A DNA stretch of 40,544 bases from a virus, in the IMG/VR virus record IMGVR_UViG_3300025869_001808, positions 1-40,544 of that record; one strand, given 5' to 3'. Numbering within the stretch: the stretch's first letter is position 1; each line of letters starts with the position of its first letter. The position numbers and the translations under genes are program-made. Under the pieces are notes generated by a model that saw nothing but the letters and a program-made list of their open reading frames with translations, did no database searches and was not told where the DNA came from. Below, in pieces: positions 1-40,544 of the stretch.

Positions 1-1
1 T

Positions 2-637
2 AATAAGGATAATCCTTTCATTGAATTGTTTTTTCATTTTGGTTTGAATAACAAAACCTATTTATCACCAATCTCTTTTGGTCGTCCAGACCCAATTGAA
101 GAGTTTGCTCAGAAACTAAAAACAAGTGGAAACAGAGAAGAGTATCAGATGGCTCGTAAGTTAGAAGCCAAGATGAGAACTTTTGCTCCTGTTATTGTTA
201 GAGGTGAAGAGACTCAAGGTGTTCGTTTTTGGGGATTTGGTAAGACGGTCTATCAAGAATTACTTTCTGTAATAGCAGATCCAGACTATGGTGATATCAC
301 AGACGCTGTTAGTGGTCGTGATGTATCAGTAGAGTTTATTACTGCTGAAGAAAGTGGTGCTTCTTTTCCTAAGACTACCATTCGTGTTAAACCTAATCAG
401 AATCCTATCGTAGAGGATAAAGCACAATTGGAAAATCTCTTAGAAAACCAAAAAGACATTACTGAATTATATCAGGAATTATCTTATGAGGAGCTAACAG
501 ATGTTCTTAACACTTGGTTGAATCCAGATGATACATCAACCGAGAGTGGAACTCAGACTGAAGCTTCGTCAGTAGTAGCTGAAACAGCAAAAGTTGAAGA
601 TGCTAGTGCTGCATTTGATGAGTTATTCAATAAGTAA
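2..637 (+). CDS. 32: Single-stranded DNA-binding protein, T4 gp32-like (5' truncated)
   Basis: The reading frame is open to the window edge, so the N-terminal part (including the basic N-terminus needed for cooperative binding) lies outside; an internal TTG at 26 is not the real start. What remains resembles the second half of marine T4-like gp32: the segments SFGRPDPIEEFA, VIVRGEETQGVRFWGFGK and DPDYGDITD, then a linker, then an acidic Ser/Thr/Glu-rich tail ending DASAAFDELFNK. In T4, gp32 coats single-stranded DNA and its acidic C-terminus recruits replication and recombination partners; the acidic tail here fits that. It lies directly upstream of uvsX, its partner in recombination. The structured RNA at 646-736 begins 8 nt after its stop codon. 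The call rests on family resemblance and gene context; the DNA-contact core cannot be checked in full. Confidence 0.8.
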   Translation, partial: NKDNPFIELFFHFGLNNKTYLSPISFGRPDPIEEFAQKLKTSGNREEYQMARKLEAKMRTFAPVIVRGEETQGVRFWGFGKTVYQELLSVIADPDYGDITDAVSGRDVSVEFITAEESGASFPKTTIRVKPNQNPIVEDKAQLENLLENQKDITELYQELSYEELTDVLNTWLNPDDTSTESGTQTEASSVVAETAKVEDASAAFDELFNK

Positions 638-645
638 ATAAAGTG

Positions 646-736
646 TAGTGGGTGTTGAAGCCAACACTAATAAAACCGAGTGTGTAAGTCTAATAGAGGA
701 ACACTCCGTAGACAACAAAGCCGGACACACCCACTA
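646..736 (+). ncRNA. Putative structured RNA / leader element with H-type pseudoknot, between gp32 and uvsX
   Basis: The two ends are perfectly complementary: TAGTGGGTGT (646-655) and ACACCCACTA (727-736), a 10-bp closing stem. Inside, GAGTGT (678-683) pairs with ACACTC (701-706). GTCTA (688-692), in the loop of that hairpin, is complementary to TAGAC (709-713) just past its 3' strand, which is an H-type pseudoknot. A competing hairpin, GTGTTG (652-657) with CAACAC (662-667), would use part of the closing stem, so two alternative folds are possible. The element ends 7 nt before the uvsX Shine-Dalgarno (GGAG, 744-747). T4 gene 32 mRNA has a leader pseudoknot that nucleates gp32 binding, so translational control by gp32 is one reading. 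A free-standing small RNA is another. No covariation could be tested. Confidence 0.5.
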
Positions 737-753
737 TCTAATAGGAGAAATAT

Positions 754-1851
754 ATGTCAGTTAAAGACGATTTAGCTGGGGTTCTTGCCGACTCTTTAAA
801 TAAGAAATTCAAAGATTATAAGGTTGCTTATTTTTTAGATGGCGCACAAGAAACACCAACAGATATCAAAGAGTTCATTTCAACAGGTTCAACAATGTTA
901 GACTTAGCAATTTCAAATCGCCCTAATGGTGGTATTGCAGTTGGTAGGATTACAGAACTGAATGGATTGGAGAGTAGTGGTAAATCATTAGTGGGTGCTC
1001 ACCTACTTTCAGAGACTCAAAAGAAAGGTGGTGTCGCTGTTTATATAGATACAGAGACAGCAGTAAGTGAAGATTTTCTACAAGTTATAGGTGTCGATAT
1101 AAACAATATGTTGTATCTACATTTAGAAACTATCGAAGATGTCTTTGAGGCTATCGAAGAGATTGTAACAAAAGTAAGAGAATCAGATAAAGATAGGTTA
1201 GTAACAATCTTAGTTGATTCATTAGCAGCTGCTTCTACGAAAGTGGAATTAGATGCTGACTTTGATAAAGATGGTTGGGCTACTTCAAAGGCTATTATCA
1301 TATCAAAGGCTATGAGAAAGATTACTCAGATGATTGGTAGACAAAGAGTTGCTTTGGTATTTACTAATCAATTGAGGGTAAAATTAGGTGCTATGTTTGG
1401 TGATCCTTATACCACATCAGGTGGTAAGGCTCTTCCATTTCACGCATCAACTCGTGTTCGTCTGAAGAATAAAGGTCAGATAAAAGATACCAAAAAGAAT
1501 GTTATTGGTATGACTATTCTGGCACAAGTAATCAAAAATCGTTTGGGTCCTCCACTTAGAAAAGCAGAGTTTCCACTCTACTTTGAAAGTGGTGTAGATG
1601 ATGAGGGTAGTTGGTTGCATGTTCTAAAAGAACATAAGTTAGTAAAAGTTGGTGGTGCTTGGTATACTATGAAAGACCATAATGGAGAAGAGATAAAGTT
1701 TCAATCCAAAGATTGGTCTGAAAAGTTAGAAGATGAAGATTTCAAAGACTATTGTTACAAATTGATTTGTGATAAAGTCATACTGAAATACACCAAAGCT
1801 GATTTAGGTATCGATGAAGTAGAAATAACGGAAGAGGTTTTAGGTGACTAA
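754..1851 (+). CDS. uvsX: UvsX RecA-like recombinase
   Basis: ATP-dependent strand-exchange protein that forms filaments on gp32-coated single-stranded DNA and drives recombination-dependent replication and repair. The RecA fold is clear: Walker A GLESSGKS at residues 71-78, the following VAVYIDTETAVS segment (RecA-type catalytic Glu region), Walker B TILVDSLAA at about 151-159, and the DNA-binding loop region with FTNQLRVKLGAMFGDPYTTSGGKALPFHAS. At 365 residues it is close to T4 UvsX (about 390). The ATG at 754 has a clean GGAG at 744-747. Its last 8 nt overlap the next gene, which suggests translational coupling with the nuclease. The pairing of uvsX, a FEN-type nuclease and a gp41 helicase matches T4-like replication and recombination modules. 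A host RecA is unlikely given this context and the UvsX-like length. Confidence 0.93.
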   Translation: MSVKDDLAGVLADSLNKKFKDYKVAYFLDGAQETPTDIKEFISTGSTMLDLAISNRPNGGIAVGRITELNGLESSGKSLVGAHLLSETQKKGGVAVYIDTETAVSEDFLQVIGVDINNMLYLHLETIEDVFEAIEEIVTKVRESDKDRLVTILVDSLAAASTKVELDADFDKDGWATSKAIIISKAMRKITQMIGRQRVALVFTNQLRVKLGAMFGDPYTTSGGKALPFHASTRVRLKNKGQIKDTKKNVIGMTILAQVIKNRLGPPLRKAEFPLYFESGVDDEGSWLHVLKEHKLVKVGGAWYTMKDHNGEEIKFQSKDWSEKLEDEDFKDYCYKLICDKVILKYTKADLGIDEVEITEEVLGD

Positions 1852-2875
1852 TGCTCGATACTTATCGATACTTGAAGAAATAAAAAAGAATGGTGGCAAT
1901 ACAGAGTCAGAAAATCCTGATGATAAGGTATTGGTTATAGATGGACTAAATACATTCATAAGATGTTTTAGTGCTATACCAACTCTCAATGATGACGGCG
2001 CTCATGTTGGGGGAATAGTTGGTTTTCTAAGGTCAGTCGGATATGCTATCAAGACAATTAGACCTACCAGAACCATTATAGTATTTGATGGTAAAGGTGG
2101 GTCTAACCGTCGAAAGAAGTTATTTCCAGAGTATAAAGCTGGTAGAAATATGTCTAAGAGATTGAACAGGACATACGACTTCAACAATAAAGAAGATGAA
2201 CATCAATCAATGCTTCTTCAGATTACTAGAGTAGTAGAGTACTTAGAATTTTTACCAGTAACTACTATTACTATAGGTGGTATAGAAGCTGACGACACAA
2301 TGGCTTATGTAACTAAGCAGCTTCTAACGCAATCAAAGATAGTTCTAATGTCTACAGACAAAGACTTTCTTCAGCTAGTAAATCATAGAGTATCTGTTTG
2401 GTCTCCTACGAAAAAGAAGATGTATGATCCTCCTAAAGTTTTAGAGGACTATGGGATACCATCACATAACTTTGCTGTATTCAGAGCAATAGATGGTGAC
2501 AAGTCTGATAACATAGATGGAGTTCGTGGATGGGGTTTGAAAACTATTCAAAAAAAGATTCCACTTTTACTCGAAGATAAGATACTTACTATAGAGGATG
2601 TAATCGGTGAAGATGAAAAACTCAAAGAGAATGAGGAGTTATTGAATAGAAACTATACATTGATGCAGTTAGACGAAGTGGATATTAGTATGTCTGCTAA
2701 AACTAAAATCATAGACAAGGTTAGAGGAAAAATAAATAGACTCAATAAACTAAAGTTTCAGAAAAGTTTTATTGAAGATAGGTTATTTGCCACATTACCA
2801 AATATGGATAGTTGGTTAGTTCAATGCTTTGGTAAGCTAAATGAAATGGCTGGAAAATCTAATGGGAAGAAATAA
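1844..2875 (+). CDS. rnh: 5'-3' exonuclease / flap nuclease, T4 RNase H (FEN)-like
   Basis: Structure-specific 5' nuclease expected to remove RNA primers and flaps from lagging-strand fragments. The FEN-family acidic residues are in order: VIDGLNT (D33), IVFDGKGGSNRR (D82) followed by the KKLFPEYKAGR clamp region, GIEADDTMAY (E148, D150, D151), STDKDFLQL (D172, D174), then the helix-three-turn-helix segment DGDKSDNIDGVRGWGLKT at about 217. Length 343 is slightly above T4 RNase H (305). The start is GTG, overlapping the uvsX stop by 8 nt, with GAAGAGG about 8 nt upstream. A 20-residue N-terminal extension precedes the core fold. The C-terminus overlaps the next small gene. RNase H in the T4 sense (FEN fold), not the E. 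coli RnhA fold. Confidence 0.88.
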   Translation: MTNARYLSILEEIKKNGGNTESENPDDKVLVIDGLNTFIRCFSAIPTLNDDGAHVGGIVGFLRSVGYAIKTIRPTRTIIVFDGKGGSNRRKKLFPEYKAGRNMSKRLNRTYDFNNKEDEHQSMLLQITRVVEYLEFLPVTTITIGGIEADDTMAYVTKQLLTQSKIVLMSTDKDFLQLVNHRVSVWSPTKKKMYDPPKVLEDYGIPSHNFAVFRAIDGDKSDNIDGVRGWGLKTIQKKIPLLLEDKILTIEDVIGEDEKLKENEELLNRNYTLMQLDEVDISMSAKTKIIDKVRGKINRLNKLKFQKSFIEDRLFATLPNMDSWLVQCFGKLNEMAGKSNGKK

Positions 2876-3041
2876 AAAGTATAACTCAGAAGAAGAAAAG
2901 AAAGAGGCTCAGAGAAAATGGTCTATGGCTTACTACAAAAAAAATAGAGCAGTTCTTCAGGCAAAAGCTAGAGAACGCTATCGTAAAAAAAGACAAATGC
3001 AAATAAAAGAAAAACAAATAAAAGAATTATATGGCGAGTGA
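2862..3041 (+). CDS. Small basic hypothetical protein
   Basis: A 59-residue, very lysine/arginine-rich protein (from the ATG at 2862; an in-frame ATG at 2841 would add seven residues inside the nuclease gene). The core YYKKNRAVLQAKARERYRKK is predicted helical and resembles a recurring Tyr-x2-Asn-Arg segment in small phage proteins and at the edges of some HNH endonucleases, but no HNH motif is present. It overlaps the nuclease upstream and the helicase downstream, so it is translated within the replication operon. Nucleic-acid binding is a reasonable guess from charge alone. T4 has the small recombination mediator gp40 between uvsX and gene 41, but I see no sequence basis for equating the two. 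Real gene likely; function unknown. Confidence 0.6.
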   Translation: MGRNKKYNSEEEKKEAQRKWSMAYYKKNRAVLQAKARERYRKKRQMQIKEKQIKELYGE

Positions 3042-4389
3042 AAATTTTAATTCCTTTGGTCCTTCCTTTCAGGCCAAAATAATATCATCACTTTTATCAG
3101 ACAATAAGTTTATACAAACAATAAATGACATATTAGAACCAGAGTTCTTCGATTCTGATGCTAATAAATGGCTGACAAAAGAAATAGCTAAGTACTTTAT
3201 GGAGTTTAGAAAGGCTCCTACATTGGAAGTTCTAAAAATAAAAATCAATCAAATGGATGACCAAATTCTAAAAGTATCTGTTGTAGAAAATCTAAAGGAT
3301 GCTTGGAGAAATATAGAAGCTACAGACTTAGAGTTTGTAAAACAAGAAACATTGGGTTTCTGTAAGAATCAAGTTATCAAAGAATCAATTATGCAATCGG
3401 TAGACTTATTAGAACAAAAGAAATATGATGATATAAAAGTTCTAATTGATGCTGCTATGAAAGCTGGTAGTGAAAGAGACTTAGGTCATGATTATATTAT
3501 TTCATTAGAAGAGAGACTTACATCATCGGTAAGGAATACTTTACCTACACCTTGGGATTCAATAACCAATGTAATGGATGGTGGATTAGCTGGTGGTGAG
3601 TTGGGAGTATTGGTTGCTCCTGCTGGTATCGGTAAGACTTGGTGTTTACAATCACTAGCTGCACATTTAGTAAAGCAGGGTAAGACTGTAGTTCATTATA
3701 CATTAGAATTGAATGAGGCTTACGTTGGACTAAGATACGATACAGTATTTAGTGGTACACCAACTGCTAATATAAAATACTATCAAGATGATGTACAGAA
3801 AGTTATTGATGGGTTAGATGGTAAGTTGATTATCAAATATTACCCAACTCGTTCTGCTTCAGTAAATACTCTGGCTGCTCATCTGAAACAAATGGAAATA
3901 CAGGAAATCAAACCTGATGTTGTTATAGTTGATTATGCTGATATTCTAAAACCAACCACATTCTATAAAGAGAAGAGACACGCTACTGGTGAAACTTATG
4001 AAAATCTTCGTGGTATGGCAGGTGAATTTGATATTCCAATATGGACAGCATCACAGGCTAATCGTAGTTCACTGGAAGAAGAAGTAATTGATGCTAGTAA
4101 AGTATCAGAGGATTATAGTAAGGTTATGACAGCAGACTTTGTTATGTCGGTTAGTCGTAAGGTAGAGGATAAGATTGCTAATACTGGTAGGGTGCATGTA
4201 ATCAAAAATAGATTTGGTGTAGATGGTATAACATTTCCTGCTGAAATTAATACGAATACAGGCAACATACAAGTATATGAATCGTCTACTGTCGGTGGAA
4301 AAGACACACAAGCAAAGATGGATAACAGTGAAGAATATCTAAGGAAAACTTTATCTCAAAAATACAAAGATTTAAATGGTTTTGAGTAA
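3031..4389 (+). CDS. 41: Replicative DNA helicase, T4 gp41 / DnaB family
   Basis: Hexameric 5'-3' helicase that unwinds the fork and pairs with the phage primase. An N-terminal helical domain (residues 1-160, with the typical ILEPEFFDSDANKWL and APTLEVLK segments) is followed by a RecA-type core: GGLAGGELGVLVAPAGIGKT carries Walker A at 196-203, VVIVDYADIL at 297-306 is Walker B, then the ASQANRSS sensor region at about 341-348 and a downstream arginine-finger region (HVIKNRFGVDGITF). Length 452 compares with about 475 in T4. The start ATG overlaps the previous gene by 11 nt. No primase (gp61) or helicase loader (gp59) is visible in this window, so those must lie elsewhere. Confidence 0.92.
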   Translation: MASENFNSFGPSFQAKIISSLLSDNKFIQTINDILEPEFFDSDANKWLTKEIAKYFMEFRKAPTLEVLKIKINQMDDQILKVSVVENLKDAWRNIEATDLEFVKQETLGFCKNQVIKESIMQSVDLLEQKKYDDIKVLIDAAMKAGSERDLGHDYIISLEERLTSSVRNTLPTPWDSITNVMDGGLAGGELGVLVAPAGIGKTWCLQSLAAHLVKQGKTVVHYTLELNEAYVGLRYDTVFSGTPTANIKYYQDDVQKVIDGLDGKLIIKYYPTRSASVNTLAAHLKQMEIQEIKPDVVIVDYADILKPTTFYKEKRHATGETYENLRGMAGEFDIPIWTASQANRSSLEEEVIDASKVSEDYSKVMTADFVMSVSRKVEDKIANTGRVHVIKNRFGVDGITFPAEINTNTGNIQVYESSTVGGKDTQAKMDNSEEYLRKTLSQKYKDLNGFE

Positions 4390-4456
4390 TATAAGTTGAT
4401 ATATATTATAATTATGATTGTTAAGAAAATAAGTTTACAAGGAGTAAAGGGGTAAA
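4390..4456 (+). promoter_or_regulatory. AT-rich leader of the reductase gene, possible promoter
   Basis: A 67-nt spacer, one of few true gaps in the first 9 kb. It contains TTGATATATATTATAAT around 4396-4412, which has a good TATAAT hexamer but no -35 at a usable distance, so it would need an activator or a phage-specific sigma. Near its end AAGGAG and GGGG precede the reductase ATG and give a strong ribosome-binding site. No hairpin terminator for the helicase transcript is seen. Confidence 0.3.
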
Positions 4457-6472
4457 ATGGAAAAATTTAAGTTGTCGGAAAATTTTATAAGTAAGTATAA
4501 AAGGAAAAAAGCTCCTTTTGGTTTTAATGGTTTGGGTGAATTAGTTTATATGAGAACCTACTCAAGAATCAAAGAAGATGGAAAGAATGAAAGATGGTGG
4601 GAAACTGTACAAAGAGTCGTAGAGGGAACTTACTCTATGCAAAAGAATCATATTGAATCACATCAATTAGGGTGGAATGCGTGGCAAGCTCAAAAAAGTG
4701 CTCAAGATATGTATGAGCGTATTTTTACTATGAAGTTTTTGCCCCCTGGACGCGGTCTGTGGGCTATGGGAACTCCCATCACAGAAAAAAAGGGATTATA
4801 CGCCGCCCTCAACAATTGTGCTTTTGTATCAACAAAAACAATCAAAGAAGATTACGCTAAACCTTTCTGTTTCCTTATGGACGCAAGTATGTTAGGTGTT
4901 GGCGTAGGATTCGATACAAAGGGCGCTGGTGAGATTATAGTAAAAGGGGTAGATAAGAACAAAGACGAACAAGTCTTTGAAATACCAGATACACGTGAGG
5001 GCTGGGTTGAGTCTCTTAGTCTTTTGTTGGAAAGTTACTTTCATGGAACTGCTTCTGTAAAATTTGATTATTCAAAAATAAGAGGTGCTGGTGAACCGAT
5101 AAGTGGATTCGGTGGTGTTGCTAGTGGATATGAACCACTTGAAGAAGTTCACATAGAAATATCAAAAATATTAGAAAAGAATAGTGGAGAACCAATTACA
5201 ATCACAACAATCGTAGATATAATGAATCTGATTGGTAAATGTGTTGTTGCAGGTAATGTTAGAAGAACTGCTGAGATTGTATTCGGAGACGCGGATTCAG
5301 AAGAGTATTTGGATTTGAAAAATTATAAAGTAAACCCACATAGGGAGCAATATGGATGGACATCTAATAATAGTATATTCGCAGAATTGGGTATGGATTA
5401 TACTGCCGCTGCCGAACGAATTGTGGATAATGGTGAGCCTGGATTTGCGTGGTTAGATAATATGAGACAATACTCTCGTATGAAAAATGGTGGTGATAAT
5501 AAAGACCACAGAGTTATGGGTGGTAATCCTTGTTTGGAACAATCATTAGAATCATATGAACTATGTTGCTTAGTAGAAACTTTTCCTGATAATCATGATG
5601 ACTTCGAAGATTATGCGAGAACTCTAAAGTATGCTTATCTTTATGCTAAAACAGTTACATTAGGAAGAACTCATTGGTCAGAAACTAATAGAGTTATGCT
5701 TCGTAATAGAAGAATTGGATGTAGTGTAAGTGGTGTTGCTCAATTCATTACTCATAGAGGTCTTGATGAACTAAAAAGTTGGCTAAATAATGGCTACGAT
5801 GTTATACAGGAATGGGATGGTATGTACTCTGATTGGTTTGCTGTACCAAAGTCAATCAAAACTACTTCAGTAAAACCATCAGGTACTGTTTCATTATTGG
5901 CTGGTGCTACGCCAGGTTTACATTATCCTGAAAGTAGATTTTATATAAGAAGAATAAGGGTTTCAAAACATTCAGAACTATTAGAACCTCTAAGAAAGGC
6001 TAACTACAAAGTAGAGCCCGCTTTTGGTTCAGAAGATACAACAATGGTTGTAGAAATACCTGTAGATGTAGGTGAGGGGATTAGGACAGCGGCTGAACTT
6101 TCGATTTGGGAACAATTCGGTTTAGCCGCTTTCTTACAAAGACACTGGGCTGATAATCAAGTAAGTTGTACAGTAACATTTGATCCAGAAACAGAAGCAA
6201 ATCAAATTGCTCCTTGTCTGAATTACTTTCAATATCATCTAAAAGGTATTAGTTTATTACCAAGGCATGATTATGGTGCTTATCAACAAATGCCGTATGA
6301 AGCAATAGATGAAAGTGAATATAATAAACAGATGGGTGGGTTAGGAAAGCTTTCATTTGGTGTGATACATAAAGAAGAAGCAAATGTAGAGAAATTCTGC
6401 GATGGTGATTTTTGTGATGTAGAAATAATACCAACAACTGGTGATAATGACGATCAAGAATATGCAAATTAA
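4457..6472 (+). CDS. nrdJ: Adenosylcobalamin-dependent ribonucleotide reductase (class II)
   Basis: Makes deoxynucleotides from ribonucleotides with a coenzyme-B12-derived radical, supplying phage DNA synthesis. The sequence matches the monomeric Lactobacillus-type triphosphate reductase: FLPPGRGLWAMGT (94-106), redox Cys121 in LNNCAFVS, GVGVGFDTKGAG, the NPCLEQ active site with radical Cys359 and Glu361, second redox cysteine Cys370 in ESYELCC, SVKPSGTVSLLAGATPGLHY (471-490), and a C-terminal relay pair Cys648/Cys653 in FCDGDFC. All catalytic residues are therefore present. At 671 residues it is somewhat shorter than the 739-residue model enzyme. T4 itself uses class I NrdAB; class II needs no oxygen or metal-loaded small subunit but needs cobalamin. 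The next gene is an outer-membrane TonB-dependent receptor, a family that includes cobalamin importers. Confidence 0.93.
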   Translation: MEKFKLSENFISKYKRKKAPFGFNGLGELVYMRTYSRIKEDGKNERWWETVQRVVEGTYSMQKNHIESHQLGWNAWQAQKSAQDMYERIFTMKFLPPGRGLWAMGTPITEKKGLYAALNNCAFVSTKTIKEDYAKPFCFLMDASMLGVGVGFDTKGAGEIIVKGVDKNKDEQVFEIPDTREGWVESLSLLLESYFHGTASVKFDYSKIRGAGEPISGFGGVASGYEPLEEVHIEISKILEKNSGEPITITTIVDIMNLIGKCVVAGNVRRTAEIVFGDADSEEYLDLKNYKVNPHREQYGWTSNNSIFAELGMDYTAAAERIVDNGEPGFAWLDNMRQYSRMKNGGDNKDHRVMGGNPCLEQSLESYELCCLVETFPDNHDDFEDYARTLKYAYLYAKTVTLGRTHWSETNRVMLRNRRIGCSVSGVAQFITHRGLDELKSWLNNGYDVIQEWDGMYSDWFAVPKSIKTTSVKPSGTVSLLAGATPGLHYPESRFYIRRIRVSKHSELLEPLRKANYKVEPAFGSEDTTMVVEIPVDVGEGIRTAAELSIWEQFGLAAFLQRHWADNQVSCTVTFDPETEANQIAPCLNYFQYHLKGISLLPRHDYGAYQQMPYEAIDESEYNKQMGGLGKLSFGVIHKEEANVEKFCDGDFCDVEIIPTTGDNDDQEYAN

Positions 6473-6544
6473 AATCGCGGACAGGCACGGTACACACCTG
6501 TATAAAAATGTGTCTATTCATAAACAAAAGCAAGGAGACAGATT
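6473..6544 (+). promoter_or_regulatory. Leader of the TonB-receptor gene, possible promoter
   Basis: A 72-nt spacer between reductase and receptor. ACAGG (6481-6485) and CCTGT (6497-6501) form a weak hairpin with an 11-nt loop and no following T-run, so it is not a convincing terminator. TATAAAAATG starts at 6501 and could be a -10 or a T4-late-like (TATAAATA) box. AAGGAG lies 7 nt before the ATG. It is too short for a cobalamin riboswitch and has no recognisable B12 box. Confidence 0.3.
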
Positions 6545-9274
6545 ATGACATATCGTAATCTCATCACATTTCTAATGTTATCAGTAAGCATTGTCTTTGG
6601 ACAAGCCGTAACTGGTTTCGTTGGAAGTGAAGAAGAACCACTTGTTGGAGCAAATGTAATAATAGAAGGTACAGACATTGGAGGCGTCACAGATGCTGAA
6701 GGTAAATTCGTAATCGAAACGGGTGCTGGTACTTTTGATATTACTGCTTCATACATCGGTTATATCTCATCAACTAAAAGTGTAGAAGTTGGAGATATAG
6801 TTGGGAGTGTTAGTTTCAATTTAGAAACTGATGTTGTTGCTCTCACAGCACTTGAGGTATTAGCTTCAAGAGCAGATGAAACAACACCTGTAGCTTACAC
6901 AACGATAGATAAAGCTGAAATGGAAATCAGACTTGGTAGTCAAGATATTCCAATGATTCTGAATACTACGCCAAGTGTATATGCTACAAATCAAGGTGGT
7001 GGTGCGGGTGATGCCCGTATCAATGTTCGTGGTTTCAACCAACGTAATGTTGCTGTTATGATTAACGGAGTTCCCCAGAATGATATGGAGAACGGATGGG
7101 TCTATTGGTCTAATTGGGATGGAGTAGGTGATGCTACTTCCTCAATTCAGATGCAAAGAGGACTATCAGCCGTCAATCTAGCAACACCATCGATTGGTGG
7201 AACAATGAATATCATTACCGATCCTTCATCTCACGAAAAAGGTGGGAAGTTCAAACAGGAAATCGGTGAGGGTGGGTTTCTAAAAACCACCTTGAATTAT
7301 AACTCAGGTCTAATAAATGATAAGTTAGCAATAAGTGGAACGATAGTTCGTAAAACTGGTGATGGTTTTATTGATGGAACTTGGACAGACGCTTGGGCTT
7401 ATTATTTAGGTACATCTTATGCTGTATCAGATAAACAAAGATTTGAGTTATATGCAATTGGTGCCCCACAAAGGCACGGACAAAACCTGTACAAACAGAA
7501 TATAGCAACTTACTCTCAAGACTTAGCTGGAAGTATCGATGGATACAATGATTCAGCTTATGTTGCGGGTGAGAAGTTTGAAACTGAAGCTGGTAGGTTT
7601 TATAACCAAAACGTAGCACCAATAAGTTCCGATTACAAAGGAAAACAGTATTGGTATATGTATGGAGATAAAACATCAGACAGATTTAGTCCCGACTTCC
7701 TAAATGAAAGAGAAAACTTCTTTCATAAACCACTTGTAAACCTAAACCATTTTTATGATATCAATGACGACATGAGACTAAGTTCTGTTGCTTATTGGTC
7801 TGGTGGTTCAGGTGGTGGAACTGGTACTTACGGAAGTGTCAGTAGAAAACCTGCAGTTGAGGGAGAAAGATGGTATGCATCTTCACCTTGGACTTGGGAT
7901 TGGGATGGAGAAATTGCACAGAACTCTGCTAATGTAGATTCTGCTTTCTCTGATACCGAAAATCGTTCTACTGGTATTCTTCGTAATTCAATCAATAGAC
8001 AAGATACTTATGGTTTAATCTCAAAGTTAAACTATGATGTATCAGACGCTCTTGAAATTCAAGTTGGTATTGATTGGAGAACTGCTGGTATAGAACACGC
8101 TAGAGAAGTTCGTGACTTACTTGGTGGAGACTACTATGTAGACTTTGCTGATAAGAATGCTCCTGATGGAAAAGTTGTTAGATTAGGTGATGAGATTGCT
8201 TATCACAATGAAACAACTGTCGATTGGTTCGGTGCTTTCTTACAAGGTAAGTATGATGCTGATAAGTTCAATCTTTATGGTATGGGTGGTATTTCAACCA
8301 TTGGTTATACATATCAAGACCATTTCTCCGTAGAGAAAGAACTTGTTGAAGCAGACGCTATAACATCTTTCCAAGTAAAAGGTGGTGGTAGATATAATCT
8401 TGACGATAGATTATCTGCATTCGCTAATCTTGGATATGTTCAGAAACCGCCAATCCTTGATAATGTAATTTCTTATGATGGAACTGTATCTACAGATCCT
8501 GATAATGAGAAGTTCACATCAATGGAAATCGGTGGTGAGTATAATAGTGGTTTAGTATCCATTAAGGGTAGTTACTACAATACTCAATGGAAAGATAGAA
8601 ACCTTACAAAATCTGTAAACACAGGTCAAGGTGATTCAGGTGATACTGATATCATTTATCTAACTGGTGTAAATCAAAGTCATAGTGGAGTAGAAGTAGA
8701 AACGAAAGTTGCTCTTCACGAAATGGTTGACTTAGATATAGTAGTTAGTGTTGGTGATTGGTATTTCGATGGAGACGCTAAAGGTGACTATACAGAGATG
8801 GAATATAACGATGACAACCAAATCATTGGACAAACATCTACAGAGTATGAATATGCTCTTAATGGTCTAATGGTTGGTGACATGCCACAAACTGCTTATG
8901 TTGGTGGATTAACTATTAAACCTATCGATGGATTAAGAATACAAGGTCTTTATAAGTGGTATGATAACCACTATTCAGATTGGAGTCCTGATTCTCGTGA
9001 GGTTGATGGTGATGCTGACAGAGCACAAGTATGGAAAACTCCATCTTATGGCAAGTTAGACTTACATCTATCTTACAAACTACCAGAGATTGGTGGTTTA
9101 GATATGACTCTTAGTGGTCATATGTTTAACGTTCTTGATGCAGTTTATGTTCAAGACGCTGTTGACAACAGTCAGTATAATGGGTTCGGTGACAAAGTTC
9201 ACGCTCCCCATAACGCTGAAGTATTTCTTGGTTCTCCAAGACACTTCAACTTAGGACTTGCTGTCAATTTCTAA
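6545..9274 (+). CDS. TonB-dependent outer-membrane receptor with CarboxypepD-regulatory-like domain
   Basis: A complete Gram-negative outer-membrane gated porin that would import a bound ligand with energy from host TonB-ExbBD. Signal peptide: positively charged MTYR, hydrophobic stretch to about 18, cleavage likely after FG (19/20). Residues about 21-95 form a carboxypeptidase-regulatory-like beta domain (GANVIIEGTDIGGVTDAEG), typical of Bacteroidota-type receptors. A plug domain follows at about 113-228 (INVRGFNQRNVAVMINGVP, then ATPSIGGTMNIIT). Residues 229-909 are the beta barrel, ending NLGLAVNF with a terminal Phe as outer-membrane proteins require. The plug and early barrel read like marine Bacteroidota/Marinimicrobia chromosomal receptors. 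Sampled lines are visibly more GC-rich than the glycan genes downstream (25/60 versus 19/60). The gene is separated on both sides and followed by a strong terminator, like a self-contained cargo cassette. Ligand unknown. Confidence 0.92.
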   Translation: MTYRNLITFLMLSVSIVFGQAVTGFVGSEEEPLVGANVIIEGTDIGGVTDAEGKFVIETGAGTFDITASYIGYISSTKSVEVGDIVGSVSFNLETDVVALTALEVLASRADETTPVAYTTIDKAEMEIRLGSQDIPMILNTTPSVYATNQGGGAGDARINVRGFNQRNVAVMINGVPQNDMENGWVYWSNWDGVGDATSSIQMQRGLSAVNLATPSIGGTMNIITDPSSHEKGGKFKQEIGEGGFLKTTLNYNSGLINDKLAISGTIVRKTGDGFIDGTWTDAWAYYLGTSYAVSDKQRFELYAIGAPQRHGQNLYKQNIATYSQDLAGSIDGYNDSAYVAGEKFETEAGRFYNQNVAPISSDYKGKQYWYMYGDKTSDRFSPDFLNERENFFHKPLVNLNHFYDINDDMRLSSVAYWSGGSGGGTGTYGSVSRKPAVEGERWYASSPWTWDWDGEIAQNSANVDSAFSDTENRSTGILRNSINRQDTYGLISKLNYDVSDALEIQVGIDWRTAGIEHAREVRDLLGGDYYVDFADKNAPDGKVVRLGDEIAYHNETTVDWFGAFLQGKYDADKFNLYGMGGISTIGYTYQDHFSVEKELVEADAITSFQVKGGGRYNLDDRLSAFANLGYVQKPPILDNVISYDGTVSTDPDNEKFTSMEIGGEYNSGLVSIKGSYYNTQWKDRNLTKSVNTGQGDSGDTDIIYLTGVNQSHSGVEVETKVALHEMVDLDIVVSVGDWYFDGDAKGDYTEMEYNDDNQIIGQTSTEYEYALNGLMVGDMPQTAYVGGLTIKPIDGLRIQGLYKWYDNHYSDWSPDSREVDGDADRAQVWKTPSYGKLDLHLSYKLPEIGGLDMTLSGHMFNVLDAVYVQDAVDNSQYNGFGDKVHAPHNAEVFLGSPRHFNLGLAVNF

Positions 9275-9282
9275 AGTAATTT

Positions 9283-9309
9283 GGGGGATTGAAATATATC
9301 CCCCTTTTT
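9283..9309 (+). terminator. Intrinsic terminator after the TonB receptor
   Basis: GGGGGAT (9283-9289) and ATCCCCC (9298-9304) form a perfect 7-bp stem with an 8-nt loop, followed directly by five T residues. It starts 9 nt after the receptor stop codon and separates it from the polymerase transcription unit. It is the only strong intrinsic terminator I see in the window. Confidence 0.88.
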
Positions 9310-9322
9310 ATTAAAAAAAGCC

Positions 9323-9352
9323 TTGACTTGTATAGGTTTTTGTTGTTATATT
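9323..9352 (+). promoter_or_regulatory. Sigma70-like promoter for the polymerase operon
   Basis: TTGACT (9323-9328) and TATATT (9347-9352) are spaced 18 bp, preceded by an A-tract (9313-9319) that may act as an UP element. The extended sequence TTGACTTGTATA plus TATATTTA, followed by ATAAATTGG near the expected transcript start, is repeated almost exactly at 15620-15663. The pair therefore looks like one phage promoter class, probably early and read by host RNA polymerase. Confidence 0.8.
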
Positions 9353-9381
9353 TACACATGATAAATTGGGAAATAATATAG

Positions 9382-11898
9382 TTGTATCAAAACATATTTT
9401 ACGATAGAAGATTAAACACAATGCATGTTTGGGATGATAAATTCGGTCACCAAACATTTCGTTATAAGAAGTATGCATATACGAAAAGTAAAGCTGGAAC
9501 TTACATATCTCTACATGGAGATAGATTAAAGAGAATTACGAAGTGGGAAAAAGAACAATCAGATTTATTTGAGTCTGATGTAAATCCAGAAATAAGAGTG
9601 TTGGTAGATAACTATACCAACTCAGACGATGTATCTACCAACCACCGTACAATGATATTTGATATTGAGGTGGAAGTTACTGATGGGTTTCCTGATGTAG
9701 TAAAAGCTAATAATAAAATAACAGCTATAGGGTTTAACGATCCACGAACAGATGAATATTTTTGTTATGTACTAGACACTAATGATAAACTAAAATTAGG
9801 TAAGACTAGAACTACATTAAATGGTAATGAAATTGTAGTATCATTTGAAGATGAGTATGACTTACTTAATTCTTTTTTCATGAAATATTTAGAAATAAAA
9901 CCAACCATTTTAACAGGTTGGAATGTAGAGTTTTTTGATATACCATATCTTTATAATAGAGCTTGTCAAGTAGTCGGTAAGAATGTTGCGAATATTCTAT
10001 CACCAATTCAGAATATACAATGGAGTGATTTTGGTACTGGTAAATATAAGATAGCTGGAGTTAGTACATTAGACTATCTACAACTGTACAAAAAATTTAC
10101 CTTTAGTCAACGTTCATCATATCGATTAGATGCTATTGGTGATTTTGAAGTGGGTGAAAAGAAAGTAGCTTACGAGGGTACACTCAATGATTTATATGAA
10201 AATGATTTAGATAAGTTTGTTGAGTATAACTTACAAGATGTAAAACTAGTTAAAAAATTAGATGAGAAATTGGATTTCATAGAGATTGCACGAGGTATAG
10301 CTCATCTTGGTCATTGTCCATATGAAGATGTGTTTATGAGTTCTAGATATCTAGAGGGTGCAATACTAACATACCTCAAGAAGAAAGATATTGTTGCACC
10401 AAATAAACCTAAACGACCAAAAATGCTTTCCAATGATAAATTCGTAGGTGCTTATGTACAAGATCCACAAAGGGGTAAACATAATTGGGTATATGATTTA
10501 GATATTACATCCATGTATCCATCATGTATTATGTCTTTGAATATTTCACCAGAGACAAAGATAGGAAAAATTATTGGATGGAATCCACAAGAGTTTATAT
10601 CTAAAAGTAACAAAAAGACTTACACTATAGAACAAAGTGGTAAGGAGATGGGTAAGTTTACCGAGAAAGAATTAGGTAATTTCCTAGATGGTCGTGATGT
10701 AGGTGTTGCTTCCAACGGTGTTATGTACCGTTCAGATAAAGATGGGTTGTTACCAGCTCTATTACATAAATGGTTTGATGAAAGGGTTGAGTATAGAAAA
10801 CTATCTAAAAAATTTCATGAACAAGGTGAAAAAGATAAATCAAATTATTTTGATAGAAGACAATATCTACAAAAAATTCTACTAAATTCATTATATGGTG
10901 TATTGGGTTTACCATCATTTAGGTTTTATGATTTGGATAATGCTGAAGCAGTTACATACACAGGTCAAGCTTTAATTAAGTTTACTAAAAAGATATCTAA
11001 TAGTTTTTATAATAGAGAACTTGGTGATACTAAAGACCATTGTATTTATATTGATACGGATTCAGTTTTCTATTCAGCAACACCAATAGTAAAGAAAAGA
11101 TTTCCAACATTAAATATTAGAGATGAAGATAAGATGTCAAAGGCTATATTAGAAATAGCTGATGAGGTTCAGTTATATCTTAATAATAGTTACGATTACT
11201 TTGCTAAGAAGTTTTGTAACATAGACAAACATAGGTTTGATATTAAACAAGAGGTTATTGCAAAGAGTGGATTATTTGTTACCAAGAAAAGATATGGTTT
11301 AAAGATTATTAATGACAATGGTAAAAAGGTAAACAAGATGATGGTCAAGGGATTAGATACAGTTCGTTCTAGTTTCCCAACTGCTATGAGAGATATGTTA
11401 AGTAAACTCTTGGAAGATATTTTAATGGATGTTCCTAAAGACAAGTTAGATAAGTTTATTCTTAATTTCAAAAATAGTATGAAATTAATGGATGTAGATA
11501 AAATAGCTGTACCAACAGGTGTAAAGAACATAGAAAAGTATATTGATAAAGATAGGAAAGGATTTGCACCATATAAAAAAGGAACACCAATTCATGTTAA
11601 GTCTGCTATAGCTTATAATGACTTACTAAAACACTACAATCAAGACAAGAGATACGAAAAAATATCTAATGGTAGTAAGATAAAATGGGTGTATTTGAAG
11701 AATAATAGTCTAGGACTTGATACTGTTGCTTATAAGGGATATGAAGATCCACCAGAGATAATGAAGTTTATCAGAGACAATATAAATTCAAGTAAACTTT
11801 ATAAACAAGCTTTAGAAAAAAAGATAATGATGTTTTATGAAGCACTTCGTTGGGATGAACCAACAGATGCTACAAAAACAATAGAAAGATTTTTTTGA
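9382..11898 (+). CDS. 43: DNA polymerase, family B, T4 gp43-like
   Basis: Replicative polymerase with proofreading. Exonuclease motifs: FDIEVE (Exo I, D94/E96), TGWNVEFFDIPYL (Exo II, about 178-190), then an Exo III-type YNLQDVKLV at about 283. Polymerase motifs: YDLDITSMYPS at 371-381 (motif A), KILLNSLYG at 498-506 (motif B) and YIDTDSVF at 556-563 (motif C, D558 and D560). Length 838 is a little below T4 gp43 (898). The start is TTG immediately after an in-frame TAG, about 23 nt from the expected transcript start; the N-terminus MYQNIFYDRR fits gp43 homologues, and the next ATG (9421) would cut into conserved sequence. The ribosome-binding site is weak (GGGA about 12 nt away), which may limit expression. 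It is first in its transcription unit. Confidence 0.93.
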   Translation: MYQNIFYDRRLNTMHVWDDKFGHQTFRYKKYAYTKSKAGTYISLHGDRLKRITKWEKEQSDLFESDVNPEIRVLVDNYTNSDDVSTNHRTMIFDIEVEVTDGFPDVVKANNKITAIGFNDPRTDEYFCYVLDTNDKLKLGKTRTTLNGNEIVVSFEDEYDLLNSFFMKYLEIKPTILTGWNVEFFDIPYLYNRACQVVGKNVANILSPIQNIQWSDFGTGKYKIAGVSTLDYLQLYKKFTFSQRSSYRLDAIGDFEVGEKKVAYEGTLNDLYENDLDKFVEYNLQDVKLVKKLDEKLDFIEIARGIAHLGHCPYEDVFMSSRYLEGAILTYLKKKDIVAPNKPKRPKMLSNDKFVGAYVQDPQRGKHNWVYDLDITSMYPSCIMSLNISPETKIGKIIGWNPQEFISKSNKKTYTIEQSGKEMGKFTEKELGNFLDGRDVGVASNGVMYRSDKDGLLPALLHKWFDERVEYRKLSKKFHEQGEKDKSNYFDRRQYLQKILLNSLYGVLGLPSFRFYDLDNAEAVTYTGQALIKFTKKISNSFYNRELGDTKDHCIYIDTDSVFYSATPIVKKRFPTLNIRDEDKMSKAILEIADEVQLYLNNSYDYFAKKFCNIDKHRFDIKQEVIAKSGLFVTKKRYGLKIINDNGKKVNKMMVKGLDTVRSSFPTAMRDMLSKLLEDILMDVPKDKLDKFILNFKNSMKLMDVDKIAVPTGVKNIEKYIDKDRKGFAPYKKGTPIHVKSAIAYNDLLKHYNQDKRYEKISNGSKIKWVYLKNNSLGLDTVAYKGYEDPPEIMKFIRDNINSSKLYKQALEKKIMMFYEALRWDEPTDATKTIERFF

Positions 11899-11921
11899 TT
11901 TTGGGAAAACAAACTACTATA

Positions 11922-11935
11922 TATATATGTATATA
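11922..11935 (+). promoter_or_regulatory. AT-rich motif upstream of the clamp gene, possible phage promoter element
   Basis: TATATATGTATATA sits 24 nt before the clamp ATG in a 61-nt spacer. The identical 14-mer recurs at 17736-17749, 14 nt before another gene that starts after a gap. No -35 hexamer accompanies either copy. Simple AT-richness is the alternative explanation. Confidence 0.3.
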
Positions 11936-11959
11936 TGGTTATTAAACTAAGGAGTTATA

Positions 11960-12685
11960 ATGAATAAAAAACGACTAAATCGTTTCATAAGTAAATATTA
12001 TTTGAATGGTACAGTAAATTCTGTAGTTCTTAATAGTAAGTCTAATTCACAACAGTTATCTACTAGATTCATATCTGGTGATAAATCATTGTTGGGTGAG
12101 TTGGTAATGGATAAATGGAGTTTCGAAGATTCTGATATTGGTATCTATAATACAGAACAACTTGTAAAGTTAATGTCTGTAGTCGATGAAGATATTAATC
12201 TGTCGTTAACAAAATCAGGTGAAAAATCAATCGCTTTGAAAATAAGTGATTCATCATCTTCGGTAAACTATATGTTAACTGATACATCTGTCATTAATGA
12301 ACCACCTACACTAAAATCTATTCCTGAATTTGAGTTGAACATAGATGTGACACCTCAATTCATTAATAAGTTTATTGCTGGTAAAGGTGCATTGGGTGAG
12401 ACAGATAACTTTACAGTAATTACCGATGGTAGTAATGTAAAAGTTGTTATTGGACATTCTTCAGTTAATACCAATAGAGTAACTATACCAGTTACCACTA
12501 CTAAAGTTGGTGATATTGATAATGTATCTTTTAATGCTAATATCTTTAAAGAAGTATTAAGTGCTAATAAAGAATGTGAAAGTGCTACACTTGAAGTTAG
12601 TAGTGAAGGGTTATCTCGTATCACATTTAAAATAGATGATTACACATCTACTTATCATCTAGTTGCTGTTCAAGACGTAGATTAA
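11960..12685 (+). CDS. 45: Sliding clamp, T4 gp45-like
   Basis: Ring-shaped processivity factor that tethers polymerase to DNA; in T4 it is also a mobile activator of late transcription. The 241-residue length (T4: 228), the repeating beta-rich pattern with two similar halves (for example NYMLTDTSVINEPP, then VTPQFINKFIAGKGALGETDNF) and position right after gp43 and ahead of gp44 support the call. Sliding clamps are weakly conserved in sequence and have no catalytic motif, so context carries much of the weight. The start has a strong AAGGAG 7 nt upstream, better than that of the polymerase, as expected for a protein needed in larger amounts. Its stop codon shares a base with the start of the methyltransferase gene (taATG). 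Confidence 0.82.
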   Translation: MNKKRLNRFISKYYLNGTVNSVVLNSKSNSQQLSTRFISGDKSLLGELVMDKWSFEDSDIGIYNTEQLVKLMSVVDEDINLSLTKSGEKSIALKISDSSSSVNYMLTDTSVINEPPTLKSIPEFELNIDVTPQFINKFIAGKGALGETDNFTVITDGSNVKVVIGHSSVNTNRVTIPVTTTKVGDIDNVSFNANIFKEVLSANKECESATLEVSSEGLSRITFKIDDYTSTYHLVAVQDVD

Positions 12686-13905
12686 TGTATCTTTCTTATT
12701 TTGATAAGTTCTATGACATGGAGCCTTATCTTGAAATAGATGAGAAAGAATGGGAATACATAAAAACTACCTTTGATAAAGAAGACGTAAAAGAAAGTTT
12801 AGCAAAGGTAGCTATGACATATGAGATTCCTTATGCAGAGATATCTAAGAAGGATGCTTACCGTGAATATCTAAAACTAAAAGGTATGAAACATACTGAT
12901 ATTTTAGTTGATGGTGAGTGGTTTGCACGTGAGGGAACTGAATACACTTACAATCTAAACTTTGAAAGTAAACAACAATACTTCAGAAGATTGAATGCTG
13001 GTAACAATTCTAGTAATTATTTCCAACAGAAAAACAGATGGTCAGTAGATGGTTCAGTTTCACCAGGTCCTCAAAGAACTTGGGAGAGTGAAAAGTTCAT
13101 GACTAGTTTAATGGGTTCAGCTTACTCGTTAAAATTACCAAAGATAAATCGTAACGTACTTAGGACAATGATTGGTTTGAGAAAGTACATATGTGCTCAG
13201 TTCAAACCAAATGTGTCTAAGGTATTATATGACAAGTTACAAAGTAAAAACGTGTTAGACTTTTCAATGGGATGGGGAGATAGATTAGCTGGGTTCTATG
13301 CAAGTGAAACATCAGAGTATTATGTTGGTATTGATCCTCGTAAAGAGAATCATCCAATATACAAGGAACAATCAGAGTTCTATGACAAACACAAAACAAT
13401 GTTTGAACCAAAGAAAAATACAGAATTTATTTGTAGTCCAGCTGAAGATGTAGACTTTACAAAATATAAAGATACATTTGATACGGTGTTTACATCACCA
13501 CCATATTTTAATGTTGAACGTTATAGTTATGATGATACTCAAAGTTGGGTAAATTATAAAGAAATCAATGAGTGGAATGAACAATTCTTACATAAGACTT
13601 TGAAAAATTTATGGTGTTCTGTGAAAAGTGGTGGATACTTATTAGTAAACATATCAGATGTTTATTCTAGTTCTAAATCGTCTAAGAGTTGGTTGGAGAT
13701 ATGCAATCCAATGAATAATTTCTTATCAACATTTACTGATTCAGAGTATCAAGGTTGTATTGGAATGGAACTAGCAAAAAGACCAAATAGTGGTGGTGCT
13801 GGAACAGCTAAATCAGAGGACTATACAAAAGAAGCTTTAAAGAAAACAGAAGAAACAAAAGACAAAACATTTTGTGAACCAATTTGGATATGGAGAAAAA
13901 TTTGA
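12685..13905 (+). CDS. Putative DNA methyltransferase (N6-adenine or N4-cytosine type)
   Basis: S-adenosylmethionine-dependent DNA methyltransferase candidate. A SAM-binding motif I, LDFSMGWGDR, lies at 191-200, and the catalytic motif IV TSPPYF at 270-275; an SPPY tetrapeptide of this kind is characteristic of enzymes that methylate exocyclic amino groups. The order (motif I before IV) and the 190-residue N-terminal region without obvious motifs leave the target sequence unknown. The gene is inserted between clamp and clamp loader and overlaps both, so it is expressed with the replisome, which suits methylation of newly made phage DNA against host restriction. The C-terminal IWIWRKI overlaps the start of gp44. 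Methylation of another substrate cannot be excluded. Confidence 0.72.
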   Translation: MYLSYFDKFYDMEPYLEIDEKEWEYIKTTFDKEDVKESLAKVAMTYEIPYAEISKKDAYREYLKLKGMKHTDILVDGEWFAREGTEYTYNLNFESKQQYFRRLNAGNNSSNYFQQKNRWSVDGSVSPGPQRTWESEKFMTSLMGSAYSLKLPKINRNVLRTMIGLRKYICAQFKPNVSKVLYDKLQSKNVLDFSMGWGDRLAGFYASETSEYYVGIDPRKENHPIYKEQSEFYDKHKTMFEPKKNTEFICSPAEDVDFTKYKDTFDTVFTSPPYFNVERYSYDDTQSWVNYKEINEWNEQFLHKTLKNLWCSVKSGGYLLVNISDVYSSSKSSKSWLEICNPMNNFLSTFTDSEYQGCIGMELAKRPNSGGAGTAKSEDYTKEALKKTEETKDKTFCEPIWIWRKI

Positions 13906-14816
13906 GTAATACATTATGGGTAGAAAAGTATCGGCCTAATAACTTAGACACTTACATTGGGAATGAACATCTCAAAGATAAAGTGTCTGCTTACCTTGAG
14001 AGTGGAGACTTACCACACCTTTTACTATACGGAAAAGCCGGTACTGGTAAAACCACTCTCGCTAAAATACTAGTCAAGAACATAGAATGTGATTATCTAT
14101 ACATCAATGCTTCTGATGAAAACAATGTAGAAACTGTTAGGACAAAGGTTAAGAACTTTGCTTCCACGATGGGTTTCAAGGATTACAAGATTATAATCTT
14201 AGACGAGTGTGATTACGTGACACCTAATGCACAAGCTGCTCTTCGTAATCTTATGGAGACATTCTCTAAACATTGTAGATTCATTCTAACTTGTAATTTT
14301 GTGGAAAGAATAATTGACCCGATACAGTCTCGTTGTCAATCGTTTCAGATAATACCACCATCAAAGAAAGAAGTTGCAAAACATACACACGACATCTTAT
14401 TAAAAGAAAATGTAATGTCTGATATGAATGACTTGAAAGTTCTAATCGATAGTGGTTATCCTGATATCCGTAGAGTCATCAATGCTGCTCAGAGAAACGT
14501 GGTTAAGGGTAAGTTGAAGTTAGACACCACGAGTATTATACAGAACGATTACAAATTAAAGTTGTTAAAGATTTTAAAAACACAAGATAAAAAAAATGGA
14601 TTCAAGGAAATCAGACAACTTTTATTAGATAATAAGATTACAGACTTTGCTGATTTGTTTAGATTGCTATATGACGAGGTAGATGATTGGGGTAAAGGTT
14701 ATGTAGCAGAATGTATTTTGATTATAGCAAGATATGAACTATCAGATGGACAAGTACCAGATAAAGAAATAAATGCTATGGCAATGTTAATAGAATTATT
14801 AGGAGTGATAAAATGA
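13890..14816 (+). CDS. 44: Clamp-loader large subunit, T4 gp44-like AAA+ ATPase
   Basis: ATPase that, with gp62, opens and loads the sliding clamp. The RFC/gp44 signature WVEKYRP is at residues 10-16, Walker A GKAGTGKTT at 48-56, Walker B ILDECD with DECD at 105-108, and the SRC motif (PIQSRCQ, 144-150) that supplies the trans-acting arginine. About 308 residues, against 319 in T4. Start choice is uncertain: the ATG at 13890 lies inside the methyltransferase gene without a good Shine-Dalgarno, whereas a TTG at 13902 has GGAG 6 nt upstream and forms a TTGA overlap with the methyltransferase stop. Either leaves the core intact. The stop overlaps the next gene by 4 nt. Confidence 0.92.
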   Translation: MEKNLSNTLWVEKYRPNNLDTYIGNEHLKDKVSAYLESGDLPHLLLYGKAGTGKTTLAKILVKNIECDYLYINASDENNVETVRTKVKNFASTMGFKDYKIIILDECDYVTPNAQAALRNLMETFSKHCRFILTCNFVERIIDPIQSRCQSFQIIPPSKKEVAKHTHDILLKENVMSDMNDLKVLIDSGYPDIRRVINAAQRNVVKGKLKLDTTSIIQNDYKLKLLKILKTQDKKNGFKEIRQLLLDNKITDFADLFRLLYDEVDDWGKGYVAECILIIARYELSDGQVPDKEINAMAMLIELLGVIK

Positions 14817-15052
14817 GTACAAAACCATTGAAACCAATAAAACCACCACAAAAACAAATAAATATCAATGATACTGAATCATTGAAGTGTGATGACTGTA
14901 GTAATTATTTGTTTATCAAGTCATATTTTATAAGAAGAATATCAGCTCTGATGTCACCTAACGGACAAGAAGCTATGATACCGATAGAAGTTTTCAGTTG
15001 TGGTAACTGTGGTAAAGTTCCAGATAACATGATGCCAAAAGGTGATGAGTAA
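14813..15052 (+). CDS. Small zinc-ribbon protein
   Basis: A 79-residue protein with two CxxC knuckles, Cys26/Cys29 (CDDC) and Cys63/Cys66 (CGNC), which should bind one zinc ion in a ribbon fold. The N-terminus is a proline/lysine-rich linker (KPLKPIKPPQK). It begins with an ATGA overlap on the gp44 stop and ends overlapping the next small gene by 8 nt. Similar short zinc ribbons sit among replication genes of marine T4-like phages, but I know of no function. Its place between the two clamp-loader subunits suggests a DNA- or replisome-binding accessory role (inference). It may also be a transcription-related adaptor. Confidence 0.65.
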   Translation: MSTKPLKPIKPPQKQININDTESLKCDDCSNYLFIKSYFIRRISALMSPNGQEAMIPIEVFSCGNCGKVPDNMMPKGDE

Positions 15053-15194
15053 AAATACTAGTGCCGGTAAAGGTGATAAACTAAGAAGGGGAATAACTCA
15101 AGATGAGTGGGAAAAGAAATGGGAAAAAATCTTCGGTAAAAAAGAAGAGTCTGTTCGACCACATAAATCAAATAACAACAGTTCAAAATCCTAA
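15045..15194 (+). CDS. Small phage protein (49 residues), overlapping gp62
   Basis: A short open frame starting at an ATG that overlaps the previous stop by 8 nt and ending at TAA 15192-15194. The product begins MSKNTSAGKGDKLRRG and continues QDEWEKKWEKIFGKK. This Gly-Lys-Gly-Asp-Lys-x-Arg plus Trp/Tyr...IFGKK pattern is a recurring layout of tiny conserved phage proteins, which makes coding likely despite the length. Its 3' two-thirds overlaps the annotated gp62 start region in another frame. If both are translated, about 90 bases encode two proteins; alternatively gp62 starts later than its first ATG. Highly charged; function unknown. Confidence 0.6.
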   Translation: MSKNTSAGKGDKLRRGITQDEWEKKWEKIFGKKEESVRPHKSNNNSSKS

Positions 15195-15609
15195 TTATTG
15201 GGAAGAGATTTCAGTAGAAGATAAGAAGTCATTCTCAAATTATATGGTAAATAGATTTTTATCTATGAAACCAGAGTGGATAGAATTGGTAAATGAATTA
15301 CAAAAGTATAACTTAAAACCAAAAGAGTTATATAAACTATATACTAATGTATTACCAAAAGGTAAACGTTGGTTAAAATATACAAAAGGGAGAAACGATA
15401 TGGATCGTCCAGAATGGTTAATAAATATTGTAAGAGATTATGATAAGTGTGGTAGAAGAGAAGCTAAAGAATACATAGATATGTTAATGTTAACAGAAGG
15501 TGGTATGATGGAGTTGGGAGAGTTATCTAGAAAATATGGGATAGAACCAAAAAAAATAAAATTAGCTGGTTTAGATGTTGTTGGTAGTATTAATACCGGA
15601 AATTTATAA
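15103..15609 (+). CDS. 62: Clamp-loader small subunit, T4 gp62-like
   Basis: Partner of gp44 in the clamp loader. The segment FSNYMVNRFLSMKPEWIELVNELQKY, followed by PKELYKLYTNVLPKGKRWLKY, matches the pattern of gp62 in marine T4-like phages (Asn-Arg-Phe/Trp-Leu/Ile-Ser-Met then Leu-Pro-x-Gly/Lys-Lys). At 168 residues it compares with 187 in T4. Position downstream of gp44, separated only by two tiny genes, supports this. The first ATG (15103) makes a lysine-rich 16-residue leader that overlaps the 49-residue gene; homology seems to begin at SLFDHINQ, so a non-ATG start near 15151 is possible. The gene ends just before a new promoter, closing the clamp-loader operon. Confidence 0.78.
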   Translation: MSGKRNGKKSSVKKKSLFDHINQITTVQNPNYWEEISVEDKKSFSNYMVNRFLSMKPEWIELVNELQKYNLKPKELYKLYTNVLPKGKRWLKYTKGRNDMDRPEWLINIVRDYDKCGRREAKEYIDMLMLTEGGMMELGELSRKYGIEPKKIKLAGLDVVGSINTGNL

Positions 15610-15619
15610 AAAAAAGTAC

Positions 15620-15649
15620 TTGACTTGTATACACTTTTCTGTGTATATT
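15620..15649 (+). promoter_or_regulatory. Sigma70-like promoter, second copy of the phage promoter
   Basis: TTGACT (15620-15625) and TATATT (15644-15649) with an 18-bp spacer, preceded by an A-tract (15608-15615). Shares TTGACTTGTATA and TATATTTA with the promoter at 9323, plus ATAAATTGG (15655-15663) at the expected 5' end of the transcript; here the GGAG in that leader doubles as the ribosome-binding site. It drives the accessory genes and possibly the whole glycan cluster downstream, since no later strong promoter or terminator is visible. Confidence 0.8.
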
Positions 15650-15671
15650 TAGATATAAATTGGAGAGAAAT

Positions 15672-16055
15672 ATGAAGGTTATAAATGATACACCCAAAGG
15701 AACAGTTAAGAATGATGTTGATGTAATATCTTATATGGAAAAAAAATATCCTGAGATGACATCAGAGTTCAAGAAAATACAACAAGAACAATATGAATTG
15801 TTTCTTCACAAACAACATGATTATGGTCCTCAGAATATTGCTGTAGGTCAGATGTTAGTTGATGAAGAAGAAAAAAGACTATCTCTTATGGGTATTTGGT
15901 TTAGGATTAACGATAAAGTAGAACGTATCAAAACCATACTGATGAGAGGCGATAATGGTTCACTCAAAGGAGAAGGTTTGGTAGATAGTTATAGTGATAT
16001 TTCAAACTATGGAGTTATGGCACAAGTCGTGGCTAGAGGAAAGTGGGCTAAGTGA
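15672..16055 (+). CDS. DUF1599-like protein (nucleotide-modification-associated domain)
   Basis: A 127-residue soluble protein. The segments HKQHDYGPQNIA, RLSLMGIWFRINDKVERIKTI and DSYSDISNYGVMAQVVARGKW match the layout of DUF1599, a family often linked in phages to nucleotide or DNA-base modification; biochemical role not established to my knowledge. The ATG at 15672 has GGAGAG 7 nt upstream, preferred over an in-frame TTG at 15660 that would use the ribosome site as coding sequence. It is first behind the second promoter, with a very short leader, so it is probably expressed early. It overlaps the nuclease gene by 4 nt (GTGA). Together with the methyltransferase it hints at modified DNA bases, but this is inference. 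Confidence 0.68.
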   Translation: MKVINDTPKGTVKNDVDVISYMEKKYPEMTSEFKKIQQEQYELFLHKQHDYGPQNIAVGQMLVDEEEKRLSLMGIWFRINDKVERIKTILMRGDNGSLKGEGLVDSYSDISNYGVMAQVVARGKWAK

Positions 16056-16915
16056 AGAAAATAAGTTACAGTCAATATAATCAATGGGTATCATGTCCAT
16101 ACAAATGGAAGTTAAATTATATAGAGAAAAAAGGTGTATGGACAGATAGTATACATACTATGTTCGGTACTTCAATGCATGAGGTTCTTCAGACATATCT
16201 CACTATAATGTACAATGATACTGCTAAGATGGCAGATGCTCTTCCACTAGAAAAGATGTTATTAACAAGAATGAGACGTAATTACCAACAGATATTGGAG
16301 AAGAATGGCGGTGAAGTTTTCTGTGAACAAAAAGATATGGAAGAATTTTACTCTCACGGTTTAATTATATTAGAATGGTTTAAGAAAAACAGAAATAAAT
16401 ATTTTAGTAAGAAAGGTTACGAACTAGTTGGTATAGAAGTTCCTATAAACTATGACTTACCGAATGATATTAAGTTTATTGGTTATATGGATGTTGTTAT
16501 GTATAATAAGGTTAGAGATAGATATAAGATAATTGATATTAAAACATCTACAATGGGTTGGAACAAGTATCAAAAGGCTGACAAGACTAAGACAGACCAA
16601 CTACTTTTATACAAACACTTCTATGGTGCAGAAAAAGATATATCATTAGATAAGATTGATGTAGAATACTTTATTGTAAAGAGAAAATTGTATGAGGGAT
16701 TAGACTTTCCTCAACGTAGAGTTCAGACGTTCAGTCCAGCTAGTGGCAAACCTAGTGTCAACAAAGTTATAACTAATCTAAATCAATTCATAGACCAGTC
16801 GTTTATTGATGGAGAATATAATACAGACCATACTTATATTAAGACACCATCAAAGAAAAATTGTAAGTGGTGTGAGTTTAATCAAACAGAACATTGTGAT
16901 TCGGGAGTAAAGTGA
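16052..16915 (+). CDS. PD-(D/E)XK nuclease with Fe-S cysteines, Cas4/AddB C-terminal-like
   Basis: Predicted exonuclease of the RecB/Cas4 type. N-terminal ISYSQYNQWVSCPYKWKL has the typical entry motif with Cys15; three cysteines near the C-terminus (Cys271, Cys274, Cys282 in CKWCEFNQTEHC) complete the four-cysteine set that binds a 4Fe-4S cluster in AddB, Dna2 and Cas4. The nuclease core is visible as FGTSMHEVLQTYL (His), FIGYMDVVM (Asp), IIDIKTS (D-x-K) and KTDQLLLYKHFY (QxxxY). At 287 residues it stands alone without a helicase domain. Starts at GTG overlapping the previous stop. T4-like phages carry such nucleases in DNA processing or host-DNA degradation; no CRISPR genes are nearby, so an adaptation role is not supported. 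Confidence 0.85.
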   Translation: MKKISYSQYNQWVSCPYKWKLNYIEKKGVWTDSIHTMFGTSMHEVLQTYLTIMYNDTAKMADALPLEKMLLTRMRRNYQQILEKNGGEVFCEQKDMEEFYSHGLIILEWFKKNRNKYFSKKGYELVGIEVPINYDLPNDIKFIGYMDVVMYNKVRDRYKIIDIKTSTMGWNKYQKADKTKTDQLLLYKHFYGAEKDISLDKIDVEYFIVKRKLYEGLDFPQRRVQTFSPASGKPSVNKVITNLNQFIDQSFIDGEYNTDHTYIKTPSKKNCKWCEFNQTEHCDSGVK

Positions 16916-17331
16916 TGCAAAGAACTATGAGAGTACGAATTAAGTTATCGGATTTTATAGATACTGAATATGAAGATGATGTAATGAACTCAATTAGTAA
17001 GGTTCATTCAGATTTACAATCTCTTATTTTATTACATCTGTGGTATAAAGAAGGCGACGATATAAAGTTAAAAGATTTTTTAATGAGGTGGGAAGATAAG
17101 TTACATTTCAAAACTATAGTAAAAGAGGGAACTAATGTAACTTCAGATGAATTTATATTCTTTGACATCTTACCAATTGAAGAGAAACATGAAGTGTGGT
17201 CTAGATTTACTTATCAGTATGGAGATAAAGCAAATATTGTAAATGGATTAAAAGAACTGTACGATTGTGTAAAGTTTATAACATCAGACAAACCGAACAA
17301 GAGACAAAAAAGGAATGACTACGAGGATTAA
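16915..17331 (+). CDS. Hypothetical protein
   Basis: I do not recognise this 138-residue protein. It is soluble, mixed alpha/beta and slightly acidic apart from a basic tail (NKRQKRNDYED). No cysteine cluster, signal peptide, membrane helix or nucleotide-binding loop is visible. The start is taken as the ATG at 16915, which shares one base with the nuclease stop; a GTG three bases earlier is the alternative. Its 3' end overlaps the SLOG-family gene by 17 nt. Tight coupling with the nuclease upstream suggests they are made together, but nothing shows a joint function. Confidence 0.6.
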   Translation: MQRTMRVRIKLSDFIDTEYEDDVMNSISKVHSDLQSLILLHLWYKEGDDIKLKDFLMRWEDKLHFKTIVKEGTNVTSDEFIFFDILPIEEKHEVWSRFTYQYGDKANIVNGLKELYDCVKFITSDKPNKRQKRNDYED

Positions 17332-17728
17332 AATAGGTATAGTTGGAAGTAGGAGCTATACAGACAAAAAGAAAATAAAAGATTTAATATTTGAGATAAA
17401 AGAAAAGTATGGAGATGAAGTTGAAATAGTAAGTGGTGGACAAAGAGAAGGTGCTGATGGCTTAGCTAAGAAGTTTGCATTAGAGTTCGATATGAACTAC
17501 GTAGAGTTTCCCCCATCACACTACAGTCATAATATGCATTGTATTAGACCAAGAGGAGAATATAGTAAACCATATTACATTTCCAATTACTTTAAAAGAA
17601 ATAAACAGATAGCAGAATACTCAAATATTATAATAGCATTCATACCAAGTGGAATTGAGTCAAGAGGAACAATGGATACGATACGACATGGTGAGAAGCT
17701 AAAAAAAATGATTAAAATAATAAATTAG
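17315..17728 (+). CDS. SLOG-superfamily (DUF2493/YspA-like) nucleotide-binding protein
   Basis: A 137-residue Rossmann-like protein. KIGIVGSRSYTD at the N-terminus and IVSGGQREGADGLAKKFALE at about 39-58 are the paired glycine-rich motifs of the SLOG fold (DprA, YspA, LOG families), which binds nucleotides or nucleotide-derived ligands. The end IIAFIPSGIESRGTMDTIRHGEKL matches the family's final strand and helix. Such proteins occur as small phage genes of unknown role; related SLOG domains act as ligand sensors in some anti-phage systems, so counter-defence or nucleotide metabolism are both possible (inference). It is the last gene before a 35-nt spacer with an AT-rich motif. Confidence 0.78.
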   Translation: MTTRIKIGIVGSRSYTDKKKIKDLIFEIKEKYGDEVEIVSGGQREGADGLAKKFALEFDMNYVEFPPSHYSHNMHCIRPRGEYSKPYYISNYFKRNKQIAEYSNIIIAFIPSGIESRGTMDTIRHGEKLKKMIKIIN

Positions 17729-17735
17729 TATATAT

Positions 17736-17749
17736 TTATATATGTATAT
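17736..17749 (+). promoter_or_regulatory. AT-rich motif, second copy, upstream of the ribbon-helix-helix gene
   Basis: TATATATGTATATA, identical to 11922-11935, sits in a 35-nt spacer 14 nt before an ATG. A run of TATATATTTATA precedes it. It may be a phage-specific promoter core, or only low-complexity sequence. Confidence 0.3.
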
Positions 17750-17763
17750 ACAAGAGGTTTTAT

Positions 17764-17955
17764 ATGAAATACAAATTAACATCGGTAAAATTATTAGAAG
17801 ATTTATACAAAAGGTTTAAGTATAATGTAGTGTCTGATGAATTTACATTACAAAAACTAGTGAATAGGTCTATGGATTTATATCTTATGGACAATGAGTT
17901 CAAAACACAAATACACGATTGGAAAAATCTAAAACCAAGTGGGAGTCGATTATGA
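17764..17955 (+). CDS. Small ribbon-helix-helix-like protein
   Basis: A 63-residue protein whose pattern TSVKLLEDLYKRFK, then FTLQKLVNRSMDLYLMDNEF, fits a ribbon-helix-helix fold: a short beta strand with alternating residues followed by two helices, binding DNA as a dimer. Marine T4-like phages carry conserved small proteins with this same TLQKLVNRS-type helix. Likely a transcription regulator or DNA-binding accessory protein; the operator is unknown, though the AT-rich motif just upstream is a candidate for autoregulation (inference). An AAGAGG ribosome site precedes the ATG. It overlaps the next gene by 4 nt (ATGA-type). Confidence 0.65.
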   Translation: MKYKLTSVKLLEDLYKRFKYNVVSDEFTLQKLVNRSMDLYLMDNEFKTQIHDWKNLKPSGSRL

Positions 17956-18185
17956 AAAAAAATATTTACAATGCTTTAGAACGATACTTTGTAGGTCAGA
18001 TTGAAAAACACAGAGCTAATGTGACAATTCATGCTAATAATCCAACGGGGGTAGCTGAACATTCAGACCACATAGAAACAATAGAAAAAGAATTGGGTGC
18101 TATGGCTGAGTGGGATGATAAATTACAAGTACTTAGAAGTTATTTTAGAGATGGAGTTAAAGATAAAGAGGTTATAAATGGCTAA
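17952..18185 (+). CDS. Conserved small phage protein
   Basis: A 77-residue helical protein from the ATG at 17952, which has GGGAG 6 nt upstream; an in-frame ATG at 17919 lies inside the previous gene and lacks a ribosome site. The core ALERYFVGQIEKHRANVTIHANNPTGVAEHSDHIETIEKEL is built like a small protein common in marine T4-like phages (an ALERY... helix, an NPxGVxEH turn, then a second helix), consistent with a helical hairpin that could dimerise. Function unknown. It overlaps the first glycosyltransferase gene by 8 nt and so joins the replication-side operon to the glycan cluster. Confidence 0.6.
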   Translation: MKKNIYNALERYFVGQIEKHRANVTIHANNPTGVAEHSDHIETIEKELGAMAEWDDKLQVLRSYFRDGVKDKEVING

Positions 18186-19566
18186 GAAAAAGATTTTATT
18201 ATTATCAGATGATTTAAGAATGTCATCTGGTGTTGGTACGATGTCAAAAGAATTTGTTTTAGGTACGTTACATCATTATGATTGGGTTCAAGTCGGTGGT
18301 GCTATAAAACATCCTGATGCGGGTAAGATTATTAATATGAATGATTCAGTTCGTAAAGAAACTGGTGTTCAAGATGCTAGTTTAACTATATATCCTATTA
18401 GTGGATATGGTAGTCAAGAAATAGTTCGTGATATTATTGATAGAGAAAATCCAGATGCCATATTACACTATACAGATCCTAGATTTTGGGGTTGGTTATA
18501 TGATATGGAACATGAGTTGAGACAACATATTCCAATATTTTATTATAACATATGGGATGATTGGCCAGCTCCACAATACAATGAAAACTTTTATGAGTCA
18601 TGTGATTTGATTATGAATATAAGTAAACAGACAGTATCGATTGTGAAAGAAGTTGCTAAGAAAAAACCAAGAACAGATTGGGATAACACTTACATACCAC
18701 ATGGTATAGACGAAAAGATTTTTCATCCTGTAGATAAATTTAGTGATGAATATAAGAATATTAATTCAATGAGAAAACAATTAACAGATGATAATGTTGA
18801 ATTTATTGTATTTTATAATAATAGAAACATTAGACGTAAATTACCTGGTGATGTTATTTTAGCATTCAAACATTTTTGTGACCAATTATCAAAAGAACAA
18901 GCAGAAAAGTGTTGTTTATTAATGCATACTCAACCTCGTGATGAGAACGGTACAGACTTACCAGTTGTGGCCAATACAATAGCACCAGATTATAAGGTAT
19001 ATTTTAGTGACCAAAAATTAACTGCTGAACAATTAAATTATTTGTATAATATGGCTGATGTTACAATTAACATGGCATCTAATGAGGGTTTTGGATTGGG
19101 TACTTGCGAATCTCTAATGGCTGGTACACCAATTGTAGTAAATGTTACAGGTGGATTACAAGACCAATGTGGGTTTAGATTGAATGATAAGTTCGTTACA
19201 TACAAAGATTATGATGAAATTAAATCGTTTCATGATGATAGAAAGTGGAAAGATAACGAAGATTTAACTTGGGGTAATTGGGTTAAACCAATTTGGCCAT
19301 CTAATCGTTCACTTCAAGGTTCAATACCAACACCATATATTTTTGATGATAGATGTAGATGGGATGATGCAGGTGATGCTATAAAACAATGGTATGATGA
19401 AGGTGAAGAAAAAAGAGAAGAGTATGGACTAGAAGGTCACGAATTTGTAATGGGTGATGAATCGATGCAGAGTTCTAGGTGGATGTGTAAAAATTTTATA
19501 GACCACATGGATACCGCATTTGATAAATGGACACCACGTAAACGTTATAGTATTTTTAAAGCTTAG
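18178..19566 (+). CDS. Glycosyltransferase, GT-B fold, family 4-like
   Basis: Transfers a sugar from a nucleotide-sugar donor to an acceptor, probably at the cytoplasmic face. The N-terminal domain starts with the Rossmann strand KILLLSDDLRMSSGVGTMSKEF, followed by IPHGIDEKIFHP, the usual hinge before the donor-binding domain in GT4 enzymes. The C-terminal domain has MASNEGFGLGTCESLMAGTPIVV, the Glu-x7-Glu region that contacts the nucleotide sugar. Length 462 is typical. No membrane segment. It opens the glycan cluster, 8 nt overlapping the gene before and 8 nt ahead of a second GT-B enzyme. The acceptor cannot be told from sequence. Confidence 0.85.
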   Translation: MAKKKILLLSDDLRMSSGVGTMSKEFVLGTLHHYDWVQVGGAIKHPDAGKIINMNDSVRKETGVQDASLTIYPISGYGSQEIVRDIIDRENPDAILHYTDPRFWGWLYDMEHELRQHIPIFYYNIWDDWPAPQYNENFYESCDLIMNISKQTVSIVKEVAKKKPRTDWDNTYIPHGIDEKIFHPVDKFSDEYKNINSMRKQLTDDNVEFIVFYNNRNIRRKLPGDVILAFKHFCDQLSKEQAEKCCLLMHTQPRDENGTDLPVVANTIAPDYKVYFSDQKLTAEQLNYLYNMADVTINMASNEGFGLGTCESLMAGTPIVVNVTGGLQDQCGFRLNDKFVTYKDYDEIKSFHDDRKWKDNEDLTWGNWVKPIWPSNRSLQGSIPTPYIFDDRCRWDDAGDAIKQWYDEGEEKREEYGLEGHEFVMGDESMQSSRWMCKNFIDHMDTAFDKWTPRKRYSIFKA

Positions 19567-19574
19567 GAGTTATA

Positions 19575-20900
19575 ATGAGTAAACCGTTATGTTTAGTTAC
19601 AGCACCAGTTGCTACGAGAAGTGGTTATGGAGCTCACAGTAGAGATATATGTAGAGCCCTAATCAAGTTAGATAAATATGATATAAAGATATGGTCAGTA
19701 CGATGGGGTAATACTCCAATGAACGCTTTGGATAAAAGTGATGACAATGATAAGATGATTATAGATAGATTGTTATCAAATCCTCAATTAGAAAAACAAC
19801 CAGAAATACATATTCATATTGTCATACCAGTAGAATTTCAACCACTTGCAAAGTTTAACATTGGTATTACCGCAGGGTTAGAAACAACAGCGTGTCCACC
19901 CGAGTGGATTCAAGGTATGAATAAAATGAATATGAATATTGTTCCGTCTAATTTTGTTAAAAATGTATTATCTGAAGTGAAGTTTGATATTCAAGATGAG
20001 AAGACAGGTCAAAATCAAGGTGTTCTTAGAAATGAAAAACCAATAGAGGTTTTATTTGAAGGAGCTGATACAAATATCTATAAAAAGACAAATGAATTTA
20101 CACAGGATTTTATAAATCAAATGGAAAATATAGATGAAGATTTTTGTTTTCTATATGTAGGACATTGGTTACAAGGTAGGATAGGTCAAGATAGAAAAGA
20201 TACTGGTATGATGTTAAAAGTATTTTGTGAAACGTTTAAGAATATGAAGAAACAACCAGCACTTATAATGAAAACCAGTTCTGCTAGTTTTTCTGTTATT
20301 GATAGAGAAAATATGTTAACTAGGATAAACAACATAAGAAATGAAATAAATGGTAAATGTCCAAATGTATATTTAGTACATGGGGACTTTACAGATGAAG
20401 AGATGAACGGATTATATAATCATCAAAAGGTAAAAGCACATATATCGTTCACACATGGTGAGGGATTTGGTAGACCGTTACTTGAAGCGAGTATTAGTGG
20501 TAAACCAGTCATCGCTTCACGTTGGAGTGGACAAATGGACTTTTTAGATAAACACGCTATATTATTAGAGGGTACTATGGAAACTGTACAAAAGGGTTCT
20601 TTTCCAGATCAGTTCTTTGTAGAAGGTTCGCAATGGTTTACGGTAAATTATCAGAAAGCTTCTAAGACTCTTAGAACGGTGTATCGTAGTTATAAGAAAT
20701 ATCTAACCGAGTCTAAAAAGTTATCCATTAGAAATTCTAAAAACTTTTCATTGGATAAAATGACTATAGATTTGGGAAATTTATTAGATAAATACATTCC
20801 AGATTTTCCTGAAGAAGTAAAGTTAAAGTTACCAAAGTTAAAAAAAGTAGGTGGTACAGAACCAACAAAAATAAAATTACCAAAACTAAAGAAGGTATAA
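19575..20900 (+). CDS. Glycosyltransferase, GT-B fold, family 4-like, with repeated basic tail
   Basis: Second GT-B sugar transferase, related in layout to its upstream neighbour. The opening LVTAPVATRSGYGAHSRDI is the acceptor-side glycine loop, EVLFEGADTNIYKK is the hinge region, and FTHGEGFGRPLLEASISGKPVIA holds the donor-binding Glu-x7-Glu. The catalytic domain is followed by a tail that repeats a 10-residue unit, KLKLPKLKKV and KIKLPKLKKV, separated by GGTEPT. A tail of this kind is not part of the family and may bind membranes, acidic glycans or nucleic acid. AGGAG lies 6 nt before the ATG. Only 1 nt separates it from the next gene. Confidence 0.85.
   Translation: MSKPLCLVTAPVATRSGYGAHSRDICRALIKLDKYDIKIWSVRWGNTPMNALDKSDDNDKMIIDRLLSNPQLEKQPEIHIHIVIPVEFQPLAKFNIGITAGLETTACPPEWIQGMNKMNMNIVPSNFVKNVLSEVKFDIQDEKTGQNQGVLRNEKPIEVLFEGADTNIYKKTNEFTQDFINQMENIDEDFCFLYVGHWLQGRIGQDRKDTGMMLKVFCETFKNMKKQPALIMKTSSASFSVIDRENMLTRINNIRNEINGKCPNVYLVHGDFTDEEMNGLYNHQKVKAHISFTHGEGFGRPLLEASISGKPVIASRWSGQMDFLDKHAILLEGTMETVQKGSFPDQFFVEGSQWFTVNYQKASKTLRTVYRSYKKYLTESKKLSIRNSKNFSLDKMTIDLGNLLDKYIPDFPEEVKLKLPKLKKVGGTEPTKIKLPKLKKV
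20820..20897 (+). repeat. Tandem coding repeat for lysine-rich tail
   Basis: Two 30-nt units (20820-20849 and 20868-20897) encode K-L/I-KLPKLKKV, separated by 18 nt encoding GGTEPT. They differ mainly at third codon positions, so the protein repeat is better conserved than the DNA, which hints that the amino acids matter. Confidence 0.8.
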
Positions 20901-20901
20901 T

Positions 20902-21348
20902 ATGGAAAGAGTAATAGATTGTCCAGTTTGTTATAACACAGATAATTGTTTTGAAGAGGTGCAAGAAACATTTAGTTCATATTTATGTTTTAATTGTGGG
21001 TTTATGAGTGATTCTAGGTATGAAACAGGTGGTCTTCATTTAATTGAAAATCTAAAAACATCTCCACAGCTTGTAAGAGATTCTCAGTTTAAAGACAAAG
21101 ATAGAAATATCACTTGGTTTCCATCTGTAATTAATATGGGTACATTGGGTATGATTTATCCAGAAGGAACTAGTAAAGCATATGTTTGGAAATATGCAAA
21201 GATTGTAAATATTCCTGAACAAGAACGAGTTAATTTCAATAATTATAGTCAAAGATTGGATGTAGAGGGTGCTGAAACTTTTGAACAACAAGACTTTATG
21301 GGAGCATGTAAAGCAATGGGAATAACTCAAAGAGTAGATAATGTCTAA
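20902..21348 (+). CDS. Zinc-ribbon conserved phage protein
   Basis: A 148-residue protein with an N-terminal four-cysteine zinc ribbon: Cys7/Cys10 (CPVC) and Cys29/Cys32 (CFNC), followed by TWFPSVINMGTLGMIYPEGTS and VWKYAKIVNIPEQER. I recognise this layout as a conserved hypothetical of marine T4-like phages, usually not tied to sugar genes, so the phage backbone and the glycan cluster are interleaved here. The second half may bind another protein; no enzymatic motif is visible. It lies 1 nt after the glycosyltransferase and overlaps the next gene by 8 nt. Function unknown. Confidence 0.65.
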   Translation: MERVIDCPVCYNTDNCFEEVQETFSSYLCFNCGFMSDSRYETGGLHLIENLKTSPQLVRDSQFKDKDRNITWFPSVINMGTLGMIYPEGTSKAYVWKYAKIVNIPEQERVNFNNYSQRLDVEGAETFEQQDFMGACKAMGITQRVDNV

Positions 21349-21805
21349 ACTAGTATACACTTGGGGAAAGGTACAAGCTGGTGACATAATATCATTTAGA
21401 TATAAAGGAAAAAAACCAATTGGTACTCTAACAACAGTATTGGTATTCAATCCTAGACTACCGTACATTAAAAAAGATGGAAACAAAACATTTCATTTGA
21501 TTGGATTGAAGTTAGAAGACAAAGGAATTATTCCCATAATAAAAAACAAACCAATGTTAGTTCAGTTATTGGAGAGGGTTGGTAATATAGAAGTCGTTAG
21601 TGGAGACGACCAAATTTACAGAGTTCAAATAAAAAATGTTGGTAATCGTGGTGTAAGAAAGACTGTTTATAATAAGTTAAAAAAATACATAGAAAGATAT
21701 AGTGTGTACAGAACATATGATTATATGGAAGCTAAAAAGTCACAAGTATTTTTAGAACCAATATCATTTCCAAAAGAATTTAGAGAGGCATTGATTGAAG
21801 GTTAG
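21341..21805 (+). CDS. Conserved hypothetical phage protein
   Basis: A 154-residue basic, beta-rich protein starting MSKLVYTWGKVQAGDIISFRYKGKK. The opening, with AGDIISFRYKG and TTVLVFNPRLPY, suggests a small SH3-like barrel as seen in several phage proteins of unknown role; the C-terminal part is helical (VYNKLKKYIERYSVYRTYDYME). No cysteine pair, membrane helix or enzyme motif is seen. It appears to travel with the zinc-ribbon gene before it, with which it overlaps by 8 nt, and it overlaps the following GT2 gene by 11 nt. A phage structural or assembly-related accessory role is possible but unsupported. Confidence 0.55.
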   Translation: MSKLVYTWGKVQAGDIISFRYKGKKPIGTLTTVLVFNPRLPYIKKDGNKTFHLIGLKLEDKGIIPIIKNKPMLVQLLERVGNIEVVSGDDQIYRVQIKNVGNRGVRKTVYNKLKKYIERYSVYRTYDYMEAKKSQVFLEPISFPKEFREALIEG

Positions 21806-22436
21806 TTACGGTATTACAGTTCACAATGAAGTTGAAGAACTGATTAAGTTATTAGAAGTATTAAATAAGAATATAGATAAAGAAGATGAGATAGTTGTTT
21901 GTGTTGATGGTGATGACGAAAAAGTCGAAGCTGTATTAGGTGAATATTTATCTGAAAATAGAGCCATAGTTTACAAAAGAAAACTTGATGGTAACTTCGC
22001 AGAACATAAAAATTCAGTTATAGAAAAGTCAAGTGGTGATTATATCTTTCATATAGATGCAGATGAATACCCAAACGAAATATTAATACAACAATTAAAA
22101 CAAATATTAGAAATAAACGATGTTGATTTGATTTGGATACCAAGAGTGAATACAATTGATGGTATGACACAACAAGATATACAAAAATGGGGGTGGAAAG
22201 TTACAGAAAATGGTTGGGTAAATTATCCTGATTATCAGTCTAGGGTATTTCGTAATCATGAAAGTATAAGATGGACACGACCATTACATGAGTTGATTAG
22301 AGGAGCAAAAACATATGCACACTTACCACCACATGAAGAGTTGAGTTTATATCATCCTAAAACAATAGAAAAACAAGAAAATCAAAATATGTTTTATAAT
22401 CAAAATTTCAGTAAAGAGTTGAATGTAAGAAGATGA
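21795..22436 (+). CDS. Glycosyltransferase family 2 (GT-A)
   Basis: Inverting sugar transferase of the WaaE/KdtX-like GT2 type. SYGITVHNEVEEL at the N-terminus and EIVVCVDGDDEKV are the nucleotide-binding strand regions; the metal-binding D-x-D is Asp88-Ala-Asp90 in FHIDADEYPN. The acceptor part contains YQSRVFRNHESIRW and PLHE, common in LPS-core GT2 enzymes. Length 213 is short but complete for this subgroup. The start is TTG at 21795, with GAGAGG 6 nt upstream and an 11-nt overlap on the previous gene. It ends in an ATGA overlap with the next gene. Sugar and acceptor unknown. Confidence 0.85.
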   Translation: MKVSYGITVHNEVEELIKLLEVLNKNIDKEDEIVVCVDGDDEKVEAVLGEYLSENRAIVYKRKLDGNFAEHKNSVIEKSSGDYIFHIDADEYPNEILIQQLKQILEINDVDLIWIPRVNTIDGMTQQDIQKWGWKVTENGWVNYPDYQSRVFRNHESIRWTRPLHELIRGAKTYAHLPPHEELSLYHPKTIEKQENQNMFYNQNFSKELNVRR

Positions 22437-23449
22437 TAAAAATAAAATTATACGAATTAGAAGTACATAGAAATGAAACTACATTTAGACCATTTATTAT
22501 GGCTCAAAATATATTTAAAGATGTTGGTATAGAATTTACAAACTCTGATGATTATGATTATGCATTCGTTGGTCAAGCTAGTATTATAGATAAGAAAAAA
22601 CCATTGAGACAATCTGTAGATGAGGGATTAGAGTTCCTATCTAAAATTACAGGTGATTATATGATTGTAGATGGACAAGATGCTACAACATTGATAGGAA
22701 CAATAGATGTATTTAGAGAATCAAATGCTTTATTATTTCTAAAGAATAGTTACTTAAAAGATTTTGATTTGTATAAACAAGGTTGGGCTAATGGTAGATA
22801 TTATTGGGGTGAGGGTGATTATAAAGTCACAGATATTGATGACTTAAAACCAAGAATGAAGTTAACTGGTTGTAATTGGTTACATACAGTTACTCCAAAT
22901 TGGACAGACTATACCACAGAAAAAAAATATGACGTATCTTGTATGTTTGGATATCCAACTAAAACACCCGTTTACGAACATGATATCTGTCAAACCGATT
23001 ATTACGATCCTCATAGAAAAACATTAATGGACACTCTTGGAGATAAATATAAAATAGCTGGTTTGGTAGATGGTGAACGTATTCCAATAGAAGAATATTA
23101 TCAAAAAATGTATGATTCAAAAATTACTATGGCTCCACTAGGCTACGGAGAAATGGCACCTCGTGATTTGGAGTCAGCAATGTTTGGTAGTGTTTTAGTA
23201 AAACCTAATATGAATTATATAACATCAGAACCATTTATATATGAAGACGATATAACTTATATAGCAGTTAATTACGATTGGTCAAATTTAGAAGAAAAGG
23301 TAGACTACGTATTATCAGATTATAATAATATTAGAGAACGACTTGTTCAAAATATGAAGAGTCAATTTATAGAAAAGTATAAGTTAGAAAATTTAGTTAT
23401 ACATATGTATGATGTATTTAAAAACTTATCAGATGTTGAAGGGGAGTAA
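22433..23449 (+). CDS. Glycosyltransferase-like protein (GT-B, probable)
   Basis: A 338-residue soluble protein. The C-terminal half has the arrangement of GT-B donor domains: KITMAPLGYGEMAPRDLESAMFGSVLV, with Glu-x-x-x-x-x-Glu spacing close to that of GT4-type enzymes, then FIYEDDITYIAVNYDWSNL and a helical end typical of Glyco_trans_1_2-like proteins. The N-terminus is less clear (MIKIKLYELEVHRNE). An exostosin-like transferase is an alternative. The junction upstream is ATGA; a 3-nt gap with GGGGAG leads into the aminotransferase gene. Family assignment is by pattern and context only. Confidence 0.6.
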   Translation: MIKIKLYELEVHRNETTFRPFIMAQNIFKDVGIEFTNSDDYDYAFVGQASIIDKKKPLRQSVDEGLEFLSKITGDYMIVDGQDATTLIGTIDVFRESNALLFLKNSYLKDFDLYKQGWANGRYYWGEGDYKVTDIDDLKPRMKLTGCNWLHTVTPNWTDYTTEKKYDVSCMFGYPTKTPVYEHDICQTDYYDPHRKTLMDTLGDKYKIAGLVDGERIPIEEYYQKMYDSKITMAPLGYGEMAPRDLESAMFGSVLVKPNMNYITSEPFIYEDDITYIAVNYDWSNLEEKVDYVLSDYNNIRERLVQNMKSQFIEKYKLENLVIHMYDVFKNLSDVEGE

Positions 23450-23452
23450 CTT

Positions 23453-24631
23453 ATGATACCTTTATTTAAAGTTTTTATGTCTGATACTGCTTCGATAGAA
23501 TCGAGTAAAGTATTGGAGAGTGGGTTTATAGGTCAAGGACCTGTAGTTGATAATTTTGAAAGTGATTTAAAAGAGTGGTTTCAGATAGATTATTTATTAA
23601 CAACTAATAGTGCTACTTCAGCAGAACATTTAGCATTTCATATGTTAAAAAAACAAAGTGATAACGTTAAAATATTTGATGGTGCTGGTAGTTATAACAG
23701 TCATTGGTCAGGATTAAAAGATGGAGATGAGGTGTTATGTACACCATTAACTTGTACAGCTACTAATTGGCCTGTCTTAGCAAATAACTTTAATATAAAA
23801 TGGGTTGATGTAGACGAGAATACTCTTAATATGAATCTTGATGATTTAGAGAGGAAAATAACACCAAATACCAAAGCAATTTATTTAGTACATTGGGGTG
23901 GATATCCTGTTGATTTAAATAGGGTGAGAGAATTACAGTTACAAACCGAAAGAATGTATGGATTCAAACCAGTAGTTATTGAGGACTGTGCTCACGCATT
24001 TGGTTCAGAATATAACGGTAAAAAAATAGGAACACATGGTAATATATGTACATTTAGTTTTCAGGCTATAAAACATTTAACGTCTGTTGATGGTGGTGTG
24101 TTAATAGTTCCACATAAGGAACTATTTGATAGAGGTAAGTTATTAAGATGGTACGGTATAGATAGAGAAAATACAAGTAGAAAAGATTTTAGGTGTGAAG
24201 AAGATGTTAAGGAGTGGGGTTTTAAATTTCACATGAATGATGTTAATGCGGCTGTTGGTATAGAAAATTTAAAACTTGTAGATAAAAACATAGCTATACA
24301 TAAATCTAATGGTACTTATTATAACGAACATTTAAAAGATGTAGATGGTGTAACAGTATTAGAACATAGTATAGATCGTAGTTCTTCATATTGGATTTAT
24401 ACTATAAGAGTAGAGAGACAAGCTGATTTCATGAAGATGATGGCTGGTAAGGGTATAATGGTAAGTAGAGTACATGAACGTAATGACCAACACACTTGTG
24501 TTTTAGAATATAGAAGAAATCTACCAACATTAGATAGAGTGGTTAAAGAAATGATTTGTATTCCTGTTGGATGGTGGGTGTCAAAAGAAGATAGAGAGTA
24601 TATAGTTAATTGTATAAAAGAGGGTTGGTAG
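23453..24631 (+). CDS. DegT/DnrJ/EryC1/StrS-family sugar aminotransferase
   Basis: PLP enzyme that converts a keto-sugar nucleotide to an amino-sugar nucleotide. The family pattern is complete: SGFIGQGPVVDNFE near the start, TNSATSAEHLAFHML (cofactor-phosphate loop), VIEDCAHAFGSEYNGKKIG with the EDCAH motif at 177-181, and the Schiff-base lysine Lys207 in FSFQAIKHLTSVDGG. 392 residues is normal. The substrate would be a 4- or 3-keto sugar, such as could come from the dehydratase-like proteins at the end of the cluster. The hexapeptide acyltransferase follows with a taGTG overlap, the classic amination-then-acylation order. Confidence 0.92.
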   Translation: MIPLFKVFMSDTASIESSKVLESGFIGQGPVVDNFESDLKEWFQIDYLLTTNSATSAEHLAFHMLKKQSDNVKIFDGAGSYNSHWSGLKDGDEVLCTPLTCTATNWPVLANNFNIKWVDVDENTLNMNLDDLERKITPNTKAIYLVHWGGYPVDLNRVRELQLQTERMYGFKPVVIEDCAHAFGSEYNGKKIGTHGNICTFSFQAIKHLTSVDGGVLIVPHKELFDRGKLLRWYGIDRENTSRKDFRCEEDVKEWGFKFHMNDVNAAVGIENLKLVDKNIAIHKSNGTYYNEHLKDVDGVTVLEHSIDRSSSYWIYTIRVERQADFMKMMAGKGIMVSRVHERNDQHTCVLEYRRNLPTLDRVVKEMICIPVGWWVSKEDREYIVNCIKEGW

Positions 24632-25191
24632 TGGTAGGTTGGAATGAAGACATAAAAAAAGATTTAAAGTATTGTGGTGAGAATGTATTCATTGGTAATA
24701 ACGTAATATTTACCAATCCTGCAAATGTTTTTATAAATGATAATGTTAGGATAGATCCATTTTCTCTTATTACGACACAGTTAGAGATTGGCAGTTATGT
24801 TCAAATATGTTCACATACTGTATTGGGTGGTGGAAAACATCAGAAAATAACATTAGGAGATTGGACTTTTATTGGATATGGTAGTAAACTATTCTGTTCA
24901 TCAGAAGATTATAGTGGAGAACATGGACCAGTAAATGAATTTTGGGGTAGTAATAAAATATTTAGAGGTGATATTACATTCAATGATTATTCAGGTATTG
25001 CATCGGATGTCATGGTATTCCCTAATGTTAATATTCCAAGAGGATGTACAGTTGGAGCTAAGAGTTTTATTTACACTAAAAATAATTTAAAAGAATGGAG
25101 TGTTTTTATAGGTAATCCTGTTGAATTTCATAAAGAACGAAACAAAGAGAATATAATAAAGTATTCCGTAGATACTACATGGTTAAAATGA
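24631..25191 (+). CDS. Hexapeptide-repeat (left-handed beta-helix) acyltransferase
   Basis: Acyl-CoA or acyl-ACP dependent transferase, probably N- or O-acylating the sugar made by the preceding aminotransferase. Imperfect hexapeptides build the beta-helix: NVFIGNNVIF, NVFINDNVRIDP, LEIGSYVQICSHTVLGGG, ITLGDWTFIGYGS, with catalytic His expected in the CSHTVLGGG turn, and GIASDVMVFPNVNIPRGCTVGAKSFI after a loop excursion. 186 residues. The start is taken as GTG at 24631, sharing a base with the aminotransferase stop and preceded by GAGGG; in-frame TTG starts at 24610 and 24625 are less likely. It ends in an ATGA overlap. Confidence 0.82.
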   Translation: MVGWNEDIKKDLKYCGENVFIGNNVIFTNPANVFINDNVRIDPFSLITTQLEIGSYVQICSHTVLGGGKHQKITLGDWTFIGYGSKLFCSSEDYSGEHGPVNEFWGSNKIFRGDITFNDYSGIASDVMVFPNVNIPRGCTVGAKSFIYTKNNLKEWSVFIGNPVEFHKERNKENIIKYSVDTTWLK

Positions 25192-26069
25192 TAGATTATA
25201 AAACAGATTTTAATGGTACAGACATACCTTGGGTAGAATCTCCATTTTTTTATGACCTTTTAGAGACAAAACCTCTTAGTGAAGAAGAATACAATCTAGC
25301 TAAACATTATCATGAAGAAGGTTATGTTATTTTAGATTTAAATCTAAGTGAAAAATTTATCAAAGAAACCATATTAGAAGTTGATAATAAAGTTAGGAGT
25401 AATAGTTTTAAATCACAAGAATCTGGTTATCATTATTCAAAACATCCAAGATTATTTGAAGCATGGAAATGGAGTAATCATGTTTTAGAGTTGACAAAAA
25501 ATAAGAAAGTTCTTGATACATTAAAATTTTTATATAAAAGAAATCCATTACCATTTCAGACTATTAATTTTGTTGGGGGTGCTCAACAACCATTGCATAG
25601 TGACACAATTCATTTTTCATCTATCCCACAAAGGTGGTTGGGTGTATCTTGGATTGCATTAGAGGATGTTGATGAGGAAAATGGTACACTAATGTATGTA
25701 CCAAAAAGTCACAAGCTACCAATATTTGAATTTTCAAACATAGGGATTGAAGTTCCTAAATACGGTGAACAATTTGATGCATACTCCAAGTATGAAAGTT
25801 TTATTAAACAAATGGTAGAATCTAAGGGATTGGAAATAAAGACGTTTACTGCTAAAAAAGGTCAAGCTCTTATATGGTCTGCTAATTTATTACACGGTAG
25901 CGTACCTATAGCAGACGAGAATAGAACACGGTATAGTCAAGCTACTCATTACTATTTTGATGGGTGTAGTAAATACTACAGTCCGATGTTTTCTGATACG
26001 TTGAGGGGTAATGTTTCGGAAAAAGATTTAACAGAAAAAGATATAATAAATCATGAAATTAAATTGTAA
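25188..26069 (+). CDS. Phytanoyl-CoA dioxygenase (PhyH)-family oxygenase
   Basis: Fe(II)/2-oxoglutarate-dependent oxygenase, expected to hydroxylate a small molecule. The metal-binding triad is in place: His137 and Asp139 in PLHSDTIHF and the distal His236 in LLHGSVPIADENRTRYSQ; an arginine at 246 or 248 would hold 2-oxoglutarate. EDVDEENGTLMYVPKSHKLP (about 160-179) is the family's signature GxLxxxPGSHK-like region. About 293 residues from the ATG that overlaps the previous stop as ATGA; an ATG 9 nt earlier is possible. PhyH proteins occur in sugar and lipid clusters of marine phages and bacteria; here its neighbours (acyltransferase, KAS III) suggest hydroxylation of a sugar or an acyl chain (inference). 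Confidence 0.82.
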   Translation: MIDYKTDFNGTDIPWVESPFFYDLLETKPLSEEEYNLAKHYHEEGYVILDLNLSEKFIKETILEVDNKVRSNSFKSQESGYHYSKHPRLFEAWKWSNHVLELTKNKKVLDTLKFLYKRNPLPFQTINFVGGAQQPLHSDTIHFSSIPQRWLGVSWIALEDVDEENGTLMYVPKSHKLPIFEFSNIGIEVPKYGEQFDAYSKYESFIKQMVESKGLEIKTFTAKKGQALIWSANLLHGSVPIADENRTRYSQATHYYFDGCSKYYSPMFSDTLRGNVSEKDLTEKDIINHEIKL

Positions 26070-26979
26070 AATATCTGGTATAGGTTCTTATTTTCCAAAT
26101 AAAATCATTACCAATACAGATTTAATAACTAATACAACTGATGAGTGGATTAGAGATAGGTTGGGAATACATCAAAGACACATCGTAGATGGAGAGTTAT
26201 CATCTGATTTGGGTTACAAGTCATCTCTAATAGCACTGAGAAATGCTAAGTTAGATATAAATGATATTGACTTGATTGTTACAGTAACATCAAGTCCAGA
26301 TAGAATATCTCCATCAACAGCATGTATCATACAAGACAAGTTAAATCCAACAAAACCAATACCTGCTTTTGATTTGAATGCAGTTTGTAGTGGATTTTTA
26401 TATGCAATGGAACTTGTTACACCATTACTTACCAAGTATGAAAATATTCTAGTCATTAGCACAGAGACTTATTCTAGGTGGACAGATTGGGATGATAGAA
26501 ATAGTGTTTTCTTTGGAGATGGTTCTGCTTCTGTAGTTCTACAAAAGAGTAATACTGGTTGGTATAGTGGTGATATATTTGCTGATGGTAAAGGTAAAGA
26601 AAACTTCACTATAAAACATGGTGATACTATGTTTAAGATGAATGGTACTGAAGTATATAAGGTAGGAACAAAAGTGTTACCACAATCAATAAAAGATGTT
26701 CTTAGAAAACTTGACATGGATATTAGTGAAATAGATTATTTTGTTCCACATCAACCAAGTTACAGAATATTATTTAAAACAGCAGATACAATTGGGTTAC
26801 CTAAAAGTAAAATTATGATGAACATGGATAAGAGAGGAAATACAGCAGGAGCATCAATACCAACCGTATTGAGTGATTTGGTAGGTAATAATGTTTTAGA
26901 AGATGGAGATAAGTTGTTGTTTGCAGCTGTTGGTTCTGGTTGGACTTGGGGAGCAGGAGTTATGTCATGGGAAAACTAG
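26053..26979 (+). CDS. 3-oxoacyl-ACP synthase III-like (KAS III/FabH family)
   Basis: Condensing enzyme that joins an acyl group to malonyl-ACP or another acceptor. The catalytic triad is complete: Cys112 in NAVCSGFLYAME, His233 in FVPHQPSYRI and Asn263 in KRGNTAGASIPT, plus FFGDGSASVVL and the C-terminal GSGWTWGAGVM. The cysteine falls at the same number as in E. coli FabH, and 308 residues is normal. Within a sugar cluster it more likely makes a short acyl group for an amino sugar, or acts as an acyltransferase, than serves bulk fatty-acid synthesis. It is followed by a FabG-like reductase and preceded by the dioxygenase (17-nt overlap). I do not give the symbol fabH because the substrate is unknown. 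Confidence 0.9.
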   Translation: MKLNCKISGIGSYFPNKIITNTDLITNTTDEWIRDRLGIHQRHIVDGELSSDLGYKSSLIALRNAKLDINDIDLIVTVTSSPDRISPSTACIIQDKLNPTKPIPAFDLNAVCSGFLYAMELVTPLLTKYENILVISTETYSRWTDWDDRNSVFFGDGSASVVLQKSNTGWYSGDIFADGKGKENFTIKHGDTMFKMNGTEVYKVGTKVLPQSIKDVLRKLDMDISEIDYFVPHQPSYRILFKTADTIGLPKSKIMMNMDKRGNTAGASIPTVLSDLVGNNVLEDGDKLLFAAVGSGWTWGAGVMSWEN

Positions 26980-27617
26980 TTGTTTTTGGTGGTAGTGGTG
27001 GACTTGGAAGTAAGTTAGTTGGTGGTTTAAATAAAGATTATGATGTTATGTCACTTAGTTCAAAAGATGTTGATGTTACTAACTTTGACGAGGTAAAGGA
27101 TTTCTTCAGTAATAACAAAGTGGAGAGTGTACTTAATTTAAGTGGTTACAACTATAATATGATTCTACATAAATACACTAAAGATAAATCAATTGAAGTA
27201 AAAAAACAAATAGAGATTAATATCGAAGGTAACTTGAATATATTAGCAAATTGTTTACCAAGTATGAGAGAGAATAAATATGGTAGAATAATTTTGATAT
27301 CATCTATTTTATCATCAAAACCTGTAGTTGGTACTTCGGTATATTCAGGTTGTAAAGCATTTATAGATAATCTAGTAAAAACGTGTACAGTTGAAAACAT
27401 ACGATATGGTGTAACATGCAACTCAATACAACTTGGATACTTTGATGGTGGTATGACTTATGAAATTCCTGAAAGTGTTAGGGATAATTTTAAAAAAAAT
27501 ATACCATTGAAGCGGTGGGGAAAAATAATTGAATTAGAGAATACAATTAGATACTTAATTAATACAGAGTATGTTAGTGGTTTTAATATGAAAATAAATG
27601 GAGGTTTAGACTTTTGA
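26967..27617 (+). CDS. Short-chain dehydrogenase/reductase (FabG-like)
   Basis: NAD(P)H-dependent classical SDR, 216 residues. Cofactor loop GGSGGLG at 8-14, NLSG at 57-60, Asn90 region, catalytic Ser at about 112-113 (LISSILSS), Tyr126 and Lys130 in YSGCK, and C-terminal VSGFNMKINGGLDF, the usual family ending. The ATG at 26967 lies within the end of the KAS III gene (13-nt overlap) with GGGAG/GGAG upstream; a TTG at 26940 is less likely. Directly after a condensing enzyme, a beta-ketoacyl reductase role, giving a 3-hydroxyacyl group, is the simplest idea; reduction of a keto-sugar is the alternative. The stop overlaps the next start as TTGA. Confidence 0.88.
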   Translation: MGKLVVFGGSGGLGSKLVGGLNKDYDVMSLSSKDVDVTNFDEVKDFFSNNKVESVLNLSGYNYNMILHKYTKDKSIEVKKQIEINIEGNLNILANCLPSMRENKYGRIILISSILSSKPVVGTSVYSGCKAFIDNLVKTCTVENIRYGVTCNSIQLGYFDGGMTYEIPESVRDNFKKNIPLKRWGKIIELENTIRYLINTEYVSGFNMKINGGLDF

Positions 27618-28408
27618 TAATATGTGAAACTATAGGTGGTTTAAACGATAGGTTAAAGTTTTTAATATCTGCTATGAGATCGGATAATCATATAAAGTTA
27701 ATATGGTCTACACAATTAGAACATAAGACTTCTGTTTGGTTGTGGTGTACTTTTGAAGACCTGTTTACTAATGATTTTGAAGTATTTAAAACCAAAACAG
27801 ATTGTATAAAAAAATATGGTTCAAAAAATGATGTTTTTTCAGGTTCATGTTTTGCTAAAGTTGAAAAGGATGATATTGAATTAAATAAAATGTCTGTAGT
27901 GGATTCTACGTTTATTGTACCAAAAAAACAAAAAGACTCTGTATTAAAACAGATAAATAAATTAAGACCAGTAGAATATATACGGAATGTAGTTGATGAA
28001 TTTAAGTCTAAATTTGATGAAAACACTATAACATTTAGTATAAGAACTTTCATGGATGCTGAAAGAAATCATCATTCTAATGGACAATATTTTAATATAG
28101 ATGCTATTTTTAAAAAAATGGATTCGTATAAAAATAAAACCTTTTTTGTTACGTGTGACCATCAAGAAACATTTGACAAAATTTTTGACAGGTATGGTGA
28201 TAGAATTATACATACACCAAAAAGAACACATTTTGGAGATTATAAAACACTAGAGGGTATTCAAGATTCAGTTGTTGATTTATTTCTAGGTGGTCAAACC
28301 AATCATTTGGTATTTACCAGAGGTAGTGGTTTTTGTGAAATGCAATGGTGGTTCGGTGGTTGTAAAACATCTTTAGAAAGTATAGACGCACATGGGAGTA
28401 GACTATGA
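27614..28408 (+). CDS. Putative fucosyltransferase-like glycosyltransferase
   Basis: A 264-residue protein resembling the GT11/GT23 (NodZ-like) group: ICETIGGLNDRLKFLISAMR at the N-terminus is like the GGLGNRL-type acceptor motif, FSIRTFMDAERNHHS resembles the conserved Arg/His-x-Arg GDP-binding region, and DLFLGGQTNHLVFTRGSGFCEMQWWFGG parallels the C-terminal donor-binding segment. No membrane segment. The start is TTG with GGAGG 9 nt upstream, overlapping the previous stop. These families use GDP-fucose or similar donors, but no GDP-fucose genes are seen in the window. The assignment is by motif layout only. Confidence 0.6.
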   Translation: MIICETIGGLNDRLKFLISAMRSDNHIKLIWSTQLEHKTSVWLWCTFEDLFTNDFEVFKTKTDCIKKYGSKNDVFSGSCFAKVEKDDIELNKMSVVDSTFIVPKKQKDSVLKQINKLRPVEYIRNVVDEFKSKFDENTITFSIRTFMDAERNHHSNGQYFNIDAIFKKMDSYKNKTFFVTCDHQETFDKIFDRYGDRIIHTPKRTHFGDYKTLEGIQDSVVDLFLGGQTNHLVFTRGSGFCEMQWWFGGCKTSLESIDAHGSRL

Positions 28409-29391
28409 GTAAGAAAGTTATAATATTTGGACCTTGGGTTGGTGAATTTAGTTATGAACTAAGTTGGTGGAATCCAGAGTGTAGAAAAGTAAAGAATGAT
28501 AATTTCAAAGATTACTATGCAGTTCATTTAGGATTTAATGGTAGAAAAGTTATGTATAGTGATTTTATAGATGAATATATTCCTCACCCTACAGAGTTAG
28601 AGGAGACATTACAATTCCCAGCTACATATGGAGAACACATCAATGGACAAGATATAATACCAAAAAGTTTCATGGAACATTTAAATGAAGTTGTTAGTGA
28701 TTTTAAGAAGAGAGGGTTTACAGAGATTTCAGTTCATAAACCAAAGGACATACCTATTACTAGAGAGCGATGTTTAGAAGATTATCCATATGGTGATTAC
28801 GTACACTATACGGTAGATGATGACATTCAACGTGATGTAGTATCTAGGATAAATAATTATTTCAATAACGACAACCCTACTATATTTCTTATGGCACGTA
28901 CAAGAACACGACATGGTAATAGATGTTACTTAGATTGGAATCCAGATAATTGGCCTGTATTTACTAAGAGATTGATTGAAGAACTTGGAGTTAATATCAT
29001 ATCATTATCAATTAAAACACAAGGAAGTAGGGGTGGTTCAAAAGGGTTAGCAGGACATGAGTTGTTTACAGACTTACAACATAAGATAATGAATTTTGAA
29101 TTGGAGAAAGATGATTCAGATTCATTTGAAAAACAATTAGCTATATTAAAAAATACTAAATGTAGTATTTATGGAGCTAGTGGTGCTGCAGTTGTTCCGT
29201 TTTTTGTAAATACACCTACGTTTACCCAACAAACAAAAGAAGAGGGTTTTCGCCTTGAATTAGGATGGGAAAGAAAATTAATGGATTTTAAACACTTTAA
29301 GAATTTTGACAAATATCACAATAGTGAAATATATGATTCATCAGTTGATGAACTGTTTACAGAGTTTTTAAGTTTTTATAAGGAGTTATAA
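28405..29391 (+). CDS. Probable glycosyltransferase-like protein, unknown family
   Basis: A 328-residue soluble protein beginning KVIIFGPWVGEFSYELSWWNPECR, a glycine-rich first strand like a GT-B N-domain. Near the C-terminus, CSIYGASGAAVVPFFVNTPTF resembles the end of heptosyltransferase-like GT-B domains, where a glycine-rich turn leads into a strand ending in a proline. In between, FLMARTRTRHGNRCYLDW is rich in Arg and may bind a nucleotide phosphate. The gene sits between the fucosyltransferase-like protein and the second aminotransferase, with ATGA coupling upstream. I cannot name the family with certainty; another nucleotide-sugar-binding role remains possible. Confidence 0.5.
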   Translation: MSKKVIIFGPWVGEFSYELSWWNPECRKVKNDNFKDYYAVHLGFNGRKVMYSDFIDEYIPHPTELEETLQFPATYGEHINGQDIIPKSFMEHLNEVVSDFKKRGFTEISVHKPKDIPITRERCLEDYPYGDYVHYTVDDDIQRDVVSRINNYFNNDNPTIFLMARTRTRHGNRCYLDWNPDNWPVFTKRLIEELGVNIISLSIKTQGSRGGSKGLAGHELFTDLQHKIMNFELEKDDSDSFEKQLAILKNTKCSIYGASGAAVVPFFVNTPTFTQQTKEEGFRLELGWERKLMDFKHFKNFDKYHNSEIYDSSVDELFTEFLSFYKEL

Positions 29392-29392
29392 T

Positions 29393-30499
29393 ATGAAAAT
29401 TAGAGAAAGTATGTTACCAGTTTTAGGACCTAAAGGTGGTAAAGAGGAAGTTCAAGCTCTTCAAGAGGTTATTGAAAGTGGATGGTGGGGTAAAGGTCCT
29501 AAAGTAGCAGAGTTTGAAGAAAAATTTGCTGAGATGGTAGGACATAAGTATGCAGTAGCTGTTACAAGTGCTTCACATGGTCAAGATTTAGTTATGAAAG
29601 CTTTGGGGTTAAAGGGTATAGATGTAATTAATCCAACAATATCATTTATAGCAACAGCTATGATACCATTATGGAATGATTTTACTTCTAATATAGTTGA
29701 TGTGTTACCAGATACTATGTGTATAGATCCACAAGATGTTGAAAGATATAAAAAACCAAATAGTGAAGTTTTAATATCAGTTAACCAAGCTGGAGTACCA
29801 GCAGACTATGAAGGACTACGAAAAGTATTCGGTGGGTTTATACTAGAAGATACTGCACATAGTTGCTACACACCAGGTGCTGGGTTAGGTGGAGATGCTG
29901 CAGTGTGGTCATTTCAAGCTGTGAAGACAATGCCATGTGGGGATGGTGGAATGATAACAACCAACGATAAACAATTAGCCGATAAGTGTAGAGAGATGAC
30001 TTGGTTTGGAGTTTCATCAACTTGGAGTAGGTCACAAGGTGCTAGTGGTAAACCAGGTTATGCTTGGGATTATCAAGTAGATTTAATTGGTTACAAATAT
30101 TATATGATTGATATTATGGCTGCTATTTGTTTAGAACAGATGAAGAAACTACCAGAACATTTAAAGTTTCGTAGACACGTTCAAGAAAGATATAAAAATG
30201 AATTACATCCAATAATAGAAAGACCACCACATTCAGAAACAGTTCAGTATTATTGTGCTAAAGTTCCACCAGAACATAGAGATACCTTAATTGATTATTT
30301 GGCTGATAAAAAAATACATACATCAGTTCATTTTAAACCATTACATAAGTACACACCATTGGTACAGAATAGAGAGTATCCTGTTGCAGATGTAGAGTGG
30401 TTAAAATTAATATCATTACCTGTACATAATAGAATGGAAGAGTCTGATATTGATTATGTAATTTATTGGGTAAATAAGTACTTTGATGAGGTTGTATAA
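29393..30499 (+). CDS. DegT/DnrJ/EryC1/StrS-family sugar aminotransferase (second)
   Basis: A second PLP sugar aminotransferase, 368 residues, clearly different in sequence from the one at 23453. SGWWGKGPKVAEFEEKFA, TSASHGQDLVMKAL, FILEDTAHSC with EDTAH at 152-156, and Lys178 in WSFQAVKTMPCGDGGMITT give the full family pattern including the Schiff-base lysine. Two such enzymes in one cluster suggest two amino groups on one sugar or two different amino sugars. AGGAG precedes the ATG with the repeated AGGAGTTATAAT leader seen elsewhere in this window. It ends in a taATG overlap with the next gene. Confidence 0.92.
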   Translation: MKIRESMLPVLGPKGGKEEVQALQEVIESGWWGKGPKVAEFEEKFAEMVGHKYAVAVTSASHGQDLVMKALGLKGIDVINPTISFIATAMIPLWNDFTSNIVDVLPDTMCIDPQDVERYKKPNSEVLISVNQAGVPADYEGLRKVFGGFILEDTAHSCYTPGAGLGGDAAVWSFQAVKTMPCGDGGMITTNDKQLADKCREMTWFGVSSTWSRSQGASGKPGYAWDYQVDLIGYKYYMIDIMAAICLEQMKKLPEHLKFRRHVQERYKNELHPIIERPPHSETVQYYCAKVPPEHRDTLIDYLADKKIHTSVHFKPLHKYTPLVQNREYPVADVEWLKLISLPVHNRMEESDIDYVIYWVNKYFDEVV

Positions 30500-31359
30500 T
30501 GTATTTAGACCTATATAAAATAGAAGGAACTGTTAACTTGGATTCAAATCCATGTTTTACAAATCCAAACACATTTCCAAAATTTCAAGAGGGTTTAGAA
30601 ATATTTAAAGAACATATGATATCTTTAGTTTTTGAGAACGACAGTAACACAGGAACTACATTTTATAAGTTTGGTGATGGAGATTATTATTTTTTAAAAA
30701 AACAAGCTGTTGGAAGTGCTGCACCAGGTGCTAGAGCTTTAAGTGTTCCATTTGATAGTATAAACCATGATGAGTTTACAAGTGGAGCTCAACTTAATAA
30801 TTTTTATACTTGTGAGATTTATCCAGAAAACATATCTAGGTATGGTGAAGTAATAGAAAAAGACATCAACTATCCAGCTGAATATGGTTATGGATTGGTT
30901 GGAAATAAATGGTTTTTTGAAAAGTTTGCTGGTAAGATAGGATTGATTGGTGCTAGTCAGAAGTTATCTTTAATTGAGGAGTTAATGTCTAAAGAAGAAT
31001 ATAAAAATTATCTTGGCATTGACAGTTTTAATGACTATATTCACTACCCACAAAACCATGCATGTGATGATATAACTTCAGTTGAAAAATATGTTGGTGA
31101 ACAATTACAAGAATCAACTTCAAAGATATTTTTATTAGGAATAGGACATTCCAAATCCGCTATACTTCACAGATTAAGAAACTATACTGATTCCGTGTTC
31201 ATGGATGTTGGTGCTGGTATAGATATGATTGCGGGTTGTATAAATATAAGAAGACCATTTGCAGGTGATTGGACAAATTATAAAATTGAAGGGTATGACT
31301 ATACTGATATAGATTACCTTAACTATAGAGGTGAGGGTAAGGAGATTATTTTAAGATGA
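30499..31359 (+). CDS. Putative GT-D-type glycosyltransferase (DUF1792-like)
   Basis: A 286-residue protein. The segment FYKFGDGDYYFL (about 55-66) resembles the Arg/Lys-Phe-Gly-Asp-Gly-Glu signature of GT-D fold transferases (DUF1792 family), with Asp60 and Asp62 in place of the D-x-E. The C-terminal part, IFLLGIGHSKSAILHRLRNY, then VFMDVGAGIDMIAG, matches the Rossmann-like end of that fold (...G.....D.G...D). Such enzymes act late on glycan chains of surface proteins in Gram-positive bacteria. The gene overlaps both neighbours by 1-4 nt. Assignment is tentative; the Glu-to-Asp change in the metal motif is worth noting. Confidence 0.5.
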   Translation: MYLDLYKIEGTVNLDSNPCFTNPNTFPKFQEGLEIFKEHMISLVFENDSNTGTTFYKFGDGDYYFLKKQAVGSAAPGARALSVPFDSINHDEFTSGAQLNNFYTCEIYPENISRYGEVIEKDINYPAEYGYGLVGNKWFFEKFAGKIGLIGASQKLSLIEELMSKEEYKNYLGIDSFNDYIHYPQNHACDDITSVEKYVGEQLQESTSKIFLLGIGHSKSAILHRLRNYTDSVFMDVGAGIDMIAGCINIRRPFAGDWTNYKIEGYDYTDIDYLNYRGEGKEIILR

Positions 31360-32723
31360 AAAAAAATGTTATTTGGTGGATAGGTGTAAAGAATCCACAA
31401 TTAAACGAAAAATATGGAAACTATGAATACTTCGATTATTCTAAAAATACCTGGAAACATTTCTGTGAGAGATATGATTGTGAGTTTGTAGAATTTTCTG
31501 AACCAGTAGAACAAGACCTTTTTAAGTTTAGGATAAATTGGCAAAAAGCTTTATTTGTTTTTGATGAGTTAGAACGAAGGGGAATTGAGTATGACCAAAT
31601 AGCTTTGGTAGATAGTAGTTTTATGTATAAATGGGATGCACCAAACTTCTTTGAATTAACAGACCATAGATTCACAGCTTGGCATGATAAGGATAACATG
31701 AGGTGGATTCATGAGAGTATTCAAGGGTATAAACCTTTCTTTAATGGATTTGAATTAGACCAATCTAGATATGTAAATTCTGGTTTTATTATATTTAATG
31801 AAAAACATAAAGAATTTTTCCAATCATTTAAAAAACTATACTATGATAATGTAGATACTTTTGTCGAGTTACAAGATAAAATTGTAAACAAAGGAACTGA
31901 ACAAACACCAATGAATTATTGGTTACAGATTAATGACATAGATGTAAACTTAGAGTTACCTCTTGCTTATAAATTAACTCACATGCATAGAAGAGATTTA
32001 TTAGGACATAATTGGCAGATAGATGAAGATAAGACACCATTCTTTATAAAATATGGATATAATTGGTGTTTTAATGGGTTACCAAAAGACCAACGACCTC
32101 AGTTGATGGGCCAAACGTGGGATATGGTTAAACATAATTACACAAATAATCCTCATGAAAAGATATTAAGTGAAATGTTACATAAAGATACAGCAAAGTA
32201 TACTACGTCTCGAAGATTTAAAAAAGACATTTTAGAGTTTTTTAGTGATAATTATAAGGACAAGACAGTTGTAGAAATTGGTGCTTCACAAGGACAATCA
32301 ACAAGACTATTGAGTCATATTTTTAAGAAAGTATATGCTGTTGAGTGGGATGATTGGAACTTGGAACAAGCTAATAAAAATAATAAAGATAGAGATAATG
32401 TTGAATTTGTTAAAATGGATTTATATCTAAATGATTGGAAAGATTATTTACCAGATGATGTTGATGTGGTTTTTATAGATGCTGGTCATGAGTATCATCA
32501 TGTAATAAGTGATATAGAAAACTCTTTAAAATTATGGAAAGATGTTGTTTTTATATTTGATGACTATGGTTTACCACCTGGTGAAGTAAAACAAGCAATA
32601 GAGAATAAATTACTTAGTGGAGAATTAAGAGATATGAAATTCATAGGTGAGAAACCAGAAGATTTAGTATCAGCTTCTGGTACTAAGTTTTTTGATATGG
32701 AGGGGTGTATTTGTAATGCGTAA
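31356..32723 (+). CDS. Fusion: GT-A-like domain plus SAM-dependent methyltransferase
   Basis: A two-domain protein of 455 residues. Residues 1 to about 265 match the neighbouring GT-A-like protein encoded at 32716 (shared WKHF/WKRF, ERYDCE/DRHDCE, NWQK/IWQR, NSGF, TEQTPMNY/TDQTPLNY, FNGLP/YNGLP). However, the place of its D-x-D holds VDSS (85-88), so metal-dependent catalysis is probably lost or altered. From about 285 a class I methyltransferase follows: VVEIGASQGQS (305-315) as SAM loop, YAVEWDDWN, DVVFIDAGHEYHH and VFIFDDYG, as in FkbM/Methyltransf_24 types. It may bind a glycan through the first domain and methylate it with the second (inference). ATGA overlap upstream. Confidence 0.75.
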   Translation: MKKNVIWWIGVKNPQLNEKYGNYEYFDYSKNTWKHFCERYDCEFVEFSEPVEQDLFKFRINWQKALFVFDELERRGIEYDQIALVDSSFMYKWDAPNFFELTDHRFTAWHDKDNMRWIHESIQGYKPFFNGFELDQSRYVNSGFIIFNEKHKEFFQSFKKLYYDNVDTFVELQDKIVNKGTEQTPMNYWLQINDIDVNLELPLAYKLTHMHRRDLLGHNWQIDEDKTPFFIKYGYNWCFNGLPKDQRPQLMGQTWDMVKHNYTNNPHEKILSEMLHKDTAKYTTSRRFKKDILEFFSDNYKDKTVVEIGASQGQSTRLLSHIFKKVYAVEWDDWNLEQANKNNKDRDNVEFVKMDLYLNDWKDYLPDDVDVVFIDAGHEYHHVISDIENSLKLWKDVVFIFDDYGLPPGEVKQAIENKLLSGELRDMKFIGEKPEDLVSASGTKFFDMEGCICNA

Positions 32724-33453
32724 TGTAGTTTTTATGATAGATTATAAGAAAGATGGTGATACTAAAAAAGAGTATCAGTACTCAATTGATTCTTGGAAAC
32801 GGTTTTCTGATAGACATGATTGTGAATTGATAGTAATGGAAGAACCAGTTTTACCAATAGAAGAAATGCATATAATATGGCAGAGATATTATTTATTTGA
32901 TATGTTAGATTCTAATGAAATAGATTATAATCAAATTTTAATAGTTGATGCTGATACGATAGTCCATCCAACGTGTCCAAATATATTTGATTTTACAGAT
33001 GATAAATATTGTTTGGTTCACGATGATGCTAGTTATGATTGGATTATACGAAGTATAGAACATTATCAGAATGCTATATTTACAGAAGAATCTTTTAACT
33101 TTTGGGAATATGGTAATAGTGGATTCCAAGTTGTAAATAAAATACATAGACCATTTTTTGATGAAATGAGAAAGTTTTATTTTGAATACAAAGAGGTGTT
33201 ACAATACATTCAAAAGACATATGGAGTTGGAACAGACCAAACACCTTTAAACTATATGTTAAAAAGGCATAACATCGGTAGAAAGTTATTACCATATGAA
33301 TTTAATATGAGTTGTATGTTGAAAAAAGAAATATTAGGTGATGATATGTTACACACTAGATTAGGTTATGTATCACATTACAATGGTTTACCAGAGAAAG
33401 AAAAGTCAGTTCCGTATTGGATGGAAAAAACATATAAACATTTATATGGTTAA
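32716..33453 (+). CDS. GT-A-like glycosyltransferase, paralogue of the preceding N-terminal domain
   Basis: A 245-residue single-domain protein. LIVDADTIV carries D-x-D at Asp78-Ala-Asp80, the metal and nucleotide-sugar site of GT-A enzymes (galactosyl/glycogenin-like nucleotide-diphospho-sugar transferases). NSGFQVVNK and GTDQTPLNYML match the acceptor-side motifs of that group. The start is ATG at 32716, overlapping the fusion gene by 8 nt, with GAGGGG upstream; an in-frame earlier codon at 32692 is inside the previous gene. Tandem position and shared motifs show a local duplication, with the active-site acids kept here and lost in the fused copy. It ends overlapping the oxidoreductase fusion by 8 nt. 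Confidence 0.75.
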   Translation: MRNVVFMIDYKKDGDTKKEYQYSIDSWKRFSDRHDCELIVMEEPVLPIEEMHIIWQRYYLFDMLDSNEIDYNQILIVDADTIVHPTCPNIFDFTDDKYCLVHDDASYDWIIRSIEHYQNAIFTEESFNFWEYGNSGFQVVNKIHRPFFDEMRKFYFEYKEVLQYIQKTYGVGTDQTPLNYMLKRHNIGRKLLPYEFNMSCMLKKEILGDDMLHTRLGYVSHYNGLPEKEKSVPYWMEKTYKHLYG

Positions 33454-35149
33454 AGTATCCATAATAGGAAAGGGTAATTTTGGTACTAAGATTGAAAATT
33501 GTATCAAAGATAATGTCACATTTGTTAGTCCAAATGATGCTGATTGGATTATAATTTCAACTCCAAGTGATTTACACTCAGTTCAAGTTGAGACTTGGTT
33601 ATCTAAAAAGAAGAATGTTTTCTGTGAAAAACCACTAACATTTACAGAGTCTACAACTCGTGGTTTATTTTTATTAGCAGACTTTTTTAAAGTTAAGTTA
33701 TATGTAGATGATGTGTTTAGTTGGTATGATGATGTAATAGTAGATAAAAATGTTAATTTTAAATGGTATAAACATGGTTCATTTAATGCTAATATAATAG
33801 ATAACTTATCATATCATCATTTCTATCTATGGACAGACACTACAGATTTTAATATTAAAAGTATTAGTGATACTCAATATGATTCAACTAAATGTTCTTT
33901 TAAGATAGTTTTAGATGATGGTAGAGTTGGTAACTTTGATTATGATATTAATGAACTAGACACATATCATAGTATAAAAACTCCAAGTAACAATCCTTTA
34001 CAAGATATGTTTCTATCTATATTTAATGGTACAGTAGATTTTGATTCTAATAGAAAAAGAACAATCAACGCTACAAAACTATGTGAGTACGTTAAGAAAG
34101 AAATATGTCCAAAAGTTTTAGTTGTTGGTGGTGGTATATTTGGTTGTACTTCTGCAATATCTTTATCAAATAGTGGTTATACGGTAACGTTACATGAAGA
34201 GTTAGATGATATAATGAAATGTGCATCTGGTATAAATCAATATAGATTACATAAAGGATATCATTATCCTCGTAGTAAAGATACTGCATTGGAGTGTTTA
34301 GTTGGTATAAATACTTTTAAGAAAAAATATGAAGATACGGTTGTTAATGGTGATATACAACATTTTTATTCAATCTCATCTGAGGATTCTTTAATAACAG
34401 GTGATGATTATATAAATTTTTTAAATGATATAGAATTGAAGTACAATATACACGAACCAAACATGGGAACACAGTTGACTGTTAGTGTAGATGAACAGTT
34501 ATTCGATAGTGATAAATTAAAAGATATAGTTGAAAGGAGAATGTTAGCTCTAGGTGTTGAAAAGATATGTAACAAGAAAACTATAAAAAAAGACTTTGAA
34601 GGTTATGATTTTATTGTTATATCTACATATTCTAAATTAAATGATTTACTAGATACTCCTAGACAATACCAATTTGAGGTAGTTGAAAAACCAGTTGTAA
34701 AATTACCCAAAATGTATGAAAATAAAAGTATAGTAGTAATGGATGGGCCATTTATGTGTTTAGATCCATTTAAGGATGGTTTACACGTTCTAGGTCACGT
34801 TAAACACGCAATACACTCTACTAATATAGGTGAGTTCCCAATAGTACCTAATAAAGATTTACTAAAATATTTAAACAACGGTGTTGTTAAAAACCCTAAA
34901 GTTACAAAAATAAATAAATTTAAAAAAGCTGGTATGGAGTTTTTTGAAGAGTTTGATAAATTAGAACATATAGGATCTATGTTTACAGTTAGAACTGTGT
35001 TATCATATAGGGATTATGATGACGCTAGACCAACACTAGTTAGAAAAGAGGGTGATAATATTTTTAGTATATTTTCAGGTAAAATAGGAACGTGTGTAAC
35101 TGCTTCAACTCAATTAGTTGACATGATAAAGGATATTAAATATGTTTAA
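33446..35149 (+). CDS. Fusion: Gfo/Idh/MocA-type NAD domain plus FAD-dependent oxidoreductase
   Basis: A 567-residue protein with two nucleotide-binding folds. The N-terminal part starts VKVSIIGKGNFGTKI, continues IISTPSDLH and has VFCEKPLTF (EKP at 61-63), the pattern of Gfo/Idh/MocA NAD(P)-dependent sugar dehydrogenases. At 224-237, VLVVGGGIFGCTSA opens a second domain with a GxGxxG FAD loop and a following acidic residue (TLHEE), like D-amino-acid-oxidase-family enzymes. The end, IFSGKIGTCVTAS, fits the final FAD contact. Each domain alone is common in sugar clusters; the fusion is unusual. The start is the ATG at 33446; an in-frame ATG far upstream lies inside the previous gene. The substrate is presumably a sugar or amino sugar. 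Confidence 0.78.
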   Translation: MVKVSIIGKGNFGTKIENCIKDNVTFVSPNDADWIIISTPSDLHSVQVETWLSKKKNVFCEKPLTFTESTTRGLFLLADFFKVKLYVDDVFSWYDDVIVDKNVNFKWYKHGSFNANIIDNLSYHHFYLWTDTTDFNIKSISDTQYDSTKCSFKIVLDDGRVGNFDYDINELDTYHSIKTPSNNPLQDMFLSIFNGTVDFDSNRKRTINATKLCEYVKKEICPKVLVVGGGIFGCTSAISLSNSGYTVTLHEELDDIMKCASGINQYRLHKGYHYPRSKDTALECLVGINTFKKKYEDTVVNGDIQHFYSISSEDSLITGDDYINFLNDIELKYNIHEPNMGTQLTVSVDEQLFDSDKLKDIVERRMLALGVEKICNKKTIKKDFEGYDFIVISTYSKLNDLLDTPRQYQFEVVEKPVVKLPKMYENKSIVVMDGPFMCLDPFKDGLHVLGHVKHAIHSTNIGEFPIVPNKDLLKYLNNGVVKNPKVTKINKFKKAGMEFFEEFDKLEHIGSMFTVRTVLSYRDYDDARPTLVRKEGDNIFSIFSGKIGTCVTASTQLVDMIKDIKYV

Positions 35150-36158
35150 ATTAAAAAATAAATTTGCAATTGGATGTTTAGTTCAATGGTATGAAATTGA
35201 AATTATAGAAGAATATTTACAGAGTTTAAAAAGTTCAATAAAAAATATAGAAAATAAGGAAAATATAATAGTTGATTTATTTTTTAATATGACTACTTCT
35301 TTAGAAGATATAGATACGACTCAATACGAAATGCGTGATATAGCAAGACGATTTAAAAATCTAGAAGAAGACCTAATTGATTTTGGTATGAATATACATA
35401 CTAAAACTCTAGGTGGTATAATGTTACATGAGATGATAGAGATATATACAATTGCTGATTATAGAAGAGAGTTTAATGACAAATATTGTACAGAAGTTGA
35501 TGTATTAATGTGGGGTGAAAGTGATTCTCTAATACCAAGACAAACATTTCAAATACTAGATAACTTACACAACTCTGTAAAAGATGATACTCCAAAGTAT
35601 ATATCATTCTTTTCAATGTGTAAAATGTGGGATGAGAGTTGGAAGGTACTAGAACATCCAGAGTTCACAGATAAACCATTTTATGATTCACCAGATGATT
35701 TCGATGCTAAAAAACATTGGTGGAGTTTAAGGTATACAATGAATATAGATGAAATGAATGAGTTTAATGATAAGGTTGAAGATTTAGATATACAAGTTTT
35801 AAATCAACATAAATTTAATGGGTGTGGTTTAGTAATATCATCAGAAGTAATTAAATCAGGAGTAAACATACCTAAATCATCTTTTTTTATACATGAAGAT
35901 ACTGCTTTCATGATAACACTACAAAAGTTGTTAGGTATGATTCCACAATATGTAATAAAAAACATTTTATTAATTCATAATAGAAATCATCCTAAGAAGA
36001 GGATGTACGTTAAAGGTGAAAGATTAGATGGAACTATGAATGAAAAGAGAAGAAGTAATGATTGGTATGTAAAAGCAAATAAAATGAGTGAACAAAATTG
36101 TTATAATTCTAGTAATCCAAATTATAAAGCTTATACATGGGATGATGTGTGGAAGTAA
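35142..36158 (+). CDS. Hypothetical protein, possible GT-A-like glycosyltransferase
   Basis: A 338-residue soluble protein without a family I can name. The start, KFAIGCLVQWYEIEIIEEYLQSL, resembles the first strand and helix of GT2-like enzymes (AIxCxV.WYE), and VDVLMWGESDSLIPRQTF places Glu-Ser-Asp where a D-x-D-like metal motif would be. FFIHEDTAFMITLQKLLG is similar to the ED-D/E-T acceptor or base motif after it. The cluster context supports a glycosyltransferase, but the evidence is weak. It overlaps the oxidoreductase fusion and the deacetylase-like gene by 8-10 nt. Confidence 0.45.
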   Translation: MFKLKNKFAIGCLVQWYEIEIIEEYLQSLKSSIKNIENKENIIVDLFFNMTTSLEDIDTTQYEMRDIARRFKNLEEDLIDFGMNIHTKTLGGIMLHEMIEIYTIADYRREFNDKYCTEVDVLMWGESDSLIPRQTFQILDNLHNSVKDDTPKYISFFSMCKMWDESWKVLEHPEFTDKPFYDSPDDFDAKKHWWSLRYTMNIDEMNEFNDKVEDLDIQVLNQHKFNGCGLVISSEVIKSGVNIPKSSFFIHEDTAFMITLQKLLGMIPQYVIKNILLIHNRNHPKKRMYVKGERLDGTMNEKRRSNDWYVKANKMSEQNCYNSSNPNYKAYTWDDVWK

Positions 36159-36820
36159 CTATATCAATAGATGATTTACATCCTGAAAAAGGATGGGGTT
36201 GTGAGGATGATAACTCTGTAAAATATTTACAGAAACTAAATGATGAGTTTGGTTGTAAGTTCACTTTATTCATTCCTGCAAATTATCATAATAAATATCC
36301 TATTTCAAAACATACGGATTGGATAGAGTTTTGGTTAAACAAAGATTGGGTAGAATTGGCTGCACACGGACATTATCATATGTGTGATAATCCGTCTAAA
36401 TTTGGTGAATGTGAATTTTTTGAATTAGATACACAATCTAAAGCAGAAGATAGAATACAACAATGTTTGTCTGAATGGGATAGTGTAGGATACAAACCAG
36501 TTGGTTGGAGAAATCCAGGTTGGTTATCACATCCAGAGTCAAAGACTGTGTTAGATAAATACTTTGATTATGTCGCCTTACACAATGAACATAACCATGA
36601 TATGAAATGGAAGTCTAAAATGCTATTTGGACATGATGGTATCAATGAAGTAGACTCGATTAACATATGGAATAATAACACTTTTATGTTCCAATCTCAT
36701 ATAGCTGGAGATTGGAATGAGAATTGTTGGAACGAGGAAAATTATTTGAATTTTAGGAATATTTTAAGATACTTATCTACAGAGTATAAATTAAGTTACA
36801 AAACATTAAAAGAGTTATAA
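36149..36820 (+). CDS. Polysaccharide deacetylase-like protein (NodB/DUF2334-type fold)
   Basis: A 223-residue protein in the carbohydrate esterase 4 style. VTISIDDLHP supplies the Asp pair (D8, D9), AAHGHYHM the metal histidines (His73 and His77), and GWRNPGWLSHPES the Arg/Pro-Gly motif after them. Expected role: removal of an acetyl group from an amino sugar, in the cytoplasm as no signal peptide is present, so it acts on a precursor or lipid-linked sugar rather than on an outer wall. The start is GTG, 10 nt before the previous stop, with only a weak ribosome site, so translation is probably coupled. An inactive or different hydrolase is possible. Confidence 0.72.
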   Translation: MEVTISIDDLHPEKGWGCEDDNSVKYLQKLNDEFGCKFTLFIPANYHNKYPISKHTDWIEFWLNKDWVELAAHGHYHMCDNPSKFGECEFFELDTQSKAEDRIQQCLSEWDSVGYKPVGWRNPGWLSHPESKTVLDKYFDYVALHNEHNHDMKWKSKMLFGHDGINEVDSINIWNNNTFMFQSHIAGDWNENCWNEENYLNFRNILRYLSTEYKLSYKTLKEL

Positions 36821-36824
36821 TACC

Positions 36825-37784
36825 ATGAAAATAGCTTTCTTTTCAGAGACAGGTAATAATCAAAAATATCCAAGAGATTTTCCAAACGCTCGTACAGAAG
36901 TTGCGTGGTGTTTGGCTCTCGATGCTCCGATGTGTCACCTACAACAACTACCTAATCAAAATTTTGATTTGGGTATTGTTATTATTCCTAAGAACAATCC
37001 TAACGTAGACCTAAATCATATCAGAAAGGTGTGTGATAAAGTTGCTGTGATGCAAGAAGGTCCCCATTGGTTCTTTCAAGACTACACGGTAGAACAACAG
37101 TTTCACTACTATAATACATTAGTTGATGCTGATTGGGTTTATTGTCACAATGAAAGTGATGTAAGTTATTACTTAGGGTTGGGGTGTAAGGATGTAAGAG
37201 TTATGAGAAGTCTGATGATACCAGAGGGATTAACTTCTAGAAGAGAAATATTGATTGATAGTTATGGAGACTTACCAAGTCCGAAATCTTACGAAACCCC
37301 AAAAGTAATAATTGGTGGTAATTTTGTTAGTTGGTATGGTGGGTTTGATTCATATGTAGCTGTTAGAGACTTGGGTTATGAATTATATGCTCCATCAATG
37401 GGTAGAAAACAAGAACAAGAAGGTATGATTGAGGATATAAACTATCTACCTTATATGAATTGGAGAGATTGGATAACTAATTTATCAGAGTATGAGATAG
37501 GTGTTCATCTGATGAGGACTCATGCGGCTGGTACATTTGCTATGAATTGTGCATGGCATGGTATACCTTGTGTTGGATATAAGGGATTAGATACACAGGA
37601 AATACTACACCCATTGACTACGGTTGAAGTCGGTAACTTAGATGATGCTGTTAAAGTTAGTGAAAAATTAAAAAACAATAAGAAGTTTTATAAGTTATGT
37701 ACAGATACAATGAAAAAAAGATTTAAGCAAAATTATACAGAAACTGCTTGGAAAAATGATTGGAATAGTTTACATGAAAGATAA
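36825..37784 (+). CDS. GT-B-like glycosyltransferase (probable)
   Basis: A 319-residue soluble protein. MKIAFFSETGNNQKYP is a Rossmann first strand; the middle (VDADWVYCHNESDVSYYLGLG) resembles the GT-B inter-domain region where a second nucleotide-binding half begins (VIIGGNFVSWYGGFDSY). The C-terminus, IGVHLMRTHAAGTFAMNCAWHGIPCVGYKGLD, parallels the donor-binding loop of GT4-type enzymes, though the usual Glu-x7-Glu is replaced. It sits between the deacetylase-like gene and the dehydratase-like gene; its 3' end overlaps the latter by 11 nt. Likely a transferase, family uncertain. Confidence 0.6.
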   Translation: MKIAFFSETGNNQKYPRDFPNARTEVAWCLALDAPMCHLQQLPNQNFDLGIVIIPKNNPNVDLNHIRKVCDKVAVMQEGPHWFFQDYTVEQQFHYYNTLVDADWVYCHNESDVSYYLGLGCKDVRVMRSLMIPEGLTSRREILIDSYGDLPSPKSYETPKVIIGGNFVSWYGGFDSYVAVRDLGYELYAPSMGRKQEQEGMIEDINYLPYMNWRDWITNLSEYEIGVHLMRTHAAGTFAMNCAWHGIPCVGYKGLDTQEILHPLTTVEVGNLDDAVKVSEKLKNNKKFYKLCTDTMKKRFKQNYTETAWKNDWNSLHER

Positions 37785-38721
37785 AAAAATATTGATACTA
37801 GGTGGAACAGGTGCTCTAGGTCAAACTCTAATACAAAAATATTATGAAAATAATAAAATTATTATATTTTCAAGAGATGAACATAAACATTACAATTTGA
37901 TTAAAAAATATCCAAATGTAAAATCAGTAGTCGGTGATATTAGAGATAAAGAATCTGTGATGAATGTTTTATTGAGATTTAATCCTGAGATTGTTATAAA
38001 TACTGCTGCACTTAAACACGTTCCTATTTGTGAGAACAATCCTATAGAAAGTGTAAAGACTAATATAATTGGACATCAGAACGTTATTGAATGTATTAAT
38101 TTACATAAAAAAGTAGAAGCTTTAATATTTGTATCGACAGACAAAGCCTGTAAACCTATAAATGTTTATGGTATGTGTAAAGCAATAAGTGAACAACTAT
38201 ATGTTAGTTTTGCACAACAACAAACCAACACCAAAGTTGTTTTAGTTAGGTATGGTAATGTATTAGAATCGACTGGTTCAGTAATACCATATTTTAAACA
38301 ATTGTTAGAAGATGGTAGTGACCATTTACCGATTACTCACGTTGATATGACTAGATTTTTATTGACTTTAGAACAAGCAACCGAACTTATTGATTGGGCT
38401 TATAATTTTCCAAAATCACATGGTTGTATTGCAATACCTAAAGTGAAGTCAATGAAAGTAACTGATATAGCTAAAAGTTTGATAAAATCTTATAAAAAAG
38501 AATCTGAAGTTGATTTAAAAGTAATAGGTATTAGACCTGGTGAAAAAATGCATGAAGAGATGATATCTACAGAAGAATGGTTACGAACAAAAAAGTGGGA
38601 GAATTATTTAATAGGTACAGACTATATTACTGATGATATGTGGTCATATAATTCTGAAGATTCACTTATGGATGATGACCAAACATATAAATTCTTAATA
38701 GATAGTGGAGTGATACAGTAG
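37774..38721 (+). CDS. NDP-sugar 4,6-dehydratase-like protein (PseB/CapD family)
   Basis: Extended SDR that would convert a UDP-N-acetyl sugar to its 4-keto-6-deoxy form, the usual first step to aminodeoxy sugars. NAD loop GGTGALG at 10-16, NTAALKHVPICENNP (77-90) as in PseB and CapD/FlaA1, catalytic STDKACKPIN with Asp123 and Lys124, and Tyr132/Lys136 in YGMCK, with the same Lys-to-Tyr spacing of 8 as PseB. RPGEKMHEEMIS near the C-terminus is also a family hallmark. 315 residues with no membrane part, so the short soluble form. The ATG at 37774 is preferred; an in-frame codon at 37756 lies deeper in the previous gene. The keto product would feed the two aminotransferases. Confidence 0.9.
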   Translation: MKDKKILILGGTGALGQTLIQKYYENNKIIIFSRDEHKHYNLIKKYPNVKSVVGDIRDKESVMNVLLRFNPEIVINTAALKHVPICENNPIESVKTNIIGHQNVIECINLHKKVEALIFVSTDKACKPINVYGMCKAISEQLYVSFAQQQTNTKVVLVRYGNVLESTGSVIPYFKQLLEDGSDHLPITHVDMTRFLLTLEQATELIDWAYNFPKSHGCIAIPKVKSMKVTDIAKSLIKSYKKESEVDLKVIGIRPGEKMHEEMISTEEWLRTKKWENYLIGTDYITDDMWSYNSEDSLMDDDQTYKFLIDSGVIQ

Positions 38722-39965
38722 TGAACGGATATCAAGAAAGAACTAATTGTTCAGCGTGTGATTCTACCGACTTCCAAACAATATTAGACTTGGGAGTAGT
38801 TCCACTAGCTGGGTATTTTCCTAATCCATTGGAGTTAGATAAAGAGAGTAAGTATCCATTAAAATTAGTGGTGTGTAAAAAATGTAAGTTAGTTCAAACT
38901 GATTCTATGATAAATCCAAAACTATTGTTTGAAGATTATAGATATCTGTCATCAATTGGTTTATCTAAACACTTTGAAAACGTTGCTAGTATGTTGAACG
39001 ATAAATATGACATAAAAGATAAAGATATACTAGAGATAGGATGTAACGATGGTGTATTATTAAAACCACTAAGTGATTTGGGAGCAAACGCAGTCGGTAT
39101 AGATCCAGCTAAAAACGTTGTCAAGATAGCAAAAGATAAAGGATTGAATGTTCACAATGGTTATTTTAGTTATGAAGGTTTAGAATATTATCATGATATA
39201 TTTGAAAATAGATTTGATTTAGTATTATCTAATAATACATTCGCTCACATAATTGACATTCGAGATATTGTCAAGGGTGTCAATCACGTTCTGAAACCAA
39301 CCGGTGATTTCATATTTGAAGTTCATTACTTAAAAAGTTTGATTGAAGGTAATCAATGGGATAACATATATCACGAACACATTTACTATTATTCCATAAC
39401 TGCGTTAAATAATATGTTTAAACTATATGATATGACCATCATTGATTTTGAAGAGATACCAATACACTCTGGTTCTATAAGAGTTACCGTAAAGAATAGT
39501 GTAGTTGATGTACCTAAAAAGATTATAGATAGGATAGAATTGGAGTCAGATACAATTTGCAGTCTAGACTATCTTGGTCAGTATAGTGAAGATGTAAAGA
39601 AACATATATCAGATTTTAATAAAACTTTAAATGAGTTACAAGTTGAAAATGTAGGTGGTTATGGGGCATCTGGTAGAGCTAATATGTTTTGTAATGTAAC
39701 TGGTCTAACTGAAGATAATATTGATTTTATAGTTGATGAATCTCCTGAAAGATGTGGTAGATATATTGCAAATACCAAAATACCAATAGTTGATATAGAT
39801 ACATTAAAGAATAGTGATGTTGATTTGTTAATTATATTTGCATGGAATTACTCCAAGATGATAATAGAGAAGACACAATTCAGAAAGTTTAAATATCTTG
39901 TAGCATTTCCCAAAGTTCAGTTGGTAGATTCCTATGAGGAATTAGAAGGGTTTGATTCAATATGA
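38721..39965 (+). CDS. Sugar C-methyltransferase (NovU/TylC-III-like)
   Basis: SAM-dependent methyltransferase of the three-domain type that adds a methyl group to carbon of a keto deoxysugar. A zinc-binding start with Cys10, Cys13, Cys52 and Cys55 (CSAC, CKKC) is followed by the SAM domain, LEIGCNDGVLL at 104-114 and GIDPAK, then the conserved NIYHEHIYYYS, and a C-terminal Rossmann-like domain with GGYGASGRANMF, as in the family's third domain. 414 residues is normal. The start is GTG sharing a base with the dehydratase stop (taGTG). Position between two dehydratase-like genes fits methylation of a 4-keto intermediate, giving a branched sugar. Confidence 0.9.
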   Translation: MNGYQERTNCSACDSTDFQTILDLGVVPLAGYFPNPLELDKESKYPLKLVVCKKCKLVQTDSMINPKLLFEDYRYLSSIGLSKHFENVASMLNDKYDIKDKDILEIGCNDGVLLKPLSDLGANAVGIDPAKNVVKIAKDKGLNVHNGYFSYEGLEYYHDIFENRFDLVLSNNTFAHIIDIRDIVKGVNHVLKPTGDFIFEVHYLKSLIEGNQWDNIYHEHIYYYSITALNNMFKLYDMTIIDFEEIPIHSGSIRVTVKNSVVDVPKKIIDRIELESDTICSLDYLGQYSEDVKKHISDFNKTLNELQVENVGGYGASGRANMFCNVTGLTEDNIDFIVDESPERCGRYIANTKIPIVDIDTLKNSDVDLLIIFAWNYSKMIIEKTQFRKFKYLVAFPKVQLVDSYEELEGFDSI

Positions 39966-40544
39966 TTCTACGTGGTGAAAAATATCTAATAACAGGCGGA
40001 ACTGGTATTGTTGGTAGAGAGTTATGTAAGAGAATAATAGAACTAGGTGGTAATGTAATAGTATTATCTCGTACTGAAGAGAAGTTAAAGAAGTTAAGAG
40101 AGCAATATAATGAAATAGAGGTAGTAGTTAGTGATATACTTGACAAAACCTCAATTAAGGAATCAATTAGGGATGTTCGAGGTGTGTTTCATCTAACAGC
40201 TTTGGCACAAGGTATGCAATCTGGTAAACCTATTGAATCTATCAACGTAAATCTTCTTGGTTCTATGAATGTTTTAGTAGAGTCATTGAATGTAGATTTC
40301 GTATTAGGAGTTAGTTCCGATAAGGCTGTACAGATATCAGGTAATTATGGTGCTACAAAGTTCTTAATGGAGAAGTTGTTTGGTGAGTTCGAAGAGATAA
40401 ACCCACAAACAAAGTATAGGATTGTAAGATTGGGAAACGTAATCTACTCTACAGACTCTGTTTTAGAAAAATGGAGAGATAAGATTCAAAATAATGAAGA
40501 GGTCATAATAACAGAACCAAAAGCTACTAGATTCTTTATGACAA
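39962..40544 (+). CDS. NAD-dependent epimerase/dehydratase, PseB/CapD-like (3' truncated by window end)
   Basis: The frame starts at an ATG overlapping the C-methyltransferase stop as ATGA and is still open at the last base, giving about 194 residues. YLITGGTGIVGRE is the NAD loop (GGTGIVG, 12-18). GVSSDKAVQISGNYGATKFLME holds Asp120/Lys121 and Tyr129/Lys133, the same spacing of 8 as in PseB-type dehydratases and as in the protein encoded at 37774. It differs from that protein in its AAL/HLTALAQG region, so it is a relative, not a recent copy. Role: a second keto-sugar-forming or epimerising step. The C-terminal substrate domain lies outside. Confidence 0.82.
   Translation, partial: MILRGEKYLITGGTGIVGRELCKRIIELGGNVIVLSRTEEKLKKLREQYNEIEVVVSDILDKTSIKESIRDVRGVFHLTALAQGMQSGKPIESINVNLLGSMNVLVESLNVDFVLGVSSDKAVQISGNYGATKFLMEKLFGEFEEINPQTKYRIVRLGNVIYSTDSVLEKWRDKIQNNEEVIITEPKATRFFMT

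Follow-up and report, generated by a model that had tools for sequence, protein, structure and literature searches.

Why does a T4-like phage carry a gene for a TonB-dependent outer-membrane receptor (TBDR) in the midst of its replication genes, and would the product serve as an importer, as a decoy or as neither? We addressed this question in a virus record from IMG/VR (40,544 bases), the whole of which is referred to below as the window, and in its relatives (Table 1). As the best explanation as a whole, we consider it probable, although by no means certain, that the phage lineage carries a host-derived importer under the control of a phage-specific RNA pseudoknot.

Table 1. Features of the TBDR locus in the window.
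Feature	Position	Strand	Basis
Class II (adenosylcobalamin-dependent) RNR, directly 5' of TBDR	4457..6472	+	TIGR02505, 365.5 bits (cut-off 340); PHROG 367
Leader RNA, H-type pseudoknot	6481..6514	+	81-row alignment; covariance model
Leader helix P1	6481-6485 with 6497-6501	+	alignment, ACAGG/CCUGU
Leader helix P2	6491-6496 with 6509-6514	+	alignment, GACACA/UGUGUC; A-rich loop between
Shine-Dalgarno AAGGAG	6532..6537	+	sequence
TonB-dependent outer-membrane receptor (TBDR)	6545..9274	+	ORF, Pfam, AlphaFold, Foldseek
Putative signal peptide, residues 1-20	6545..6604	+	sequence only; low-confidence part of AlphaFold model
CarboxypepD_reg-2 domain, residues 26-101	6620..6847	+	PF13715, E 4e-14
TonB-box region, residues 100-112, ALEVLASR core	6842..6880	+	83% phage-host identity
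Plug domain, residues 112-220	6878..7204	+	PF07715
Beta-barrel, residues 233-909, C-terminal Phe	7241..9271	+	AlphaFold secondary structure, 22 strands by reading
Intrinsic terminator, GGGGGA...TCCCCC stem then TTTTT	9283..9304	+	sequence
Promoter-like site before PolB	9323-9352	+	promoter scan; no commoner there than in shuffles
Family B DNA polymerase (PolB, gp43), 3' of TBDR	9382..11898	+	PF00136, E 7e-38; PHROG 262

The receptor gene and its recurrence in phages

The TBDR ORF starts with ATG, encodes 909 aa with no internal stops and ends with Phe, a C-terminal residue found in 165 of 166 full-length relatives. The N-terminus is hydrophobic, and its first 20 residues can be read as a putative signal peptide. 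Pfam analysis indicated a PF07715 Plug domain with 51.7 bits against a cut-off of 23.9 (E 1.4e-13), and the Pfam barrel model PF00593 gave no score on the window TBDR. In the AlphaFold model (pLDDT 78), the predicted strands were read by us as forming a barrel of 22 strands around a plug, and Foldseek with this model retrieved the TBDRs PqqU, Fiu, FhuA, FecA and BtuB, with E values down to 2.6e-37. The protein has, therefore, the marks of a TonB-dependent receptor, namely a Plug, a 22-strand barrel as modelled, a TonB box ahead of the plug and a C-terminal aromatic residue. As for narrower families, the SusC/RagA model TIGR04056 scored 49.2 bits against a curated cut-off of 368 and the hemoglobin/transferrin receptor model TIGR01786 54.6 bits against 324, both too low for assignment.

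The replication block of the window runs in the order gp32, UvsX, Exo, gp41, class II RNR, TBDR, PolB, gp45, gp44 and gp62, and thus includes all of gp32, UvsX, gp41, gp43, gp45, gp44 and gp62, by which we recognised a T4-like phage. The original prediction of a complete TBDR on such a phage was borne out by the intact ORF, Pfam, the modelled fold and these T4-type neighbours. In 56 of 71 phages, a terminator-like hairpin is present 3' of the TBDR and marks the end of the unit. Elsewhere in the window, positions 18178-40544 hold a long series of surface-sugar and lipid-like genes, including those for glycosyltransferases, two DegT aminotransferases, FabH-like, PhyH-like and SDR proteins and methyltransferases.

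A scan of IMG/VR with the TBDR protein indicated that 326 stretches encode a relative, the best 80 of which were 75-94% identical. Several queries together yielded 140 distinct viral loci, 15 of which end or break off upstream, leaving 125 readable ones; because these come from the best 80 matches per scan, the following counts are not unbiased frequencies. The same RNR was located directly 5' of the TBDR in 112 of the 125 loci, with a gap of 55-139 nt (median 84), and upstream with another gene intervening in seven; in the remaining six, the TBDR was in another context without the RNR. In this second context, a 280-aa membrane protein with a weak tetraspanin match precedes the TBDR (L391, L397, L403, L386, L425 and L445), an Hsp20 gene is located 5' of the membrane protein in most (confirmed by Pfam in L391), and genes that by eye appear to be for peptide deformylase and queuosine-type functions follow further on. 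Among the complete phage copies of the TBDR, short or broken ORFs were not found.

The RNR-PolB junction was empty (17-158 nt) in 31 sister phages and about 1 kb long in four more, and the empty junctions show that the TBDR is accessory, having been either gained or lost. Of the closest relatives by PolB, 21 had the TBDR and 46, about two thirds, did not, indicating that it is not essential. The same junction serves as a hotspot for cargo genes in many loci (L022:6561-7547, L014, L017, L072 and L075, among others), where glutamine synthetase (PF00120, E 8e-20) and thymidylate synthase genes were found and, by eye, those for dUTPase, glycosyltransferases and methyltransferases. Furthermore, tRNA genes are located directly 3' of the TBDR in L072 and L075, and a tRNA-Ala gene occupies the TBDR-less junction of L294.

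A conserved leader RNA before the receptor gene

When upstream regions were compared, a stretch of strong conservation emerged before phage TBDR genes only. In the window, this leader is about 34 nt long and located about 30 nt 5' of the TBDR start codon, outside the interval covered by the original prediction. Two interleaved helices could be formed in 81 distinct sequences, in which 98.3% of 891 cells were paired, and compensatory changes were observed in 6 of the 11 pairs, three per helix (e.g., C-G to U-A and A-U to U-A in P1, and A-U to G-C at two positions in P2), identifying the leader as an H-type pseudoknot. The covariation score was 0.198, compared with 0.094 (sd 0.006) in shuffled alignments and at most 0.070 with the partners slid; although the alignment was built without structure, the structure was read off the same sequences, and the slid control is, hence, somewhat flattering. 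The compensatory changes are independent of this. The outermost P2 pair of the window is a U-C mismatch common to L004 and L032, and the outermost P1 pair is absent in 12 rows of the alignment. An A-rich third loop is typical of H-type pseudoknots, and the loop residues GGCA and AAAA are invariant, which fits the binding of either a protein or a small molecule.

The leader was found before 86 of 87 phage TBDR genes, in 80 by a regular expression and in six more by eye, the one in L168 being degenerate. In the 80 that were measured, its 3' end was 24-39 nt (median 29) before the ATG, with a Shine-Dalgarno-like sequence in each. It was present in both the RNR-linked and the RNR-less contexts and, hence, travels with the TBDR gene. 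A covariance model, which matched the window at 6470-6517 with 55.4 bits, scored more than 58 bits in all 22 TBDR phages searched and matched none of 8 TBDR-less phages; a search of 584 kb of phage loci gave no further site above 13.4 bits, either at gp32 or at any other gene. An exact-pattern scan of IMG/VR found the leader in at least 120 stretches. In the 81 loci examined among the matches listed, the TBDR was directly 3' in 73 and the contig ended in 8, so that each of the 73 readable matches among those listed preceded a TBDR. No match was found in 637 kb around 45 bacterial orthologues, and INPHARED phages gave chance matches only. The 149 Marinimicrobia genomes searched gave only weak matches of at most 22 bits, with broken helices where alignments were checked, and these were also read as chance. 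The leader pseudoknot and the phage TBDR are thus shown here to be paired exclusively.

Two further candidate elements were examined in the upstream region. An AUG lies within P2, but a reading of the leader as an upstream ORF was rejected because neither frame nor length is conserved. Upstream of the leader, the motif TTC[AG]CAT(AC) is present in 59 of 167 phage rows within the 200 nt that precede the TBDR (e.g., L047:9917-9925), compared with a background of about 0.02 per 200 nt as measured in bacterial loci, and is absent from this region in the window. It is possibly a phage promoter; one shared with the hosts was rejected, because only 2 of 47 bacterial leaders have the motif.

With respect to its role, the leader may be an operator for a phage protein or an mRNA stabiliser, a reading to which we give somewhat less than an even chance and which would leave the importer role unchanged. 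Its placement and topology are as in the T4 gene 32 operator, a pseudoknot 67 nt upstream of the start codon that binds gp32 (PMC3014915), and the TBDR phages encode gp32. However, the leader stands only at the TBDR in the phage loci searched, and its identification with the gene 32 operator was rejected because the covariance model did not match the gene 32 leader. It is also possible, but only tentatively proposed, that the pseudoknot represents a new class of phage riboswitch, which would sense the imported nutrient or a metabolite derived from it and tune the phage-encoded transporter accordingly. A known riboswitch was rejected for the three leaders compared with Rfam, for which there was no relevant match even at E up to 10. 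If a riboswitch is indeed present, the virus would adjust the nutrient uptake of its host through RNA sensing during infection.

Origin, probable transport function and candidate ligand of the receptor

The best bacterial matches of the TBDR were 54-71% identical and almost all from Neomarinimicrobiota, in agreement with the Marinimicrobia-type relative that had been anticipated. Two closer matches, L082 (Flavobacteriales MAG) and L127 (Euryarchaeota MAG), were recognised as phage contigs by their phage replication genes. A tree, as had been proposed with the original prediction, recovered the phage copies as a clade of their own (SH-aLRT 100) adjoining the Marinimicrobia (SAR406) receptor, except that one MAG contig fell inside it; human-gut putative "phage" matches at 30% were represented by one sequence as outgroup only. 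The MAG contig, L083 (Marinimicrobia, 4266 bases), lacks the pseudoknot, and because of it the AU test rejected a phage-only clade (p 0.001). Therefore, exchange with a host lineage occurred at least once and was not simply one-way. L083 itself could represent a phage-to-host transfer or a donor lineage.

Between phages, the TBDR had a median pS of 0.61, which is near saturation, and a median dN/dS of 0.16, which is within the range of 0.08-0.20 for the replication genes tested. The phage copies are under purifying selection, and the near-saturated synonymous sites indicate that the acquisition is old; together with the phage clade, they speak against the recent acquisition that had been suggested. 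As a host-type gene retained in phages under purifying selection, the TBDR would qualify as an auxiliary metabolic gene. Its divergence tracked that of the RNR (pS r 0.71) more than that of PolB (r 0.46), so the RNR and the TBDR tend to move together.

To what use the receptor is put may be judged from where it is conserved. Phage-host identity was 0.83 in the TonB-box region and 0.89 in the plug, whereas the N-terminal domain (0.41) and the signal peptide (0.17) were less alike. In the extracellular loops, it was 0.60, the same as between hosts (0.60), these figures being approximate because the loop boundaries were read off the AlphaFold secondary structure. When positions were tested for fixed differences between phages and hosts, none passed. 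Conservation of the TonB box and plug, together with loops that have not diverged beyond the level seen between hosts, favours a working importer over a decoy.

TBDRs are common phage receptors, and Llp of T5 blocks FhuA. Accordingly, the phage could produce an excess of a receptor copy on the surface or on vesicles, where other phages would be titrated or resisted, and a lipoprotein encoded beside the TBDR in some phages could act as an additional blocker, as Llp does on FhuA. A gene for a putative lipoprotein of 166 aa (lipobox LLLFGC, no Pfam match) indeed lies directly 3' of the TBDR in L008 (10025-10522), with equivalents in L396, L428, L504, L435, L366 and L026, that is, in 7 phages, and was never found without the TBDR. 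FhuA-Llp and FhuA-pb5 complexes were also among the fold matches, although only since FhuA is a TBDR. We nevertheless regard such superinfection exclusion as rather unlikely: it requires neither TonB box nor plug function, yet both are the most conserved parts, the loops are not diversified relative to hosts, fixed phage-specific changes are absent, and the lipoprotein is present in few phages and absent from the window. Thus, among the functions originally offered, extra nutrient uptake is favoured, whereas the decoy or block is disfavoured by conservation in the TonB box and plug and by loops without extra divergence. The putative lipoprotein had only weak matches in Marinimicrobia genomes, and its structure model (pLDDT 43) was too poor for the fold to be read.

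With the importer as the favoured reading, the following mechanism may be proposed. In a T4-like phage lineage, a TonB-dependent importer of host origin is carried as an accessory gene and would be expressed in infection from its own translation signals. The product would be exported via the host Sec and Bam systems, be energised through the host TonB and increase the uptake of the nutrient normally imported by the Marinimicrobia-type orthologue. The pseudoknot 5' of the ribosome binding site would control the TBDR, probably by switching translation on binding a small molecule or a protein.

Cobalamin is a candidate for this nutrient because the neighbouring RNR is adenosylcobalamin-dependent, and the TBDR could accordingly feed that enzyme. 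The adjoining RNR in 112 of 125 loci is of class II (TIGR02505), the divergences of the two genes are correlated as stated above, and BtuB is among the fold matches. However, the arrangement of the two genes may be a mere matter of descent, there are many phages in which the RNR occurs but the TBDR does not, and in 6 loci no RNR adjoins the TBDR. Moreover, the sole cobalamin riboswitch is far from the TBDR orthologue in 7 of 10 Marinimicrobia genomes and precedes a different TBDR in 3 of 5 loci read (L369, L373 and L375), which the remaining loci do not contradict (a TBDR-like ORF is on one side in L371, and another ORF follows in L370). No cobalamin riboswitch was found near 8 close bacterial orthologues, nor were these marked as BtuB-type by a B12 gene cluster; the Marinimicrobia orthologues stand alone amid housekeeping genes, outside any recognisable uptake cluster. 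The fold matches, obtained with a predicted model, are generic and single out no ligand. Cobalamin is thus an unlikely ligand, and its import to supply the upstream RNR seems to us quite improbable.

Finally, the locus might be supposed to have arisen through faulty assembly or binning, or to be a piece of bacterial DNA in a phage contig, because TBDRs are mainly bacterial genes and IMG/VR contigs are metagenomic. This can practically be dismissed: the junction of RNR and TBDR was found, with gaps of 55-139 nt, in 112 distinct viral loci of many assemblies and is, therefore, no chimera of one contig, the leader is phage-only, and the phage copies are in their own clade; the worry about a chimera raised at the outset is thereby answered.

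The TBDR gene, and this gene alone, suggests Marinimicrobia as the host. The tRNA and tmRNA comparisons gave no confirmation of this part of the original prediction, as the phage tRNA-Ala pattern was present in none of 100 Marinimicrobia genomes and the phage tmRNA tag differs from the Marinimicrobia tags. A close relative of the phage RNR was found in none of 80 Marinimicrobia genomes in a search run without a positive control. The phage-borne tmRNA gene of L386 (8989-9429) has an unusually long predicted tag, GAEMGFDNYVEESVSDSQPTYAYTA, and the Marinimicrobia tmRNA genes (L573-L579) have very short ones of 9 residues, mostly ADYGYMAAA.

Relation to known receptors and RNA elements

As far as we found, phage-encoded TBDRs have so far received only brief mention, in marine megaphages, and in the open-access literature we found no account of the present TBDR family from T4-like phages, nor of phages of Marinimicrobia that bear it. 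A SusC TBDR of Mar_Mega_1 and LR745206 has been proposed as an accessory gene for uptake (Michniewski et al, 2021; PMC9723777). Like the present one, it is a phage-encoded TBDR in marine phages, but it is only about 25-29% identical over the plug region and comes from phages of a different group. The name SusC is that of the authors, whereas the window TBDR scores far below the SusC model, and no leader RNA is described in their passage on the megaphage receptor (PMC9723777). In a viral structure library, the sole full-length TBDR match was likewise a SusC of an uncultured marine phage. FhuA, Fiu, FecA, PqqU and BtuB share the plug-in-barrel fold with the modelled phage TBDR; they are, however, only 12-14% identical to it, and the phage TBDR has an extra N-terminal CarboxypepD_reg domain and, by reading of the model, apparently larger extracellular loops.

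The single-copy TBDRs of Marinimicrobia (SAR406) are of the same family, being 54-68% identical along their whole length with a nearly identical plug and TonB box, but differ from the phage ones in standing alone in housekeeping surroundings and in lacking the pseudoknot. In many T4-like phages of the ocean, the TBDR is thus conserved as an accessory gene and provides a link to a phylum that is for the most part uncultured; finding what the leader RNA binds may reveal what the TBDR imports and, hence, the nutrient by which marine phage production is limited.

Small H-type pseudoknot riboswitches include preQ1-I, SAM-II, NAD-II and guanidine-III. The TBDR leader resembles these in size class, in its A-rich third loop and in its place before a transporter gene, whereas no Rfam family matched the three leaders compared. 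It also resembles the gene 32 operator of T4, T2 and RB69, as both are H-type pseudoknots in the mRNA leader of a T4-type phage, a short way before the start codon. The two differ in that the gene 32 operator controls an ssDNA-binding protein and the TBDR leader is present only before a transporter gene, and their sequences, judged without alignment, are apparently unrelated. According to a 2010 review, the gene 32 operator may be the sole viral pseudoknot involved in translational autoregulation (PMC3014915), and, given this remark, a second phage gene led by a pseudoknot would be notable in itself.
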